This document shows positions 1-64,000 of a stretch of 64,000 nt of DNA, in pieces. How positions within the stretch are numbered: position 1 is the first letter of the stretch; every line of letters begins with the position of its first letter. Source of the DNA: Phycisphaerae bacterium. GTDB lineage: Bacteria; Planctomycetota; Phycisphaerae; Sedimentisphaerales; SM23-30. The position numbers and the translations under genes were made by a program. The notes beneath the pieces are model-generated. The model was not told where the DNA came from, did no database searches, and saw nothing but the letters and a program-made list of their open reading frames with translations. The stretch covers positions 1 through 64,000 of the forward strand of contig JAEIOG010000006.1 in the NCBI GenBank assembly GCA_016342495.1, read 5' to 3'.

Positions 1-309
1 CAACTACAGCTCAAAATCGCAGAAAATATTTTTATTTTTAACGATTTATAGCCATAAGTGCGAAATTTGGGCTAAGACTGTAATATTTACGTCCATTTTA
101 GCTATACGTTATAGCTATCTATTGCCCTTAAGCTGTAAAAATTGTATTTTTATGCAATATTAAGTCCCAATCATATTAATATTCTGTGAACTTTCTTATT
201 TATCGTCAGCATAATTCTGATTTTTAGTTTGATAGAGGAAAATGAGAAAGTTTTAATTAATACACCCTAATTACATGACGATACATCTTTTAGAAAGAGA
301 AACTAAATA
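1..309. other. A/T-rich stretch without a recognisable gene
   Basis: No open frame of useful length with a plausible ribosome site is visible on either strand, and no tRNA-like or repeat structure was found. It probably holds upstream regulatory DNA or the decayed end of a gene lying outside the window. Confidence 0.4.
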
Positions 310-474
310 TTGAGAGCAATTAAAGACATGTCAATTGTTGCTCAATTAGGTTTCAAACCGGGGGATATAGTACAGAGTTTTAGGGATGAAACAAAATGTC
401 CAGATGATGCAACTGGAAAAAGATGGCTTCGCATATGCCTGATACTTAAAAGCTTCGTTAGTTTGGCAATATGA
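310..474 (+). CDS. possible small ORF, 54 codons, unknown
   Basis: This frame opens with TTG at 310 (an ATG follows at 328) and ends at TGA 472-474. The peptide contains GFKPGDIVQSFRDETKCPDD and looks protein-like rather than random, but no family is recognised. The ribosome site is only a weak purine run (AAAGAGAAA). It could be a remnant of a larger gene. No neighbour suggests a role. Confidence 0.25.
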   Translation: MRAIKDMSIVAQLGFKPGDIVQSFRDETKCPDDATGKRWLRICLILKSFVSLAI

Positions 475-693
475 ACTTTAAGATGACTGATTAAAACTTA
501 AAGTTCTATCGGGGGCTGCCAGCTAATATGATTTTTAATGGCTGATGGCGTTGCCAGAACGGGTTGGTATTTCGGTTGCAGGGGTGGGGCATTTGTGTAA
601 CCCTTAAGCATATGCTTAAGGTAAAAGAGCAGACCGTGAAGGTATATTAGAATAGCATGATAAACTAAGTACAGTTTCTTTATGTTCTGTTGT
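475..693 (+). other. non-coding stretch with a perfect 20-bp palindrome
   Basis: No convincing gene is seen on the + strand. A perfect 20-bp palindrome centred on CATATG lies at 602-621, and the stretch runs into a strong intrinsic terminator at 694-734. It could encode an untranslated RNA or the 3' UTR of the small ORF upstream. It was compared by eye with tmRNA, RNase P RNA and SRP RNA and fits none of them. An 89-codon minus-strand frame covers the same bases but has no ribosome site or protein-like composition. Confidence 0.35.
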
Positions 694-734
694 ATGGCAC
701 CGGCAATTGAAAAATTGATGGTGCCATTTTTTTG
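694..734 (+). terminator. rho-independent terminator, + strand
   Basis: GGCACC (696-701) pairs with GGTGCC (720-725), and an inner CAATT/AATTG stem closes a small loop. A run of seven T follows at once, so it is oriented to end + strand transcripts. No clear + strand gene lies directly upstream. The minus-strand GH43 gene finishes about 40 bases away, but on that strand no T run follows the stem. Confidence 0.75.
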
Positions 735-773
735 TTTAAATTGCTGAAAACTTTCATCATAAGCCAATCAGAC

Positions 774-1748
774 TTATTCCCAGATAAGCTTGGCGATATA
801 CAGTCCATCTTTATTCCATCCTGTGGTGGAGATAAACCATCCATCTTTTTTATCATATAGAACTTCCGGTGCATGAGAATTAATTTTGCAAACCAGATTT
901 TCATTAGGGAAATTTAAAGGATTATCTGACCAGTATACATGTGTCAGATCATAAGAACTGCCAGCCAGACATACAAAAAGATAATATAGTCCTTTATATT
1001 TCACTACATAAGGGCTTTCGGCATCACCACCCCAATCATTTTCTAATGGCTGAATGTTAACGCGTTTGAATGAGCTCCAATATTCCAGATCAGGACTAAT
1101 TCTGCAAGCTACAGTTGATCGGCGATCAATTTCATCATAGGTGCGGGTATAATACATATAATATTTGTCATCGAATTTAACCAAATACGGATCACGCGCA
1201 TGGCCCGGTTCGCTAATGATCGGATTGGATTTGCTGCGTTTCCATTTATGCAAATCTTTGGAGGTTGAAATCTGGATTGTGCCCCATGAGCAATAGGTGT
1301 TTGCATTTTCCTGACGATTGCCGCCAGCATAATACATATAATAAGTGTCATCTTTCTTGATTGCATGAGGTGCCCACAAGACCCGATCATATTCCGGGTC
1401 AACGGTCAAAGCATAATCATGCTCTAACCAGTTATCGCTAAGTAAACTGTCGCCACTGACATGGAATAGATTCTTTTCGCCGGTCCAGGGGCTGGCTGGC
1501 TTTTTGCCAATGATGCCATAAGCATGCCATTTGCCGTTATCGCTTTTGATAAAGCAATGGTCATTGGTATACCATTTCCCTTCACGGTCAGGCTTGGTAA
1601 GATTAGGTTTAAATACTGTTTTATATTCCCCAACAACCTTCGGTACAAAAATCCGTGGCTTAGCTGTTTTATTGTTGTTTTGGCTAATTTGTGAACATCC
1701 CGCGATGAAAATAAATGACAATAGTAAAGATAGAATCCGATAATGCAT
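774..1748 (-). CDS. GH43-like five-bladed beta-propeller glycosidase, lipoprotein
   Basis: This is a probable exported glycoside hydrolase acting on plant or algal polysaccharide, with the GH43/GH32-type fold. The start is the ATG at 1748, preceded by GAGGG at good spacing; an in-frame ATG 17 codons upstream would spoil the signal peptide. Residues 1-18 form a lipoprotein signal ending in the lipobox IAGC. Propeller repeats carry motifs such as WAPHAIKKDDTYYMYYAGG, RDPYLVKFDDKYYMYYT and AESPYVVKYKGLYYLFV. The three catalytic acids of the clan can be matched to Asp in YTNDHCF, Asp in RDPYLV and Glu in AESPYV, although this assignment is by eye. About 324 residues is normal for a single catalytic domain. 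No sugar-uptake genes are adjacent, so the substrate is unknown. Confidence 0.8.
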   Translation of the reverse strand: MHYRILSLLLSFIFIAGCSQISQNNNKTAKPRIFVPKVVGEYKTVFKPNLTKPDREGKWYTNDHCFIKSDNGKWHAYGIIGKKPASPWTGEKNLFHVSGDSLLSDNWLEHDYALTVDPEYDRVLWAPHAIKKDDTYYMYYAGGNRQENANTYCSWGTIQISTSKDLHKWKRSKSNPIISEPGHARDPYLVKFDDKYYMYYTRTYDEIDRRSTVACRISPDLEYWSSFKRVNIQPLENDWGGDAESPYVVKYKGLYYLFVCLAGSSYDLTHVYWSDNPLNFPNENLVCKINSHAPEVLYDKKDGWFISTTGWNKDGLYIAKLIWE

Positions 1749-2091
1749 ATTAATGCCCTCTAATGAAATAATATTCTTAGTTTTCATTATTATAGCCATG
1801 GCTCAAAATAAAAACAACACCATATATTGCAGAGCGGATTCAACTCATAAGTGCAACTGAGTTAAATCCGACTTTCATATAGCTAAAAGTGTTGCCGGGT
1901 GGCAATGTCTGCCTAACAGAGCATTAAAGCTAAGCCATAGCCGATAAACTTCTACCGATTTAATAACACTTAGTATTTTTCAAAATTATTCTATATGATT
2001 TTTTGCTTTTATTGACATTTTACAGATGTGTGAATAAAATAAAATAGTTTACTAAAAATTACATAATAGTTTTTTATTAGAGGTTGGAAAA
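1749..2091. other. divergent intergenic region, promoters only
   Basis: This spacer separates the GH43 gene (minus) and the PEP-CTERM gene (plus). A near-consensus + strand promoter lies at 2012-2040, and the GH43 ribosome site lies just beyond 1748. No further structure was seen. Confidence 0.5.
2012..2040 (+). promoter_or_regulatory. sigma-70-type promoter for the PEP-CTERM gene
   Basis: TTGACA (2012-2017) and TAAAAT (2035-2040) are separated by exactly 17 bp. The start codon lies 51 bp downstream, with AGAGG at 2079-2083 as ribosome site. Confidence 0.7.
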
Positions 2092-2748
2092 ATGAAAAGT
2101 TTAATTTTATTGTTAGTAGCGGTGTTAATATGTTCTGGTTTAGCTTCGGCAGCCATTGTTGCTGCCACCGATGATGCTTATATTAGGGCGGACAGTCCAG
2201 AGACCGTTTACAATGAGTATCAGCTTATTACATGGACTGATTATGGCACTGCTACCGGTCATTCATATCTCAAGTTTCCGATGGCTGGTTTGCCTTCGTT
2301 CAGTCAATTGCAGTCGGCAACACTTAATATGTATGTATGGGATGTCGCTGGCTATCTTGAGACCGTTAATGTTCACCGTGCCACAGATGATAGCTGGTCT
2401 GAAACTTTAATAAACTGGAATAATGCGCCCGTGATAAACGATCTTATCGCTTCAAAAAATGTTGGTAGCTATTACACATGGGGGGCTCCAAAATGGGTTA
2501 GTTTTGACTTGTTGGCAAGCGGAGTCTGGGACTATGACAGTGACAGAAGTGATGGCTATGTGACATTGACCATAAAGACTGCTCAAAATGGTGATGATGC
2601 TCACCATTTTTACAGCAAAGAAGAAAATGTTGCTGGTGATTTCGCGCCATATCTGGAAGTGCTAACTATTCCCGAGCCAACAATGATGACATTATTAGTC
2701 TTGGGCGCACTCATAGCCCCAAAAAGAAAACTTGCTGGTCGCAGGTAG
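2092..2748 (+). CDS. DNRLRE-domain protein with PEP-CTERM sorting signal
   Basis: This is a secreted, probably surface-retained protein of 218 residues. Residues 1-20 are a signal peptide ending near ASA. Residues 21-190 match the DNRLRE/CBM96-like beta-sandwich pattern: the opening ATDDAYIRADSP, the SYLKFPMAGLPSFSQLQSAT segment, and the TDDSWSETLINWNNAP motif. The tail IPEPTMMTLLVLGALIAPKR is a PEP-CTERM signal: the PEP motif, a hydrophobic helix and a basic end. PEP-CTERM proteins are normally processed by an exosortase, which is not in this window. DNRLRE modules occur in carbohydrate-active and adhesive proteins, so a role in binding extracellular polysaccharide is inferred. A strong promoter and ribosome site precede it, and it appears to be transcribed alone. 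Confidence 0.85.
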   Translation: MKSLILLLVAVLICSGLASAAIVAATDDAYIRADSPETVYNEYQLITWTDYGTATGHSYLKFPMAGLPSFSQLQSATLNMYVWDVAGYLETVNVHRATDDSWSETLINWNNAPVINDLIASKNVGSYYTWGAPKWVSFDLLASGVWDYDSDRSDGYVTLTIKTAQNGDDAHHFYSKEENVAGDFAPYLEVLTIPEPTMMTLLVLGALIAPKRKLAGRR

Positions 2749-2988
2749 TGTCGATAGCTCACCTTAAATCTCAAGACATACGGCTACATTGCCAAAATGG
2801 TAGAGACGTTGCATGCAACGTCTCATTGTACCGGGATGGGTGATTTTACTCATTCTACCGGACTAAAACCAACAAATAAGTTCCAATTGTATTGGCCTTA
2901 CAGGTCGCCAGATTTATTATGACGGCTGATTCTCAGGGCGATGGGCTGGGCTAAGCCAGGTAGGGCGGGCAAATAATTTTACCGGGAA
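2749..2988. other. repeat-rich intergenic DNA
   Basis: No gene is seen. The stretch contains a 22-bp palindrome (2803-2824) and degenerate REP-like words such as GATGGGCTGGGCTAAGCC near 2940, then the left REP copy of the RayT unit. Confidence 0.45.
2803..2824. repeat. perfect 22-bp palindrome
   Basis: The 11-bp half GAGACGTTGCA is followed directly by its exact complement, downstream of the PEP-CTERM gene. This word type recurs as a short dispersed repeat in many bacterial genomes. It may also act as a hairpin in the 3' UTR. No T run follows. Confidence 0.6.
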
Positions 2989-3024
2989 GGGTGGGCCATG
3001 CCCACGCTGATAAGAATTATATGA
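2989..3024 (+). repeat. REP-A element, left copy flanking RayT
   Basis: These 36 bp are the exact reverse complement of 3712-3747. The core is GTGGGC-CAT-GCCCAC (a 6-bp stem with a 3-base loop) followed by GCTGATAAGAATTATATGA. The same core recurs near 43.9, 46.0 and 60.0 kb. Confidence 0.85.
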
Positions 3025-3059
3025 CCGCGGCGAATATCAAAACCATTTATTTTAACCAT

Positions 3060-3088
3060 TTGCGTGCATATTATTTTACTGTTATAAT
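3060..3088 (+). promoter_or_regulatory. promoter for the RayT gene
   Basis: TTGCGT (3060-3065) and a perfect TATAAT (3083-3088) are spaced by 17 bp. The chosen start codon lies 43 bp downstream. Confidence 0.6.
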
Positions 3089-3131
3089 GCTACAGATATT
3101 TCAGACTTAAAAATTGTTCAGGAGTATTGTT

Positions 3132-3695
3132 TTGTCTAATTATCGTCGCAGTATAATGGAAGGCGGGACTTTTTTCTTTACGGTTGTTACATATAAACGG
3201 GTTAAGTTTTTGACAGATGATAATTGCCGGAAGATTTTAAAGCAAGCTCTAGCTGGTGTTGGGCAATCATGGCCATTTGCAACTCTGGCTTTTTGTTTGC
3301 TGCCGGATCATTTGCATTGTATTTGGCGTTTGCCGCCAAAGGATAGTGATTATTCAAAACGATGGTCAATAATTAAGCGGACATTTTCCAAAAATCATCT
3401 TGCAGCTGGCGGTAAGACAATTACTCAAAGTGAATCACGAATTAAAAAAAGAGAAAATAGTGTTTGGCAACGTCGTTTCTGGGAGCATCGTATTGGTAAC
3501 GATAACAATTTTTATAATCATGTTCATTATATACATTTTAATCCGGTAAAACATGGTTATGTTGAAATCCCGGCAGATTGGCCTTATTCGACATATCATC
3601 ATTTTTGCGAGAAAGGGTTATATAATAATTTTGATTGGAATTTTCTTGATGACATAGATTTTGGTGATAATATTGATTGTGAAAGGCGTGATTAA
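3132..3695 (+). CDS. REP-associated tyrosine transposase (RayT, Y1 family)
   Basis: This is a single-strand DNA nuclease of the Y1/HUH class that acts on REP hairpins and is thought to spread them. TTG at 3132 is the likely start: AGGAG lies 7 bases before it, and the product then begins MSNYRRS...GGTFFFTVV, the usual opening of RayT proteins. A TTG at 3114 would add six residues. The HUH metal site is DHLHCIW, and the probable catalytic Tyr lies in HYIHFNPVKHGYV near the C-terminus. At 187 residues it is close to the normal family length. The gene sits between perfect 36-bp inverted REP copies, the classic arrangement of a RayT unit, and appears intact. Confidence 0.92.
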   Translation: MSNYRRSIMEGGTFFFTVVTYKRVKFLTDDNCRKILKQALAGVGQSWPFATLAFCLLPDHLHCIWRLPPKDSDYSKRWSIIKRTFSKNHLAAGGKTITQSESRIKKRENSVWQRRFWEHRIGNDNNFYNHVHYIHFNPVKHGYVEIPADWPYSTYHHFCEKGLYNNFDWNFLDDIDFGDNIDCERRD

Positions 3696-3711
3696 CAGGT
3701 ATTCGCTTTGC

Positions 3712-3747
3712 TCATATAATTCTTATCAGCGTGGGCATGGCCCACCC
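3712..3747 (-). repeat. REP-A element, right copy flanking RayT
   Basis: This is the exact inverted partner of 2989-3024. Together the copies bracket the RayT gene. The following bases (about 3750-3815) contain another degenerate repeat word, GGCTGCTTCGTGTTTGCGG, which resembles 22918-22955. Confidence 0.85.
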
Positions 3748-3829
3748 TACCGATCGCTGGTAGATGTATTTGTAGGTCCGGCTGCTTCGTGTTTGCGGTT
3801 GAGGTAAAACATGATAACGGGATAGGTAA

Positions 3830-4543
3830 ATGATTTACCCAACCTACCTGGCTTACCGCTCAAGCAAAGCTCTCCAGTTAGGTGCTAAGGGATTGCAAGC
3901 TGTTGGTAGGTCTAGAGTTGGAAGATTGGCAGGCAAAGGTTTGACCCATCTAAGTCATGCTTCTACAGCTGCCGAGATAGGCCTTGGTGGATATGGTGCT
4001 TATCAGGGATTCCAAAATGGTGATATCATGGGCGGTATAGATTCTGCCCGTATGGTTGGTGGTTCTCTCAGAGGTATAGCAGTTTCATATTTAGGCAGAG
4101 GTGCGATGACCAATCAGATGGCTGGTTTAGGCAAACGTTATGCTAAGTCAAGTAATTCTACTTTTAGGGAAAATGTTATCAAGGAAGCCAGAAGCTTGGT
4201 TGGAGCTACTCGCAAAATGAATCGTCGTGGTTATCGTTTAAGAGATATTGATTTACAATATTCTGGTAATCACGGTGTGGATATGGTATATTCAAGAGGT
4301 AATCGCTGGGCATTGTTAGAAGCCAAAGGCGGCAAGCAAACTGGTGCGATCTTTAGGCGTTCAAATCCACAAGGTGGGCCAGGTTGGTCGTCAGAAAGGT
4401 TACAGCGATATATCAATCGTGGCAATAATCAGGATTATCATGGGCTAGCTCATAGGCTTTTAGATGGGATAGATTCAAGGGATGTCAGAACTTTTGGTTA
4501 TTCTCATATTGATAATTCTTTGTGGCAATTGGGCGGTAATTAG
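3830..4543 (+). CDS. orphan polymorphic-toxin C-terminal cartridge, probable nuclease
   Basis: The 237-residue product looks like the tail of a polymorphic (Rhs/CDI-type) toxin without its delivery region. Residues 40-90 are Gly/Ala-rich (AEIGLGGYGAYQGF, GDIMGGIDSARMVGG), typical of the pre-toxin linker. Residues 140-195 hold a PD-(D/E)XK pattern: D151 in GVDMVY, E164 and K166 in ALLEAKGG, then a conserved-looking GGPGWSSERLQRYI segment. A DNase-type toxin is therefore inferred. A TAA codon lies directly before the ATG at 3830, so the frame cannot be extended upstream. The missing N-terminus may have been lost at the REP/RayT junction only 80 bp away. The probable immunity gene follows after 24 bp. 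The precise toxin family is not recognised. Confidence 0.6.
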   Translation: MIYPTYLAYRSSKALQLGAKGLQAVGRSRVGRLAGKGLTHLSHASTAAEIGLGGYGAYQGFQNGDIMGGIDSARMVGGSLRGIAVSYLGRGAMTNQMAGLGKRYAKSSNSTFRENVIKEARSLVGATRKMNRRGYRLRDIDLQYSGNHGVDMVYSRGNRWALLEAKGGKQTGAIFRRSNPQGGPGWSSERLQRYINRGNNQDYHGLAHRLLDGIDSRDVRTFGYSHIDNSLWQLGGN

Positions 4544-4567
4544 AAATAATACTTTGAAAGTTTTATT

Positions 4568-5440
4568 ATGGAAAATGAAATCTGTGATGAGCGATGGCTC
4601 GAAGAGCGTGCCATAAGAGGTTTTTCCATAGGTTATCATCAAATACCTATGGGCAAACAGAAATTGGCCTTTCAATTGGGTTTTGCACATGGATACAAAG
4701 CATTTCTCAATCGAAGTATAAATGATTGGCAGGCAGATGATATTAGGTCTATCGTTAACATGAAAGATGCTCTGGCGGTAGCAAGAGAAGTCTTGAAAAT
4801 ATCTGCAAATATTGAAGAAAAAGATTTAGTGCAAAATTTTGATTTTGTTTCGGCTCAATATCTTTGCATTTTATTGGAAGGCAATCTTGACAGAGAATTA
4901 TTTGGCATTTATGACAAAGAAACATTTGAAGGGCCATTGCCAGAGTATGTTGATATTTATACCTGGTTTCGAGCTGCGGATTATAGCATAATATCTGCTC
5001 TAGTTAAGCAAAAGGTCTCACAGCCTTTGTTGAAACGCCTTAAGGTAAAAGACAAATTATACAATTATTATATCCGAATTTACACTAAGTATTCCGAAAT
5101 AATCCAGGCCTGGCTCGAAGAAGATTGGGATGCTTGTGTGGAACATGCAAACGAAGCTGCTTTCATGGTAGATAAAATTCCCAAAAAATTGCATAGCGAA
5201 ATATTCGAGGATAGCCATTATGGCTTTACAGATAAAGTTCTCGATTACAAATTGGCAGCTATATTGAAGTATTGTTTGAGCGATAAGCCTGAAATTCTGG
5301 AAAAGATTGATATTAAACATAAATGGCCATGGTCTCAAGCTGATGTTGATAAACAATGCCCGCCACCCTTAATGGAGCGTATTGTTTCCGCTGAAGAGCT
5401 TGGATTGATAAATAATAAACCATGGTGGAAATTTTGGTAA
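4568..5440 (+). CDS. probable immunity protein for the upstream toxin
   Basis: This is a 290-residue cytosolic protein without signal or membrane segments, mostly alpha-helical by composition (for example DALAVAREVLKISANIEEKD), with an aromatic end KPWWKFW. Its position directly after the nuclease cartridge, on the same strand, is the main reason for the call. The size and all-helical character resemble the Imm49 group of immunity proteins, but that match is only by eye. The acidic character would suit binding to a basic nuclease. If the toxin has lost its delivery domain, this gene may remain as a free immunity gene against related competitors. Confidence 0.5.
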   Translation: MENEICDERWLEERAIRGFSIGYHQIPMGKQKLAFQLGFAHGYKAFLNRSINDWQADDIRSIVNMKDALAVAREVLKISANIEEKDLVQNFDFVSAQYLCILLEGNLDRELFGIYDKETFEGPLPEYVDIYTWFRAADYSIISALVKQKVSQPLLKRLKVKDKLYNYYIRIYTKYSEIIQAWLEEDWDACVEHANEAAFMVDKIPKKLHSEIFEDSHYGFTDKVLDYKLAAILKYCLSDKPEILEKIDIKHKWPWSQADVDKQCPPPLMERIVSAEELGLINNKPWWKFW

Positions 5441-5488
5441 TCTTATTTGGGATATTGATAGCTAAAATTTATAATACAAAGGAAAAAA

Positions 5489-5608
5489 ATGAAACTAATT
5501 CACCATAAACTAATATGCACATTGGCATTAACTGTGATCTTATCGGCAGCCTCAATCGCTCAGGCTGCTAAACCACAATTCAAACCCATCTTCATCAAGG
5601 CCCAATAG
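5489..5608 (+). CDS. small exported peptide, probably a broken gene
   Basis: ATG at 5489 follows AAAGGA and encodes 39 residues, nearly all a signal peptide (LALTVILSAASIAQA). The frame stops at 5606. One base out of frame, an open frame runs on from about 5590 to 5892 and begins HQGPIGYTHADLNRHEQSEY, which looks coding. A single frameshift near 5590 would join the signal peptide to this second frame, giving an exported protein of about 130 residues. The function is not recognised. The last third of that frame runs through the aspS terminator, so the original gene was probably shorter or has decayed. Confidence 0.35.
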   Translation: MKLIHHKLICTLALTVILSAASIAQAAKPQFKPIFIKAQ

Positions 5609-5804
5609 GTTATACCCATGCTGATTTGAATCGACATGAGCAAAGCGAATACCACAACCCAGCCCGTCAACTAATACCAGCTAATCGCCAGCAGTATATC
5701 AAGCCATCGTTCCCCGAAACTAATTATTCGAAGCTCCCTGATATCTTTTTCTTTGTAGCCAAAGGCGATTGTGAAAACTGGGATGGCATGCCGGGTGCAC
5801 AAAT

Positions 5805-5838
5805 AAAAAAACCCTCGAAATCATATCAAGGGTTTTTT
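5805..5838 (-). terminator. bidirectional intrinsic terminator, end of aspS
   Basis: AAAAAACCCT (5806-5815) pairs with AGGGTTTTTT (5829-5838) around a 13-base loop, giving a T run on either strand. It lies 23 bp past the aspS stop codon. Confidence 0.75.
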
Positions 5839-5860
5839 ATTATTTATTCATTGTGTAAAC

Positions 5861-7654
5861 TTATTTGCTGGTTGGCTTTTCGACAACTTTAATATACAAA
5901 TCTTCCAGCTGGTCGGCATCGACACCCGATGGGGCATCGGTCAACAGGCACTGGCCCTTCTGAGTTTTTGGAAAAGCGATTACGTCGCGGATATTATCCG
6001 TGCCGGTCAGTAGCATAACCAATCGGTCCAGCCCCCAGGCTAATCCGCCGTGTGGCGGTGTGCCATATTCCAGAGCATCCAAAAAGAAGCCAAAGCGTTC
6101 GCGGGCCATCTCATCGGTGATACCCAAAAGCTTAAAGACTTTTGCCTGAACCTGCGGATTATGAATACGTATCGAACCGCCAGCAATTTCATAGCCATTA
6201 AGAACAATATCATAAGCCTGACTGCGAATATTTTGTGGGTCACTGTCAAGTTTTTCAACATCTTCGGGGAATGGCGCGGTAAATGGATGGTGCAATGAAT
6301 CCCATCGGTTTTCATCTTTGTTAAATGCAAACAAGGGGAAATCAACAACCCATACAAAATTGAACTGATCTTCATTTACCAAACCCAGGTCTTCACCCAG
6401 TTTGCAACGTAAGGCCGCCAGAGATTTATGTACAATATCAGCAGAATCACCAACCATAAGAATCAAATCACCAATTTCAGCCTGGAATGTTTCCATGATC
6501 GCCGCTTGCTGTTCGGCACTGAAGAATTTAGCGATACTGGAAAACAGAACCGGTTTGCCATCTTCGCCTTCCTGCACCTTAAACCATGCCAAACCGCGAG
6601 CACCAAAATCAGCGACAAAACCGGTAAGAGTTTTTTCAATGTCACTGCGAGAATAAGTAGCTGCGCCTTTGGCACAAATACCTTTGACCATGCCGCCACC
6701 TTTGACGGTATTGGTGAAGACTTTAAAGCTGCTTTCCACTACAATCGCAGAAATATCCTTCAGCAACATTTCAAAACGAGTGTCAGGGCGGTCAATACCA
6801 TAATTTTCTACAGCATCATTATAGCTCATCCGTTGCATCGGCAACTGAATATCAATATCAAGAATATCTTTGAAAACCTTGGCAAAACATCCTTCGGTGA
6901 TGCCAATAACATCATCCATGTCAACAAAGCTCATTTCCAAATCGACCTGAGTGAATTCAGGCTGACGATCAGCTCGAAGATCTTCATCACGGAAACATTT
7001 GACTATCTGGAAATAACGATCCATTCCAGAAATCATTAAAATCTGTTTAAATAGTTGGGGCGACTGGGGCAATGCATAAAATGCACCTTCGGTCATACGC
7101 GATGGCACCAGAAAGTCACGGGCACCTTCAGGAGTACTCTTGCCGAGCATGGGCGTTTCAATTTCATAGAAACCATTTTCCTGATGATAATCACGAATTA
7201 TCTTAGCTGCCCGGTTGCGAACTCGCATGATATGCTGCATGCGATCGCGCCGCAAATCAAGATAGCGATATTTCAAACGCAATTCTTCATTGACATTGGC
7301 ATTTGAATCTACTTCAAATGGCGGGGTCTTGGCTTTATTTAAAACTTCCAGCTCACAAATATCAATTTCGATATCGCCAGTAGCCATCTTAGGATTTTCC
7401 ATGCCTTCAGCTCGGTGTCGAACCGTACCTTTAGCTGATATTACCCATTCTGTCCGTAATGTCCGGGCCAGTTCATGAGCTTTTGGATGAGCTTCAGGAT
7501 TAAATACTAACTGAGTCAGACCTTCGCGGTCACGTAAATCGATAAAAACCAGTCCGCCATGGTCGCGATATGAGCGAACCCAGCCAGACAGGGTTACTTC
7601 TTTGCCTTCATCAGCGGCACGAAGTTGGCCGCAATTGTTTGTTCTTTTTAACAT
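5861..7654 (-). CDS. aspS: aspartyl-tRNA synthetase
   Basis: This enzyme charges tRNA-Asp with aspartate in the cytosol. The 597 residues match the bacterial-type enzyme throughout. An OB-fold anticodon-binding domain spans about 1-105 (GWVRSYRDHGGLVFIDLRDR). The class II core carries motif 2 (FRDEDLRADRQPEFTQVDLE) and motif 3 (GLAWGLDRLVMLLTGTDNIR), with a GAD-type insertion between them around 290-420. The ATG at 7654 has AGGA upstream. It is monocistronic, divergent from the glycosyltransferase fusion gene. Whether it is specific for tRNA-Asp or also charges tRNA-Asn cannot be read from the sequence alone. Confidence 0.97.
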   Translation of the reverse strand: MLKRTNNCGQLRAADEGKEVTLSGWVRSYRDHGGLVFIDLRDREGLTQLVFNPEAHPKAHELARTLRTEWVISAKGTVRHRAEGMENPKMATGDIEIDICELEVLNKAKTPPFEVDSNANVNEELRLKYRYLDLRRDRMQHIMRVRNRAAKIIRDYHQENGFYEIETPMLGKSTPEGARDFLVPSRMTEGAFYALPQSPQLFKQILMISGMDRYFQIVKCFRDEDLRADRQPEFTQVDLEMSFVDMDDVIGITEGCFAKVFKDILDIDIQLPMQRMSYNDAVENYGIDRPDTRFEMLLKDISAIVVESSFKVFTNTVKGGGMVKGICAKGAATYSRSDIEKTLTGFVADFGARGLAWFKVQEGEDGKPVLFSSIAKFFSAEQQAAIMETFQAEIGDLILMVGDSADIVHKSLAALRCKLGEDLGLVNEDQFNFVWVVDFPLFAFNKDENRWDSLHHPFTAPFPEDVEKLDSDPQNIRSQAYDIVLNGYEIAGGSIRIHNPQVQAKVFKLLGITDEMARERFGFFLDALEYGTPPHGGLAWGLDRLVMLLTGTDNIRDVIAFPKTQKGQCLLTDAPSGVDADQLEDLYIKVVEKPTSK

Positions 7655-7921
7655 AAATTGTTGTTCCTGATATACTTATACGAAAAAACTTATGGCGGTA
7701 GCGCCACAATTATTATTATTGACAACTTTTGGACCTGGCATTATAACCGAAAACTCGTGTATCTCCAAAAAGTAATCGGTTTTTTGTTAGTTAACCTGTA
7801 TTTTTAGGGGGTTTTTGATAAATTTTCAGTTATAATGTTCGATTGCCCAGTGCAAAAAGGGCACACCACTGAACAATAGCTCGACTAAACATGGAAAATT
7901 ATACGTATTATATATAACTGC

Positions 7922-9835
7922 ATGAAAGCTGGCATAAATAAAAATATAAATGAACCAGGCTTGGTTTTGGCTCAGCGTACTGTTGGGACCCAGCGATTTT
8001 ACTATCGTAAGCGTGAAGAACAGCTGCTTTTCGATAGAGAAATTGAGTGGTTTTCGCGTGAAAACCTGCAAAAAAAGGGAAAAATCGACCCTAAACTGCC
8101 TTTTGCCGCCCGAAAAATAACGGTTCAGGGACAGGATTTATACGTAAAAACATATCTGGTTAGCAGGTTTATGGGCTGTCCAGCAGAGAAGGCTTTTAAG
8201 AATCTACTAGTAGCCAACAAACGCGGGGTACCAGTGCCAGAGCCAATCGCCTGGGCCAAAGGGAAAATTGATGGCTATAATACCTGCATTCTAATTACTA
8301 AATCAGTAGGCAAAATCACTTCACTTTCAGAATTAATCTGGCAAAATGAGGTATTAACTGAGCGCAAGACAGAAGATATATTAAATGCCGCGGGCCGTTT
8401 ATTAGGTTTACTGCATGTTGCAGGCATTGTTCACAATAATTTAAGCTTTGGCAAAATTTTTGTAAGTGAGCCGATCCAGCGAAGTTCGGAGAGCTATCTG
8501 CTTGATTTACAAAGAGTTAGCATCTCTAATAAAAAAGATTCCAAGTTTGCCGCTATTTATGATGATAAGCTGTTGGCTAATATGGCGGTGATAGCTGGCG
8601 GTTTGGAAAATTGGCTTGATCCTAAATATCTGCGGATTTTAGTCAAAAGCTATCTGGAGGTGATTGAACCATTTAAGATGTGGACAGAAAATGAAGTCGA
8701 CCAATATCTTAAAGAGCTAAAGCCATTGATTGCTCATCGAAATACCCAATTATCTTTCGATAAAATCCAGAAACAGGACTTTCGCAATATTTTAATCATA
8801 AAGCCCAGCAGCCTAGGTGACGTAGTTCGAACTGTACCAATTTTAAGTGGTTTGCGAAAAAAATACCCGAAAGCAAAGATAAGTTGGCTGGTAAGACCTG
8901 AATTTAAGGCTATTATAGATGACAATCCAGACCTGGATGAAATAATAGTTTTTGATCGCAAGTTTTATGGTAAAATAGGGCGTAGCTGGCAGGCAACGGT
9001 GAAATTTGTTAAATTTTTAGCCCAACTTAAGCAAAAGCAATTTGACCTGGTTTTGGATATTCAAGGCTTGTTTCGCAGCGGTTTTATGGCCAAAAGGACA
9101 GGGGCCAGAGTGCGGGTGGGCTTTAGTCATGCACGCGAATTGGCCCATATATTTTATACACATAAAATTGTAGCACCGAAAGATCAACATGCGGTGCTGG
9201 ACTATTGGCGATTTGCTGAAATATTAGGTTTTGGCGAGAGTGAAATGGAATTCAAGCTGCCCATAAGTGATGAATTGAAAAAGACTTGTGAATCCAAGCT
9301 AAAAGAAAATGGGCTTGAGGATTCTGATTATGTGGTTTTATTGCCGGGTGGGACGGTACAGGCAAAAAGATGGTCAACAGAAAAATTCGCAAAGCTTGCT
9401 GAGCAGATAGTAAAATGCTATGATAATATGAATATTGGAATAGTAATGCTAGGGGTCGGGGCGACTGAAAAAGCATTGGCAAAAGAAATATGTCACAAGA
9501 GTCAGTGCAAAATAGTAGATATGATTGATAAAACAAGCCTGAAAGAAATGACAGGTATACTACATGGAGCTATAATAGCAATAGGAAATGATTCTGGGCC
9601 ATTGCATATATCAGCGGCGATGTCGGTAGCGACGATAGGCATTTATGGGCCGACGAACCCGGAAGTTGTAGGGCCCTGGGGGCAGATGGACAATGTTGTG
9701 ATGGCCGGGGCCAAAGGGCCGCGTAAGAAAAGATATAGCAAAGCTGCCGAGCATAATATTGAAAATGTCAGCGTTGATGATGTAATGGAAAAACTTAAAG
9801 GCATAAGGCAAAAGGCACAAGGCACAAGCTTATAA
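7922..9835 (+). CDS. WaaP/Kdo-kinase-like pseudokinase fused to GT9 glycosyltransferase
   Basis: This 637-residue fusion has no signal or membrane segment and probably acts at the inner face of the membrane in LPS core assembly. Residues 60-270 resemble the WaaP/KdkA lipopolysaccharide kinase fold: a beta-3 Lys in DLYVKTY (K76) and LLDLQRVS at the DFG position. The catalytic loop reads HNNLSFGKIF, with Asn173 where Asp is expected and Lys178 where the metal-binding Asn is expected, so activity is doubtful. Residues 288-630 are a GT9 heptosyltransferase-like unit: KPSSLGDVVRTVPIL, LDIQGLFRSG, LLPGGTVQAKRWSTEKFA and GNDSGPLHISAAM. The fusion links core-sugar transfer with a kinase-like domain. 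The gene overlaps the next start by one base (TAATG), which implies coupled translation. The ATG at 7922 has no strong ribosome site. Confidence 0.85.
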   Translation: MKAGINKNINEPGLVLAQRTVGTQRFYYRKREEQLLFDREIEWFSRENLQKKGKIDPKLPFAARKITVQGQDLYVKTYLVSRFMGCPAEKAFKNLLVANKRGVPVPEPIAWAKGKIDGYNTCILITKSVGKITSLSELIWQNEVLTERKTEDILNAAGRLLGLLHVAGIVHNNLSFGKIFVSEPIQRSSESYLLDLQRVSISNKKDSKFAAIYDDKLLANMAVIAGGLENWLDPKYLRILVKSYLEVIEPFKMWTENEVDQYLKELKPLIAHRNTQLSFDKIQKQDFRNILIIKPSSLGDVVRTVPILSGLRKKYPKAKISWLVRPEFKAIIDDNPDLDEIIVFDRKFYGKIGRSWQATVKFVKFLAQLKQKQFDLVLDIQGLFRSGFMAKRTGARVRVGFSHARELAHIFYTHKIVAPKDQHAVLDYWRFAEILGFGESEMEFKLPISDELKKTCESKLKENGLEDSDYVVLLPGGTVQAKRWSTEKFAKLAEQIVKCYDNMNIGIVMLGVGATEKALAKEICHKSQCKIVDMIDKTSLKEMTGILHGAIIAIGNDSGPLHISAAMSVATIGIYGPTNPEVVGPWGQMDNVVMAGAKGPRKKRYSKAAEHNIENVSVDDVMEKLKGIRQKAQGTSL

Positions 9836-10434
9836 TGAGCCCAATAAGAAGCACAAAAAAACGCATAATAAGATTTGTAGTGCATAATATACTACATATC
9901 GACGATACGCCACATCGTTTGGCTTTGGGCGTTGGTGTTGCTTTTTTTATTGCCTGGACACCCACGATAGGATTTCAGATGGCTTTGGTGTTATTACTGG
10001 CACCACTATTTAAGGCTAATGCACGCGTTGGATTGCCTTTGGTGTGGATATCAAATCCTGTGACAGCGGCATTTATATATTATCCAAATTATCGGGTAGG
10101 TAAATATATTTTGGAGAAATTTGGTTATGTATCCAGTACAGAAATAAACTTTAAGAGTATAACCGAGATATTGACTTTGCCAACGAGTGAGGGTGGGGTG
10201 TTTTCACAGATATTCAATATGGAATATTGGCAGGGTATAGTAAGTTTTTTAGCTAAAATTGGGTTGGAGCTTTGGGCTGGCAGTATTATCATTGGGATTA
10301 TTCTGGGGGTAATAATGTATTTTGTCAGCTACAAAACAATTTTGTGGTATCGGGCACACACGCCACACTGGGCGCGAGTGGGCAAGATTCTGCATTTGAA
10401 GAAAAAGGAGCATCAAGCCAATGAAAAAAGTTGA
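9835..10434 (+). CDS. DUF2062 integral membrane protein
   Basis: This is a 199-residue protein of the DUF2062 family. The hallmark segment is GVGVAFFIAWTPTIGFQMAL followed by WISNPVTAAFIYYPNYRVGK, with three or four hydrophobic helices and a basic C-terminus. The biochemical role of the family is unsettled; members often lie beside glycosyltransferases. Its start overlaps the fusion gene by one base, and its end overlaps the radical SAM gene by 14 bases. The three genes are therefore almost certainly one transcript, which supports a link to envelope glycolipid synthesis or transport. Confidence 0.85.
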   Translation: MSPIRSTKKRIIRFVVHNILHIDDTPHRLALGVGVAFFIAWTPTIGFQMALVLLLAPLFKANARVGLPLVWISNPVTAAFIYYPNYRVGKYILEKFGYVSSTEINFKSITEILTLPTSEGGVFSQIFNMEYWQGIVSFLAKIGLELWAGSIIIGIILGVIMYFVSYKTILWYRAHTPHWARVGKILHLKKKEHQANEKS

Positions 10435-11947
10435 GCAAAATGATTCTATTTTTTCTCAAACAGAAGCTCTGGCAGATGAACACTGGCTGGAGAGATGGCT
10501 GTCTAAGGGCTGGGTTCGTAAAATTCTGGGTACATTGAGTAAAGACCGCCCTGGAGGTATTGGCTCGCATCTGGAACGGGCATTACAAAGCTATGGCAAT
10601 AAAAATGCACCGCAACGAGATAAATTTTTGTATTGGCCCATTCACAAAATAATGGAGCGAATCAAAACCGATGTTAATAATCCTGAAATCGCAAGTCAGA
10701 TATCAGAGCATCAGTGGGCGTCAAGGTCTATAATCGCTTTTGCCCGAAGTATAAACCGTTATGGTTTGACGGTGCCTCAGAGTTGGAGTGGGCCATTATT
10801 TTTATATTGGGATTTTACGACCAAATGTAATTTAAAGTGCGGGCATTGTTATCGCAAAGACCGTCAAGATATAGAAGATGAGCTGGACCTTAAGCAGAAA
10901 TTTCAGTTGATAGACCAGTTTGCCGCCAACTATGGGATAATGGTGATTTTCGGGGGTGGAGAGCCAACCTTGAGCAATGAGCTGGAAAGCTGTATCCAGC
11001 ATTGCAAAGAAAAAGGGCTATATACATCACTGCACAGTCATGGCGGATTTTTAAGCACAGAGCGATGTGAAAAACTCAAACAATCAGGATTAGATTATAT
11101 TGAAGTGTCGATTGAATCGGCCAACGAAGAATATACTGACAAATATCGAGGCGTTAGCGGCTCATGGGGTAAAAGTATAGATGGTATCCGTAACGGCATA
11201 GCAAGCGGTCTGAATGTTGGGATGTCGATGTGCGTGAGACAGGATAATCTTGCCGAAGTCAAAGCGACTTTGCAACTGGCCCAGCAAGAAGGTGTGTGTC
11301 AATTTACCCATATTAATTTTGTACCGGCAGGTCAAAGCAAAGAGCAAATGCAGATTGACCTAAGTCCAATTCAACGCAAAGAGTTGATGGAATTATTAGC
11401 TGAATATCGTAACAAAGGCAATATGGGGATTGCCAGTACCGCCCCGCAATATGGTATTCATTGCGCGGACAGTTTGTCATTTTGTGGGCATAGTTTTAGA
11501 TTGGAAGAAAAGTTAAGCAGGGTAATAGGAAAATACCTGGGAGGCTGCACAGCAGGGCGAACTTCGATTTGTGTTGGCCCTGGCGGGGATGTGACACCTT
11601 GTGTATTTATGCCTGAAAGAATAATGGGCAATATAAAAGAATCGAAACTGATAGAAATATTCCAGACCAATCCTTGGCGCGATTTGCTAAGTGAAAGAAG
11701 TGAACGGCAGGGCAATTGCGGCAGCTGTAAAGATAGATATTATTGCGGTGGATGCCGAGCACGAGCGCAAAATTATTTGAACAGGATGGATCATTCCGAC
11801 CCGGGTTGCATCTTAAATCAAAAACTTTGGAGCCAACTGCACGGAAGCAATGGTCAGGCTACGACAATGCAGGTTGACCAGCAGAAAGAATTATTGAGCA
11901 ATTTTGATACCCCTTCGGTTAGAGGGCGTAATATAGGTAAAAGTTAA
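10421..11947 (+). CDS. radical SAM/SPASM enzyme
   Basis: This 508-residue iron-sulfur enzyme starts at the ATG at 10421, with AAGGAG upstream inside the previous gene. The first 120 residues form an uncharacterised helical region. The radical SAM core has the CX3CX2C cluster motif CNLKCGHC (C136, C140, C143) and the SAM-binding GGGEPT at 178-183. A SPASM-type C-terminus offers C376, C384, C394, C433, C436, C442, C445 and C463 for auxiliary clusters (CGSCKDRYYCGGCRARA). Layout and length resemble the AhbD/NirJ group of heme-related enzymes and also peptide-modifying SPASM proteins. No precursor peptide is visible next to it. Tight coupling to the DUF2062 and GT9 genes suggests a cell-envelope substrate, but that is inference. 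Confidence 0.85.
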   Translation: MKKVEQNDSIFSQTEALADEHWLERWLSKGWVRKILGTLSKDRPGGIGSHLERALQSYGNKNAPQRDKFLYWPIHKIMERIKTDVNNPEIASQISEHQWASRSIIAFARSINRYGLTVPQSWSGPLFLYWDFTTKCNLKCGHCYRKDRQDIEDELDLKQKFQLIDQFAANYGIMVIFGGGEPTLSNELESCIQHCKEKGLYTSLHSHGGFLSTERCEKLKQSGLDYIEVSIESANEEYTDKYRGVSGSWGKSIDGIRNGIASGLNVGMSMCVRQDNLAEVKATLQLAQQEGVCQFTHINFVPAGQSKEQMQIDLSPIQRKELMELLAEYRNKGNMGIASTAPQYGIHCADSLSFCGHSFRLEEKLSRVIGKYLGGCTAGRTSICVGPGGDVTPCVFMPERIMGNIKESKLIEIFQTNPWRDLLSERSERQGNCGSCKDRYYCGGCRARAQNYLNRMDHSDPGCILNQKLWSQLHGSNGQATTMQVDQQKELLSNFDTPSVRGRNIGKS

Positions 11948-11978
11948 TAGTGAAAAACTAACAGTGAAAAGTTGTGGT

Positions 11979-12004
11979 ATTTACCTTTGGTAAATGTTAT
12001 TTTG
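11979..12004 (+). terminator. weak terminator after the radical SAM gene
   Basis: ATTTACC (11979-11985) and GGTAAAT (11989-11995) form a 7-bp stem with a 3-base loop. A T-rich but interrupted tail (GTTATTTTGTTT) follows. Confidence 0.4.
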
Positions 12005-12103
12005 TTTAGAATGTTTGGTTGGTGAGTTTAGCGGGGCGATGCCACTTCGTGCTGTTGTTGGCGGTAGATAATAGTTGTTAATGTTAGAGATTAGGATATT
12101 AAG

Positions 12104-12502
12104 ATGACAGAGAGTAATTATTTTTCAAAAGATAATTTTGCCAAGCATGTTGGAATCGAATTGATTGAATCGTCCAAAGGTTATGCTAAAGCGAAAATGG
12201 AGATTCAGGATTGCCATATAAATGGTGTTCAGGTAGTGCAGGGCGGAGCTATATATAGTTTAGCGATCTGGACATTTGCGATCGCGGCTAATACCCATGG
12301 TATGGCCGTTGGTCTTAGTGCTTCAATACAATATACAAATTCAGTGAGCCGCGGAACACTTTATGCTGAAGCAAAAGAAAATGTTCTGGGTCAAACTGTC
12401 GGAAGCTATAGCGTAACTGTGACCGACGACCGTGATAATATAGTCGCGGTAGTCCAGGCAATGAGCTATCGTAAACGCAATAAGTCGAAGAAGAAAGCTT
12501 AG
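12104..12502 (+). CDS. PaaI-type hotdog thioesterase
   Basis: This 132-residue single hotdog-fold protein probably hydrolyses acyl- or aryl-CoA thioesters in the cytosol. The pattern fits the PaaI group: GYAKAKMEIQDCHINGVQVV leading into QGGAIYSLAIWTFAIAANTHG (the HGG-type catalytic helix, here with Gln in place of His), then SASIQYTNSVSRGTLYAEA. The length is normal. It stands 156 bp after the radical SAM gene and just before a dispersed repeat, with no acyl-CoA pathway genes nearby, so the substrate is unknown. Confidence 0.8.
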   Translation: MTESNYFSKDNFAKHVGIELIESSKGYAKAKMEIQDCHINGVQVVQGGAIYSLAIWTFAIAANTHGMAVGLSASIQYTNSVSRGTLYAEAKENVLGQTVGSYSVTVTDDRDNIVAVVQAMSYRKRNKSKKKA

Positions 12503-12528
12503 GATGACAGTTAATGCAAAAGGTAAAA

Positions 12529-12617
12529 TTGTCATCCCCGCCAAGGCGGGGATCCAGTTGTCCCAATCCTTCTTTTGAGACAAAAAACTAGATTCCCGCC
12601 TGCGGGAATGACACAAT
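12529..12617. repeat. palindromic dispersed repeat pair of the GTCATTCCCGC type
   Basis: The left part reads TGTCATCCCCGCC-AA-GGCGGGGATCCAG, a hairpin. The right part (12588-12616) carries CTAGATTCCCGC-CT-GCGGGAATGACA, the inverted counterpart. Similar units occur in very many bacteria as intergenic repeats. It lies between the thioesterase and DUF2752 genes. Confidence 0.75.
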
Positions 12618-12621
12618 AGTT

Positions 12622-13137
12622 TTGGTGCGTAAGCTCTGGTGCTTTTGGCAGGGTTCTGCCTGCTTAGTTCATATTGGTTTGAATTTGGAAATAAAAGAAA
12701 AAAAACGTATAGGTATTGTTTTCATATTAATTAATTTAATAGTGGCAATGCTAGCATTTGGCTTGTTGGCGACAGCCTGGAAGGTCAATCCCAATGTAAA
12801 AGGATTTGGGACGCATCGTCAATTGGATATGCCATCGTGCGGTTTTCTGGAACGGACAGGTTATCCATGCCCGACATGTGGGATGACAACGGCATTTTCG
12901 CATACCGTTCGATTAGAATTATTTCAGGCGGCTAAGGTTCAGCCAACAGGAATGTTGTTGGCATTGGCATGTATGGCAATCTTTCCATTTTGTTTATGGC
13001 AAGGTTTGTCAGGAAGGCCCGTAGAAAAAGTGATGGCATGGCTGAATTTTAATGCTGTGAAGATATTGTGGGGGTGGGCAATTTTGTTTTTGGCAGCGTG
13101 GGGCTATAAGGCTTTGACAGTTAGGATGTTTGGTTAA
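12622..13137 (+). CDS. DUF2752 membrane protein
   Basis: This is a small inner-membrane protein. The family mark is SCGFLERTGYPCPTCGMTTAF around residues 70-90, with the paired cysteines (CPTCG) and a following amphipathic stretch. Hydrophobic helices lie before it (IGIVFILINLIVAMLAFGLL) and after it (two more). The longest frame opens with TTG at 12622, directly beside the repeat, and its first 20 residues look non-native. A TTG at 12685 is a more natural start, though neither has a clear ribosome site. The function of DUF2752 is not established; the cysteines suggest redox or metal chemistry. It opens the stretch leading to the two lipoproteins. Confidence 0.75.
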   Translation: MVRKLWCFWQGSACLVHIGLNLEIKEKKRIGIVFILINLIVAMLAFGLLATAWKVNPNVKGFGTHRQLDMPSCGFLERTGYPCPTCGMTTAFSHTVRLELFQAAKVQPTGMLLALACMAIFPFCLWQGLSGRPVEKVMAWLNFNAVKILWGWAILFLAAWGYKALTVRMFG

Positions 13138-13256
13138 ATGGTATTGTTGTAATTAAGTTGTTGTACGAGGTTAGTTTTATTTTTTTTGTCCGCAGTTGAA
13201 CGCAGATAAATTATTAGTATTGAAGTTTATGGCTGAAATTAGGATATGGAGTGATG

Positions 13257-13883
13257 ATGAGAAATATTGTTTTGATATTGATGCTGGCATTTATGGTTTT
13301 GTTAAGCGGCTGCAATATTGTTGGGGCATTGTTGTACCCGATATTTGGCGGGACCAGCAAAAAAGTTGATGCTGAATATGAAGGTTTAGAAGGCAAGAAG
13401 ATCGCAATTTTCATGATAGCCGGTTCAAATATTGAATATGAGTATTCGATGGAGATGCGGAATCTGCCACTGACAGCGGCTAACCTGATAGGCAAGCATG
13501 TTAAAGATGTGAGTTTTGTTGACGCCAATGAAATCTGGAAAGACAAATTCAGTAATGAAACCGAGTGGATCAGTAAACCGATAAGCACATTAGCTAAGCA
13601 GTTTGGTGCTGAAAGGGTTATATATATCGAGTTTTATGATTTTACTATCTATGCTGAAAATTCGATAAATTTATTGCAGGGTCAGGCCAGAGCAACAGTA
13701 AAGATTTATGAAATCGATAGTGATCAGCCTGATAGAATTGTGCATGAAACCAGGATAACCACAGAATATTTTTCAGAACCGAGGTTGAAGAACCCTGAAC
13801 AGGAAAGCCGTGTGCGTAGTGGAATAGTCGCAAAATTTGCTGATGAACTTGCGAAGAAGTTTTATGATCACAAGACAGAATAA
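13257..13883 (+). CDS. lipoprotein of unknown function, first of a tandem pair
   Basis: This outer-envelope lipoprotein is about 208 residues long. GTG and ATG codons at 13251, 13254 and 13257 are all in frame; the third has the best distance to GGAG (13248-13251). A signal peptide ends in the lipobox LLSGC. The mature part holds AEYEGLEGKKIAIFM, a GAERVIYIEFYDF segment and an acidic helical end. It shares layout with the next gene (AEYE...KK, GA-x-x-V-hydrophobic-x-E-F), so the two look like diverged duplicates. The pattern of beta strands around a nucleotide- or ligand-like pocket cannot be assigned to a family. Confidence 0.7.
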   Translation: MRNIVLILMLAFMVLLSGCNIVGALLYPIFGGTSKKVDAEYEGLEGKKIAIFMIAGSNIEYEYSMEMRNLPLTAANLIGKHVKDVSFVDANEIWKDKFSNETEWISKPISTLAKQFGAERVIYIEFYDFTIYAENSINLLQGQARATVKIYEIDSDQPDRIVHETRITTEYFSEPRLKNPEQESRVRSGIVAKFADELAKKFYDHKTE

Positions 13884-13890
13884 AAAAAAT

Positions 13891-14520
13891 ATGAAAAAAA
13901 TTATATTAACTGTATTGATATTTGGCTTGGCGGCAATGCTTTCAGGTTGTGGGCCTTTGATCGGTTTGTTTGTAGTGCCATTAATCCCCAAGCCAGTGAT
14001 TAAAGCTGAATATGAAATGGAAAGCAAAAAAGTGCTGGTGTGGGTTGATATTGAAATCAATATGGAAAGTAACCCGGCTTTAAGACGTGAGTTGAGCGAA
14101 AGAATTGAAAAAGAATTAATGGATCGCAAACTGGCAAAAAGCGTTGTTGGCTATGGCAGTATGCACAATATCAGGATTGAACAAGACAGTGATCTTGATT
14201 TGACCGTGGAGGCGATTGGTAAAAGATGTGGTGCCGATCAGGTGCTACATGTTGTTGTTGAACAGTTTGGCTTAAAACATGTTGCTGGCAAAGAATATAA
14301 TGACCCGATAGTTAGCGGCACGGCCCAATTAATTGATGTCGAAACTGGTCAGAGATTGTGGCCCACGGATCAGATGACGAAGGCATTTTATGCTCAGGAA
14401 AATTTCAGTACAGGCGATGAGACTTTCCGTGTAAATGAGATTATTAGTAAATTATGTATAAAAGCGACTTTTGAGATTACGAAATATTTTTATGATCGCA
14501 AAGGCAGGCATACCAGGTAA
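13891..14520 (+). CDS. lipoprotein of unknown function, second of a tandem pair
   Basis: The ATG at 13891 follows the previous stop by 7 bases and starts a clean lipoprotein signal (ILTVLIFGLAAMLSGC). The open frame extends 18 codons upstream, but those overlap the previous gene. The mature 190 residues repeat the features of its neighbour: IKAEYEMESKKVLVWV near the start, GADQVLHVVVEQFGL in the middle, and FEITKYFYDRK at the end, close to LAKKFYDHK in the first. The pair is probably co-translated and may form a complex. No family or function is recognised. Confidence 0.7.
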   Translation: MKKIILTVLIFGLAAMLSGCGPLIGLFVVPLIPKPVIKAEYEMESKKVLVWVDIEINMESNPALRRELSERIEKELMDRKLAKSVVGYGSMHNIRIEQDSDLDLTVEAIGKRCGADQVLHVVVEQFGLKHVAGKEYNDPIVSGTAQLIDVETGQRLWPTDQMTKAFYAQENFSTGDETFRVNEIISKLCIKATFEITKYFYDRKGRHTR

Positions 14521-14531
14521 ATCGACATTTT

Positions 14532-15407
14532 ATGAATAAGATAAATATTATAGATGAAAACCTGGATGGGATCTGGGATAGATATTTTGATGGTAGTAAC
14601 AGCTTTAGACTGTCTGGGGTTAAAGGCGGGGTGTTGCCTTATTGGAAAAATATTCCCGGCTGGCGCAATTGGTTTAAGCAACATATTGATGATGATATTA
14701 CATTTTGGTATCCGGATAAAATTTCGTATGTTGTTATGGAAATATCATGCTTGATGAAAAAGAAATTTAGTGTTGGTTTGACTGGTTATGTAAGAAATGT
14801 TGATAAACTGGTTAAATGTGATCGATTTATAAGTCAGTATATATGTGCGGCTAAATTTATTGGTATGCAATTGATTGTTGCGGGTGTTAAACCGGGAAAA
14901 ATTCGGTATCGGTGCCCGGATGAGCAATTGTCCCAGATTAATGAAGAAATTGATAGTCTTGGGTTTCGGGTTGATGGGGGGCCTTTGATTATAGCTCTTA
15001 GTCGAGCCAGTGACCGCGATGGAATTGAGAAATTGATATGGGCCTGCGCCATTGTGCAGCATATTGATAGTCGTAGCCGTGTCGTGATAGTGGGTGAGAT
15101 AAACGATGAGCAAAGAGAAAGAATAATGCGTCAGGTTCAGACCCAGGCAAAAGAAGACCTGGTGATTTTTCATGAAAATGAAGAAGATTGGGACAGCATA
15201 GTTTCGATGGGAGATGTGGTGGTGAGTTCTGTGGGAGAACTTGACGATGTTATGAGGATGAAACATTGCCTGGCAGCGGGCCAAAACTTTGTGGCGGCAA
15301 GTAAATTGTGCCGTGAATTTATTATAGGTAAGGATAACGTTAAAGAAATTAAAGCAATGCGCGAGAGATATGTGGCAGCAGCAATCACAGAATTTTGTGG
15401 GATATAG
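14532..15407 (+). CDS. GT-B-like glycosyltransferase-type protein
   Basis: This 291-residue cytosolic protein has a C-terminal half (residues 150-285) that resembles the donor-binding Rossmann domain of GT4/GT1 glycosyltransferases: GGPLIIALSRASDRDGIEKL, then SRVVIVGEINDEQRERI, and a SMGDVVVSSVGELDDVMRM helix where active enzymes keep the E-x7-E motif. The N-terminal half is short and divergent. It sits 11 bp after the second lipoprotein and 12 bp before the DUF6056 membrane protein, so an operon making or attaching a surface glycan is inferred. Catalytic activity is uncertain. Confidence 0.55.
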   Translation: MNKINIIDENLDGIWDRYFDGSNSFRLSGVKGGVLPYWKNIPGWRNWFKQHIDDDITFWYPDKISYVVMEISCLMKKKFSVGLTGYVRNVDKLVKCDRFISQYICAAKFIGMQLIVAGVKPGKIRYRCPDEQLSQINEEIDSLGFRVDGGPLIIALSRASDRDGIEKLIWACAIVQHIDSRSRVVIVGEINDEQRERIMRQVQTQAKEDLVIFHENEEDWDSIVSMGDVVVSSVGELDDVMRMKHCLAAGQNFVAASKLCREFIIGKDNVKEIKAMRERYVAAAITEFCGI

Positions 15408-15419
15408 TAAGGTTAAAAA

Positions 15420-16670
15420 ATGGAAAACGATAATTTATTTAAGCCACGGACAACAAAATTAATTTGGACGGGGATATTAACGGCAGAGTTTATGGTTTTG
15501 ACGATTGCCTGCGTTCTTTTATTTTTTGCTGAACCAATGGCCGACGACTTTTCCCGAGCCGTTGCTTCTAAAGGGATGAGTGTGTGGGGGTTTGTGAAAT
15601 TTAGGTATGAAACCTGGACCGGTAGATGGGCAGCAATGGCTGTGACTAGTTCTTTTTCGCGTTTCGATTTTATTTCTTATTATTTTATCACACTTATTGG
15701 GTTGGGGGTAGCATTTGCAGGATCATTACATTTTTTTGTTTGCTCAATGTTACGAAAAAGATTTTTTAATCCAGCAGCAGTGGTCATTAGCTTATCTATA
15801 ATGTTGTTATATTGGAGTTCAATAGATGCTCCGGGCCAGACGGTATACTGGTTTTGTGGAGGAGTTGATTATCATGGAGTAGCAGTTTTTGGTTTTGTTT
15901 TATTTGGCTTGTTGGTTCGTGCCTATGATGCAAATGCAACTTTAAAATCAACATATTCTTTGGTGTTGCTACCTGTTATTTTATTTTTGCCAGGTTTCCA
16001 TGAATACTGGGCTGTGATTTGCTGTACTATTTTACTTTTTTTTACTATCGCGGCATTTAATATGAAGCACAGCAGCCGCTGGCTGTTGGCATGGTCTCTG
16101 GTTTTTTTGATTGGTTCAAGTCTGTTGGCGATTATGGCGCCAGGTCACAAAGTGCGAGGGGATTTATTTGAGCATAGCTTCGATGTCAAAAATACCATCA
16201 TTATTACATCTCATAAAATGACCGAAATATTGTCCTTCTGGCTATGTAATGTGAAACTATGGGCAGGGACGATTTTGTTATTATTTATGCCAGGCCTCAC
16301 TAGTAAACGATTTGGTGGGCAGGGAACTAAACTTTTATGGTGGTTTGGGCTGATTTTATTATTTTTGTTGGCGATATCAATTGCTGGGCCAACTTATGTG
16401 ATAAATAAAGCTCCTCCTAGAAGATATCTTAATGTTGTTGCCCTGCTGTTCATTTCAGGGTGGTTTGTTATGATAATTGCTATACGCAGTCAATGGGAGT
16501 ATAGATCTACAAAGGAGACTAAGGTATTGCTTAGGCCTATCCTTTTGGTGGCAGCGATGGTCTGGTCATTGTCGCTTTTGACGATTGATAATACACCGAA
16601 TGCGATTTTTGATTTAGCTGGTAAATTGCCTCGCTATAAAAAAACTCTCAGGCACGGTATGCTCAGTTGA
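15420..16670 (+). CDS. DUF6056/GtrII-like polytopic membrane protein, interrupted by frameshift
   Basis: This is a multi-helix membrane protein with the N-terminal signature EPMADDFSRAVASKGMSVWG followed by YETWTGRWAAMAV, typical of the DUF6056 and glucosyl-transferase (GtrII-like) group that uses lipid-linked sugars. About ten hydrophobic helices follow. The frame ends at 16670 with RYKKTLRHGMLS, but the expected family tail continues in another frame from about 16645. The frame change coincides with a run of seven A at 16638-16644. This is a mutation, a homopolymer sequencing error, or slippage expression. It is probably the last gene of the lipoprotein and glycosyltransferase operon. Confidence 0.7.
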   Translation: MENDNLFKPRTTKLIWTGILTAEFMVLTIACVLLFFAEPMADDFSRAVASKGMSVWGFVKFRYETWTGRWAAMAVTSSFSRFDFISYYFITLIGLGVAFAGSLHFFVCSMLRKRFFNPAAVVISLSIMLLYWSSIDAPGQTVYWFCGGVDYHGVAVFGFVLFGLLVRAYDANATLKSTYSLVLLPVILFLPGFHEYWAVICCTILLFFTIAAFNMKHSSRWLLAWSLVFLIGSSLLAIMAPGHKVRGDLFEHSFDVKNTIIITSHKMTEILSFWLCNVKLWAGTILLLFMPGLTSKRFGGQGTKLLWWFGLILLFLLAISIAGPTYVINKAPPRRYLNVVALLFISGWFVMIIAIRSQWEYRSTKETKVLLRPILLVAAMVWSLSLLTIDNTPNAIFDLAGKLPRYKKTLRHGMLS

Positions 16671-16852
16671 GACTAGCGGCGAACCAGGGTATCAAAGATA
16701 TTGAAGTATTAAAAATTGATCACCCACAATTGTTTTTTAATTCTGATATTACTTATGATAAAAATGATTGGAAAAATATAGCGGTGGCTAAATATTTTGG
16801 TTTTGATTCAATAGTGATAAAAGATCCAGATACTATAGAACTACATGACTAG
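16652..16852 (+). pseudogene. C-terminal tail of the DUF6056 protein in the shifted frame
   Basis: In the -1 frame the sequence reads ARYAQLRLAANQGIKDIEV and ends KYFGFDSIVIKDPDTIELHD. This is the kind of soluble tail (a DI..DPNDW..A..YFG pattern) that closes DUF6056 proteins. It has no ribosome site of its own; the nominal TTG at 16667 overlaps the previous stop. It should be read as the missing end of the gene at 15420, not as a separate gene. Confidence 0.65.
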
Positions 16853-16873
16853 TCAATCTTTATCAATTTCCTT

Positions 16874-18166
16874 TTAGACAAAAACGCGTTTGATGCGGTT
16901 GCCGATTGAGGTTAGAATTTCGTAGGGGATGGTGTTGGCGTGCTTGGCTAGTTGATTGACATTGCAACAGCTTTGGAGGTCATCATCGATAACAGTAACG
17001 GTCATCCCTTCATGGGGATTTGGAACCTTGGAAAGGTCAATGATTGTAAGGTCCATACTGATCTGGCCAATAATGGGAGCTGGGATTGCTCCGACACACA
17101 TAGATGCTTTATTGGAAATGCTACGTGGCAGGCCATCGGCGTAGCCAACCGGCACGACACCAACAGTCATTTGCTTTTTTGCTGTAAAGGTTCTGCCATA
17201 GCCACAGCTTTGACCTGGGGCAATGGTTTTGACCTGGACCAGAGGAGCCTGAACTTTAAGTACCGGTCTGAGATCGAGATTGATATTTTGGTAAAGAGCT
17301 TTGTTGGCATAGCCATAAAGGCCAAGGCCACAACGAACCATATCATAATGAGCGGCAGGGAATTGTAAAGTAGCTGCGGTATTGCAGGCGTGACGAATAA
17401 CCTGTCCGGGATTAATCAAAGGAGAATGGTTGACAGAAGATTTAATACGACGTTGGCCATTGGGATGATTATTCAAGCCAGTCAGATTGAGCATATCGAT
17501 AAACTGATCGTGCTGTTGATTAAGATATTGCATGTCTTGCTGGTCAGCGGTAGCAAAATGGGTATAAATACCGACAAGCTTGAAAAGTTGATGTTTATCA
17601 GCTGACTGGATAAGAGCCATCGCATCAGCTGGCAAAGCCCCCAAACGTCCCATGCCGGTGTCAATTTTGGCATGAATATTGAGTGGTTCCAGTTCTGGGT
17701 CGAGATTTGCCATCACATAGCGTAAAGATTCAATCGAAGAAATACTGCAATGTAGACCACGAGCTTGAGCCAACCTGATAAGCGGTAAATCAATACCGGC
17801 AAAAAGCGGACAGGTAACCAAAATCGTTTTGCCAAAGACAAAAGGATGAATTTGCTCTGCTTCTTCAATCGTGGAAACCGCAAAGCAGTCGGTATAATTG
17901 TCATTGAGAGCTGATACGACTGACCCGGCACTGAGTCCATAGCCATTGGCTTTTACAACGGCACATAGTTTAGTGGTAGGCCCTAATAATTGTTTAAATT
18001 GCCGGGCATTATGGCGTAAATTATTGCGGCTGACATAAGCTTTGACCGTTTTAAGGGAAATATTACCCGGGCGTAAGGGTCCGATCTCATACATTCTTGC
18101 GATTGCAGAGTTATCCTGTTGTCGATGCCGACCTGAAAGCACTCCTTGCTTTGCCCTTGGCTTCAT
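16874..18166 (-). CDS. alr: alanine racemase
   Basis: This PLP enzyme interconverts L- and D-alanine for peptidoglycan. The PLP lysine lies in AVVKANGYG (K72) and the second catalytic base is the Tyr of SCGYGRTF. VPVGYADGLPRSISNKASM and GQISMDLTIIDLSKV complete the C-terminal barrel face. At 430 residues it is longer than the usual 360-380, because about 30 residues precede the conserved core (MKPRAKQG...). The ATG near residue 25 (MYEIGPLR) is another possible start. It is convergent with the DUF6056 gene and has no co-directional neighbour close upstream. Confidence 0.95.
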   Translation of the reverse strand: MKPRAKQGVLSGRHRQQDNSAIARMYEIGPLRPGNISLKTVKAYVSRNNLRHNARQFKQLLGPTTKLCAVVKANGYGLSAGSVVSALNDNYTDCFAVSTIEEAEQIHPFVFGKTILVTCPLFAGIDLPLIRLAQARGLHCSISSIESLRYVMANLDPELEPLNIHAKIDTGMGRLGALPADAMALIQSADKHQLFKLVGIYTHFATADQQDMQYLNQQHDQFIDMLNLTGLNNHPNGQRRIKSSVNHSPLINPGQVIRHACNTAATLQFPAAHYDMVRCGLGLYGYANKALYQNINLDLRPVLKVQAPLVQVKTIAPGQSCGYGRTFTAKKQMTVGVVPVGYADGLPRSISNKASMCVGAIPAPIIGQISMDLTIIDLSKVPNPHEGMTVTVIDDDLQSCCNVNQLAKHANTIPYEILTSIGNRIKRVFV

Positions 18167-18851
18167 GCACTGTCTCTATATATAAGTGATTGATAATAAA
18201 CAATTTAAAACAAATAAACTTTAAGGTGACAATGCAATTAATGGTAAATTAAAGCTAAATCAAGCCCTGAAAATTCAAGAAATCGCATCGGCAAATTAAC
18301 AGTTAAGACATATAAAGCTACTGCTTTTTATATGTCTTAGTCAAGGGAAAAATTTGGGCAAGAAGATACTTTTGCAGACGCCAATCTGTCATTATTGTCC
18401 AAACGCTGACGCTTATGGTTATATCGGTACAATCTTGCGACCGCTGACAATGCCCTAGCAGTAGCTAAATCATTGGTTGAAATCCCGCATGATATCATTT
18501 CTCTGATGATTGCCAATATTGACCATTCATAATAATATTTGATATTCAAGAAGGGTGATAAAAAATATAAACAGGCCATCAATGTTCTTTTGTATAGAAG
18601 CAAAAAGTTGTATAAAAGATTAAGGTAAAAATAAATTTAGTAATATATTTAAGCTATATTTGCCACCAAATATATTGAAAAGTAGTGATGTGACAGATTT
18701 GATTTGTAGAAATAAGTTGATTGTGAGGGGGTTGCTTTGAGGGCAGACCAGAAAAAGTAAAAAAAAGCAATAATATTAAGTTTTTATTATACCCAAATTC
18801 TCTTTCATTTCGTATATTATTAAGCAATACATAATAAATGGGGGCATTTAT
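18167..18851. other. intergenic region with a hairpin and a decayed reading frame
   Basis: No intact gene is visible. A perfect 13-bp stem lies at 18304-18339. Between about 18440 and 18630 one + strand frame reads like old coding sequence (NALAVAKSLVEIPHDIISLM, and after two stops KKGDKKYKQAINVLLYRSKK), which suggests a degenerate gene of unknown family. The 88-codon minus-strand frame over the same bases has weaker protein character. The rest is A/T-rich and featureless. Confidence 0.35.
18304..18339. repeat. perfect 13-bp stem hairpin
   Basis: TAAGACATATAAA (18304-18316) pairs exactly with TTTATATGTCTTA (18327-18339) around a 10-base loop. No T run follows on either strand beyond the stem itself. 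It may be the end of a small mobile unit or an mRNA hairpin upstream of alr. Confidence 0.5.
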
Positions 18852-18980
18852 GTGCTCAAAGACCTGCACTGGTTAGCAAAATCCGCTAAATTCCAGCCTA
18901 AAGCTACAAATTTGACAGTGATAACATTGGTGTTGCTATGTGAATTTTATGAGAAATACTTAACGATAATACTTAAATAG
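18852..18980 (+). CDS. possible 42-codon small ORF upstream of the XRE-cupin gene
   Basis: GTG at 18852 has a strong GGGGG ribosome site 7 bases upstream. The peptide (LKDLHWLAKSAKFQPKATNL...) ends at 18980, nine bases before the regulator start. It could be a leader peptide that couples translation, or a remnant of a helix-turn-helix regulator, as the first 20 residues recall the opening of AraC-type domains. No function can be assigned. Confidence 0.35.
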   Translation: MLKDLHWLAKSAKFQPKATNLTVITLVLLCEFYEKYLTIILK

Positions 18981-18989
18981 GATAAAGAC

Positions 18990-19586
18990 ATGTTCAGCAA
19001 GTACAACTTCAAAGTGATAAGAACTCTAAGACGCCGACTAGGCATGACAATGGAACAACTGGCCCAAAAATCAGGTGTGACCTATCCGACAGTAGCCGCT
19101 GTTGAAACTAACAAATCATTACCATCGATGAAAACTCTGGACGCATTGGCAGGGGCATTACAGTTTTCAGCAAGCAATTTGCTGGCTCTGGCAGAACGTC
19201 GCATGGTGCAAATCCGCAGAGCTGAAATAGCAGAATCGCCAAAGAAAAATCAACCTGGTATGGAAAAATTAAAGGTTGCCTATTTTGATAAGGGTAAAAT
19301 GATTCGAACAACAGCAGCTGCTGGCGAACGAATTCATGTTATGGAACTGCATGAAGACTGCCACGAGATGGCTTACGTCTTAAATGGTGAACTTTCACTA
19401 CGTGTTGATGATAATAATTATCTTCTGCGTGAAGATGATACCATTTTGTTTGATGGCGTTTTAGACCATGAATATGACATGATAACCGATTGTGAATTTA
19501 TTACGGTGCATATTCCTAAAGACCTGCGAAGTATCAAAGAACTCCTTGATAGCAAATCAGTCGATATTATTAAAGAAATAAAATAG
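18990..19586 (+). CDS. XRE-family regulator with C-terminal cupin sensor
   Basis: This is a DNA-binding transcription factor of 198 residues. An HTH_3 domain occupies residues 5-65 (LRRRLGMTMEQLAQKSGVTY, PTVAAVETNKSLPSMKTLDA). A cupin_2 barrel spans 100-190 (AAGERIHVMELHEDCHEMAY, VLNGELSLRVDDNNYLLREDD, FDGVLDHEYDM), with His/Glu ligands able to hold a metal or small molecule. Such proteins commonly control metabolic or redox genes in response to a ligand. No target is adjacent; the gene downstream, a large glycosyltransferase, begins 182 bp later and may be separate. Confidence 0.9.
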   Translation: MFSKYNFKVIRTLRRRLGMTMEQLAQKSGVTYPTVAAVETNKSLPSMKTLDALAGALQFSASNLLALAERRMVQIRRAEIAESPKKNQPGMEKLKVAYFDKGKMIRTTAAAGERIHVMELHEDCHEMAYVLNGELSLRVDDNNYLLREDDTILFDGVLDHEYDMITDCEFITVHIPKDLRSIKELLDSKSVDIIKEIK

Positions 19587-19768
19587 TCGTAAAAATGCGA
19601 TATTAAAATTATTCAAGGTTGGCAAGACTACTGTTTTGTTGACCTTTTTTAATTGGTTATTTATTTATGGGATGCTCATATTACGACCGATAACTATAGT
19701 GTGCTGTCAATGTGGTCATTGTGCGCAAAAATGGTATAAACTCTTATGAAATATGATATTACAAGAAT

Positions 19769-21724
19769 ATGTCAAATAATTATACAATTGAAATGGTGCC
19801 GCCAGACTACGCAGTTAAGCTGATGGATAGTTGGCCAGGGCAGGAATTGCTGAGTAAGAATCTTGAAGCATTGGCAACGGTAGATGCCGAATTAGCTGAG
19901 GCTATTGCAGATTTTCCAGTAGGTAATGATGTTGAAATGGTAGTGGGCTATGATGGAGCTATGACATTTATGGTCAGGCAGGATGATGGCAGTATTGGCT
20001 GGCTGGGCTATACCTCGGTGCCAACTATCGCAGCTGAGCAGCAAAAAAAACGGATAGATTTTCAGCTGGGGTCACTGGCAATCGATGGAATTGTCAATGG
20101 TTATTATCTTGAGGCTATTTTGCATTCAATGTCAAAATATATGGCGGTATTTGTAACAGAAAATAACCTATTGCATCTAAAATTGGCATTTGAACTCCAT
20201 GATTTTGCGGAATATATTATTAATAGAAATCTAATAATAATATTTAGTGATGAGCCAACAAAAGCCGTTGCTGATTTTTTCGAGGCTAATCCAGATTTTA
20301 ATGCATTGACTCAAAGTTTGGCGTGGCCCTGGCTTAAAAATGTAGATCATCAAAAGTACATGCAGGTAATTTCACAAGCTATGTCAGAACATATGAACAC
20401 TGTTTTACAGGATTCAAAAAAGCTGGTAGACGAGATCAAAACGATAACAGGAAAAAGATTATCGGATACTCTAAGAAAATGTATTGACCCAGCTAATGAT
20501 GAAAAATTAAGGGTAATAAATTGTACACAAACATTATCGTCTGAGGACTATCATGTCGGGAAAGATTTAATTAATGGTTTTAGCCAAACAGAAAATGTTC
20601 AGGCGAATTTCAGACATTTGACCTCGCCAAAATTTATGTCACCTTTGTCGCATTTACGAAGATTGGAACAATATCAGCCTGAACTAATTCTCATAGTCAA
20701 TAAACTGAGGAAAGATTTTACTAATTTTTTACCGGATCAGGTTTGTCTGGCCAGCATTATGACAGAAGGTGGCTATGTCGAAGATAAGGAATTGGATGAT
20801 TTAACAGAAAAAATTAATGCAAATGATTTTATTTTCTGCTGTAATCAAAAGCAAATCGACAAATTCAAGCAAGCTCATATTGCCGCAACAAAGATTTGTT
20901 TATTGTCACCCGGTGCCAATGAGCAATTATATTATCCAGTGCCAACTAAGCAAAAAAATGATATTGTAATTATGCATAACCGGGTTAATATGACCCTAAA
21001 AGATAGTGGTGTTGTACTGCCTACCCATGAATTATTAATCAATACAGTAATAAATAATATCATGGAACAACCTGGAAATTTCAATAGCGAAACAATTGGG
21101 AAATTTCTGGTACGCGGTCAGGATTGCGGAATTAAAATTCGAGATAAGGGACTGGTCGAGCATTTCAGTAATATTATCGGCAAGTACCTCGGGCCATCGG
21201 TTGTGGTCGACAGTTACAGTCAAATGCTTTTGAATAAGGGATATAATCTGGATATTTACAGCGGTGTTTTCAGTTTTGGCAAGTACAATTCTCAAAATGA
21301 CTACTGGGAACAATCGGTGGCGAATAAGGCATACCGCGGTGCAATTAAGCTTGGCAGCGAAGATAATGAAATTTATAATAAAGCTAAGATAGTTTTGAAT
21401 TTTAGTTTGGAACGATATCCTGAGCAAAATTTATTGAATGCGATTGCGGCAGGTGCATTGGTAATGGTTAAATCGCACCCGGGACATAATAAGTCTGATG
21501 GGTTAGGGGCCATGTTCAAACTGAACCACAAAGTCAATGCTCAGGATACAGAGATTATTACATTTGACAGTCATCGTGATTTGGCCGAAAAGATTAAACT
21601 TCTATTGAATGATCCGCAACGGCGCGATATGATTGCAAATAATGCTCGTGAAAAATTATTGAGTGAACACACATATAAACACCGAGCTTTGACGATACGA
21701 AAGTTTATCGTGAATAATTTATAA
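19769..21724 (+). CDS. large protein with C-terminal glycosyltransferase (group 1) domain
   Basis: This 651-residue cytosolic protein has a final 110 residues that look like the donor-binding half of a group 1/CgeB-type glycosyltransferase: LNFSLERYPEQNLLNAIAAG, ALVMVKSHPGHN, and a closing helix with KLLLNDPQRRDMIANNAREK. Residues 1-300 are of unknown type, helical and acidic; residues 300-440 could be the acceptor half of a GT-B fold (LCLLSPGANEQLYYPVP). Proteins of this kind glycosylate surface proteins such as flagellin or pilin, or build O-glycans, but nothing here fixes the target. No strong ribosome site precedes ATG 19769. Confidence 0.6.
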   Translation: MSNNYTIEMVPPDYAVKLMDSWPGQELLSKNLEALATVDAELAEAIADFPVGNDVEMVVGYDGAMTFMVRQDDGSIGWLGYTSVPTIAAEQQKKRIDFQLGSLAIDGIVNGYYLEAILHSMSKYMAVFVTENNLLHLKLAFELHDFAEYIINRNLIIIFSDEPTKAVADFFEANPDFNALTQSLAWPWLKNVDHQKYMQVISQAMSEHMNTVLQDSKKLVDEIKTITGKRLSDTLRKCIDPANDEKLRVINCTQTLSSEDYHVGKDLINGFSQTENVQANFRHLTSPKFMSPLSHLRRLEQYQPELILIVNKLRKDFTNFLPDQVCLASIMTEGGYVEDKELDDLTEKINANDFIFCCNQKQIDKFKQAHIAATKICLLSPGANEQLYYPVPTKQKNDIVIMHNRVNMTLKDSGVVLPTHELLINTVINNIMEQPGNFNSETIGKFLVRGQDCGIKIRDKGLVEHFSNIIGKYLGPSVVVDSYSQMLLNKGYNLDIYSGVFSFGKYNSQNDYWEQSVANKAYRGAIKLGSEDNEIYNKAKIVLNFSLERYPEQNLLNAIAAGALVMVKSHPGHNKSDGLGAMFKLNHKVNAQDTEIITFDSHRDLAEKIKLLLNDPQRRDMIANNAREKLLSEHTYKHRALTIRKFIVNNL

Positions 21725-21746
21725 ATTATTTATTGGGAGATATACG

Positions 21747-21977
21747 ATGCTATTTGCATTAATGAGTTACAGACCTATTGGGTTATTGATTTGCAGTGTT
21801 TTTGTGATGGTAAAAGCTGCTGACGCGGAAAATAGATCGCCGGTTTTATGGGGTGCTATTACCCTGGGAATCTGCGCGGGCTGTGGCTATCTGATTCCAA
21901 TTGGGTCTTTCTCTGTTTTAATTGGCTTAGTGCTTAGTTTTGCGGCGATGACAGTTGCTAATCTAATGCAAAGATGA
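21747..21977 (+). CDS. small two-helix membrane protein
   Basis: This 76-residue protein with GGGAG before its ATG has two or three hydrophobic segments (YRPIGLLICSVFVMVKAADA; AITLGICAGCGYLIPIGSFS; VLIGLVLSFAAMTVANLM). It lies 22 bp after the glycosyltransferase and 6 bp before xerD, suggesting one transcript. No family is recognised. Confidence 0.6.
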   Translation: MLFALMSYRPIGLLICSVFVMVKAADAENRSPVLWGAITLGICAGCGYLIPIGSFSVLIGLVLSFAAMTVANLMQR

Positions 21978-21983
21978 TGCTTT

Positions 21984-22907
21984 ATGAGAAATAATATTGA
22001 CAATTGGCCTATATCGCAGATACGCCCTTTTTTGGCATATATGTCAATTGAGTGCGGGTTGGCAGCTAACACTATCAAAGCATATAATAGTGATCTGTTA
22101 CGGTTTGGGAGCTATTGTGCTGATAATAAAATTTCAGTGCCCAATAGCGTTGATCCGTTAGCTGTTCAGAAATATGCTATATTTTTGTCTAAGAATAATT
22201 TTGGTAATGGCTTACTGGCAACAGCAAGTATCGCCAGGCATCTGGTAGCCCTTCGGATGTTCTTGCGGTTTCAGATGCTCGAAGGCATTATGAAAGAAGA
22301 TGTTTGCGCGGCATTGGATACGCCTAAAACCTGGCAAAAACTGCCACGAGTTCTGAACAAGAGCAAAACTCTTGAATTGATTGAAGCGGTAGACCAACAA
22401 AGCCCGATGTATCTCCGCGACCGGACGATAATGGAATTACTTTATGCAACGGGAATGCGAGCATCGGAAATTGGAGACTTGAAGTTCGCAGACATCAATT
22501 TTAAGATTGGCTATCTGCGCTGCATTGGCAAAGGTAATAAAGAAAGAATTATTCCAGTACATCAGATGGCTTTGGAAATTACAAATAAATATATCATTGA
22601 GCTGCGGACAAAACTGGATAAGCATAAAAAACCTGAGCTGTTTCTCAGTCGTACCGGCCAACCGCTTGACCGGATCGCAGTTTGGCGAATTGTTAAAAAA
22701 GCTGCCACAGCTGCCGGTCTGGTTGGTTATGTTACGCCTCATACTTTAAGGCATTGTTTTGGAACACATTTGCTGCAAGGCGGAGCTGATCTGCGAAGTG
22801 TTCAAGAAATGCTTGGCCATGCCGATGTTACTACGACACAAATTTATACGCATGTGGATAATGAGCATCTTAGAAATATTCACAAAAAATTCCATCCCCG
22901 CCCCTAG
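21984..22907 (+). CDS. xerD: tyrosine recombinase XerD
   Basis: This site-specific recombinase resolves chromosome dimers at dif together with XerC. It has 307 residues. The N-terminal SAM-like domain is FLAYMSIECGLAANTIKAY (about 16-34). The catalytic set is complete: R159 (TGMRASEIGDL), K183 (GKGNKERIIPV), H253 and R256 (HTLRHCFGTHLL), H279 (LGHADVTTT) and the nucleophile Y288 (QIYTHV). Length and domain order fit XerD better than an integrase, and no attachment sites or phage genes lie nearby. XerC versus XerD is judged on sequence flavour only. Confidence 0.88.
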   Translation: MRNNIDNWPISQIRPFLAYMSIECGLAANTIKAYNSDLLRFGSYCADNKISVPNSVDPLAVQKYAIFLSKNNFGNGLLATASIARHLVALRMFLRFQMLEGIMKEDVCAALDTPKTWQKLPRVLNKSKTLELIEAVDQQSPMYLRDRTIMELLYATGMRASEIGDLKFADINFKIGYLRCIGKGNKERIIPVHQMALEITNKYIIELRTKLDKHKKPELFLSRTGQPLDRIAVWRIVKKAATAAGLVGYVTPHTLRHCFGTHLLQGGADLRSVQEMLGHADVTTTQIYTHVDNEHLRNIHKKFHPRP

Positions 22908-23003
22908 GGCCCTAAGCGTGCGGCTGAATCGTGCTTGTGGTTGAGACAATCAAATGCATTGGATCCCTTGCGTTCCACAACAGGTTACACTGCAGATAAT
23001 ATT

Positions 23004-23621
23004 TCATGCTTCAAAATGGTTGGCTAACTGGTTCAAGGTTTCCTGCCATTGGGTTGTGATATCTTCAAATTCATATTCCACAAAATCTCCCAATAATACC
23101 AGGTCGCCAGATTGCAAAGCGGTTTTGATTTCCTGTAGTTTTTCTGATAATTGCGAAATCTGCTGAGTAATAGTCATGTCATTATTAGTAATAGTAATCT
23201 GGTCAATCTGAACATCCATCAAACGACAGGCACTGCCGAGGGTTTCCTGCATAGAACTCCATATCGACAAATAGCTAATCATTTTTTCCATGGCGGCTAG
23301 GGTATTACCTTGCTGAAGGATTTTGGCGATTTCCTGTCGCTGTTGATTACTATCGGTGATTTGCTGGGCCATTGTTTTTAATCCATAGGCGGCGTAACTG
23401 CTGCGGCTTTGGCAGAAAATTTCAATTTTTTCAAAATCATCGGCAGATTTATCTTTATATTGTCCCAGTTGGTCACCAGTGAGGCCCTGGCCATCAATTA
23501 AAATATTAACAATAACTTCATTATTGCCGATATATTCTTGTTGCAGTTGGGATAGAACAACAGCTAAGGTTTTATCGGTGGTATCACAATTTATTTTAAG
23601 ATTATTAACAGTTATTATCAT
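23004..23621 (-). CDS. conserved-looking protein of unknown function
   Basis: This 205-residue soluble protein has AAGGA before ATG 23621. It is rich in Gln, Ile and Asp. The first 75 residues look like a small alpha/beta domain (IITVNNLKINCDTTDKTLAV, NEVIVNILIDGQGL). The remainder is a long helical, coiled-coil-like region (TMAQQITDSNQQRQEIAKIL; ITQQISQLSEKLQEIKTALQ) ending acidic. It lies 8 bp after the small membrane protein on the same strand. No family is recognised. Confidence 0.6.
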   Translation of the reverse strand: MIITVNNLKINCDTTDKTLAVVLSQLQQEYIGNNEVIVNILIDGQGLTGDQLGQYKDKSADDFEKIEIFCQSRSSYAAYGLKTMAQQITDSNQQRQEIAKILQQGNTLAAMEKMISYLSIWSSMQETLGSACRLMDVQIDQITITNNDMTITQQISQLSEKLQEIKTALQSGDLVLLGDFVEYEFEDITTQWQETLNQLANHFEA

Positions 23622-23629
23622 TTTATTCC

Positions 23630-23881
23630 TTAGCGGTTAATTAGTACAATTAGTATCACAATGAGCAAAACAATTACTGTTACCAATAATCCAATGGTTA
23701 CTTTTATTGAAATGCCAGAGTTCTTAGACGGGACAGCACTGATGGCTTGCTGCGGTTTTCGTCTTTGCAACTGCTGGCGTTTGGCATGTTTTGCATGACT
23801 GCCAAGGATTGCTAATATCGCAGTAGCTGAAACAATCATAAGCAACTCGCCTACACCAAGACCCATAAAATATGCTAACAT
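23630..23881 (-). CDS. small membrane protein with two hydrophobic helices
   Basis: The product is about 83 residues from ATG 23881, which has GGAG some 11 bases upstream; ATG at 23932 or 23866 is also possible. The open frame continues far upstream but there overlaps the DUF1015 gene on the other strand, so that part is not real. The first helix, MGLGVGELLMIVSATAILAI, recalls the TatA opening. It is followed by a basic linker (KHAKRQQLQRRK) and a C-terminal anchor helix that TatA lacks. It is co-transcribed with the protein at 23004. Confidence 0.5.
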   Translation of the reverse strand: MLAYFMGLGVGELLMIVSATAILAILGSHAKHAKRQQLQRRKPQQAISAVPSKNSGISIKVTIGLLVTVIVLLIVILIVLINR

Positions 23882-24103
23882 TATTATAAAAACTCCAATG
23901 AGGTAATCATAGCTATAAGTACAACTCGTCATTTTAGCAACAAATGCGGTAATAAAAAGGAAAATTTGTAAGCGATTCCCATTTCTATATATAGAATCCA
24001 AGTAATTCTGTTTGACTATTGGTGATATTACTGATAAATTATTGTGCCCTGATATGTGCCCAAGGACAAGAAAGATATACCCAATAGAACTAAAGGATAA
24101 GAA

Positions 24104-25423
24104 ATGAACATAAAACCTTTTAGAGCATATCGTTATAACAATTCTACTGTTGATAATGCAGGTGACTGTATCGCACCGCCTTATGATGTAATCGACCCGG
24201 ACCAGCAAGAAAAACTTTATAATCAGAGCCCTTATAACATTGCAAGAGTTATCAAAGGTAAATCCTGCGATTCCGATAGCGATGATAATAATGTTTATAC
24301 TCGTGCGGGTGGCTTTATCAGCCAGTGGATACAGGAAAATGTCCTGAAACAGGATGACGCTGACACTATTTATGTATATGCCCAGGATTTCCAGATTGAT
24401 GGTACAACTTTTCGCCGCAGCGGCTTTATTGCTTTGGGCGAATTGCAGGAATATGGCGGTAATATCAAACCCCATGAGCAAACTTTGGCGGGCCCAAAAG
24501 CTGACCGTTTGAACCTGATGAGAGCTACCGGCTGCCAGATTGGTCAGATTTTCATGCTTTATAGTGATGCCGATAAGACTGTCGATGCGATATTAGCGGC
24601 AGCGACTGAAGGTGAAAAACTTTTAAGTTTTGTTGATGATGATAATGTTACTCATAGCCTGTTCGCTGTTACTGATCCAGCGCAAATTGCTACAGTACAA
24701 GAAGTTATGTCAGATAAGCATGTATTTATCGCCGATGGCCATCATCGTTATGAAACTTCACTGAACTATATGCGTGAAACGGAAATGGATTCAACTAAAT
24801 ACCGCATGATGACTTTTATTAATACTCATAATGAAGGTTTGGTAGTTTTGCCAACCCATCGTCTGGTTCACAGCGTAGATAATTTCGATACCGCTAAGCT
24901 GTTGGCTGATATGAGTGAAAATTTTGATATTGCACGATTGGCCTTTGCTGATGATATCGATAAAAAAGAACGCTTTAAGATGATGAATGAAGCGATGGCA
25001 CTGGATTTCCAGGCTAATAATCATGCTTTTGGCATGTATTTCGCAGATGGGGCATTTTATGTTGCAACTATGAAAGATGAAGCTGTCATGGATAGCCAAT
25101 GTCCGCAAATGGGCAGTGCCTGGCGCAAGCTCGATGTCGCTATTTTACATAAACTCATTCTGGAAGACTACTTAGGAATTGACGAAGCGGCATTGACTGC
25201 TCAGACTAATGTCAAATATATCAAAGATTTTGGCGTCGCGACCCTTAACGCTATCGAAAAAGTCGATACTGGCAAGGCCCAGGCATTATTCTTTATGAAT
25301 ACCACCCGCGCCGATGAAGTGGCAGAAGTAGCCGCTCAGGGCGATAAGATGCCACAGAAGTCTACTTTCTTCCATCCCAAAATTTATTCTGGGTTGACGA
25401 TCAATGCTGTTAATTTAAAATAA
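24104..25423 (+). CDS. DUF1015 family protein
   Basis: This 439-residue cytosolic protein opens with the family signature: IKPFRAYRYNNS, then IAPPYDVIDPDQQEKLYNQS, followed by NIARVIKG. Later landmarks are IFMLYSD, FIADGHHRYETSLNYM and the DVAILHKLILE helix. DUF1015 proteins (also called HPF/RafX-like or SerC-linked) are usually found beside serine biosynthesis genes, and here serC follows after 42 bp. The biochemical role is unproven; the DGHHRYETA motif suggests phosphate or kinase-type chemistry. The pair is probably one operon. Confidence 0.9.
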   Translation: MNIKPFRAYRYNNSTVDNAGDCIAPPYDVIDPDQQEKLYNQSPYNIARVIKGKSCDSDSDDNNVYTRAGGFISQWIQENVLKQDDADTIYVYAQDFQIDGTTFRRSGFIALGELQEYGGNIKPHEQTLAGPKADRLNLMRATGCQIGQIFMLYSDADKTVDAILAAATEGEKLLSFVDDDNVTHSLFAVTDPAQIATVQEVMSDKHVFIADGHHRYETSLNYMRETEMDSTKYRMMTFINTHNEGLVVLPTHRLVHSVDNFDTAKLLADMSENFDIARLAFADDIDKKERFKMMNEAMALDFQANNHAFGMYFADGAFYVATMKDEAVMDSQCPQMGSAWRKLDVAILHKLILEDYLGIDEAALTAQTNVKYIKDFGVATLNAIEKVDTGKAQALFFMNTTRADEVAEVAAQGDKMPQKSTFFHPKIYSGLTINAVNLK

Positions 25424-25465
25424 TCAAAGGAATATTTCATACCCCCTACTTACTTGGAGAAACAA

Positions 25466-26554
25466 ATGAATAGATCTCACAATTACTATGCAGGCCCTGC
25501 GGCTATGCCAACGGAAGTTATGCTGGAAGCTCAAGCGGAATTGCTGGACTATAAAGGTACCGGCATGAGCATCATGGAAACTTCTCATCGTTCCAAAGAA
25601 TATGACGCGATTCATTGCGAAGCTATCGAAATGCTCAAGAGCCTGTTGGGTCTGGGCGATGACTATAGTGTTATGTTCCTGCAGGGCGGTGCATCCATGC
25701 AATTTGCTATGATTCCGATGAATTTTTTGAATGCAAATAATTCAGCGGATTATATCACCACTGGTGCCTGGAGTAAAAAAGCTCTTAAAGAAGCTAAAAT
25801 CATAGGCAATGCCAAAGTAGCAGCTTCGACAGAAGTTGATGGTGTGTTTACATCATTACCTAAACAGACGGATCTGACATTAGACCCCAATGCTGCATAT
25901 TGTCACCTGACTTCCAATAATACAATCTATGGCACTCAATTCAGCAAGTTCCCTACTACCGGCAATGTACCGATGGTTATTGATATGTCTTCGGATATTT
26001 TGTCAAAACCGGTAGATTTGACAAATGTTGGTGTTATCTACGCTGGCGCTCAGAAAAATCTTGGCCCTGCCGGTGTAACATTGGTGATTATGCGTAAAGA
26101 TATGCTGGAAAAATGCAATGATGGCTTGCCAACCATGCTGTCTTATAAGACACACGCAGAGGCAAACTCATTATTTAACACCTGCCCAACCTTCCCCATT
26201 TATATGGTTAATAAAGTTTTGCACTGGATTATCAACAATGGCGGACTGGAAGGGATGGCCAAACGCAATGAAGCAAAAGGCAAACTGATTTATAACGCTA
26301 TCGATGGCTCGGGTGGCTATTATGTCAATAAGATCGCCGCTGAAGATCGTTCGCTGATGAATGTTGTATTCAATCTGCCAACAGCTGAGCTGGAAGCTAA
26401 GTTTGTCAAAGAAGCAACCGCGGCCAGATTTTTCGGCGTTAAAGGCCATCGTAGCATCGGTGGTATCCGGGCCAGCATTTACAATGCCGCTTCAGTTGAA
26501 TCAGTAACAGCATTTACTGAATTCATGGCCCAGTTTGCAGCCAAAAATAGCTAA
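25466..26554 (+). CDS. serC: phosphoserine aminotransferase
   Basis: This PLP enzyme converts 3-phosphohydroxypyruvate to phosphoserine in serine and pyridoxine synthesis. The ATG at 25466 has GGAG 8 bases ahead, and the product begins MNRSHNYYAGPAAMPTEVM; the TTG at 25454 is rejected because it lies in that ribosome site. The Schiff-base lysine is K197 in YAGAQKNLGPAG. GTGMSIMETSHRSKEY and the C-terminal FFGVKGHRSIGGIRAS also match the family. Length (362) is normal. It forms a unit with DUF1015. Confidence 0.96.
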   Translation: MNRSHNYYAGPAAMPTEVMLEAQAELLDYKGTGMSIMETSHRSKEYDAIHCEAIEMLKSLLGLGDDYSVMFLQGGASMQFAMIPMNFLNANNSADYITTGAWSKKALKEAKIIGNAKVAASTEVDGVFTSLPKQTDLTLDPNAAYCHLTSNNTIYGTQFSKFPTTGNVPMVIDMSSDILSKPVDLTNVGVIYAGAQKNLGPAGVTLVIMRKDMLEKCNDGLPTMLSYKTHAEANSLFNTCPTFPIYMVNKVLHWIINNGGLEGMAKRNEAKGKLIYNAIDGSGGYYVNKIAAEDRSLMNVVFNLPTAELEAKFVKEATAARFFGVKGHRSIGGIRASIYNAASVESVTAFTEFMAQFAAKNS

Positions 26555-26567
26555 AGAGATTTTTAAT

Positions 26568-26586
26568 ATGCCAGCTGCGCTGGTAT
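26568..26586 (+). terminator. hairpin after serC
   Basis: ATGCCAGC-TGC-GCTGGTAT forms an 8-bp stem with a 3-base loop. The tail is TTATTAA rather than a pure T run, so termination is likely partial. Confidence 0.5.
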
Positions 26587-26591
26587 TTATT

Positions 26592-26660
26592 AACCACGGA
26601 AATGACAGATTGCACGGATTGGCAATATGCTACGATATGGCAAGCTGTATTTCCGTGGTT
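26592..26660 (+). terminator. long hairpin between serC and pabBC
   Basis: AACCACGGAAAT (26592-26603) pairs with ATTTCCGTGGTT (26649-26660), with a further ACAG/CTGT pair inside. The tail TATTTTTAAA is T-rich. It ends 27 bp before the pabBC start. It may be a terminator, or a leader structure of pabBC. Confidence 0.5.
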
Positions 26661-26687
26661 TATTTTTAAAAGGCAAAAGTTAAATTA

Positions 26688-28421
26688 ATGGATCGGGCAT
26701 GTATAGATTTTAATTGCGATATTACTGACAATAAGCCTTTGGTGTTTGATGGCTTTGAACGGATAATTGCTGCGCATAAAATTGAGGATGTTTTACCAGC
26801 GTTAAATCTTATCCAGCAATTCGCTAACGAAGGTTATTATGCCGTTGGCTTTGTCGCTTATGAAGCGGCGGGAGCTTTCGATTCTGCTTTACAGGTTAAT
26901 GAAAAAGTTGATGATGTCCCATTATTGCTTTTTGGTTTGAGTAAAGATGTTTCGCATGCAGCACCTGATAATGCTGGTGATTTCAGCTTTGATAATTGGC
27001 AGCCACAATGGGACAGAAGTCAATACCAGGAAAAATTTAATAAGGTTCAAAATCATCTAAACGAAGGCGACAGCTATCAAGTCAATCTGACATTTCCCCT
27101 GAAAAGTAAATTCAGCGGCGATTCCATGGGTTGCTATACTTTTTTGAAACGGGCGCAGAATTGTGACTTTTGCGGGTTTATGGAAATCGATGGTCTAACA
27201 ATCATTAGTGCTTCACCAGAATTATTCTTCCAGAAAAATGGTAATACAATTCGCACCCGGCCCATGAAAGGTACAGCAAAACGCGGGTTAACTTATAAGG
27301 AAGATATACAGATACGTGATGAGATGTGCCATAGCGAAAAGCAGATGGCCGAAAACCTGATGATTGTCGATTTGCTGAGAAATGATTTAGGCCGCATCGC
27401 CCAAATCGGCACTGTCAATGTTACTGAGTTGTTAACCGCTGAGAAATATCCAACGGTCTGGCAACTGACCTCAACTATCCAGGCAAAGCTGAATGATAAT
27501 ATTAAATTGCCTGAAATATTCAAAGCATTATTTCCGTGCGGGTCAGTAACCGGAGCACCTAAAGTCCGCACCATGAAAATTATCAGGGAATTAGAAACCG
27601 CAGGCCGCGGAGTTTATTGCGGAGCCTTTGGCCTTGTAACCCCTGGTGGTAATTGTGTTTTTAATGTGCCAATCCGTACAGTAACGATTAAAGAAAATAA
27701 TGCCGTCTATAATGTTGGCAGTGGGGTGGTGGCAGATTCCGATGGGATAAATGAATATGATGAATGCCTGCTAAAAAGTAAAGTTTTATTGGAACCTAAA
27801 GAAAAATTTGATTTGCTCGAAACCATATGCTACAAAGTCAATGGCGGGTTTGTTTTGCTGGATGAGCATTTTGACCGACTTAATGAATCGGCTCAATATT
27901 TTGGGTGGGCTATAAATTGCGATATGATCAAAAGCAAATTGATGGCCCGGGCATTACAATGGGATTGCGATAAACTGATAAGGTTGTTGGTGAGCAATGA
28001 TGGGACATTTAAGATTCAGGATAAAAATCTAAATAAGATTTTCGATGGGGCTTTAAAAGTCAAGCTTGCTAACACATGCATTGATTCTAATGATATGTTT
28101 TTGTATCATAAAACTACTCGTCGGGATGTTTATGACCGATTTCGCACAGAATTAGGTGATGCGTTCGATATCTTACTTTATAATCAGCGGGATGAATTAA
28201 CCGAAAGCACAATTGCTAATGTGGCTGTCTGTTTTGAAGGTAAATGGTATAGTCCGCCAATTAAATGTGGCCTGTTGGCCGGAGTCAAACGCAGAGAGCT
28301 ATTAGAAAATGGGAAAATTGTCGAACGCATAATAAAGATCGACGAATTAAAAGAAGCAACAGGAATAAAACTATTTAATTCCGTGCGGGGCGAAATTAAT
28401 GTATCCCTGTTGCCATTATAA
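26688..28421 (+). CDS. pabBC: fused aminodeoxychorismate synthase component I / lyase (PabB-PabC)
   Basis: This is a bifunctional folate enzyme of 577 residues. Residues 1-370 are the chorismate-binding PabB part: SYQVNLTFPLKSKF, RTRPMKGTAKRG (the PIKGT-type loop), MIVDLLRNDLGRI, and FPCGSVTGAPKVRTM with GAFGLVTPGG. Residues 380-577 are a class IV PLP lyase of the PabC type (GGFVLLDEHFDRLNESAQYF; ESTIANVAVCFEGKWYSPPI; GLLAGVKRRELLE). Together they turn chorismate plus ammonia into p-aminobenzoate. The glutaminase PabA is not in the window. The ATG at 26688 lies behind a long hairpin. Such fusions are known in several phyla. Confidence 0.92.
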   Translation: MDRACIDFNCDITDNKPLVFDGFERIIAAHKIEDVLPALNLIQQFANEGYYAVGFVAYEAAGAFDSALQVNEKVDDVPLLLFGLSKDVSHAAPDNAGDFSFDNWQPQWDRSQYQEKFNKVQNHLNEGDSYQVNLTFPLKSKFSGDSMGCYTFLKRAQNCDFCGFMEIDGLTIISASPELFFQKNGNTIRTRPMKGTAKRGLTYKEDIQIRDEMCHSEKQMAENLMIVDLLRNDLGRIAQIGTVNVTELLTAEKYPTVWQLTSTIQAKLNDNIKLPEIFKALFPCGSVTGAPKVRTMKIIRELETAGRGVYCGAFGLVTPGGNCVFNVPIRTVTIKENNAVYNVGSGVVADSDGINEYDECLLKSKVLLEPKEKFDLLETICYKVNGGFVLLDEHFDRLNESAQYFGWAINCDMIKSKLMARALQWDCDKLIRLLVSNDGTFKIQDKNLNKIFDGALKVKLANTCIDSNDMFLYHKTTRRDVYDRFRTELGDAFDILLYNQRDELTESTIANVAVCFEGKWYSPPIKCGLLAGVKRRELLENGKIVERIIKIDELKEATGIKLFNSVRGEINVSLLPL

Positions 28422-28452
28422 AATTTTCAAATTAAGGTTCAGTCAATATTTT

Positions 28453-29172
28453 TTATCTGGGTATTAATAGCCCGGTCAGTTCCGGCAATGACTGAATCTG
28501 GATAGGGTTAATAGTGGTGGGGTCGATTTTATCACGGCCATCGACGAAGCATCCAGCGATAGAAGTACAGGCTTCAGGGTGTTTAATCCAAATCGGTTTC
28601 ATCCCAACATCATGGGCCCCGACAACATCGCATTGAAAATTATCTCCCACATAAGCACAGTTTTCCGCGGCAATATTTAGTTCGGTAAGGGCGGCATTGA
28701 AAATCCCTGGTTCAGGTTTGACCGACTGTACGACAGTAGAGTCGATTATAGTATCAAAATAGCGGGCGATGCCATACTGTCGGCACCATCCAGCGACATT
28801 ACCCCAGTTATTGCTGACACAACCCAGCCGATAATCAACTGACAGGCGGGCCAGCACTTCGGTGTTGCGGGCCAGATGTTTGCGGGCTGTTTCAATGAAT
28901 TCTTCGGCGATATCGTCAACGGACCAATTGTCATCCATTTGTTTATGGATGCCCTGACAAAGACGAACAGCGGTCTGGTCCATGTCTAATGTAATGGTAT
29001 CGACCATGTCAGTCATGGCATTAGCGGCGTTACGGACATGACTTAGGAATTGCTGGAAGTCACCGGGTTCGGTACGCTTTGATATGAAATCATAAATGCG
29101 CACCGGCCAATCATAGCCATCGCTATCAAGCGTGCCGCCAAAGTCAAAAAGTATTGCTTTAATTTCGGGCAT
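28453..29172 (-). CDS. HAD-superfamily hydrolase
   Basis: This 239-residue Rossmann-type phosphatase-like protein has motif I AILFDFGGTLDSDG, with nucleophile D10; the usual second Asp of DxD is Gly12, as in many DFGGT members. Motif II is in GCVSNNW, the motif III lysine in QSVKPEPGIF, and motif IV is YVGDNFQCDVVGAHDVGMKP. The cap is helical, as in the HAD IA group. The substrate is unknown, and the lost acid may alter catalysis. It lies 20 bp after the M29 peptidase gene on the same strand, so it is probably co-transcribed. Confidence 0.88.
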   Translation of the reverse strand: MPEIKAILFDFGGTLDSDGYDWPVRIYDFISKRTEPGDFQQFLSHVRNAANAMTDMVDTITLDMDQTAVRLCQGIHKQMDDNWSVDDIAEEFIETARKHLARNTEVLARLSVDYRLGCVSNNWGNVAGWCRQYGIARYFDTIIDSTVVQSVKPEPGIFNAALTELNIAAENCAYVGDNFQCDVVGAHDVGMKPIWIKHPEACTSIAGCFVDGRDKIDPTTINPIQIQSLPELTGLLIPR

Positions 29173-29192
29173 GAATTTTCTTTCGGGATAAA

Positions 29193-30305
29193 TTAAAATT
29201 GAATTTCAGTGAATTTTCCATTTTCATATACAGTTTTGTCATCGAGGGTAATGCGGCCACCAGGGCGAAGGTCACAGACCATGTCCCAATGCAGACCGGA
29301 ATCATTTACGCCACCGGCTTTGCGAAGACTGGCACCAACGGCCAAATGAACGGTACCGCCGATTTTTTCATCGAATAGAGTGTTTTTGGTAAACTCTCGA
29401 ATAGCATAATTTGTACCAATAGCAAATTCGCCAACCCGACGAGCACCTTCGTCTTGATCTAACATGCTTATAAGGAAATCCTGTCCCGTTTCAGCGGAAG
29501 CTTCAACAACTTTACCTTTTTCAAAACGAAGTTTTACGCCACTGCATTCATGACCCATGTGGATAGCTGGGAAACTGAAATTAATGATTCCTTCTACAGA
29601 ATCTTCGACAGGGCAGGTGAATATTTCGCCATCAGGGAAGTTTTCATTGCCACAGCTGCTGATCCATTTGCGGCCTTCAAGATTCATGGTAAGATCGGTG
29701 CCGTTGGCAGTTTCCAGATGCAGAGTTTTATATCCCGTGAGCAATTCGACCGCCTGATCTTGTTTAACAGCGATTTGTTTCCAGGCAGCAATCGGGTCGT
29801 CCAGATGTAGCAGACCAGCAGTAAAAACAAAGTCCTGGTATTCTCCAAGAGACATGCCTGCATCCTGAGCCGATGAATTAGTCGGATACATTGACCCGGT
29901 CCAGCGAAATTCATTGGTAGCGGCACGTTCAAAGAAACGTTTGACAAATGGTCGCCGTGAGGCACTTAGTATTGCGTGACATTTGGGATCGGTGTTGCTG
30001 AGATGACGAGTGTTTTCCTGGCCCCAAAGAGAAATACGAACATCAATATTTTCAATTTCGTACATTGAAAGCGGATTGAGATATTCGAGTTGCTCTTTGG
30101 TGCCTTCTTTGATCAGAATTTCAGTTAAGGCATCGGTTGAAACGCGCACAACAGGATTACCACCAGCGCGAAGCGTTTCACGATAAAGTTCAATAATAAG
30201 AGGTTCGGTAATTGTAGCGCCCTGAATCATAACCAGATCGCCTGGTTTGACGGCAGCGGAATAGTTCACGAGAACTTTAGCAAGTTTTTGTAGACGAGGG
30301 TCCAT
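29193..30305 (-). CDS. M29 family aminopeptidase
   Basis: This 370-residue metalloaminopeptidase is of the AmpS / thermophilic aminopeptidase type. It carries the family's N-terminal domain (YSAAVKPGDLVMIQGATITE, ELYRETLRAGGNPVVR). The C-terminal metal-site region shows GVKLRFEKGKVVEASAETGQ, EFAIGTNYAIREFTKNTLFD, EKIGGTVHLAVGASLRKAGG and SGLHWDMVCDLR, which supply the Glu, His and Asp ligands. Length is slightly below the typical 410. It is cytosolic, and its broad peptide-trimming role is known from the family. It lies 43 bp after the polyprenyl synthase gene. Confidence 0.93.
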   Translation of the reverse strand: MDPRLQKLAKVLVNYSAAVKPGDLVMIQGATITEPLIIELYRETLRAGGNPVVRVSTDALTEILIKEGTKEQLEYLNPLSMYEIENIDVRISLWGQENTRHLSNTDPKCHAILSASRRPFVKRFFERAATNEFRWTGSMYPTNSSAQDAGMSLGEYQDFVFTAGLLHLDDPIAAWKQIAVKQDQAVELLTGYKTLHLETANGTDLTMNLEGRKWISSCGNENFPDGEIFTCPVEDSVEGIINFSFPAIHMGHECSGVKLRFEKGKVVEASAETGQDFLISMLDQDEGARRVGEFAIGTNYAIREFTKNTLFDEKIGGTVHLAVGASLRKAGGVNDSGLHWDMVCDLRPGGRITLDDKTVYENGKFTEIQF

Positions 30306-30348
30306 AAGTATCTCCAGTTTTCATTTTAGTAAATAAATTATATGTGTG

Positions 30349-31299
30349 TCAATTAACAAAACATGGCTTGAGCATATCATGAGTGAATTGTTTTAGCACC
30401 TGACGATATTCGTTGTCATTAAAGGTTTCAAGTGTATCTAAAGCCTGTTGAGCATATTGGCGTGATTTAGTCATTGCTTTGTCGATAGAACCTGCCGCCT
30501 GCAATTGGTTGGCTACATTCTTACGGATGTCAGGGTCACTATTTTGCAGTTGTTGGTTTAGCCAATCGGTTTTATCGGGGTTGTCCTGAAGGAAATATAT
30601 ACAGGGCAAGGTAATATTACCAGAAGCAATGTCAGTACCAAGGGTTTTCCCCGCTTTGGTTTCAGATTGACAGATGTCATTGATGTCATCGTTAATCTGG
30701 AAGGCCATGCCTATATCATTTCCAAATCGCCAGTAGTCCTGACAGATTTTTTCATTAGCACCGGAAATATAAGCACCCAGCCAACAAGAACAACTCAGTA
30801 GCATGGCGGTCTTGTTTTTGATAACTTCAAAATAACGATCTTTATTGGCAGGTTGGTTTTGATTAGCAATTTCAGTAAGTTCGCCCAGACAAACAGCATC
30901 TAAAGTTTTGGCAAACGCTGCATTTATTGAAAAGTCACGTAATTGATTAATAAGCACTAAGGCGCGCCCCAGGACCATATCGCCAACCATAATCGCAGCT
31001 TTATTGTTAAAAGCGCTATTGAAAGCCTGCTGATGCCGACGGGTTTGAGCCTGGTCAATTACATCATCATGCAAAAGTGTTGCGGTATGGATAAGTTCGG
31101 TTATAACAGATCCGGTAATATGACTATTTGTAATTGAGCCGCAAATGCCGCCAGCAAGCAAAACTAATTGAGGACGCAGTAATTTGCCTCTAGCCTGACT
31201 TGCAAAGCTCAGCCATTGGCTGACTTCTGGTCGCGGGCAGGTAAACTGCTGTTGATATAGCTTCCAGACGCTATCAAGTTGTTGGGTAATCATATTCAT
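30349..31299 (-). CDS. polyprenyl diphosphate synthase
   Basis: This trans-prenyltransferase chains isopentenyl units for the quinone tail or another long isoprenoid. The first aspartate motif is LLHDDVIDQAQTRRHQ (78-82 is DDVID, directly before RR) and the second is FQINDDINDI. GDMVLGRAL and the KT-type loop NKTAMLLSCSCW are also present. Length 316 fits the IspB/HepT/octaprenyl class. The residues before the first motif that set chain length are small, consistent with a long-chain product, although this cannot be fixed by eye. ilvE lies upstream. Confidence 0.9.
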   Translation of the reverse strand: MNMITQQLDSVWKLYQQQFTCPRPEVSQWLSFASQARGKLLRPQLVLLAGGICGSITNSHITGSVITELIHTATLLHDDVIDQAQTRRHQQAFNSAFNNKAAIMVGDMVLGRALVLINQLRDFSINAAFAKTLDAVCLGELTEIANQNQPANKDRYFEVIKNKTAMLLSCSCWLGAYISGANEKICQDYWRFGNDIGMAFQINDDINDICQSETKAGKTLGTDIASGNITLPCIYFLQDNPDKTDWLNQQLQNSDPDIRKNVANQLQAAGSIDKAMTKSRQYAQQALDTLETFNDNEYRQVLKQFTHDMLKPCFVN

Positions 31300-31311
31300 A
31301 TTATATTATTA

Positions 31312-31332
31312 CCCCCAACTTAAAGCAGGGGG
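31312..31332 (-). terminator. CCCCC/GGGGG hairpin after ilvE
   Basis: CCCCC (31312-31316) and GGGGG (31328-31332) enclose AACTTAAAGCA. On the minus strand the tail TAATAATATAA is weak for termination. A near-copy lies at 35994-36014. Confidence 0.4.
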
Positions 31333-31396
31333 CTAAAAAATCATATTATCTGTAAAAAAACAATATTTAGTTTGTTTTTATGATCAAAGTTGCGAT

Positions 31397-32254
31397 TTAT
31401 TGTCTGATAAATTTATCAAAGCGAGCCCGAAGATCACAGGTAATTTTACCCGGTTTGCCGATGCCGATAGTGCGGCCATCCAGTTCGGAAACACCAATAA
31501 CCTCGGCGGCAGAACCAGTAAGGAACATTTCATCACAACTATGCAAATCGAAACGGGCAAGGTTTTTCTCAAAAACTTCATATCCAGCTTCACGAGCGAG
31601 ACGCATAACGACACGGCGGGTGATACCATCCAGAGCCCCGGCGGCAATCGGCGGGGTGTACAGAACGCCATCTTTGACAATAAATACATTGTCACCGGTA
31701 GCTTCAGCGACATAGCCCATGTGATTGTACATGATAGCTTCGAACATGCCCCGATCCAGAGCTTCCAGCTTGGCCATAATATTGCAAAGATAATTCAAGC
31801 TTTTAACCTGCGGAGGAATACTCAGCGGATGATTACGCACAGTATTAGCCGAGATGATTTTGAGTCCCTTTTGATAAAGTTCTTCAGGATAAAGCGTAAT
31901 AGTTGCTGCAATAACAATAATCTGTGGGGTTTCGCAGGTTAGTGGGTTCAGACCCAGATTGCCAACGCCACGGGTAACGATCAGACGGACATAGCCATCT
32001 TCGATATTATTAGCTGCAACCGTTTTGCAAACAATTTCGGTCATTTGCTCAGGTGTCATGGGGATATTCAGACGAATAGCCCGTGCTCCCTCGTAAAGAC
32101 GGTCAATATGAGCTTTGTGTTCAAAGACTTTGCCGCTATAGACGCGGATGCCTTCAAATATGCCATCGCCATAAAGTAAGCCATGATCGAAAACCGATAC
32201 TGTTGCGTCAGCCTGATCAACCAATTTGTCATTTAACCAGATTTTCATAGACAT
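31397..32254 (-). CDS. ilvE: branched-chain amino acid aminotransferase
   Basis: This fold-type IV PLP transaminase makes or breaks down Val, Leu and Ile. The opening is VFDHGLLYGDGIFEGIRVYS, the PLP lysine is K151 in QVKSLNYL, and YNHMGYVAEATGDNVFIVKD, with GITRRVVMRLAREAGYEV and DEMFLTGSAAEVIGV, completes the active site. Length 285 is usual for the short bacterial form. A D-amino-acid aminotransferase is the main alternative, but the EGIRVYSGKVFEHKAHIDRL segment favours IlvE. No other branched-chain genes are adjacent. Confidence 0.92.
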   Translation of the reverse strand: MSMKIWLNDKLVDQADATVSVFDHGLLYGDGIFEGIRVYSGKVFEHKAHIDRLYEGARAIRLNIPMTPEQMTEIVCKTVAANNIEDGYVRLIVTRGVGNLGLNPLTCETPQIIVIAATITLYPEELYQKGLKIISANTVRNHPLSIPPQVKSLNYLCNIMAKLEALDRGMFEAIMYNHMGYVAEATGDNVFIVKDGVLYTPPIAAGALDGITRRVVMRLAREAGYEVFEKNLARFDLHSCDEMFLTGSAAEVIGVSELDGRTIGIGKPGKITCDLRARFDKFIRQ

Positions 32255-32293
32255 AAAAAACCACCTTAAAAATTAAATATTATCTTCTATTTC

Positions 32294-32481
32294 TTTTTAG
32301 ACAGGATTAACAGGATTTACTGGATAAGAGCTTCGCAAAATCATGCTTGTCATTATTATAAAACCTTAATCTCTGATTATAAATACAATTAATAACCTTC
32401 ATAAATGTTTCAATAAAAGCAAAAGCTTCCTTAAAGTTCTATCATAAAAATCCTGTTAATCCAGTTAATCCTGTCTAAAAA
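32294..32481. repeat. 18-bp perfect inverted repeats framing a 152-bp spacer
   Basis: TTTTTAGACAGGATTAAC at 32294-32311 is repeated in inverted form at 32464-32481. Both continue inwards with related AGGATT words (CAGGATTTACTGG; CTGGATTAACAGG). No coding frame lies between. It fills the spacer between lolD and ilvE and may be a small non-autonomous element. CAGGATTAACAGGATT repeats occur in many genomes. Confidence 0.6.
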
Positions 32482-32491
32482 ATATTTTGTA

Positions 32492-33187
32492 TTATTTTAC
32501 TAATTTTCCATCACGCAAGTGTAATGTGCGGTCTGCCATTGCCGCTATTGCAGGGTCATGGGTGACCATAACTATTGTCTGACCCATGTGATTATATTGT
32601 TTCAATAAATCCAAAATGCCTTTTCCCGCTTCAGAATCAAGGTTACCCGTTGGCTCATCAGCTAAAAGCAATCTGGGTTTATGCACTAAAGCCCGGGCCA
32701 ATGCGGTTCGCTGGCGTTGGCCACCTGATAGCGTAGTAACTTTCTGAGTAGCCTGAGCGACCAGATCAACCGCTTCGATCATTTCATTTGCTAACTTTAA
32801 AGCTTTGGTTTTTTTACCCGGCCAGGAAAATATCGATGAACCTACCATTAAAGGCAGCATGATATTTTCTCGGACATTTAACTCAGGCAGCAAATGGTAA
32901 AACTGAAAGACAAATCCAATTTGTTTGTTACGCAGGCGATTCTGGCCAGCCGAGCTGATTTTGGAAACATCTTTATTATCGAATAAAACCGAACCCTTAT
33001 CGCAATTGTCCAGCAGGCCGGCAATATGCAAAAGCGTACTTTTGCCCGATCCTGATGAACCCATAATAGCTAAAAATTCGCCATTACTGACGGCAAGGTC
33101 TACGCCCCGCAGAACATGCTGGTCCTGGCGACCTATTTTATAGGTCTTATGGATATTGCGAACTTGTAATATATTATTTGAGGACAT
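32492..33187 (-). CDS. lolD: LolD-like ABC transporter ATPase
   Basis: This ATP-binding subunit powers a MacB/LolCDE-type mechanotransmission transporter at the inner membrane. It has 231 residues, with Walker A GSSGSGKSTLL (43-50 core), Q-loop FVFQFYHLLPELNVREN, signature LSGGQRQRTALARAL, Walker B LLLADEPTGNLD and H-loop MVTHD. The FHLLPE-type sequence after the Q-loop and the operon with two FtsX permeases point to lipoprotein release. The gene is 12 bp behind its permease. The symbol is by homology class; the true substrate is unproven. Confidence 0.9.
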   Translation of the reverse strand: MSSNNILQVRNIHKTYKIGRQDQHVLRGVDLAVSNGEFLAIMGSSGSGKSTLLHIAGLLDNCDKGSVLFDNKDVSKISSAGQNRLRNKQIGFVFQFYHLLPELNVRENIMLPLMVGSSIFSWPGKKTKALKLANEMIEAVDLVAQATQKVTTLSGGQRQRTALARALVHKPRLLLADEPTGNLDSEAGKGILDLLKQYNHMGQTIVMVTHDPAIAAMADRTLHLRDGKLVK

Positions 33188-33199
33188 CTTTAATCCTTT

Positions 33200-34525
33200 T
33201 TAGTCAACTCTTAATGATTGAACTACCGACAATCGCGATGCCCGGATAGCAGGCACTAATGCACCTGAAGCCGAAACAATTATAGCGATAATTACTATGA
33301 AAGCCATTTGGTTGGCATCGACAACATCAGGAATCCTGGAAATAGCATATACATCTTCAGGCCAAAGTTCAAACTTAAACTTGGTTTTTACGATTTCCTG
33401 GATTGCATTTACATTAGTTACGATTAAATAGCCAGCACTTGACCCCAAAACCGAACCTGCCAGACCTACCAGCAAACCAAAACCAATAAAGACAGACGCC
33501 AAATCAGCTGAGCTGGCACCGGAACTTTTGATAATACCTAAGTCTTTGACTTTTTCCGAGACGATCATATAAAAAATCGTAAATATAATAAAAGCAGCTA
33601 CAAAAGCCATCATGGTAAAAACCAAAACCATTATCGTCCGCTCTTTTTCCAGCGGGGCGATAAAGGCCTGACGGGATTTTGACCAGTGGCTGACAGTTAC
33701 ATCATCCAGCAGCAGGGCATATTTTTTGGCGGTATAGTTTTGTTTGAACGCCTGCCATTTTTCATTTATGATTTTTTGGGTGGCGACAATATTGACATTG
33801 TCGGCCAGCTTAACGCGAATTTCATTAACGCGAGCCGGGAAATTATCCATGGTGCCATCCATTAAAGCCAGCTTCTGGAGCATATCAAAATCGATATAGA
33901 CATATGATTCATCAATATCAGGTAAACCTGAAGCAGCATTATCGACATACCAGTAACGCTGTTTTTGCCCGGCTTCTGAGCCAATTAGCACACCTCGATA
34001 GCTAATACCGAAAACCGTGATATCCATTTCGTTGGCGACATATTGCCAGGCATCTTTTTGATAGCTGCGGTATATGCCAAAGATAAAGCCTCGGTCCTTA
34101 TATTGTTTATCTTCGGGGTCGAAGTTTGGCTGTTTCTGATCTTTATAATAAAGCGTTTCAGCAAAATTTGTCGCTTTGCAATATTCATCAATTTTAATAC
34201 CGACTATAGTCTTGGGCATAGGTTCAGCAAAACTGGATTCCAGCAGGCCAAAGGATTTTATCGTTGGGGTCGCAATTTGAACTTCTGGCATTTCATGTAA
34301 CTGATCGATGAATTCCTGGTAAAACGGAAAGCCAACCTGGCTGTCACGACTTATAATTATATCCGAAACCCATCGATGATTTTTCTCTTTGGTTTCAGAT
34401 ACCAGCCCTGACATAACGCTAAGAACCACCAAAGTCAGCATAACCAAAAGCGCAACAGCACCCACAGCAGTCCAGGCCACCTTCTTACGGATAAAATAAC
34501 GCCAAATTAAAAGGTATTTAAACAT
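33200..34525 (-). CDS. FtsX/LolC-E type ABC permease (second subunit)
   Basis: This inner-membrane permease of 441 residues has one N-terminal helix (VAWTAVGAVALLVMLTLVVL), a large periplasmic MacB_PCD-like domain (about 45-300), and three C-terminal helices of the FtsX fold (TIMVLVFTMMAFVAAFIIFT; GFGLLVGLAGSVLGSSAGYL; FIVIIAIIVSASGALVPAI). The ending PAIRASRLSVVQSLRVD is typical. It lies 18 bp downstream of its partner permease and 12 bp before lolD. The two permeases are about 20-25% alike by eye, as expected of a LolC/LolE-like pair. Confidence 0.9.
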   Translation of the reverse strand: MFKYLLIWRYFIRKKVAWTAVGAVALLVMLTLVVLSVMSGLVSETKEKNHRWVSDIIISRDSQVGFPFYQEFIDQLHEMPEVQIATPTIKSFGLLESSFAEPMPKTIVGIKIDEYCKATNFAETLYYKDQKQPNFDPEDKQYKDRGFIFGIYRSYQKDAWQYVANEMDITVFGISYRGVLIGSEAGQKQRYWYVDNAASGLPDIDESYVYIDFDMLQKLALMDGTMDNFPARVNEIRVKLADNVNIVATQKIINEKWQAFKQNYTAKKYALLLDDVTVSHWSKSRQAFIAPLEKERTIMVLVFTMMAFVAAFIIFTIFYMIVSEKVKDLGIIKSSGASSADLASVFIGFGLLVGLAGSVLGSSAGYLIVTNVNAIQEIVKTKFKFELWPEDVYAISRIPDVVDANQMAFIVIIAIIVSASGALVPAIRASRLSVVQSLRVD

Positions 34526-34543
34526 AATATTTTAACTTAATCT

Positions 34544-35953
34544 TCATTCATATCTCAAAGTCTCAACCGGGTTGGTCGCCGCGGCTTTTATTGCCGGGAC
34601 CACAGCACCAAAGGTCGCCGTTATTATGCCCACAATTACAATCCAGAACACCGCGGTCCATTGAATCTCATTAGGGATTTCGCTGAACATATAAACGCCG
34701 CTCTTCCAGATTTTTGATCCTATCAAATTCGATAGCGTCTGCTCCAGTTCATTAATATTTTTTGTCGCCCAACACCCCAGCAGCACCCCCAAAGCTGAAC
34801 CGGCCAAACCAATGCCGGCACCGAAGTTCAGGAAGATAGCAGCTACAGAAATTTTACTGGCACCGATAGCACGCATAATACCAATATCTTTACGCTTTTG
34901 CATAACGATCATCATTAAGATAACCAGCACCAGCAAAGCCGCGACCATACAAATCAAACCTACAATAGTCTGCATGACAGCAAGCTGCTTGCGAAGTTCA
35001 GCGGTGAAACGCTTCACATTGGGCAAATCCGCGGTCGCTTGAACATAGGCATCAGCTGCCTTGCTGGAAATTTGGGTATTATATAGTTTGCGAACAAAAT
35101 TTAGCCATACTGCTTTGGTATTAGCTAAAACTTCATCGATATTTTTTGTTGTTGAAGAGCTGACCTGAATATTAGCATTGGCAAAAATCTGACCATTGGG
35201 CTGTTCCTGGCCTACCATTGCCATCACAGTTTCGATAGGCAGGTAAATTGTGGTCGTATCTTCGGTATAGTTGCCAACCTGAACAATATTTGTGGGCCAG
35301 CATCTTTTCTGGATTTTTTTAGCATCCATTGATCCATCAGCTTTTTTGGATGTCTTACCCATTGTAATAAATACCGGTTCGTCCCGGTTGGCCAAATCTT
35401 TAGCAATAGCTTCTCGATCATATTCATCGGTAAGTTCATCGGGCTTAGCGACAATGCCTATACCAATAACAACACCTTGAATATCATTGGCATCTATCCT
35501 TTTTTGAGTCCCCCAGTTTTGGGCTCGTTCCTGGCTACCTGGGTCAAGGTCAAATATCATATCTGTTTTAACAGGATTAATAAGGCCTTTAACAAAAGGA
35601 TCGGTTTCTTTGAGTTGGGAGCTGTCCAGGCCTACGATACGAACGCCAACGGTATTGCCCCGGCCAAGATATAGCAGGCCCCCGGTTTCGAGGCTGATTT
35701 TGACCTGATCAATTTTATCATCAGCCAGTAGCTGTCGCTGCATTTGGCGATACTGGTCCAGCGTCATCGAATCAGAAAGAATATTAACCTGACCCCATAT
35801 CTGGGTGGTTGAGTTTTGAAATGAATCGATAAAACTACTAAACAGGCTGGTTATAACTATCAGCAGCGCAACGCACATCGCCACAGCAAAGGTGCCAAAG
35901 ACAGCTATGCGGCGTTTGCGTAAATATCGAAGACATAAAAACAGCTTATGCAT
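34544..35953 (-). CDS. FtsX/LolC-E type ABC permease (first subunit)
   Basis: This 469-residue permease opens the ABC operon. After RKRRIAVFGTFAVAMCVALL (first helix) comes a large periplasmic domain of about 270 residues, then three helices (LICMVAALLVLVILMMIVMQ; NFGAGIGLAGSALGVLLGCW; AVFWIVIVGIITATFGAVVP) and the ending PAIKAAATNPVETLRYE. The transporter would extract lipoproteins from the inner membrane, or move an amphipath, by mechanotransmission. Upstream, lysS ends 88 bp away behind a terminator hairpin. Confidence 0.9.
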   Translation of the reverse strand: MHKLFLCLRYLRKRRIAVFGTFAVAMCVALLIVITSLFSSFIDSFQNSTTQIWGQVNILSDSMTLDQYRQMQRQLLADDKIDQVKISLETGGLLYLGRGNTVGVRIVGLDSSQLKETDPFVKGLINPVKTDMIFDLDPGSQERAQNWGTQKRIDANDIQGVVIGIGIVAKPDELTDEYDREAIAKDLANRDEPVFITMGKTSKKADGSMDAKKIQKRCWPTNIVQVGNYTEDTTTIYLPIETVMAMVGQEQPNGQIFANANIQVSSSTTKNIDEVLANTKAVWLNFVRKLYNTQISSKAADAYVQATADLPNVKRFTAELRKQLAVMQTIVGLICMVAALLVLVILMMIVMQKRKDIGIMRAIGASKISVAAIFLNFGAGIGLAGSALGVLLGCWATKNINELEQTLSNLIGSKIWKSGVYMFSEIPNEIQWTAVFWIVIVGIITATFGAVVPAIKAAATNPVETLRYE

Positions 35954-35987
35954 TTGAAACTCAATAAATTCTACAATTTCTTGATAT

Positions 35988-36014
35988 TAAAAACCCCCAA
36001 CATAAAGTCGAGGG
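35988..36014 (-). terminator. terminator after lysS
   Basis: Read on the minus strand, CCCTC pairs with GGGGG (one G-T pair) and is followed by TTTTTAATAT. It lies 28 bp past the lysS stop codon and resembles the hairpin after ilvE. Confidence 0.55.
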
Positions 36015-36041
36015 CTAATGAATCATTTTCTTAAAAAAAGC

Positions 36042-37487
36042 TTAATTAGCTTGTGGCTTCATCAGCGGGAACAGAATCACATCCCGAATACATGGCGAGT
36101 TGGTAATCAACATAATAAGTCGATCAATACCAAATCCCAGCCCACCAGCTGGTGGCATGCCATAACGCAGGGCTGTCACAAAATCTTCATCCATCTGCGC
36201 TTCGGATTCTTCCTGGCCTTGCAATTGCATACGGAAATTTTCTTCCTGGATATCCGGGTCGTTAAGCTCGGTATAAGCATTTGCCAGTTCCATGCCCGAA
36301 ACATATAGTTCGAAACGCTCGGCAATAGCAGGGTTGTCGATTTTACGTTTGGTTAAGACGCACAGCTCTGCAGGGTAATCGATAACAAAAGTCGGGTTAA
36401 TCAGTTTATCTTCGACAAAATGTTCGAAAACTTCACTAACAACAATTATGTCAGCCATCTTGGATTCTTCTATCTCAAGCTTTTTAGCAATTTCACGTAT
36501 TTTTGCAATATCATCAATTCCACATCCTACATGTTCTTCGAAAAGCGAAGCATAAGTGCGGCGTGCCCATGGCCCGGAATAATCAATTTCAGTGCCATTG
36601 AATTCCAGTTTCATATTATCACTGCGTTGAGCAACCAGCTTGATAACCACTTTTTCCATCAAATCCATCATAGAATTGTAATCGCCATAAGCCTGGTAAA
36701 GTTCGCACATTGTAAATTCTGGATTGTGGCGGGTACTGATTCCTTCATTTCTGAAATTACGATTAATCTCAAAAACCCGCTCCATACCACCAACCAAAAG
36801 ACGTTTGAGATATAGCTCAGGTGCGATACGCATGAATAAGTCTATATCCAGTGCATTATGATGGGTAGCAAAAGGAGTAGCGGCAGCCCCGCCAGCAATT
36901 GCCTGGAGCATTGGCGTTTCTACTTCGATAAAACCATCATCCTGCAAAGTTTCACGGATAGTTCTTAATATTGCGGTACGATCCTGAAAAGTCTTCATAA
37001 CTTCAGGGTTACTGAACATATCGACATAACGCTGACGATAACGGGCTTCGACATCCGTTAAGCCATGGAATTTCTCAGGTGGCGGTACTGTTGCCTTGCA
37101 AAGCATGGTCAGGGAAGTTACCCAAATGGTGATTTCACCGGTCTTGGTCTTACCTAAAATGCCACGCACGCCAACGATATCACCTAAATCGAGTAATTTA
37201 GCGATTTTCCAGCCATCTTCGCCGACCATTTTCATGCTGATACCAATCTGAATGGTTCCGGAGCTATCACGCAGGGTGGTAAACATCAATTTACCAATAT
37301 CACGATGTAGAACTATACGTCCAGCACCGCAAACCTCGATATCTTCCCTTTCAGGATCGAATTTGGCGGCGATATCCATACATGATTCAATATCATCATA
37401 GCGTTGGCCATAAGGATCAATACCCAGTTCACGTAATTTCTCACGTTTTTCACGTCTTGCCAGTTCATATTCATTAAATGTATTCAT
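36042..37487 (-). CDS. lysS: lysyl-tRNA synthetase, class II
   Basis: This enzyme charges tRNA-Lys in the cytosol. It has 481 residues: an N-terminal OB anticodon domain (GRIVLHRDIGKLMFTTLRD), motif 1 region FIEVETPMLQ, motif 2 FRNEGISTRHNPEFTMCELY and motif 3 GLGFGIDRLIMLITNSPCIR. ANAYTELNDP before motif 3 is typical of LysRS. The ATG at 37487 lies only about ten bases after a putative -10 box, so the mRNA may be nearly leaderless. An 11-bp inverted repeat overlaps that promoter. It ends upstream of the LolCDE-like operon. Confidence 0.97.
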   Translation of the reverse strand: MNTFNEYELARREKREKLRELGIDPYGQRYDDIESCMDIAAKFDPEREDIEVCGAGRIVLHRDIGKLMFTTLRDSSGTIQIGISMKMVGEDGWKIAKLLDLGDIVGVRGILGKTKTGEITIWVTSLTMLCKATVPPPEKFHGLTDVEARYRQRYVDMFSNPEVMKTFQDRTAILRTIRETLQDDGFIEVETPMLQAIAGGAAATPFATHHNALDIDLFMRIAPELYLKRLLVGGMERVFEINRNFRNEGISTRHNPEFTMCELYQAYGDYNSMMDLMEKVVIKLVAQRSDNMKLEFNGTEIDYSGPWARRTYASLFEEHVGCGIDDIAKIREIAKKLEIEESKMADIIVVSEVFEHFVEDKLINPTFVIDYPAELCVLTKRKIDNPAIAERFELYVSGMELANAYTELNDPDIQEENFRMQLQGQEESEAQMDEDFVTALRYGMPPAGGLGFGIDRLIMLITNSPCIRDVILFPLMKPQAN

Positions 37488-37496
37488 AGTCCCGTT

Positions 37497-37541
37497 ATGA
37501 TACCCTGACAGGCATTTATGTCAACCCAATTCAGGGTATCA
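37497..37541 (-). promoter_or_regulatory. lysS promoter overlapped by an 11-bp operator-like dyad
   Basis: On the minus strand TTGACA (37524-37519) and TATCAT (37502-37497) are 16 bp apart. TGATACCCTGA (37498-37508) and TCAGGGTATCA (37531-37541) form a perfect inverted repeat that covers the -10 and brackets the -35. A repressor site or an mRNA/DNA hairpin is inferred. Confidence 0.5.
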
Positions 37542-37628
37542 ACATAATATGTTTGCAAATATTCCAAAGATTATTATTCTGGAACCTCGAATTTGTATTA
37601 GTTTGTCATATAAAAAAAAGGTTAAACC

Positions 37629-38402
37629 ATGAAATATTCATCAAAAATGCTTATTTTATTCCTGTTGTCAGCTTTAATTCTTAGTGGCTGCGCTGCAAAA
37701 AAACCAATTATTGCTATCACCAGCGTCTGCCAGTTAAATAAAGATACGCAAGAACCACAACTTATTTATATTTCCCTTACCTATATTAACGCTGTTTTGG
37801 AAAGTGGCGGGGTTCCGGTAGTCTTGCCAACCAATACTAACATCAGCGCAATTGAGCGGTATGTTGATGAATTTGATGGCTTGATCATCATAGGCGGTGG
37901 AGATATCCCGCCGGAGTTTTATGGTCAGCAAAAACATGAAACAGTAAAAGAGATGGCTGATTTAAGATTCCAGTTTGAAAAAACACTTATTCCCGCCTGG
38001 CTCAAAAGTGGTAAGCCCATTCTTGGTGTCTGCCTGGGCCATCAATTCAGCAATGTTTGTTTTGGCGGCACTTTGATTCAGGACATACCATCGCAAGTCG
38101 GAACCAGTGTTATTCATCGCAAAAAAGATGAAATTGCCACCCATTCTGTCGAAATTGATCCCAAAAGCATGCTTTTTGCCCTGCTGGGTGAGGCTAAAGT
38201 TCAGGTAAATTCGATTCATCATCAAGCTGTAGATAAAGTTGGCAATGGATTTACTGTTACTGCCCGAAGCGACGATGGCTTAATTGAAGCTACCGAAAGA
38301 ACCGATGGCAACTGGGGCCTTTTCCTGCAATGGCATCCTGAACGCCTGGAAACCAAACATCGCCAAGCTATTTTTGGTGCGTTCATAGATGCTTGCAGAT
38401 AG
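37629..38402 (+). CDS. exported C26 class I glutamine-amidotransferase-like hydrolase (PuuD type), lipoprotein
   Basis: This gamma-glutamyl hydrolase-like enzyme carries a lipoprotein signal (LLSALILSGC, lipid Cys21). The start has AAGG 7 bases ahead. The PuuD/C26 family landmarks are PIIAITS, the substrate loop GGGDIPPEFYG (90-100), the nucleophile C135 in GVCLGHQ, and H236 with E238 in QWHPER. Members normally split gamma-glutamyl bonds, for example in putrescine breakdown, in the cytosol. Here an envelope location suggests work on external gamma-glutamyl compounds or on peptide cross-links. It is monocistronic and convergent with the small membrane protein gene. Confidence 0.88.
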   Translation: MKYSSKMLILFLLSALILSGCAAKKPIIAITSVCQLNKDTQEPQLIYISLTYINAVLESGGVPVVLPTNTNISAIERYVDEFDGLIIIGGGDIPPEFYGQQKHETVKEMADLRFQFEKTLIPAWLKSGKPILGVCLGHQFSNVCFGGTLIQDIPSQVGTSVIHRKKDEIATHSVEIDPKSMLFALLGEAKVQVNSIHHQAVDKVGNGFTVTARSDDGLIEATERTDGNWGLFLQWHPERLETKHRQAIFGAFIDACR

Positions 38403-38406
38403 AGGT

Positions 38407-38643
38407 TCAGCTCTGATAATTACTTTTTTGCTGAGAGATTTGCCGTGAGCCTTTGAGTGTACGAACTATCCCCGTCAATAGTGATAGGCCAAGACCAATT
38501 GTCAGAAAAATTAAAGCTCCACCAATGGCCGCCATCAACAATAAAATCAGGAAGCATCCAAACATAAACACATTGAATATTAAAATCGCCAGCTTCAATG
38601 CCGACATTCTCCCGCGCCAACAATGAATATCGTTACTTTGCAT
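38407..38643 (-). CDS. small membrane protein of unknown function
   Basis: This 78-residue protein starts at ATG 38643, with AAGGA 8 bases upstream. Two hydrophobic helices (LKLAILIFNVFMFGCFLILL; AAIGGALIFLTIGLGLSLLT) are followed by a basic, polar tail. It lies 50 bp after the large secreted protein on the same strand, so both may be one transcript. No family is recognised. Confidence 0.6.
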   Translation of the reverse strand: MQSNDIHCWRGRMSALKLAILIFNVFMFGCFLILLLMAAIGGALIFLTIGLGLSLLTGIVRTLKGSRQISQQKSNYQS

Positions 38644-38693
38644 GTTATATTCCTTCTGAAGAATCCAGATAAAATTTCAGTCCATCACTTACA

Positions 38694-41450
38694 TTAATCA
38701 CCACGTTCTATAACTGCTTTTGCTCGCAATCCATCATCCTGGAATGTTAAACCCATTTCAATTTTCTTGATGCCGCTTAGAACCGTAGATTTATTTTCAA
38801 GTCCCTTAGGTTTGCCCGGATGACCAAATACCGTAGAGGCCATTGTGCCAAACTCCTGGTCCCAGACATATTTCCCGCCATTCGGGCATATCAGCTTCAT
38901 GTTCCAGAATTGTTGATGAATATCTACCGGATCCATATCAGGATAATTCCTTTTCCATTCATTAAGGATTGCAATATTCTTCCATGCCCGTAGCTGGCTT
39001 TGTCTTCTAAGGTTTTCATTAAACAGAGCATCGATAACGGTCATAACCTTTTCATTGGCACAAACAGCCATACTTTCACCGAGCCAATCATTTACTTTAA
39101 ATTCATTGTTTTCGGCCCCAGCTGTTTTGCGATCCAAAGCCCGTTTTATCATATTTTCATTTAATGTAATAACCCAGGCATCACCGGTTGTGCAATAATA
39201 CAAAGCGATTTGACCAAGGTCATTTTCAATTTCTGCTTTAATATTACCCGATGGCGAAATTTTTACATAGTCTTGATCATCATATTTTAAAGATTCCCAT
39301 GCTGTCAATCCCGGGGCGGTCTGTTGCACAAAGGCTCGCATAGCCACCAGAAAACCAGCTAATTTAAATGAATCTTTTACATCAATACTAAGAGCGACTG
39401 GCAATCTGCCAAAATTTTTCTCCATAAAAGAATCCATATCCTGAGCTTTTACTTTTTCAGCCTCTGCCCAAAACGGATCATCATCAAAATACAGCGAGAC
39501 ATTATCACCCAGCCAATTAAACGCCTTATCTCCTAAACCCGGAGCCATCATCGCGGCAAATCCGGTCATTTGTTTTACGGTTGGACTTTCGGTATCAAGG
39601 GCCATAATCCAATGCAAAATCGCTTCTGGATGCCTGTCGCCAGCATTTTCACCTATACCTTTCTGTCCAACCACTTGCATGAATTCTTGATAATCGGTAC
39701 CCGCGATCAAAGGCATAACCGTCATATCCATTGCCATCTTATTATCTTCAACACTAATCATTATTGCAATCGGGTCGAAAAACTGTCGCCAGTTATTCTG
39801 ATAATTTCTGCGGAACTGATTATAAGCATCCGCTTCCTGCTGTGTGATTTTATCAATGGTCATTTCACTTATAGGTGTCAGATATGCAAGATTCCCATAA
39901 ACCGAAGAACTAACACCATTGATGCCAACGGTTAAATCGCCTAAACCTTTAGCTTCATTTTCCATTAAAATCTTCGTTGGCTGTTTTACCCCTTCAACCA
40001 ACTGCCCCATAGTCCGACATTGCAACTCAGCTAAGACTGCAGCTGCCCGCGTCCGACGAGAATTACCGATACGCCAGCGCGGACTGCACCAGCGACGAAT
40101 AGTAGCATCGGTTAATATTATCAATGCCGATTCTTTTGCATCATTTAATTTATAGCGGTTACGGAAAAACTTATATTCATCCAGCGAACCAATATTTGCG
40201 ATATCACCTTTACTTGTTTTTATGATCTGTTCTAACTGGTACAGCGAATTGCTTACAATCACAACCTTATCTATCCTTGCAGCATAAGAACTGACCATTT
40301 TATCTGTACTAACCACGCCCTTGTACTTTACGCCTTTAATCTGGCCATCAACTTTTTTTGTTCCCGAAACATCTTTCATTGCGGTTTGGTGCTGATTCAA
40401 AACATTCAGCATAACCGCATCGGGGTTAATACAATCAAATATCACCGCAATATCTGTCCCCATTCTCATATAAGGATCACTGCCGGTATAAGCCATACTT
40501 TTTATTACCGATGGTCCCAATAGCTTTGCAAAAGCGGTCAACTCCAGGCAAAGCTGCCTTTCGCAACGTTTTTTAGTTTGAGCGTCCTGACTGCGCGGCT
40601 CAAGCAATTCCAGCATTGGCGTTCCATTCCGGTCCGTTTCTTCTGTTACTTTTACCATGGCATTAAATGATGGGAAAAATATCACATGCTGATCTGTTGG
40701 AATCATTTTTGCCAAAGCATCTTTTTGAACTTGCATCCCTTTGACAATTTCACCCCAGTCCATCTCTGCAGTTGTTATCCCTTCAATACTTTTTAATTCA
40801 ATCTTTTTTTCTGAATCTTTTACAACTCGCAGTTCGCGGTCTAATTGCAGATTCTCACTTAGCGCCCGCCCGCCAGTAAAAAGCTCATAAGTCCTTTCAA
40901 AATCCTGAGGTCGAATATTCCTGCGTTGGACCTGCTGGCTTTTGTCACCAGAAGCCTGCATGTACTTATGACGAAACCAGGCAGTGCCGGGTTTGTCGCT
41001 GTCCATCAAAATCTTATAATGCGATTCTTTGGCTTTAAGAAAATCTTTCTTTGCCTGACTCTGATCGGCATTAGGTTTAGCAAATTTGAAGTCTCTGGGG
41101 TACATCCCCGAATAATCCCGTTTTGCGACAAAAATTTTGCCACTGACCATTTCTTCTTCTTTGGCACAAATCGCAATAAACACATCTGTCAAATCCGTAG
41201 GGTCATATCGCCAGTTATTAATTTCCCTGTCTTGAAAAACATAAATTTCCACATCATTTTCACATATGCCATAAGGCCGCATCAATTGCCGAAACTCTTG
41301 TTCCTGGGTCCAGGTCAGCGATTCCAATTTTGAATCATTAATATCACCCTGATTAATCACTTCAGAAAAAGGCTGGTAATAATAAACTTCTGCCCCCGCA
41401 AAAGAATAAATGCTCAATAACAATACTGCTAACAAACTTTTCTTAAACAT
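38694..41450 (-). CDS. large secreted protein of unknown function
   Basis: ATG 41450 is chosen: AAAGG lies 7 bases ahead and the product then opens with a clean signal peptide (FKKSLLAVLLLSIYSFAGA). The mature protein has almost 900 residues and no membrane segment. It begins YYYQPFSEVINQGDIN. An internal region (about 420-490 of the precursor) has EYKFFRNRYKLND and SRRTRAAAVLAELQ, which recall repeated segments of large planctomycete secreted proteins. A Trp-rich, acidic second half follows. No catalytic motif could be identified. It may be a periplasmic structural or binding protein. The small membrane gene follows. Confidence 0.7.
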   Translation of the reverse strand: MFKKSLLAVLLLSIYSFAGAEVYYYQPFSEVINQGDINDSKLESLTWTQEQEFRQLMRPYGICENDVEIYVFQDREINNWRYDPTDLTDVFIAICAKEEEMVSGKIFVAKRDYSGMYPRDFKFAKPNADQSQAKKDFLKAKESHYKILMDSDKPGTAWFRHKYMQASGDKSQQVQRRNIRPQDFERTYELFTGGRALSENLQLDRELRVVKDSEKKIELKSIEGITTAEMDWGEIVKGMQVQKDALAKMIPTDQHVIFFPSFNAMVKVTEETDRNGTPMLELLEPRSQDAQTKKRCERQLCLELTAFAKLLGPSVIKSMAYTGSDPYMRMGTDIAVIFDCINPDAVMLNVLNQHQTAMKDVSGTKKVDGQIKGVKYKGVVSTDKMVSSYAARIDKVVIVSNSLYQLEQIIKTSKGDIANIGSLDEYKFFRNRYKLNDAKESALIILTDATIRRWCSPRWRIGNSRRTRAAAVLAELQCRTMGQLVEGVKQPTKILMENEAKGLGDLTVGINGVSSSVYGNLAYLTPISEMTIDKITQQEADAYNQFRRNYQNNWRQFFDPIAIMISVEDNKMAMDMTVMPLIAGTDYQEFMQVVGQKGIGENAGDRHPEAILHWIMALDTESPTVKQMTGFAAMMAPGLGDKAFNWLGDNVSLYFDDDPFWAEAEKVKAQDMDSFMEKNFGRLPVALSIDVKDSFKLAGFLVAMRAFVQQTAPGLTAWESLKYDDQDYVKISPSGNIKAEIENDLGQIALYYCTTGDAWVITLNENMIKRALDRKTAGAENNEFKVNDWLGESMAVCANEKVMTVIDALFNENLRRQSQLRAWKNIAILNEWKRNYPDMDPVDIHQQFWNMKLICPNGGKYVWDQEFGTMASTVFGHPGKPKGLENKSTVLSGIKKIEMGLTFQDDGLRAKAVIERGD

Positions 41451-41572
41451 GACAGAACCTTTCTCTAATATTGTAAATATTACGCCCATAAATATTATAT
41501 CTGTAACGATTTTATTTAATCTTATTGCCTGAATCTATCTTGATTATTGACCAACATTGTTCGCATGTCAAC

Positions 41573-41607
41573 AAAAAAGGCCCGGTAAATAATACCGAGC
41601 CTTAAAA
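41573..41607 (-). terminator. terminator after the GH20 gene
   Basis: AAGGCCCGGTA (41577-41587) pairs with TACCGAGCCTT (41593-41603) with one internal mismatch. On the minus strand a TTTTTT tail follows. It lies 20 bp past the GH20 stop. Confidence 0.75.
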
Positions 41608-41626
41608 TCTTATAATTTCTTAATGT

Positions 41627-43867
41627 TTATTCAACAATTATTTCATCAATAAACAGCCACGCATTGCCGCCTTTTCCTTTATGCCAGTCTGGACAAATGC
41701 CTACATTTTTAGCCACAACTTTTATATATCGCGCTTCAATCTCATTAATTTTCACATCATACATAACCGCTTCGGTGCTCTGGTCTTTATCCCGAGGCGG
41801 GAAATCCTTAGCTGCTACCTCGGCAAATTCCTGGCCATCAACCGAAACGGCATAATTAACCCGCTTAGGCATAAATATCCAGCTATTATGACTTCGCAAA
41901 AAGTTAGCCGCTATCCGATTTATCTTCTGGCTCTGCCCAAGATCAATCACTGCTTCAAAATCATCCATCTGGAAACCTTGCCAATAGCTTTCCTTGAGCA
42001 AATGTGGATCGCCCAGCAATCCATCAACCAAACCTCCAGGGCCACTGCCAGGATATTGATCCGATGGAGCATTTTTAATAGTTATCATCTTGCCACAGGC
42101 TTTATGGATATCAATCGGCTTTTGCACCTGGTTGCCATAAGTGCGACCATTTTTAATTGCCTGGGCTTTTATAACACAGCTTTCACTTATTTCAAATGGT
42201 CCTGCATATTTCAATGAATGATCGTTAATATCACTTCCATCAATCGTATACATAAAGTCAAGCCCGGTTTCGCCGCCTTTACCTTTTAATGTCACAGCAA
42301 ACCTTCCATTTTCATCACGTTTGGCTTCTATTGCCACCGGCTCAGCTTCCGGTCCATACTTAACTCCCATAGAATCCAGCTTTTTATAGTGGGCACTTAC
42401 CCGCTGATAAAATTCATTATAATCACGTCCAGCTTTAGGTGACCACATCACTTCACACATAGCCAATATCCGTGGGAACACCATGTAATCAACTCTATCC
42501 TGAGGAATATGTTCTGTCCAGACATTACATTCAGCACCGATAATATGTTTTGCTTCGTCTTCAGTTAATTCAGCAGGAACTGGCTCAAAGCCATACACAT
42601 GGTACAAGTCTGCTTTAGTGATATGATAATCAAAATAAGCATGACTAACCGGTGAGACAATCGCGTCATGTCCACTTTTTGCCGCAGCTATTGCTCCTTC
42701 CATCCCGCGCCAGGATTGTACTGTAGCACCCGGCGCCAGGCCGCCCTCCAATATTTCATCCCAGCCGATTATATGACGGCCTTTACCTTCCAAATATTTT
42801 TCCATCCTCTTAATGAAATAACTCTGTAATTCATGCTCATCTTTGAGTCCTTCATCTTTAATTCTTTTTTGGCATCTTGGACATTTTTCCCAGCGAACCT
42901 TAGGACATTCATCCCCGCCAATATGAATGTATACCGATGGGAATAATTCACATACCTCGTCCAGAACATCTTCCAAAAACGCAAAAGTCTTTTCATTGCC
43001 GGCACAATACACATCTTCATGCACACCCCAGGCGGTTTCAACTTCAAAAGGGCCACCCGTACAAGATAACTGCGGATAAGCCGCCAAAGCCGCCACGCTA
43101 TGGCCAGGCATCTCGATTTCCGGAACAACTGTTACAAAACGCTGCCGGGCATATTCAACGATTTCCTTGACATCTTCCTGACTGTAAAACCCGCCATAAG
43201 TTGTTCCGTCTTCATATTTTCGCCATGCACCAATTTTGGTCAGGTTCGGATATTTTTTAATTTCGATTCGCCAACCCTGGTCTTCGGTTAAATGCCAGTG
43301 CAAACGATTCATCTTATAATAGGCCAGCAAATCTATATAACGCTTAACAAATTCCTTGTCCATAAAATGCCGCCCGCAATCCAGCAACATCCCGCGCCAA
43401 ACAAATCGTGGCTCATCTTTTATCGAAACGCAAGGCAAAACCGCCTTGTTGCCAACCACAGTCAACATCTGCTCAATTGATTGACTGCCATAAAACAACC
43501 CCGCCGCTTCCGTTGCGACAATCTTAATCTCATCTTTATTTATATCCAGCGTATAGCCTTCAGCCCCCAGTTCTGATTCACTGTCTACAATCATTATAAT
43601 ATCTGCATTAGCTTGTGCATTAACATCAAAAACAACATCTACGCCATAGCCACATGCCCCGCGCAATGTCACGGCCAACCTGCCAGCACAATTCAATGCC
43701 CGCTGATCTTCAGCCTGAACATAAATAACCATATTTCTATCAAGCTCAAAAACACCCTGGACAACTTGCAATTCCATAGGTTTCGGTATTACATCAATAT
43801 CAATTTGTCTCGTAGCACATCCACTTGCCATAATCATCATTGCCATAACTAAAATTAATTTTTTCAT
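41627..43867 (-). CDS. GH20 beta-N-acetylhexosaminidase, lipoprotein
   Basis: This exported glycosidase removes terminal GlcNAc/GalNAc from chitin-like or host glycans. ATG 43867 has GGAG 6 bases ahead and a lipoprotein signal ending MASGC; the 26 codons before it come from a REP-A repeat and are rejected. After a GH20b-type N-domain (IPKPMELQVVQGVFELDRNM), the catalytic barrel has WHLTEDQGWRIEIKKYP and the paired acids D319-E320 in IHIGGDECPK, followed by the Trp of VQSWRGMEGA. The last 180 residues are a chitobiase-type Fn3-like part and a discoidin (F5/8 C) module (YPGSGPGGLVDGLLGDPHLL...WQGF). Length about 746 fits. nadA lies upstream. Confidence 0.93.
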   Translation of the reverse strand: MKKLILVMAMMIMASGCATRQIDIDVIPKPMELQVVQGVFELDRNMVIYVQAEDQRALNCAGRLAVTLRGACGYGVDVVFDVNAQANADIIMIVDSESELGAEGYTLDINKDEIKIVATEAAGLFYGSQSIEQMLTVVGNKAVLPCVSIKDEPRFVWRGMLLDCGRHFMDKEFVKRYIDLLAYYKMNRLHWHLTEDQGWRIEIKKYPNLTKIGAWRKYEDGTTYGGFYSQEDVKEIVEYARQRFVTVVPEIEMPGHSVAALAAYPQLSCTGGPFEVETAWGVHEDVYCAGNEKTFAFLEDVLDEVCELFPSVYIHIGGDECPKVRWEKCPRCQKRIKDEGLKDEHELQSYFIKRMEKYLEGKGRHIIGWDEILEGGLAPGATVQSWRGMEGAIAAAKSGHDAIVSPVSHAYFDYHITKADLYHVYGFEPVPAELTEDEAKHIIGAECNVWTEHIPQDRVDYMVFPRILAMCEVMWSPKAGRDYNEFYQRVSAHYKKLDSMGVKYGPEAEPVAIEAKRDENGRFAVTLKGKGGETGLDFMYTIDGSDINDHSLKYAGPFEISESCVIKAQAIKNGRTYGNQVQKPIDIHKACGKMITIKNAPSDQYPGSGPGGLVDGLLGDPHLLKESYWQGFQMDDFEAVIDLGQSQKINRIAANFLRSHNSWIFMPKRVNYAVSVDGQEFAEVAAKDFPPRDKDQSTEAVMYDVKINEIEARYIKVVAKNVGICPDWHKGKGGNAWLFIDEIIVE

Positions 43868-43891
43868 ACCAACTCCATTCAGTGTTAATTC

Positions 43892-43947
43892 GCAGGTAGG
43901 ATGGGCTATGCCCATGCTGATAAAATCACATCGCGATAGCGACACCC
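43892..43947 (-). repeat. REP-A element before the GH20 gene
   Basis: The core CAGGTAGGATGGGC-TAT-GCCCAT is followed by GCTGATAAAATC and a second small hairpin TCGC-GATA-GCGA. It lies 25 bp upstream of the GH20 start codon. On the minus strand it reads as MGIAHPT in one frame. Confidence 0.8.
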
Positions 43948-44083
43948 ATTTGCTGCATATTACTTCACTTGTCTAATATACTCATAACTATTGAGTTTGT
44001 CCATTCCACCTACCTGTAAGTTTATATCCGGCAATACTTTAGCATTGGCTCTGCCAGATAGATTCATACCCTTTGGGTATATT

Positions 44084-45202
44084 TTAACTTTTTTCAAGCA
44101 TCCGTCTCAATGCTAGTTTGGCATCTGCTTTAATCTCATCATCTACAACCACTCGATTATACATTTCAACTTTTTCACCAGCATCCAGTCGGTAAATCAA
44201 ATCCATTATCCAGGCCAGATGCTGAATGTCATTTCTATACATTGTGCTGCATTGACGAGGCACACCACCGAGGGTTTGCACATAAATCCCCTTTGGCTCC
44301 AACTGATCACGCAGACGATTGACCAGCGAGCTTTCTGTACCGATCGCCCATTGGCTACCGGGTTCGGATTCTTCGACAATTTTGATGATCTGCGATGTAC
44401 TACCATTATAATCTGCCGCCTGTACCACATCAAAACAACATTCCGGGTGCACAATAATCTTCATATCTTTGGCCGCTTTGCGTACCGCTTTGATCTGCTC
44501 AACATTAAACTTCTGATGAACACAGCAACTGCCGTTCCACAATATCACCGGCGACTTCTGCAACTGGGCTAACTTCCCGCCGCCACCTTCTTTGCCTGCT
44601 TTCCAAAACGCCATCATATTCAATGGTACACCCATCTTAAAAGCGGTATTGCGTCCTAAATGCTGATCAGGCAAAAACAGAATTTTGGCGTTTTTATTCT
44701 TATCCCAGATTTTTTTCAACACTTGTTCACAATTACTGCTGGTACAACAATAGCCACCATTGCGACCGACAAAAGCTTTGATATTCGCAGAACTGTTTAC
44801 ATAAGTTACTGGTACAATATCCTTGAAATTCTTAAGGTTCTTTTCCAAAAATTCCCAGCAGACTTCGACATCATCTATCTCAGCCATATCCGCCATCGAG
44901 CATCCCGCATCCATGTCCGGCAAAAAAACCATCTGGTCTTCACTGGCTAAAATATCTGCAGACTCGGCCATAAAATGCACACCGCAAAAAACAATATACT
45001 TAGCGCTTTGCTCGGCGGCTATCTCACTTAAACGTAAACTATCGCCGGTGAAATCTGCAAACTCAATTATTTCATCCCGCTGATAATGATGGCCTAAAAT
45101 CACCACCTTTTTACCAAGCCTGGCTTTACATTCACGCACCACATTAGCCGCCTCATCGCCAGCCATATCCAAAAACTTCTCAGGTAAAGGCATCTGCCCC
45201 AT
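44084..45202 (-). CDS. nadA: quinolinate synthase
   Basis: This iron-sulfur enzyme makes quinolinate from iminoaspartate and DHAP in NAD synthesis. It has 372 residues. Landmarks are VVILGHHYQRDEIIEFADFT, GDSLRLSEIAAE, FCGVHFMAESADIL and LPDMDAGCSMADM (cluster Cys), FLPDQHLGRNTA, HPECCFDVVQAAD and IGTESSLVNRL, and TLGGVPRQCSTMY (a further cluster Cys); a middle Cys lies in GYCCTSSNC. Start ATG 45202. nadB and nadC are not in the window. purN lies upstream on the same strand, separated by a hairpin. Confidence 0.96.
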   Translation of the reverse strand: MGQMPLPEKFLDMAGDEAANVVRECKARLGKKVVILGHHYQRDEIIEFADFTGDSLRLSEIAAEQSAKYIVFCGVHFMAESADILASEDQMVFLPDMDAGCSMADMAEIDDVEVCWEFLEKNLKNFKDIVPVTYVNSSANIKAFVGRNGGYCCTSSNCEQVLKKIWDKNKNAKILFLPDQHLGRNTAFKMGVPLNMMAFWKAGKEGGGGKLAQLQKSPVILWNGSCCVHQKFNVEQIKAVRKAAKDMKIIVHPECCFDVVQAADYNGSTSQIIKIVEESEPGSQWAIGTESSLVNRLRDQLEPKGIYVQTLGGVPRQCSTMYRNDIQHLAWIMDLIYRLDAGEKVEMYNRVVVDDEIKADAKLALRRMLEKS

Positions 45203-45253
45203 GATAAAACTCTTTTCTAATTCTATTTATTCACTAATATAAATTGATATTTT

Positions 45254-45306
45254 CTTTTCGTGTCTTTCGTGGTTTAATTATTTCTCAACCACCAATCACA
45301 CGAAAT
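45254..45306. repeat. nested inverted repeat between purN and nadA
   Basis: TTTCGTGT pairs with ACACGAAA and, inside it, GTGGTT pairs with AACCAC across a short A/T-rich loop. No T run follows on the minus strand. CGTGTCTTTCGTGG words are common dispersed intergenic repeats. Confidence 0.5.
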
Positions 45307-45353
45307 ATTATTTATAGCTATTTTGTCGTAAAGCATTTCATTGTCAGTTTGAA

Positions 45354-45971
45354 TTAAAGTACAACCACTTTTCCATCTTCAACTTTCAACCGCCCATCAC
45401 CAAATAGCTTAATCGCTTGCGGATAAGCTGCACATTCCTGCTGGAAAACTCTTTCGGCTAAAATATCCGCATCATCAGTTGCAAACACCGGGCAACTTCG
45501 CCGTAAAATAACCGGCCCTGCATCATATTCATTATTGACAAAATGCACCGTACAGCCACTTTCATTTTTGCCCGCCGCTATCACTGCTTCATGAACATGA
45601 TGGCCATACATCCCCTGCCCGCCAAATTCTGGCAACAACCCGGGGTGGATATTCATCACCTTATTCTCATAATGTTCCGGTATATGCCAGAGACAAAGCC
45701 ACCCGCATTGCAAAACCAGATCGACTTTAGCCTCATCTAATGTCTCAACAATTCTATTGCTGAACTTTTCGATATCGGGCAAATCTTTTTTGCGAACAAA
45801 TTCCGGCTCAATCCCAATTTTCCGGCTGCGGTCTACGCCGGCAACTTCCCTGCGCGAACTTATAACGCAAACAATTTCAGCATCCAGTTGGCCAGCTTTG
45901 ATGCATTCATCAATATTAACCATAGTCCGCCCGCCACCGGAAAGCAATACACCCAAACGTAATTTACTCAT
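45354..45971 (-). CDS. purN: phosphoribosylglycinamide formyltransferase
   Basis: This enzyme adds a formyl group from 10-formyl-THF to GAR in purine synthesis. ATG 45971 has GGGA 8 bases ahead. Codons further upstream fall in REP-A repeats (MGIAHPT and MGMAHPT) and are rejected. The 205-residue product carries LGVLLSGGGRTMVNIDE (phosphate loop), VICVISSRR-like strands and the catalytic set in MNIHPGLLPEFGGQGMYGHH (Asn and His) with YDAGPVILRR (Asp). No other purine genes are adjacent. It lies between the free-Met sulfoxide reductase and nadA genes. Confidence 0.93.
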   Translation of the reverse strand: MSKLRLGVLLSGGGRTMVNIDECIKAGQLDAEIVCVISSRREVAGVDRSRKIGIEPEFVRKKDLPDIEKFSNRIVETLDEAKVDLVLQCGWLCLWHIPEHYENKVMNIHPGLLPEFGGQGMYGHHVHEAVIAAGKNESGCTVHFVNNEYDAGPVILRRSCPVFATDDADILAERVFQQECAAYPQAIKLFGDGRLKVEDGKVVVL

Positions 45972-45990
45972 ATCTATTCCCATATCATTT

Positions 45991-46018
45991 GTAGGGTGGG
46001 CCATGCCCACGCTGTTAA
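45991..46018 (-). repeat. REP-A element before purN (short copy)
   Basis: GTAGGGTGGGC-CAT-GCCCAC-GCTG is the GC-rich stem variant seen beside RayT. It lacks the second hairpin and lies 20 bp before the purN start codon. Confidence 0.75.
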
Positions 46019-46034
46019 ACTTACCTTTGCCCCA

Positions 46035-46092
46035 GCAGGTAGGATGGGCTATGCCCATGCTGATAAAATCTCATCGCCCTGGCGATACCGAA
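46035..46092 (-). repeat. REP-A element before purN (full copy)
   Basis: CAGGTAGGATGGGC-TAT-GCCCAT-GCTGATAAAATC is followed by the second hairpin ATCGC-CCTG-GCGAT. It lies in tandem with the short copy at 45991. A 16-bp spacer separates the two. Confidence 0.8.
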
Positions 46093-46158
46093 TGCCATAT
46101 ATCTTTCTCCTGAAATATCACTGTATATTCCGTTGCGAACTGGCACCTCAATTCTTAA

Positions 46159-46611
46159 TTACACCAGCTCAACAACTTTTTCCAGCCACACGCCATCAAC
46201 TTTATCAAAGCTACCCACCTTGTCGCTATCGACATCCAGCACCGCAAATATATTTCCATCGCCATCCCGGCAGGGTACCACAACTTCTGATTTACTCCTG
46301 CTATCACAAGCTATATGGCCGGGAAACTCCTCGACATTTTCCACTATCACAGTCTCATTACGATTCACCGCCGCCCAGCAAACTCCGGTATCTTTTAGCA
46401 GTGTCTGACAGGCTACCGCTCCCTGATAAGGCCCTACCAGCAACTGCCCATCGGCATACTGATAAAATCCCGTCCAGAAAAATGTTGGCATCTTATTGTG
46501 CAAAACTGCCGCAATCGTAGCCATCCGGGCCACCCGATCATCGGTTTTAGTCAATAATCCGCTTAACTGATCATACAAACGTTGATATTTCGCTGCTTTT
46601 TTATCACTCAT
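46159..46611 (-). CDS. msrC: GAF-domain free methionine-(R)-sulfoxide reductase
   Basis: This cytosolic repair enzyme reduces free Met-R-sulfoxide. It is a single GAF domain of 150 residues. The conserved cysteines are C68 (GAVACQTL), C78 (DTGVCWAA) and C102 (FPGHIACDSRSKSEVVVP), with the same spacing (10 and 24) as the known enzyme. LLVGPYQGAVACQ and DGNIFAVLDVDSDKVGSFDK also match. The gene stands alone, 67 bp before the REP-A pair. The symbol follows the E. coli name for this activity. Confidence 0.9.
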   Translation of the reverse strand: MSDKKAAKYQRLYDQLSGLLTKTDDRVARMATIAAVLHNKMPTFFWTGFYQYADGQLLVGPYQGAVACQTLLKDTGVCWAAVNRNETVIVENVEEFPGHIACDSRSKSEVVVPCRDGDGNIFAVLDVDSDKVGSFDKVDGVWLEKVVELV

Positions 46612-46821
46612 CTAAACCCATCTCATTTTTATAAACAACTGCAAACAAACTATTTACACTGATTACAGTTTTTTAGAGGTTGCCTTAAAACAATAACCAC
46701 CATTCTAAACACTTTCTCACCCAGAATCAAACCTATTTAACCCAGGCTCTGCCAGCTAAAAACCACAAACCCATGTTCTATTCTTATATTCAAGGCATAC
46801 CACTATGTAATAGCTACAAAA

Positions 46822-46849
46822 AAAGGCATTAGATAAAACTAATGCCTTT
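46822..46849 (-). terminator. terminator after the 47.5-kb lipoprotein gene
   Basis: AAAGGCATTAG (46822-46832) and CTAATGCCTTT (46839-46849) form a perfect 11-bp stem with a 6-base loop. On the minus strand a run of seven T follows. It lies 33 bp past the stop codon. Confidence 0.85.
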
Positions 46850-46882
46850 GAATTTTAGAGTTTACCTTAATGGTAACTGAAT

Positions 46883-47563
46883 TTAATCGATCAGCGGATC
46901 ATTAAATTTACCACAATCGATTGTCAAAATGAATATATCGCCACCCATTTGGGTCAGGGTTACTGTGCTTTTACCCATATTCATATGAACGAATTCAAAG
47001 CCATCATCTTCGAGTTTATAGATATAACGAGGATTTTTGGCTATTTCGCGTTTGCTACTGATAATAAGCTCGCGTGCGGCGCCGATTAAACTCTGGCTTT
47101 CTTGGTCATTTTCGTATTCGCGACCATCAGCGATCACTGCCCCGTGCATATAACCTATCACTGCGATCAGCTTGTCGGCTGTTGTAGCATAAGTCTGTTC
47201 GAGCACAAAAGCTGGTATTTGACTCTTAATAGCCACCTTAAATCTCTTGTGTCCAATATCTTCGCTGGCTCTGACATATATTGTACGGGTTGCTGTTGAA
47301 TTCTTTTCGTCAAAAACCACAATTGCCAATTCTTTGGCATCGTTGATCATCTGGTCATTTGTTTCTAAAACTGAGATGCTTCTGGCAGTATTAAGCATAC
47401 CTTTCTGATCCAGCATGGTACTGACCTGGCCTAGATCATTCTGGCCTATTTGAATATCTTTGATTTGCTGTTCTAAAACAGTCATGCTATTGCTTTTGCA
47501 ACCAGTGATGGCTATCAATGTCAAAAATAATGCAAAAACACCCAAGGCTTTGATTCTTTTCAT
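46883..47563 (-). CDS. lipoprotein of unknown function
   Basis: This 226-residue lipoprotein has the signal VFALFLTLIAITGC. The mature part begins KSNSMTVLEQQIKDIQIG with a predicted helix, then an alpha/beta region with STATRTIYVRASEDIGHKRF and IGYMHGAVIADGREYEND. It ends in beta strands GKSTVTLTQMGGDIFILTID. No family is recognised. It is monocistronic with its own terminator; 157 bp of A/T-rich DNA separates it from the DUF4954 gene upstream. Confidence 0.65.
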   Translation of the reverse strand: MKRIKALGVFALFLTLIAITGCKSNSMTVLEQQIKDIQIGQNDLGQVSTMLDQKGMLNTARSISVLETNDQMINDAKELAIVVFDEKNSTATRTIYVRASEDIGHKRFKVAIKSQIPAFVLEQTYATTADKLIAVIGYMHGAVIADGREYENDQESQSLIGAARELIISSKREIAKNPRYIYKLEDDGFEFVHMNMGKSTVTLTQMGGDIFILTIDCGKFNDPLID

Positions 47564-47720
47564 GTTCTACTCCATTTATATTAAAAAAAATATTAAGCTA
47601 AATTATTTACATATATAGCTTTATCGGCCAAATAATCCTGATGATAAAGCTAAAAAACCGAATTATAACGCTTATTATATTATTCGACTATAAGGTATCA
47701 AGCAATAAATGATATTAATA

Positions 47721-49721
47721 CTAAATCGAATTTAGTTTTTCGATTAATTCCAAAGCAGTGTTTTGTTTGTTTTTCAGTCGGGTCTGGATATCGACAACCA
47801 CTTCATTCGCCTCATAATCGCCCCTGACAGACTGGAAATCATGGTCGCGACTGCTCAAAACATCATCGGTAGCACCATAGCCAATCCGTGAAGCGCCAGC
47901 AAATTCTTTTTTCACATCATTACAACGCATATTATCCAGCTCGCCCACGGCGGTAATCCACCTTTGCACAAGTTGGCTAAGGTCAGTTTTCTTACAGTTT
48001 TCCAGGGTGATATCCCAGAATTTTTTTGCCGTTTGCAACACCCAAACCCACTCATAATCATAATAATTGTCAAAAATCTGCCGAAATTCACCCGAAATCT
48101 GCTCTAATTGCGTCTTTTCGAGCCCGTGTTTATCAGTTTTTTCGATTCGATTCAGTATCTGGTCGATGCAGTCAACCGGCATAACCTGCCCGGCGATGTC
48201 AGTCCAGGTGCCCCTGCCGATGTCGTTTATACGTTGAAGTTTTTCACGTATCTCCTGGTCAGTCCAGCCTTCGATTAGCCTTAAGCGGTTGACAAGTGAA
48301 TTCCCGAGATAGCGATCCAGGGCCAATTCATAGAATTTCAGACCATTATTCAGTGAGGACCGATTTATTTTCACACCATTATAGTAGACGGCCTGTGAGG
48401 TTTCGCCCATGTTTTTCTTGAGTTTTTTCAATAAATTCAGGCCATTGAGCACTTTGCCAGCAGTGTAAGGGTTTAGCAGATGATAAGTTATGATATCAAG
48501 CTGGTCAGGATCCCTGCGTTTATCGCGATTAGGCCATTTCCTGGCATCCCGAACTGTCCCGACACTTCGCAGATTTATCCCCGGCACTAATATGCTTTCG
48601 CCTTTAGATTCTATCATATATGAATATGGCAGATCGGTTGTATCGCTGTTGGCGGTATGTCGCCCCATAACCAAGGTGAAAACTCCAACTTTAGCGGGCC
48701 AGAGCATATATGAATCCGAGGTTGTTTTTGAGCCTCGTTCGACAATGCCCTGATGAACCGGGCCAAGTTTATACATATGATTGCTCTGATTGGAGCCGCT
48801 GCCAGCATTCATAAAAGAGAACATTCCAGCGATAAGCAATGTCGATTTATGATGGGTAACAGTAAAAGGCCCGGCAAAAATAGAACATGCTTCGCCATGA
48901 AAACCGCCACAATTAGCGAAAAACAGTGAATTTTCAGCTGAATATTGCTTCCCCAGAATAGTTCCCTGACCTATAAAGCATTTTTCGACAATGGTATTAT
49001 CCTGGACTTTCGACCCGCTGGCCATGATGAAATCCCGCATGATAACGCCTTGTCCTACTATCGCAGGGTCAGCCGAGCAACTATTGATCGAGCCATTTTC
49101 CAGCAAAGCAACACCATTTAAGTTGGCATAATCGCCAATTTTAATATTTTTAATCGTGCCGCAATTGATAATGCTGGCATTGTGGCCCACGGTGCCAAAT
49201 TCACTGCTGACTGATTTTGTATAGTTCTTGATCATAGCCAACAAGTTAGCAATAGCCAATGGCCGATGTCGACAGAGAACGATGAGATAAGCGATTTGCG
49301 CCGAGAGCCTGTCGTAAATCGGCACTTCACGACCGCCGGATTCATTAACAGGTGAAACTTCCACCCCATTACCAAAGCTACTGACCCTTTCGGTCAAGAG
49401 TAGATCGATATCCAAAATTACCGCATTATCATTAATGATATAATTAGCGATATAGGTTTTTACGTTTTGTATATAAACATTGTTTCCAATGGTGCAATTA
49501 GCAATTTTGGCGTCATAGATCCCACATTTTTGCTGCACATTACCTGGCAATGTGACTGTGCCATTGATTTGACCAAGTTTGACTGAACCAATGAAATGGA
49601 CATTACAGATGTTAGTAGCATCAAAATTATCCACAACCTGCACATCAGTCCAATTATTACATTGGCATTTGTTGGCTTGTAATTTCTCTAATTCCAGTTC
49701 CGTTAAATTTCGATATTGCAT
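47721..49721 (-). CDS. DUF4954 left-handed beta-helix protein
   Basis: This is a 666-residue cytosolic protein of the DUF4954 family. The start is ATG 49721 (MQYRNLTELE), with GGAG 9 bases upstream; the earlier TTG lies in that site. Residues 30-400 are rich in hexapeptide-like turns of a left-handed beta helix (IYDAKIANCTIGNNVYIQNV, GYHN/GTVGHN, IKNIKIGDYANLNGVALLEN). FAGPFTVTHHKSTLLIAGMF and FTLVMGRHTANSDTTDLPYS are family blocks. The final 220 residues are helical. Similar folds occur in acyl- and nucleotidyl-transferases, but the family reaction is not known. It is divergent from the GbsR-like gene. Confidence 0.88.
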   Translation of the reverse strand: MQYRNLTELELEKLQANKCQCNNWTDVQVVDNFDATNICNVHFIGSVKLGQINGTVTLPGNVQQKCGIYDAKIANCTIGNNVYIQNVKTYIANYIINDNAVILDIDLLLTERVSSFGNGVEVSPVNESGGREVPIYDRLSAQIAYLIVLCRHRPLAIANLLAMIKNYTKSVSSEFGTVGHNASIINCGTIKNIKIGDYANLNGVALLENGSINSCSADPAIVGQGVIMRDFIMASGSKVQDNTIVEKCFIGQGTILGKQYSAENSLFFANCGGFHGEACSIFAGPFTVTHHKSTLLIAGMFSFMNAGSGSNQSNHMYKLGPVHQGIVERGSKTTSDSYMLWPAKVGVFTLVMGRHTANSDTTDLPYSYMIESKGESILVPGINLRSVGTVRDARKWPNRDKRRDPDQLDIITYHLLNPYTAGKVLNGLNLLKKLKKNMGETSQAVYYNGVKINRSSLNNGLKFYELALDRYLGNSLVNRLRLIEGWTDQEIREKLQRINDIGRGTWTDIAGQVMPVDCIDQILNRIEKTDKHGLEKTQLEQISGEFRQIFDNYYDYEWVWVLQTAKKFWDITLENCKKTDLSQLVQRWITAVGELDNMRCNDVKKEFAGASRIGYGATDDVLSSRDHDFQSVRGDYEANEVVVDIQTRLKNKQNTALELIEKLNSI

Positions 49722-49883
49722 CGGGCCTAACTCCAATAAAGTCTGTCTTACAGATAATGGTATCGACAGTTACACCGTTGCATATAGAAATATAAAAGAG
49801 AATTATGAAAAATGTATAGATTTTTGGCGAAAAAACAATACTTTAACTTGATTTATAAGTTTTTTACGCTATAAAAGATATAA

Positions 49884-50378
49884 ATGAATAAATTGAGAGA
49901 CATAATAATTGATCTGTTTTGTACGATGGATCAGCCGCCGTTGAATGACCCGCTCTCACGCTTGATTTTCGCCGAACTATACCTCCAGCCAGGACCCACA
50001 GCGATGGAGGACGTAGCTAAAGCAACCGGTTTGTCTTTAGCCAGCGTATCCAATAAGACGCGTATTTTGGAATCGAGAGCTCTGGTAAGCAGAACGACTC
50101 GACCCGGAACGCGCAAAACATTCTTGCAGGCTCAAAAGAATCTGCTTGGGATATGGCAAAACGATCTGCTGACACGCCGTCAGCGGGTCGATCCTGTCTT
50201 GGCCCAGCTGCCAGAGATTATCGGACGTTTCCAGAAGGTTGCAGACGACGACTGCCAAAAGCAGCAATTACGCATATTACGTGATTATTATGATCAAATA
50301 TGTAAAATTGAAGAGATTTATGGACTGTTACTGGTAGAAATAACCGAAACGGTGAAGAATCAAAATATGGATAAATAA
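49884..50378 (+). CDS. GbsR/MarR-type transcriptional regulator
   Basis: This 164-residue winged-helix regulator has the HTH in residues 30-95 (RLIFAELYLQPGPTAMEDVA, TGLSLASVSNKTRILESRAL) and a basic wing (VSRTTRPGTRKTFLQAQ). A C-terminal helical region (FQKVADDDCQKQQLRILRDY) would serve dimerisation, as in GbsR. GbsR members act on osmoprotectant or transport genes; no such target is adjacent here. It ends at a terminator shared with the oppositely oriented 6S RNA. Confidence 0.82.
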   Translation: MNKLRDIIIDLFCTMDQPPLNDPLSRLIFAELYLQPGPTAMEDVAKATGLSLASVSNKTRILESRALVSRTTRPGTRKTFLQAQKNLLGIWQNDLLTRRQRVDPVLAQLPEIIGRFQKVADDDCQKQQLRILRDYYDQICKIEEIYGLLLVEITETVKNQNMDK

Positions 50379-50404
50379 AAAAGGCGACCACCTGATCGCC
50401 TTTT
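50377..50404. terminator. bidirectional terminator shared by the regulator and 6S RNA
   Basis: AAAAGGCGA (50379-50387) and TCGCCTTTT (50396-50404) form a 9-bp stem with an 8-base loop. A-rich and T-rich flanks on either side suit both strands. Confidence 0.8.
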
Positions 50405-50411
50405 GTATTAT

Positions 50412-50605
50412 ATAAACCTCCACCATTGCCGTCCAATCCCAAGCTGTTGAAGTAACCAGTTACTTCAAGGTGGGTAACCTAAGCTTATACTCCTGAAACC
50501 CTGTCAAGCAGGTTCGTCAGGTAGCATAAGTTACGGCTTCCCAAAAAAATGGACATTAGGTTCCTCAATTGTAGCTGGCGTAACAAACAAGGCAGAGGTT
50601 TTTTT
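50412..50605 (-). ncRNA. ssrS: 6S RNA (RNA polymerase mimic)
   Basis: Read on the minus strand this stretch folds like 6S RNA. AACCTCTGCC-TTG at the 5' end pairs with CAA-T-GGTGGAGGTT at the 3' end to give a long closing stem. A second stem (CCTAATGTCC with GGATTGG) lies inside it, then a large open bubble. The terminal arm has nested pairs CTTAT/ATAAG, CCTGA/TCAGG and AACCTG/CAGGGTT. In the 3' strand of the bubble a 10-bp hairpin follows CCACC (TTGAAGTAAC/GTTACTTCAA), where E. coli 6S has CACCTTGAACC...GGTTCAAGG. Length about 195 is typical. A consensus promoter lies upstream and a terminator downstream. 6S RNA holds sigma-70 polymerase in stationary phase. The call rests on folding by eye. 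Confidence 0.72.
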
Positions 50606-50954
50606 TCGTATAATCGCCTGCACTGCATGTCATTATAACATTTCTTTCATCGTTAATCAATTATTTTCCTGGTAATGGAAAATAACTCATATTTACATAA
50701 AACTCTTTAAGACAAATACTTAAGCTTAAAACATAACTTATGACAAACATTTATTTTTATCATATATCTATTCCGTAGCTCAGGCGAAAAAAGGTTCGCT
50801 CGCAGTATAAATCCAATTTTTAGAGGTTGCCTGAATATATTTAGTGCCAATGAAGAAGAGATATTATACAATAAATTTAAAAATATCTGTAAATTATGCC
50901 CTCTATCGCGCATTATCTAATTGGATAGTAATATTTTGGAAAAAGGTTAATTAG
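50606..50954. other. regulatory spacer between 6S RNA and the LamG/PQQ cluster
   Basis: No gene is seen. It holds the 6S promoter (minus), a hairpin TTATTTTCC/GGAAAATAA at 50661-50685, and a long A/T-rich leader before the LamG gene, whose ribosome site AAAGG lies 8 bases before the start. A clear + strand promoter was not found. Confidence 0.45.
50632..50660 (-). promoter_or_regulatory. promoter for the 6S RNA
   Basis: On the minus strand TTGATT (50660-50655) and a perfect TATAAT (50637-50632) are 17 bp apart. This predicts a start near 50625, about 20 bases ahead of the first paired base. Confidence 0.65.
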
Positions 50955-53699
50955 ATGAATAAATGGATTTTGTTTTGTTTTGTTTTGCTTTGTACCCTTA
51001 GCACGCTGTATGGCCAGAATGGGACTGTTGATGCCTGGAGCTTTGACAAAGTTGTTATACGCAATGCCATAGGCAATCGTGATATCGAATTATCTGGTGC
51101 CATAACTTTTGTTAATGAGCCTTTGAAAGCTTTAGTTTTTTCTGGCAGCGATTGCCAGGCACTTATAAAAAACGTCGCCCCGAGCCAACTCCCCCCAAAA
51201 ATCATCTCTGTAGAAGCCTGTGTACTATTGAAACAAGGTACGCAATATGGCGGGATTATTGGCTATATCCAGGATAATGGCGAATATGAAAAAGGTTGGC
51301 TATTAGGTTATAATAATACTCAATTTAATTTTGTACTCAGCTCTAAATCTAATGAGCGGTTGACCTATCTTAATAGTAAGTCTCCTTTCAAAAAAAATAA
51401 ATGGCATTATGTTGTCGCTACTTATGATGGCATTATTATGAAGCTTTATGTAGATGGCAAGCTTGACAATACTTCGACTGTGCAAAAAGGGGACATCGAT
51501 TATCCTGAATCGGCTTATTATGCCATTGGTGCTTATCGTGACAATGATGAAAATTTTGTAATGGATGGCCAGATTCATAAAATTAATGTATATGATAAAG
51601 TTTTAACGGCAGATCAGGTCGCCGCCAATTTCGCTAATCGCAATAAAGCTTTACTTGAGCCGATCGTTTTTAAGGTTGAACCGCATTGTCAATTTATTAC
51701 GTCAACTCAGGCGAAAATATCATGGCAAATTGCCGGGGCAAATGAAATATATCTGGACTTTGGCCCAAAAGGAAATTTCAACCAGCAATATAAATTTAAT
51801 TCATCAGATTCACTTTCCGTGCATAAAGTAGAAAACTTAAAAGCGAGAAGTGTTTATCAATATCGTTTTCGCACAGATCAGGGTTCGGTTTCAGATACCT
51901 ATGAAATTGAAACCGCGATGAATTATATTGTGCCAGAGATACCCCAGGTTGATATTACCTGGCAAGGGGCAGCCGAAGTTGACTACAATAAACTTGCCAG
52001 AGAAATTTTATCTCAGAGTAAAGTAACTAAAGGATATTGTGTCATTCTGGGCAGCACTTCCGGCAAACTTGCTTATGAGTTAGCCCGGCAATCAGAGTTG
52101 CGAATTTATTGTTTCGATGACAAGCAGGAAATTATTGATCGCACTATTGGCAATCTTACCGAAGCTGATATTTATGGTGCTCGCATTAATGTACGACAAG
52201 TTAAATCACTAGATGCTTTGCCGCTCAATGCATATTTTGCTAATTTGATAGTTTCTGAAACAGCTTTAACTGATGGTAAAAATTTAAATAATAAAAAAGA
52301 AATTGAACGCGTTCTTGTCCCTGCTAGTGGATGTTTCATACAGCTGGATAAATCAGCAAATATAACCAGTATTTATAAACGTCCTGAATTGAAAAATGCC
52401 GGCTCCTGGACTCATCAATATGGCGACGCATCTAATAGTGCCAACAGCGGCACCAGACTCGCTAACGTCACCAAGACTACCGACTTGCAGGTCGCCTGGA
52501 TGGGTTATCCCGGAGCTGATTTTGGCCTTGACAGGAATCCGCGAATGCCGGCGCCTCTAGCGGTCAATGGCAGATTATTTCATCAGGGGATGAATCGTAT
52601 CATTGCACTGGACAGCTTTAATGGCTCGGTTTTATGGTCGATGGAATTACCTACCATGCGGCGGGTGAATATGCCGCGTGATGCTTGTAACTGGTGTGCT
52701 AATGATGATAAACTTTTTATTGAAGCCGGAGGCCAATGTGTCACAATTTCGCAATATCATGGCCAGTTGGAAAATTGTTTCAAGATTCCCGATATTAAAA
52801 AACAGAATACCCATCAATGGGGCTATATCGCTTTTGATGATAATAAACTTTTTGGTTCCAGTGTAAAAAAAGATTCCGCTTATAAAGATTTTTGGGGTGG
52901 GGATAAATGGTATGATAAGCCCACAGGTTTTGGTACTGGCAAAGTTGTCTCGGATAATATTTTTGCTTGTCAACCAGCGACCGGAAATGAAATCTGGTCT
53001 TATGCCAAAGGTTCAATTATTAATACCACAATAACTATCGCTGATGGCAATGTGTTTTTTATTGAATCGCGTAACCCTGAAGTAAACAATGCCAAAACTG
53101 GCCGTATTGAATCAGATGCTCTTTGGCAAAATCAATATCTGGTTGCATTGAATGCCGCCACCGGCAAGCTCAAGTGGGAAACCCCCGTTGATACAGCCGA
53201 TGGTGGGGTGACATTTTTCATGTCTTATGGCCAAGGCAAAATCATTGTAAACTCCTCTTCGCTAGATAGGCGCTATCATTTATATGCCTATGATGGGACT
53301 AATGGTAAATTGATCTGGGAAAAAAATCATAGCTGGCCTTCTGACAATCATAGTGGCCACATGCAGCATCATACCATCGCCGGCAACGCAGTTTACCAGG
53401 AACCTTTTGGCTATGATTTGATTACCGGTAATCGTCTTGCCGACAAGATGGGCCTTCACGAAGGCTGTGCGACATATTCCGCAGGTGACGAGCTTTTTGT
53501 TTATCGTGGCAAAGCTCGTTGTATCGCCTTGTGGGACATTAAAACCGAAACAATTTCCACCTGGACAAATCTTCGCCCTAGCTGTTGGCTTTCGGTCATG
53601 TTCGCAAATGGTATGCTCCTGGCACCCGAAGGTGGCGGTGGCTGTGCCTGTGGCCGTTGGCTCGAAACTTCTTTAGGCTTTGCTCCAGTAGAAAATTAA
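50955..53699 (+). CDS. secreted LamG - Fn3-like - methyltransferase-like - PQQ propeller protein
   Basis: This 914-residue exported protein has signal peptide ILFCFVLLCTLSTLYG. Residues 22-235 form a LamG/concanavalin-like sandwich (KWHYVVATYDGIIMKLYVDG, MDGQIHKINVYDKVLTADQV). Residues 240-330 look Fn3-like (ARSVYQYRFRTDQGSVSDTY). Residues 350-460 read as a Rossmann methyltransferase-like unit (GYCVILGSTSGKLAYELARQ, acidic strand end RIYCFDD), although the usual GxGxG is poor. Residues 475-910 are a PQQ-type beta propeller (MNRIIALDSFNGSVLWSMEL, LVALNAATGKLKWETPVDTA, YAYDGTNGKLIWEKNHSWPS). It leads a six-gene + strand cluster and lies 20 bp before the next propeller gene. The combination points to a surface or periplasmic binding protein; catalytic activity is not shown. 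Confidence 0.78.
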   Translation: MNKWILFCFVLLCTLSTLYGQNGTVDAWSFDKVVIRNAIGNRDIELSGAITFVNEPLKALVFSGSDCQALIKNVAPSQLPPKIISVEACVLLKQGTQYGGIIGYIQDNGEYEKGWLLGYNNTQFNFVLSSKSNERLTYLNSKSPFKKNKWHYVVATYDGIIMKLYVDGKLDNTSTVQKGDIDYPESAYYAIGAYRDNDENFVMDGQIHKINVYDKVLTADQVAANFANRNKALLEPIVFKVEPHCQFITSTQAKISWQIAGANEIYLDFGPKGNFNQQYKFNSSDSLSVHKVENLKARSVYQYRFRTDQGSVSDTYEIETAMNYIVPEIPQVDITWQGAAEVDYNKLAREILSQSKVTKGYCVILGSTSGKLAYELARQSELRIYCFDDKQEIIDRTIGNLTEADIYGARINVRQVKSLDALPLNAYFANLIVSETALTDGKNLNNKKEIERVLVPASGCFIQLDKSANITSIYKRPELKNAGSWTHQYGDASNSANSGTRLANVTKTTDLQVAWMGYPGADFGLDRNPRMPAPLAVNGRLFHQGMNRIIALDSFNGSVLWSMELPTMRRVNMPRDACNWCANDDKLFIEAGGQCVTISQYHGQLENCFKIPDIKKQNTHQWGYIAFDDNKLFGSSVKKDSAYKDFWGGDKWYDKPTGFGTGKVVSDNIFACQPATGNEIWSYAKGSIINTTITIADGNVFFIESRNPEVNNAKTGRIESDALWQNQYLVALNAATGKLKWETPVDTADGGVTFFMSYGQGKIIVNSSSLDRRYHLYAYDGTNGKLIWEKNHSWPSDNHSGHMQHHTIAGNAVYQEPFGYDLITGNRLADKMGLHEGCATYSAGDELFVYRGKARCIALWDIKTETISTWTNLRPSCWLSVMFANGMLLAPEGGGGCACGRWLETSLGFAPVEN

Positions 53700-53719
53700 C
53701 CGATTAACCGGATAACAAT

Positions 53720-55111
53720 ATGAAAAAAATCATTATATTATATATAACTTGTATCGCTAGTATCGCTTTTGCCTCTGATTGGTCCACCTATCATCATGAT
53801 AATCAGCGTAGCGGTACAACCGATGCATCATTAAAACTGCCGCTAGCCAAAGCCTGGCAATATGATTCACCCACCCCGCCGCAACGTGCCTGGGCCGGTC
53901 CGGCTAAATGGGACGCTTATGCAAAATTAGCTAATCAACGCAGTATGCGTGATTTTGATCCAGCTTTTTTTGTAACATCAAGTAATGGCAAAGTTTATTT
54001 TGGTTCTTCTGTGGATGATTCGGTACATTGCATGAATCTGCAAGATGGCAAAGAGCTTTGGCGATTCCGCACCGATGGCCCGGTTCGTATTCCGCCTTCA
54101 ATCTACAGCGATAAAATTTATTTTGGCAGCGATGATGGATACGCCTACTGCCTTAACGCCAACACTTCAGAAGTTATCTGGAAATATCGTCCAATTGAAA
54201 ATGATAAATTGATAGCCAGCAATGGCAAACTTATCAGTCAATGGCCTTGTCGAACAGGTGTGGTTGTTCAGGATGGCAAAGCTTATTTTTCTATGTCGCT
54301 TTTGCCCTGGGAAAGTTCTTATGTTTGCGCTGTTGATGCCAACAGTGGAAAGAAATTTTTTAATGTTGAACATAAGGTCCTAACCGCCCAAGGCCCAATG
54401 CTGGCCTCTCCCAGACGTTTGTATATGCCCCAGGGAAGACAGCGACCGGTTGTCTTTGATGTCAGTAATGGCAAGGCCATCGGTGCCTTTGGCAATGCCG
54501 GCCAGGGCGGAACTTTTGCTTTGCTTACCCCAGAAGATAAATTCGTGCATGGCCGCGGACAAAATCACGGCACCGGCGGCGAACTCCGCAGTTTCAATGC
54601 CGACAATCGGGACCACATCGCTACTTTCCCTTCGGCAACCTGTATGGTTATAAAAAAGCAAATGGCATGGTTCTGTAATTTTCAGGAATTGATCGCTTTA
54701 GACCGTGGCACCTATATGACCTTGCAAACCCAGGTCGCTTCTAATAATAAAACGATAAATTCAATTAATGCCAGACTGAAAAAAATCAGAGAAAAAAACA
54801 AAAATCTGGTCAATGACGAAACGAAAAAACTCGATCTGCAAAAAACTGAACTTACCACTAAAAATAAAGATTTGACCGCCGCCGCCCAGAAATGCTTTTT
54901 ATGGAAAAAAACGGTTGGCACATTAAATACGATTATTTGCGCTAATGATATTTTGTTCGCCGGTGCCGAAAACAAAGTTATCGCCTATAGCTGTGCTGAT
55001 GGCAAGCAACTTTGGCATGCTGTTGTTGATGGCCATGTTTTTGGCCTGGCAGTTGCTGACGGCAATTTGATGGTTAGTACCGACACTGGCAGTATCATTT
55101 GTTTCAAATAG
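53720..55111 (+). CDS. secreted PQQ-like propeller with coiled-coil insertion
   Basis: This 463-residue exported beta propeller has signal peptide IIILYITCIASIAFA, followed by DWSTYHHDNQRSGTT, the usual opening of BamB-like planctomycete propellers. Blades include DSVHCMNLQDGKELWRFRTD, GYAYCLNANTSEVIWKYRP and NKVIAYSCADGKQLWHAVVD. Between blades, residues about 333-385 form a charged antiparallel coiled coil (TINSINARLKKIREKNKNLV, TKKLDLQKTELTTKNKDLTA) that would stand out from the disk. It shares its operon with the LamG-PQQ protein upstream and a prepilin 28 bp downstream. A scaffold role is inferred. Confidence 0.8.
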   Translation: MKKIIILYITCIASIAFASDWSTYHHDNQRSGTTDASLKLPLAKAWQYDSPTPPQRAWAGPAKWDAYAKLANQRSMRDFDPAFFVTSSNGKVYFGSSVDDSVHCMNLQDGKELWRFRTDGPVRIPPSIYSDKIYFGSDDGYAYCLNANTSEVIWKYRPIENDKLIASNGKLISQWPCRTGVVVQDGKAYFSMSLLPWESSYVCAVDANSGKKFFNVEHKVLTAQGPMLASPRRLYMPQGRQRPVVFDVSNGKAIGAFGNAGQGGTFALLTPEDKFVHGRGQNHGTGGELRSFNADNRDHIATFPSATCMVIKKQMAWFCNFQELIALDRGTYMTLQTQVASNNKTINSINARLKKIREKNKNLVNDETKKLDLQKTELTTKNKDLTAAAQKCFLWKKTVGTLNTIICANDILFAGAENKVIAYSCADGKQLWHAVVDGHVFGLAVADGNLMVSTDTGSIICFK

Positions 55112-55139
55112 GAAATTTTAACAGCAAAGGAATGAAATT

Positions 55140-55997
55140 ATGAAAAAAATTAAAGCTTTTACTCTTATTGAACTATTGGTTGTTATCAGCATTATCGCCG
55201 TGCTGGTTTCTATTATGATGCCCGCTCTGAGCAAAGCCCGTGCTTCGGCCCAGCGTATTGTTTGCCTGAACAACCTGCGAAACCTGGGTATGGGGATGGA
55301 ATTTTATCTTCAGGAAAATAATGAGATTTTCCCACCAGACCGTGATCGTGCCAACATCATGCCAATAAATGTAGGCAAATTTATTCGTTACCAGCCACGC
55401 TGGATATGGTTTATAGATTATGGTGTAGGCCACGTGATTAGCCCTGAAAAATACGCTACCCAGGAAGAATTCAGCGCGGCATTAGATATGGATAATGAAT
55501 ATTTCATCTGCCCAACTGTTAAAGGGGCTAAATTCATGCGCAGTATCCGTAATGGTTCTTATGGCTTTAATTATCAATATCTTTCTAATACTCGTGGCAA
55601 TTGTAATTTTCCTAATAAGGCCACTCGGGTAAAATCGCCGTTATCGACTATTCTTTTTGGCGATAGCCGTGGTGCAGGCATACCTCATGGCGAACATGCT
55701 TATCTTATGGACCCTCCCAAGATGGCTACCAGTCGTGGCGCAAATAAATTTTCACCGGCCGCCAAAGACATCATCCCAATCGGAGGTGCCGAAAAATATT
55801 CGCCCGCCGATGCCCGGCATGGCAACAAAGCCAACATGGTTTATATGGATGGCCATGCCAGCGCCTTTACTTATGAAGAACTTGGCTATGTCGTTGACCC
55901 TGAAACCGAAAGACCTATAGAAAAAGCTAATACCTTAATCGATAACATAGGCAACAATAGAATGTGGACAGGCATAGGCCGTGATGAACATAATTAA
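55140..55997 (+). CDS. prepilin-like protein with H-X9-DG motif
   Basis: This 285-residue protein has a type IV prepilin N-terminus: basic MKKIKA, then FTLIELLVVISIIAVLVSIM with the Glu at +5 and cleavage before Phe. The end contains HGNKANMVYMDG, the H-X9-DG pattern of the planctomycete DUF1559-like pseudopilins. The mid-part has CLNNLRNLGMGMEFYLQENN and a Cys pair. It would be cut by a prepilin peptidase and assembled into, or anchored by, a type II secretion-like pseudopilus. No such machinery is in the window. It lies between propeller genes and the ABC transporter genes. Confidence 0.9.
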   Translation: MKKIKAFTLIELLVVISIIAVLVSIMMPALSKARASAQRIVCLNNLRNLGMGMEFYLQENNEIFPPDRDRANIMPINVGKFIRYQPRWIWFIDYGVGHVISPEKYATQEEFSAALDMDNEYFICPTVKGAKFMRSIRNGSYGFNYQYLSNTRGNCNFPNKATRVKSPLSTILFGDSRGAGIPHGEHAYLMDPPKMATSRGANKFSPAAKDIIPIGGAEKYSPADARHGNKANMVYMDGHASAFTYEELGYVVDPETERPIEKANTLIDNIGNNRMWTGIGRDEHN

Positions 55998-56043
55998 TGA
56001 TAAAATCACAAGCCTTGCTTTCTTCTCATTTAACTCATAGAAT

Positions 56044-57234
56044 ATGTATATTATGAAAATAAAATTATTATTAATACTGTTGCTGTTATCATCGACCACC
56101 TGGGCTTGTCAGTACAATGTCCGTGACATTGGTTTTGTTGATCTAAAGGGTAGTACATATAAACTTTATGTCTTTCTGGACAAAGATAATTCCGAACAGC
56201 AAAGCCAACTGCAAACCCTACTTAATGACAAACTTTATGACAGCAATGTCATATCGGAAATTCTTTTATCGGATTCAAATGTTTTTCATATCGAAAAGCC
56301 CACTAGATTGCCCGCTGCGGTATTAGTTGCGTCTAATAGTGAAAAACTCAGCATCGCTTTAGATAAGCCAAACAAAACCATTTCTCAGCAATTAACCGAC
56401 ATCACCGACCAGCTGATAAGTTCATCCATCAAAAGTGAAATCCTCAAACAGATGGCGGGAAATTTCGCGGTGGTTTTATTGATTGAATCCGCTGACAGCA
56501 AACAAAACATCCAGGCTCAGGCTACAATAGCAAATTCATTGGAATATATAAAACAGCAAATGGTATTTATGCCTAAGAAAGTAAATTCTCCACCAGTTCT
56601 GTTTAAGATCAGTGCCGCCGATGCTAAGACGCATGATATTTTCCTTTGGGAACTGGGTATAAACAAAATTGATGGAACAGCAGCGGCGATTGTCTATGGC
56701 CGCCTGCGAAAAATGGGCCCGGTTATGACCGGCAATGAAATCACCGAAGAAATGCTCAATGCCTATCTTGGCGTTATCGGCGCAGACTGCGAATGCGACC
56801 TTGACCGACGTTTACTCCATTCACCGATGCTGGCCCACCGGTGGCCCCGACAATTATATCTGGATACAACCGAAGCCTTAGGTTTCGACCCGGAAAATCC
56901 TCAGGTTAAAATGGAAATCAGTCAAATCATTTCATCCCATAGCTCGATATCAACTGGCAAACTCGAAACTCCCGATGTCTCGTTTGGCTACCAGGAATTC
57001 ATAATCGACGATTCCAGTTTAATTAAGGACATCGACCAGCTACCCGAAGTTGCCCCCCCAGAAAATCTTGAAGAAATCCCTCTACCTCCAGTCAACCAGG
57101 AACCAGCACAAAAACGTACAGAACCCAAACCCAAACCTATCACCCCTGATGGAGGTTTCTCATTGTCTATTCTAGTCATCCTTGCGATAATTGTTGTCAT
57201 AGCAGGTTTTATTATTGTTATGGGAAAGAAATAA
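56044..57234 (+). CDS. membrane-anchored exported protein of unknown function
   Basis: This 396-residue protein has a signal peptide (LLLILLLLSSTTWA; ATG 56044 or 56053) followed by CQYNVRDIGFVDLKGSTYKL. The globular part holds DCECDLDRRLL and WPRQLYLDTTEALGFDP. The C-terminus has a Pro/Glu/Lys-rich stalk (PPENLEEIPLPPVNQEPAQK) and a single hydrophobic anchor (FSLSILVILAIIVVIAGFII). It would stand out from the membrane facing the periplasm. It overlaps no gene but lies 3 bp before the permease, so it is a likely partner of the transporter, perhaps its periplasmic adaptor. No family is recognised. Confidence 0.65.
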   Translation: MYIMKIKLLLILLLLSSTTWACQYNVRDIGFVDLKGSTYKLYVFLDKDNSEQQSQLQTLLNDKLYDSNVISEILLSDSNVFHIEKPTRLPAAVLVASNSEKLSIALDKPNKTISQQLTDITDQLISSSIKSEILKQMAGNFAVVLLIESADSKQNIQAQATIANSLEYIKQQMVFMPKKVNSPPVLFKISAADAKTHDIFLWELGINKIDGTAAAIVYGRLRKMGPVMTGNEITEEMLNAYLGVIGADCECDLDRRLLHSPMLAHRWPRQLYLDTTEALGFDPENPQVKMEISQIISSHSSISTGKLETPDVSFGYQEFIIDDSSLIKDIDQLPEVAPPENLEEIPLPPVNQEPAQKRTEPKPKPITPDGGFSLSILVILAIIVVIAGFIIVMGKK

Positions 57235-57237
57235 CAT

Positions 57238-58401
57238 ATGAATACCCTAAAATTTATTTTCAAAGAAATCGCTTACAGCAGATATAATTTTCTGCTTTCT
57301 ATTATTGCCGTTACCGCAGGCGTTGGCTTGTTTGTCGCGTTTTTCACCGCTACACGTGCGTCAGACCGAGAAACAAAAAAGATCATGCTCTACCTGGGAC
57401 AGAATCTCCGCATCATCTCCAACGATACCGATATGGATTTCTTCTATGAACAAGGATACCCCGACAAAGAAATGCCTCAGCAATATTTCGCAGATTTCCA
57501 AAATACCAATATCTTTGTCTACAATCATGTCAGTGCCACCCTGCAAAAGAAAATCGATTGGCAAGACAGCAAGGTCATCATCACCGGAACCTCGCCAGAA
57601 AAGCCAACCAAACAAAAGCCCATGCCTACCACTTATGCAATCGAACCCGGCACCGCCCATGTTGGCTATCAACTGGCCCAAAAACATCAAATCAAAAAAG
57701 GTGATACCATCGAAATTGATGGCCTGAAACTCAAAGTCGAAAACACTCTTGCCCGGGCACCATCAGAAGATCGTGATAATATCCGAATTTTCATGGATCT
57801 GACTGATGCTCAAAAAATCCTTAATCTACCGGGTAAGATAAACGAAATCAAGGCCCTGGAATGTCTTTGCACTATCGAAACCCCAGGTGGTGAAATTGTC
57901 GAACCAGAACAGTTAGCTCGCGATGAACTGAAAAAAATCCTGCCCCAGGCTCAGGTCCTGCTCTCCCGCGGTATAGCCGACATTCGTCAAAAACAGCGCG
58001 ATATGATTATTAAATATGCTAATTTTATTATGCCAACCCTTTGTATTGTTTTGGGCATTTGCCTGGCGGTTCTGGCTATGTTGAATGTTCGCCAGCGTCA
58101 AAGTGAAATCGGTATTTTACGTGCCTTAGGCTATGGTTCCTGTCGCATCAGCATTTTACTATTAGGCAAATTTGTTGTCATCGGCATCGTCTCCGCTGTC
58201 GCTGGTTTTTATGCCGGAACACAAACGATTATGTATTATGGCCCGGGAATTTTCAAAATCACTGCCAAGGCAATCCAGCCAGACTACAGTCTTTTGCAGA
58301 CGGCTATTTATGCCGCGGTCGCTTTTTCGATTATCTCAGCTTTCATTCCTGTTATGCTTGCTATCAGCACCGACCCTGCTAAAACTCTCAAAAATGATTA
58401 A
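57238..58401 (+). CDS. MacB/FtsX-type ABC permease
   Basis: This 387-residue inner-membrane permease has one N-terminal helix (NFLLSIIAVTAGVGLFVAFF), a MacB_PCD-like periplasmic domain (about 45-255: GTAHVGYQLAQKHQIKKGDT) and three C-terminal helices (FIMPTLCIVLGICLAVLAML; FVVIGIVSAVAGFYAGTQTI; YAAVAFSIISAFIPVMLAIS), with the FtsX signature RQRQSEIGILRALGYGS. Only one permease gene is present, so a homodimer is likely, as in MacB. It is tightly linked to the anchored protein upstream and the ATPase 27 bp downstream. Confidence 0.9.
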   Translation: MNTLKFIFKEIAYSRYNFLLSIIAVTAGVGLFVAFFTATRASDRETKKIMLYLGQNLRIISNDTDMDFFYEQGYPDKEMPQQYFADFQNTNIFVYNHVSATLQKKIDWQDSKVIITGTSPEKPTKQKPMPTTYAIEPGTAHVGYQLAQKHQIKKGDTIEIDGLKLKVENTLARAPSEDRDNIRIFMDLTDAQKILNLPGKINEIKALECLCTIETPGGEIVEPEQLARDELKKILPQAQVLLSRGIADIRQKQRDMIIKYANFIMPTLCIVLGICLAVLAMLNVRQRQSEIGILRALGYGSCRISILLLGKFVVIGIVSAVAGFYAGTQTIMYYGPGIFKITAKAIQPDYSLLQTAIYAAVAFSIISAFIPVMLAISTDPAKTLKND

Positions 58402-58428
58402 ATCCGATTATTAAACGGTACAAATAAA

Positions 58429-59079
58429 ATGATTAAAATTAAAAATCTCACGACAACCTATAACAAAGCTTCAAAAAAAGTCATAGCTCTCGATGACCTG
58501 ACTCTTGATATTGCCCAGGGCCAGTTTGCTGCCATTCAGGGTCCCAGTGGCTGTGGCAAAACCACGCTGCTGATGACTATCGGGGCGATGCTGCAACCTT
58601 CTTCTGGTGATGTCGTCATCAATAATGAAAATATCTATTCACTTTCCCAATACAATCGCAATCGATTTCGCGCCGCCAATATTGGTTTTGTTTTTCAGAT
58701 GTTTCATCTGGTGCCATATCTTACTATTCTTGACAATGTTATGTTAGCTGCGGTTAAAAAAGATAAATCTTCCAAAGACCGGGCCCGGCAACTGCTCGAC
58801 GAATTTGGCCTGGCCCACCGCATTACCCATCGCCCCGACCAGCTCAGCACTGGTGAAAAACAAAGAACCGCTATCGCCCGTGCTATCTTAAATAATCCAC
58901 CGCTAATCTTAGCCGATGAGCCAACCGGCAATCTCGACCCTGAAAATGCCGCCATTGTTCTAAAATTCCTAAAAGATTATCACAGCAAAGGCCACACCAT
59001 TGTCGTGGTAACCCATGGCCAGGAAACCAAAAATATCGCTACGGTTAAAATAAATCTCAAGGATGGAAAATTAAGCTAA
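58429..59079 (+). CDS. LolD/MacB-type ABC transporter ATPase
   Basis: This 216-residue nucleotide-binding subunit has Walker A GPSGCGKTTLL (38-48), Q-loop FVFQMFHLVPYLTILDN, signature LSTGEKQRTAIARAI, Walker B LILADEPTGNLD and H-loop VVTHG. The signature has Thr-Gly-Glu in place of Gly-Gly-Gln, a common variant. It pairs with the FtsX-type permease directly upstream. Together with the exported partner it forms a MacB/LolCDE-like module separate from the operon at 32-36 kb. It closes the six-gene cluster; its ATG 58429 follows a weak A-rich ribosome site. Confidence 0.9.
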   Translation: MIKIKNLTTTYNKASKKVIALDDLTLDIAQGQFAAIQGPSGCGKTTLLMTIGAMLQPSSGDVVINNENIYSLSQYNRNRFRAANIGFVFQMFHLVPYLTILDNVMLAAVKKDKSSKDRARQLLDEFGLAHRITHRPDQLSTGEKQRTAIARAILNNPPLILADEPTGNLDPENAAIVLKFLKDYHSKGHTIVVVTHGQETKNIATVKINLKDGKLS

Positions 59080-59106
59080 AAATCAAAATATCTTTTCCAT
59101 AACACC

Positions 59107-59142
59107 GCAACAAAACAGCGGCGAGCGGCAGCGACCCGCTAA
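59107..59142. repeat. REP-B element, copy 1
   Basis: The copy reads CAACAAAACAGCGG, then CGAGCGGCAGCGAC, then CCGCTAA. AGCGG (59117-59121) pairs with CCGCT (59136-59140). The copy at 62089 keeps the loop but swaps stem bases on both sides. Confidence 0.6.
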
Positions 59143-59348
59143 CCTTGATTTTTGTTCAGAAAATCAAAGGAAAACATTGATAGTGAGTGGAATTTATAAA
59201 ATCCTAATTGCGATACAGCCTCCTGCCCGGGGATGACAAAGGCAACTTTTTTTGGTTTAACATCGATTTTGAACCCAAAACAATGATGAAAATTGCATGC
59301 ATCTTCCCTGGCGATATTAAATTTCCCCTGCCACTGACAAATCATCAA
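59139..59348 (-). CDS. possible small ORF coupled to the marC-like gene
   Basis: This 69-codon frame starts at an ATG overlapping the marC-like stop codon (TGATG), an arrangement used for coupled translation. The product is mixed alpha/beta in character (WQGKFNIAREDACNFHHC, KPKKVAFVIPGQEAV). No family is recognised, and it could be chance. Confidence 0.3.
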   Translation of the reverse strand: MMICQWQGKFNIAREDACNFHHCFGFKIDVKPKKVAFVIPGQEAVSQLGFYKFHSLSMFSFDFLNKNQG

Positions 59349-59953
59349 GCATTACCAAAACTCCCAATATAACCTTTGACTCCATCGAAGAGCATTTGAA
59401 TTGCGATAGTAGTCAATATCATCCCCATCAAACGTTCGGCGGCTCTAATCCCGCGATGACCAATGAAATTGCATATCTTTTCCGAAGCCATCAAAACCGA
59501 GCTGGAAATAAACCAGGCCAATAGCAATGCGCCGGACCACTTGGGCCAATGACTTTTATCATTTGCCATCCATAACATTAAAAGAGCCATTGCCGACGGT
59601 CCGGCAATAAGCGGGATCGCCATCGGAAAAATAAAAGGTTCATCTTTCATATTGTGCCCCCCCATAATATCTTCCGAACCGGTAAATAACATTTTCAAAG
59701 CAATCAAAAATAATATTACTCCGCCAGCAACTGTCAACGCATCTTTTTCTATATGCATAATTGCCATTACATAATGGCCAACAAATAAAAACAATATCAG
59801 CACGACCAATGCAATACAAAGCTCGCGTATCAATACCTTTTTTCTCCGTTTGGGATCGACATTATTAAGTATTAATGAAAATACCGGCATATTTCCCAGT
59901 GGGTCCATAACCATTAAAAGAATGACCACAGCTGACCAGAATGATAAATCCAT
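59345..59953 (-). CDS. MarC family (UPF0056) membrane protein
   Basis: This 202-residue inner-membrane protein has six hydrophobic helices. The family opening is VVILLMVMDPLGNMPVFSLI. TVAGGVILFLIALKMLFTG, PIAxPLIAGP-type PMAIPLIAGPSAMALLML and RGIRAAERLMGMILTTIAIQ follow in order. MarC proteins are widespread and their role is not settled; the old link to multiple antibiotic resistance was withdrawn. A REP-A repeat lies 32 bp before the start, and pheT lies upstream of that. Confidence 0.92.
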   Translation of the reverse strand: MDLSFWSAVVILLMVMDPLGNMPVFSLILNNVDPKRRKKVLIRELCIALVVLILFLFVGHYVMAIMHIEKDALTVAGGVILFLIALKMLFTGSEDIMGGHNMKDEPFIFPMAIPLIAGPSAMALLMLWMANDKSHWPKWSGALLLAWFISSSVLMASEKICNFIGHRGIRAAERLMGMILTTIAIQMLFDGVKGYIGSFGNA

Positions 59954-59984
59954 ATACTAACCTCCACGAAGTCATCCTCGAGTA

Positions 59985-60043
59985 GCAGGTAGGATGGGCT
60001 ATGCCCATGCTGATAAAATCATATCGCGATAGCGATACCGAAT
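59985..60043 (-). repeat. REP-A element before the marC-like gene
   Basis: GCAGGTAGGATGGGC-TAT-GCCCAT-GCTGATAAAATC is followed by ATATCGC-GATA-GCGATACCGAAT. It lies between the pheT stop and the marC-like start. It is almost identical to the copies at 43892 and 46035. Confidence 0.8.
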
Positions 60044-60049
60044 TACTTT

Positions 60050-62053
60050 TCAAGCTCTAAGCTGAACAGCAAACTTGCCCTTCAACAGTTCAAGCACCTT
60101 ATTTTGATATTCTTCGGCCTGGTCATGCGTCAGTGTTTCACCAGCATGACGGAATTCCATCGAAAGCATCAGACTCTTTTTGCCTTTGTCGATTCCTTTG
60201 CCGCGATAAATTTCGACAAAGTTCACTTTCCGCATATCTTCAATATCTGCCGACCAGATGGTTTCTTCGATATCCTGCCATTGAACTTGTTCGTCCATAA
60301 CCAATGACAAATCACGCACAATCGCCGGAAAACGAATAATTTCTTTAAGCTGTGGCACCTTGCTTTCCAGATCCATCAATGCCTGCATATCAACCTCGGC
60401 GATAGCCACAGGGTTTTCCAGATCAAATGCCTTGCATACCTTTTTACTGGCGATAGCAGCTTTGCCAATCACTTTTCCATTAACGACCAGTTCTGCTCCG
60501 GCACCTTGTTGACCCCAGCTGATTTCCGCGGGCTTACATACTAGCTGAGCTTCCTTATCAACTTTGGTAATCAAGGTCTCCAGTGCTCCGCGTAATTCTC
60601 GAAAATCTCCATCAGTTACAAGGCCCAGCATGAAACGTTCAATAATACCAGCATTACCTTTTTCATGGACCGAAGCCACCTCAAAAATGTCACAGCGTTT
60701 ATTGCCGGCATTTTGATTATGCCTGCGAATAGCCATCAATGATGGCAGCAGGCTTGGCCGCATGGCATTGTTGGCCTTACGGGTAGCTTCACTAACTCGC
60801 AATGGCTCAAAACCTTCTGCGGCAAACAAAGGCCAATCCTCTTCGTTGGCAAACCCAACTGAAATAGTTTCATAATAGCCACAGGCGTTTAATGCCTGGG
60901 TTACAATTTGTCTTGTTGTTGTACGACTATCGGCTTTAGCAACTCGAATGTGAATTTTCTTTTCGGTTGGAATATGATCCAGACCATGCACACGAATAAC
61001 CTCTTCGATCAGGTCAACTTCACGACTTATATCTCCAACACGCCATGATGGCACTTCACATTCAATAATATCATCAGTCAATATCGGCGCAAAACCTAGC
61101 TTGCTAAATATGTCCATAATGGTATTAGTTGGTATTTCCAGACCTAGCAATTTCTTCAGGCGGCTAATTCGCATTTGCACTTTTTGACAATCCTGTCGAT
61201 TCCATTGGTCGATCACCCCTGGAGCGATAGAGCCTCCGGCGGTCTCGACAAATAATTGTGCGGCTCGCTGCGAAGCCCAGTCGGCCATTTCGACATCGAC
61301 ATCACGTTCAAATCTAAATGATGAATCACTACCCATGACCAGCTCCCTGGCTGTCTTGCGAATTGTTAACGGTGCGAAATGGGCGCTTTCCAATAAAACA
61401 GTTGTTGTCTCGTCTGAAACTTCGCTGTGCACACCACCCATCACCCCAGCTAAAGCCACAGCTTTGCCAGAATCAGCAATGCAGAGCATCTCTTTTTTTA
61501 AGTCATGTTTGACATGGTCAATAGTTTCAATTCTTTCGCCGGGTAATGCAGTTCTTACAATGATGCAGCTACCATCAAGCTTTTCAAAATCAAAAGCATG
61601 TAATGGCTGACCAATTTCCATCATAACATAATTAGTCACATCGACGATATTGCTGATGCTGCGCAGACCAATGGTTTCCAGACGTTTTCGCATCCAGTTT
61701 GGGCTTGCCCCAACTTTTACATCATTAATTAGTCTTGCGGTATAACGTTTGCACAGGTCAGGGTTTTTAATTGTTACGCTGGTTTGTTTATTAATATCAT
61801 CACCAGCTTCTTTTAACTGGATATCAGGCATCTTAAACTTACAGCCTGTCAAGGTCGCTACTTCTCTTGCCACTCCGATATGGCCCAGCATATCCGGTCG
61901 GTTAGATGTTACTTCCACATCGAGCATCCAGTCATCGCCAACCTTTTGGATTTCTTCGATAGGAAATCCCGCAGCCGTCAGCATATCATCTAATTGCTCA
62001 ACGGTGCCATTATAATCAACATATTCTTTTAACCATTCCAGAGAGATTTTCAT
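60050..62053 (-). CDS. pheT: phenylalanyl-tRNA synthetase beta subunit, short form
   Basis: This is the beta subunit of the tetrameric enzyme that charges tRNA-Phe. It has 667 residues against about 800 in most bacteria. The opening MKISLEWLKEYVDYNGTVEQ is normal, but the sequence passes from IEEIQKVGDDWMLD directly to VEVTSNRPDMLGHIGVAREV. The EMAP-II-like tRNA-binding domain that should follow residue 40 is missing. B3/B4 editing regions (SNIVDVTNYVMMEIGQPLHA, ALAGVMGGVHSEVSDETTTV), B5, the catalytic-like core and the C-terminal FDX-ACB domain (RFPAIVRDLSLVMDEQVQW) are present. pheS is not adjacent. Confidence 0.94.
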   Translation of the reverse strand: MKISLEWLKEYVDYNGTVEQLDDMLTAAGFPIEEIQKVGDDWMLDVEVTSNRPDMLGHIGVAREVATLTGCKFKMPDIQLKEAGDDINKQTSVTIKNPDLCKRYTARLINDVKVGASPNWMRKRLETIGLRSISNIVDVTNYVMMEIGQPLHAFDFEKLDGSCIIVRTALPGERIETIDHVKHDLKKEMLCIADSGKAVALAGVMGGVHSEVSDETTTVLLESAHFAPLTIRKTARELVMGSDSSFRFERDVDVEMADWASQRAAQLFVETAGGSIAPGVIDQWNRQDCQKVQMRISRLKKLLGLEIPTNTIMDIFSKLGFAPILTDDIIECEVPSWRVGDISREVDLIEEVIRVHGLDHIPTEKKIHIRVAKADSRTTTRQIVTQALNACGYYETISVGFANEEDWPLFAAEGFEPLRVSEATRKANNAMRPSLLPSLMAIRRHNQNAGNKRCDIFEVASVHEKGNAGIIERFMLGLVTDGDFRELRGALETLITKVDKEAQLVCKPAEISWGQQGAGAELVVNGKVIGKAAIASKKVCKAFDLENPVAIAEVDMQALMDLESKVPQLKEIIRFPAIVRDLSLVMDEQVQWQDIEETIWSADIEDMRKVNFVEIYRGKGIDKGKKSLMLSMEFRHAGETLTHDQAEEYQNKVLELLKGKFAVQLRA

Positions 62054-62088
62054 ATCTAAATTCCAAAAGTATAAACAAGTTTTAATTC

Positions 62089-62124
62089 ACCAACAAACAG
62101 CCATGAGCGGTAGCGATTGGCTAA
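62089..62124. repeat. REP-B element, copy 2
   Basis: The copy reads CCAACAAACAGCCA, then TGAGCGGTAGCGAT, then TGGCTAA. AGCCA (62099-62103) pairs with TGGCT (62118-62122). A third, incomplete copy (ACAAACAGCCATGAGC) lies at 62624-62640. Confidence 0.6.
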
Positions 62125-62183
62125 TAATTCATTCACGTCCACAGAACCTTTAGCATGTCATAATAACAAGCTTATTAACTTAC

Positions 62184-62435
62184 TTAATTTTGCTTGGTAA
62201 CATTTTCATAGGAGCCATCGCCGCGTTTAACCAGTTTGGTAAAGCCCAGGTCTCGCAGTTTACTATTACTCATCGATGGCTCACCACCACCGAAATTAGC
62301 CGGCACCTTTTTAATTGGCTGGCCACACTGCGGACATTTGGTTAATTCTTTTTCGCTCATTGTCTGAAAAACTTCAAAACCATCTTTACAGCTATCGCAT
62401 CCATCTTCTTTTGCTTTATAAACATATATTGGCAT
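62184..62435 (-). CDS. FmdB-family zinc-ribbon protein
   Basis: This 83-residue protein of the FmdB/CxxC_CxxC_SSSS type opens MPIYVYKAKEDGCDSCKDGF. It has CDSC and CPQC pairs that would bind one zinc, and EVFQTMSEKELTKCPQCGQP, which is typical. The tail is polar. FmdB proteins are small regulators of unsettled function. It lies between pheT and ftsY, each separated by more than 100 bp. Confidence 0.88.
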   Translation of the reverse strand: MPIYVYKAKEDGCDSCKDGFEVFQTMSEKELTKCPQCGQPIKKVPANFGGGEPSMSNSKLRDLGFTKLVKRGDGSYENVTKQN

Positions 62436-62666
62436 AACAATATCTACTTTCTATTTTTGACTAACATACCAACAAATAGCCATATGTAGGATAAGCTTCC
62501 AGCTTGTCCCCACTGTGCCCCAGCCAAGTAAAAAACCTTATTTCTTGCCAACAATCATCGGTTGCTCCAGGTCGCTAAAATGTCACATAATATCTAATTA
62601 TCAGTTACACACCAAACACCTACAAACAGCCATGAGCATTGGAACATATGTCAGAATGCCTGGCCT
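62436..62666. other. intergenic DNA with degenerate repeats
   Basis: No gene is seen. The words GTAGGATAAGCTTCCAGCTTGTCC (two runs: GTAGGATAAGCTTCC and AGCTTGTCC) form a short hairpin, and a partial REP-B copy lies at 62624-62640 beside the ftsY stop. Confidence 0.4.
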
Positions 62667-63593
62667 TTACAATGCAAACAATGCCTCAACAAATGTTGCC
62701 GGCTCAAATGGCTCCATATCATCAACTGCTTCACCAATCCCAATAAACTTAACTGGTATATTAACCTGATTGCGGATCGCTACAACGATTCCACCTTTAG
62801 CAGTTCCATCAAGTTTGGCTAAAACAATACCGGTCAGATCAACGGCTTCTTTAAACATTTTCGCCTGATTAATAGCGTTTTGGCCCGTAGTTGCATCCAA
62901 TACCAGCAAACATTCATGCGGGGCATTGGGGATTTTTTTCGAGATTACATCACGAATTTTTGTCAATTCCCGCATCAGATTTTCTTGCGTATGCAATCTA
63001 CCTGCAGTATCAACAATTAATACATCCGCCCCGCGAGCTAAAACCGCTTCGCAGGCATCATAAGCAACCGCCGCCGGATCAGAACCTTGCCGATGTTTGA
63101 CGATCTGCACATTGGTCCGTTCGCTCCATATTGTTAACTGTTCAACAGCGGCAGCCCGAAACGTATCGCAGGCCGCTAATACAACTTGTTTGCCTTCACC
63201 ACTTAACCGGGCGGCCAGTTTGCCAACGCTGGTAGTTTTACCGCAGCCATTGACTCCGGTAACCATTATAACAGTTGGCTTTTGCTCAGCTATCGCCAGT
63301 GCTCTATCGCAATCAGGCCAATATTCTATCAATTCTTTTTTCAAGAAAGGAATGATATCTTCGGCATTTTCGATTTTCATTTCTTTCCAGGCCTTGCGCA
63401 AATCGGCGATGATCTGCATCGTCGTTTCCACACCCAGGTCATCGGTAATAAGTTTTTCTTCCAGCTCATCTAATAGCTGTTCATCAATCTTGCGGCCAAA
63501 GGTCAATACACTTTTTAGCGAATTACTTATCTTTTCGCGTGATTTTTTAAGACCATTTTTAAGCTTGGCCAATGCTTTTGAAAATAAAGCCAT
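62667..63593 (-). CDS. ftsY: signal recognition particle receptor FtsY
   Basis: This GTPase docks SRP-ribosome complexes at the membrane. It has 308 residues, of the short form without the acidic A domain. The N domain is helical (KLKNGLKKSREKISNSLKSV). The G domain has G1 VTGVNGCGKTTSVGKLA, CDTFRAAAVEQL (insertion box), G3 IVDTAGRLHTQENL, DATTGQNAINQA, G4 TGIVLAKLDGTAKGG and the closing FIGIGEAVDDMEPFEP. It starts 3 bp after nusB, so both are likely co-transcribed. Confidence 0.97.
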   Translation of the reverse strand: MALFSKALAKLKNGLKKSREKISNSLKSVLTFGRKIDEQLLDELEEKLITDDLGVETTMQIIADLRKAWKEMKIENAEDIIPFLKKELIEYWPDCDRALAIAEQKPTVIMVTGVNGCGKTTSVGKLAARLSGEGKQVVLAACDTFRAAAVEQLTIWSERTNVQIVKHRQGSDPAAVAYDACEAVLARGADVLIVDTAGRLHTQENLMRELTKIRDVISKKIPNAPHECLLVLDATTGQNAINQAKMFKEAVDLTGIVLAKLDGTAKGGIVVAIRNQVNIPVKFIGIGEAVDDMEPFEPATFVEALFAL

Positions 63594-63596
63594 ATT

Positions 63597-64000
63597 TTAA
63601 TCCTGTTTTTCAGTTTCAGTTTCAGTTTCGTCGATTGTTTGTTCGGTGATATTCAACATCTTTTTAACTACCGCATCCAATACCCCATTGACAAACTTTG
63701 ATGATTGTGCGGTACTGAAAACTTTGGCCAATTCAATTGCTTCATTGATTACAACTTTTGCTGGCACATCCGGGCAATCCAAAAGCTGGTAGATCGCCAG
63801 ACGTAAATTGCTACGGTCAACAATACTTATGCGATTAATATCCCAGTTAGCTGAAACCTCTTTTATCGTTGCGTCGATATGGGCCAGACCATTCCAGGTA
63901 CCTCGTATCCATTGCCTTGCAATTTTTCTTATTTCCAGGTCAGCAGTATTTTCTGCCAGGAATTTGTCAAGCATCTCGATAGGTCGGCCCTTTTGCACGT
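63597..64000 (-). CDS. nusB: transcription antitermination factor NusB, partial
   Basis: This is an RNA-binding antitermination protein acting with NusE/S10 on boxA. The gene enters from the window edge, so its first 20-30 residues are missing; the GTG at 63998 is not a real start. The visible part has the NusB helices: [40 protein letters not shown] and [20 protein letters not shown], then [15 protein letters not shown]. The end has an acidic tail ([16 protein letters not shown]). ftsY follows directly. Confidence 0.9.

Follow-up and report, generated by a model that had tools for sequence, protein, structure and literature searches.

A predicted pseudokinase-glycosyltransferase operon with a rewritten, Gms-like radical SAM/SPASM enzyme in a Phycisphaerae bacterium

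INTRODUCTION

Why should the gene for a radical SAM/SPASM enzyme overlap a row of genes encoding a kinase-like domain, a GT9 glycosyltransferase, and a membrane protein, and on what substrate would such an enzyme act? This question is raised by a locus in an uncultured, planctomycete-type Phycisphaerae bacterium with a genome completeness of 95%. The window, by which we mean the whole 64,000-nucleotide stretch of DNA that was analyzed, comprises positions 1 to 64,000 of the forward strand of contig JAEIOG010000006.1 (assembly GCA_016342495.1). Bacterial branched tetraethers, to which the enzyme family may be relevant, are widely used palaeotemperature markers. To our knowledge, the bacterial branched-tetraether pathway is not settled, and bacterial homologues of the GMGT synthase Gms have been assigned by homology only.

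RESULTS

The gene row is shared with relatives

The locus contains three genes on one strand and a divergent upstream neighbor.

7922..9835, forward strand: kinase-GT9 fusion protein, 637 amino acids (Pfam Kdo kinase and Glyco_transf_9)
9835..10434, forward strand: DUF2062 membrane protein, 199 amino acids (open reading frame and Pfam DUF2062)
10421..11947, forward strand: radical SAM/SPASM protein, 508 amino acids, assigned to a Gms-like family associated with the tetraether lipid synthase Tes (open reading frame, Pfam, and family comparison)
5861..7654, reverse strand: aspartyl-tRNA synthetase, divergent upstream neighbor (open reading frame list and gene-order comparison)

Base 9835 is common to the GT9 stop codon and the DUF2062 ATG, giving a 1-base overlap, and the DUF2062 and radical SAM genes share 14 bases (10421 to 10434); both overlaps had been given in a first-pass annotation of this DNA and proved exact when the coordinates were checked. 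A survey of related genomes revealed similar overlaps in G007 (1 base for GT9/DUF2062, 4 bases for DUF2062/radical SAM) and G001 (1 base for DUF2062/radical SAM), so the arrangement is not unique to the window genome. The kinase-GT9-DUF2062 row is common throughout the order, and the radical SAM gene is attached to it in one Sedimentisphaerales-type family only, where the usual layout is two intact kinase domains, GT9, DUF2062, and radical SAM. The radical SAM gene is contiguous with the row in four genomes (G001, G005, G007, and G011), lies with DUF2062 on a single contig in G012, and is fused to DUF2062 in G008; G006 carries kinase-GT9-DUF2062 without it. The aspartyl-tRNA synthetase gene likewise neighbors the operon in G005, which supports orthology of the locus.

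The kinase domain has lost its catalytic aspartate and its tandem partner

Three features of the fusion protein bear on its kinase half.

8099..8746, forward strand: WaaP-like putative pseudokinase domain, residues ~60 to 275, orthologue of the relatives' K1 domain (alignment and fold match)
8432..8455, forward strand: catalytic loop HNNLSFGK, residues 171 to 178, with N173 and K178 (sequence, alignment, and survey)
8504..8506, forward strand: Asp195, the DFG-equivalent Asp, kept (alignment)

The Pfam Kdo kinase profile (PF06293) matched residues 90 to 200 of the fusion protein at 49.5 bits (cut-off, 21.3). The top solved relative of the domain was WaaP (6dfl), both by sequence profile and by fold (rank 1, E 1.2e-10), with a kinase-region model of pLDDT 71.8 that is better in the core and poor over residues 11 to 59. 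In the family alignment, N173 stands where every aligned relative has the catalytic Asp, and K178 where each has the metal-binding Asn; the N-lobe Lys (VKTY) and Asp195 are present. There is no other Asp between H171 and D195, so the objection that a different Asp might occupy the catalytic site fails. Both replacements had been noted in the first pass; the change of Asp to Asn is strong evidence, but that of Asn to Lys is weak, because the WaaP loop itself reads HRDCYICH and has His at the Asn position. Of 78 sampled GT9-bearing genomes, 36 encode a kinase either next to GT9 or fused with it, and the catalytic Asp is kept in all 43 readable kinase domains from these 36 related genomes. These comparisons bear out the earlier view of a probably kinase-dead, WaaP-like domain fused to GT9. 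A sequencing error in the loop could be ruled out, as the window K1 differs at 18 of the 37 positions that are invariant among other K1 domains. A literature search on WaaP pseudokinases returned nothing useful.

Relatives carry tandem K1-K2 proteins with HxDxxxxN in both domains, although in the K2 of G006 an F replaces the H, with Asp and Asn kept. These alignments indicate that the window kinase is what remains of an ancestor with two kinase domains, the second of which, K2, is gone. This loss had been overlooked in the first pass, as had the strong alteration of the radical SAM enzyme. A K1-K2 replacement protein elsewhere in the genome was considered and rejected, since the only matches were weak ones to a different multi-kinase protein (contig C79), and a scan of the genome collection with the fusion protein as query gave no match.

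GT9 and DUF2062 evolve at a normal rate

8786..9799, forward strand: GT9 (heptosyltransferase-type) domain, residues 289 to 626 (profile and rate comparison)

The GT9 half was said to keep its motifs, and the domain is indeed intact: Glyco_transf_9 (PF01075) matched residues 364 to 604 at 154.2 bits (cut-off, 22). Its score against heptosyltransferase I (TIGR02193) was 175.6 bits, under the equivalog cut-off of 185.3, and DUF2062 (PF09835) scored 116.7 bits against a cut-off of 27.4. Identity of the window to its relatives, compared with identity among the relatives, was 47 versus 48 for GT9 and 45 versus 47 for DUF2062, and the evolution rate of both is normal in the window genome. The genome also encodes LpxC and WaaA, which makes an LPS context plausible; a literature search linking DUF2062 to LPS found nothing useful.

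The radical SAM protein resembles Gms

10460..10762, forward strand: N-terminal helical domain, residues 14 to 114 (AlphaFold2 model, pLDDT mostly >90)
10826..10849, forward strand: CX3CX2C radical SAM cluster motif, C136/C140/C143 (alignment)
11447..11548, forward strand: bridging/hairpin stretch, residues 343 to 376, heavily rewritten (alignment)
11546..11809, forward strand: SPASM domain, residues 376 to 463 (alignment)

Pfam identified Radical_SAM (83.5 bits) and SPASM (40.1 bits) domains in this protein, and the SPASM auxiliary-cluster cysteines are all present (C376, C394, C433, C436, C442, C445, and C463). The AlphaFold2 model runs from N-terminal helices through an RS barrel and a bridge to SPASM, the same build as published for Gms (METOK_RS04425, WP_062369926.1), which cross-links lipid chains and has reported homologues in anaerobic archaea and Planctomycetota (PMC11186832). 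With 508 amino acids and these four parts, the window protein falls within the Gms-type length and build (>420 amino acids). Cysteine spacing is +4, +247, and +315 in METOK Gms and +4, +245 to 249, and +313 to 316 in most family rows checked, so that the family fits METOK C123/C127/C370/C438; the window spacing is 6 to 7 residues shorter. The METOK auxiliary-cluster C372 (+249) has no counterpart column in the family, which has Ala there. Among the sequences compared, the nearest archaeal homologues are ~28 to 33% identical to the window protein and 40 to 44% identical to bacterial family members; assignment as Gms calls for a BLASTP E value of <1e-50 and >30% identity to a characterized Gms. 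No relative was found in viral contigs.

Other identities were set aside. The Tes profile (NF045702) scored 32.3 bits, far under its equivalog cut-off of 450. The best NCBIfam matches were NirJ2 and AhbD, with both scores (182.5 and 159.9 bits) under the equivalog cut-off of 500, and an AhbD/NirJ or peptide-maturase identity was rejected; the best folds for the model were SuiB (5v1t, top) and PqqE.

The family travels with Tes, which is absent here

In other members of the class, and in Actinomycetota, the orthologues adjoin Tes and ether-lipid (Ger/PlsA-like) genes. Tes is present in 63 of the 67 genomes with a member of the radical SAM family, on the same contig in 37. Of the 43 loci examined outside the one family, most (27) have a Tes-type partner. 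The partner family in question, F1, is Tes (484.6 and 474.2 bits, above the cut-off of 450), and another, F7, consists of two BadF-type ATPase domains and DUF2229. In these loci GT9 or DUF2062 was never found beside the radical SAM orthologue. The architecture, distribution, and Tes linkage together suggest that the family looks like a GMGT-synthase branch.

In the window genome, neither Tes nor the Ger-like gene is present, whether at the syntenic site or anywhere else in the assembly. Since the Maf-DUF192-SpoIIE flanks are contiguous there, mid-contig, a simple assembly gap was rejected.

The window enzyme has been rewritten

The radical SAM enzyme and K1 are the most altered parts of the operon. 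At family-conserved positions the window enzyme is changed at 36 of 137, compared to 5 of 133 in the next worst row, and it has lost 10 of 56 sites shared with the archaeal set; all 11 conserved cysteines are kept. Its identity to relatives is 45%, against 65% among them. The accelerated rate is also reflected in an end branch of 2.46 against a median of 0.29. The protein falls within the family clade (support, 100/99), although the length of this branch makes the exact place within the clade unsure. The stretch with the putative substrate hairpin, at 33 residues, is the shortest, with at least 38 in all 39 other bacterial rows. The bridge region had an excess of changes that was nominal only (p 0.02, four regions tested), and the SPASM sites are the least changed region. 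As this genome is the only one of its genus, such rewriting would fit adaptive change or relaxed constraint alike.

DISCUSSION

We give a probability of about one half to the reading that this is a decayed and partly repurposed family operon, with a pseudokinase-GT9 protein beside a Gms-type enzyme shifted to another membrane lipid. The ancestral operon of one Sedimentisphaerales-type family would have encoded K1-K2, GT9, DUF2062, and a Gms-like radical SAM/SPASM enzyme. The most likely present role of GT9 and DUF2062 is still in assembling an LPS-core-like envelope glycolipid. With K2 lost, K1 would have become a pseudokinase fused to GT9, its ability to phosphorylate gone, and might now serve as a scaffold or bind the acceptor. 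The radical SAM enzyme presumably derives from a lipid-modifying ancestor of the GMGT-synthase type that was linked to Tes; without Tes/Ger-like partners it would keep its radical and auxiliary clusters with a remodeled substrate pocket, and we infer that it most likely performs radical C-H/C-C chemistry on the acyl chains of ordinary membrane lipids rather than on a tetraether. A more specific version is tentative: after Tes/Ger loss, an enzyme of the Gms branch may have been recruited to introduce new C-C or C-H changes into ordinary glycerolipids or into the operon's own lipid A/core glycolipid, the pseudokinase-GT9 replacing two active kinases.

A radical SAM step in LPS-core assembly had been the first pass's own suggestion, and a dedicated LPS-core or lipid A step, on the glycolipid elongated by GT9, accords with the gene row in several relatives, the overlaps and gene order kept in the family, the DUF2062 fusion in G008, and LpxC and WaaA in the genome; with Tes gone, the operon partners are also the sole ones remaining. 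Nevertheless, outside the family the enzyme sits in Tes/Ger/PlsA-like clusters and never beside GT9/DUF2062 in the loci examined, and G006 does without it. Given the orthologues' Tes linkage, we dropped an LPS enzyme as first choice and consider it unlikely.

Slightly less probable again is that the enzyme remains a GMGT-synthase-type cross-linker, with membrane-spanning lipids made by another route or Tes missing from the assembly. Mss, the other published synthase, would be an example of such a route. All Fe-S cysteines are kept, further radical SAM genes occur in the genome, and 5% of the genome may be missing, but the intact flanks of the empty syntenic site, the absence of Tes and Ger elsewhere in the assembly, and the changes at conserved positions, some shared with the archaeal set, argue against it.

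We consider it more doubtful still that the radical SAM enzyme and kinase are functionless leftovers of lost tetraether synthesis, decaying under relaxed selection and held in frame by the operon structure. The losses of Tes, Ger, K2, and the catalytic Asp of K1 coincide, and normal rates are confined to GT9 and DUF2062. Yet ~2.5 substitutions per site without a stop or frameshift, with every conserved cluster cysteine kept and the SPASM sites changing least, are unlike neutral decay. A haem-pathway (AhbD/NirJ-like) or peptide-maturing role, suggested by the best profile and fold matches, is highly improbable, with scores far under the cut-offs (182.5 versus 500 bits), matches that begin only at residue 129 and leave the N-terminal helical domain uncovered, and a family linked to Tes.

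Shared clusters and co-occurrence in 63 of 67 genomes give strong, independent evidence that links this family to Tes and Ger-like genes in Phycisphaerae and Actinomycetota. A partly repurposed operon would offer a natural contrast: in a single genome without Tes-Ger, the enzyme has changed at positions that are fixed in the other family members, and these positions are direct candidates for substrate recognition. A genome annotation that took all such homologues for tetraether markers would then misread the source organism.

Among known systems, the GT9 heptosyltransferases (WaaC/WaaF/WaaQ) are matched by a GT9 domain that spans the whole family profile, although it falls under the equivalog cut-offs of heptosyltransferases I, II, and III. 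With the heptose kinase WaaP/RfaP (6dfl; PF06293) the window domain shares family, fold, N-lobe Lys, and DFG-equivalent Asp, but it has Asn for the catalytic Asp and is fused to GT9. It belongs to the same gene family as the tandem kinase-GT9 proteins of G005 (957 amino acids) and G008 (997 amino acids), with GT9 and K1 in common, whereas those have two kinase domains with the catalytic Asp and the window a predicted dead K1 only. Tes (NF045702) is a fellow member of the radical SAM superfamily and the family's genomic partner elsewhere. With Gms, as published, the window enzyme shares a helical cap, a CX3CX2C barrel, a bridge, and a SPASM domain, and the cysteine spacing of the family fits in part, C372 having no counterpart; the window enzyme differs in its shorter hairpin, its 36 changed family-conserved residues, a genome without Tes, and its place beside GT9 and DUF2062.

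The kinase-GT9 fusion and its neighborhood

When we re-read the window, the three open reading frames of the operon, their overlaps, and their domains were all as the first-pass annotation had described them. Other features in the window are listed with them.

7922-9835 (+), WaaP-like kinase domain fused to a GT9 glycosyltransferase, 637 amino acids
9835-10434 (+), DUF2062 membrane protein
10421-11947 (+), radical SAM/SPASM enzyme (rSAM)
3114-3695, probable REP-associated tyrosine transposase, judged by eye
3830-5440, 237-amino-acid protein with a C-terminal tail resembling a polymorphic-toxin nuclease, then a 290-amino-acid protein matching no Pfam family, possibly the immunity partner of the first
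12622-13137, downstream of the operon, DUF2752 (CPxCG) protein, preceded by a 4HBT thioesterase
~43900 and ~46000, two separate open reading frames whose start regions encode the identical peptide MGIAHPT, which suggests a short interspersed DNA repeat read into the called starts

Residues 171 to 178 of the fusion protein translate as HNNLSFGK (bases 8432-8455). In an alignment with the kinase domains of relatives, N173 lined up with the catalytic Asp and K178 with the metal-binding Asn, as had been proposed; both the Lys of the N-lobe and Asp195, the DFG-equivalent Asp, are kept. The closest solved structure, by profile and by fold, is the heptose kinase WaaP (6dfl); the kinase model was built on eight sequences. 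WaaP itself carries His at the position of the metal-binding Asn of canonical kinases. The Lys therefore carries little weight as a sign of inactivity, and the Asp-to-Asn change alone is strong evidence that the kinase would be inactive. Elsewhere in the same genome, contig C79 (L069:12134-14494, minus strand) encodes a 786-amino-acid protein containing roughly three WaaP/RIO-like kinase segments, whose loops read QDDLHLGN, HGDLKATN, and HIDISPSN; a WaaP kinase (HRDFYICH) and a glycosyltransferase are its neighbors.

Relatives of the window GT9 are present in nearly all genomes of the order. Across 78 loci examined, a kinase gene adjoined or was fused to GT9 in 36 genomes (fused in 10), with DUF2062 next in 18 of the 36; many other genomes carry GT9-DUF2062 without a kinase. 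Since a kinase is so often found there and all 43 readable kinase domains in this survey keep the catalytic Asp, we regard kinase-GT9-DUF2062 as an ordinary neighborhood and the apparently dead kinase as the exception. Named matches in the window's family are metagenome-assembled genomes (MAGs) titled mostly Sedimentisphaerales, and the usual form in this family is a tandem of two kinase domains, K1-K2. The window keeps one K1-type domain only, fused directly to GT9 and 23 to 28% identical to other K1 domains. In several relatives, rSAM or DUF2062 is followed by an S41 peptidase gene, which is absent at the window locus. All genomes compared are draft assemblies, with no same-genus relative among them.

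Linkage of the radical SAM enzyme to tetraether synthase

Of the 13 genomes in the family, nine carry a full rSAM orthologue, and the window genome is one of them. Homologues outside the family (~35 to 42% identity) come from MAGs of Phycisphaerae, other planctomycetes, and Actinomycetota, and no GT9 or DUF2062 was found near them at the loci examined. Their recurrent cluster is F7-F2-F1-F4-rSAM (F numbers denote partner gene families), in which F1 is tetraether synthase (Tes), scoring over the cut-off of its NCBIfam profile. Among 397 genomes of the class, rSAM is found in 67 and Tes in 72, both in 63 (7 of them counted on partial Tes matches) and neither in 321 (Fisher P = 4e-58, uncorrected for relatedness); 37 pairs share a contig. 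Archaeal homologues (L146, L149, L152, and L153; Hydrothermarchaeum, Archaeoglobus, Thermoplasmata, and others) share 40 to 44% identity with the bacterial Tes-linked family, which suggests gene exchange between bacteria and archaea.

Neither Tes nor a Ger-like ether-lipid gene was found in the window genome. In two relatives (G001 and G005), Tes-Ger precede Maf, DUF192, and a SpoIIE-type gene. The window genome keeps these three together mid-contig (C122), and the expected Tes-Ger site is occupied by other genes. In G002 and G009, both less complete assemblies, Tes was not found and Ger-like genes were; rSAM is conserved in both.

Divergence of the window enzyme

The window rSAM departs from its family at 36 of 137 positions conserved at 97% or more, compared to 5 of 133 for the next most divergent sequence and a median below 1%. 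Of 56 positions common with the archaeal set it has lost 10 (none in four control sequences), and all 11 conserved cysteines are kept. It is 45% identical to its relatives, which are 65% identical to one another; the corresponding values are 25 and 35 for K1, 47 and 48 for GT9, and 45 and 47 for DUF2062. By these comparisons, rSAM and K1 are accelerated in the window genome and GT9 and DUF2062 are not. The tree places the enzyme inside the clade of its family (100/99), with a branch length of 2.46 (median, 0.29). The counterpart of the substrate hairpin of GMGT synthase (Gms) has 33 residues, compared to at least 38 in all 39 other bacterial sequences. Changed sites are densest in the bridge (nominal P = 0.02) and sparsest in SPASM (nominal P = 0.03), although these regional tests are weak.

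The simplest account would be that GT9 and DUF2062 kept an envelope role while the kinase pair was cut down to a single dead domain, and that, after Tes-Ger were lost, the Gms-like enzyme was altered, a tetraether-specific surface being lost and the radical chemistry kept. Neutral decay of rSAM seems less likely than a new membrane-lipid substrate, because the large divergence came without a stop, a frameshift, or loss of a cluster ligand. In G008, DUF2062 and radical SAM/SPASM form one 703-amino-acid protein (L105:2139-4250), probably a membrane-anchored radical enzyme; this fusion and the gene overlaps suggest that rSAM works at the membrane with DUF2062. A bolder option, made possible by the LpxC and WaaA of this genome, is that its substrate is the GT9 product or the acyl chains of lipid A.

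Comparison with Gms

Gms homologues have been reported in 90 of 684 Black Sea Planctomycetota MAGs (PMC11868695). Gms consists of an N-terminal helical domain, a radical SAM barrel, a bridge with a hairpin, and a SPASM domain with two auxiliary clusters (PMC11186832). In its AlphaFold2 model (pLDDT, 85.4), the window rSAM has the same domain order, as judged against this published description. The top fold match of the model is SuiB (5v1t), the structure from which the clusters in the Gms model were positioned. In the published Gms METOK_RS04425, four of the five cysteines named fit the spacing of the rSAM family, a comparison made on published positions.
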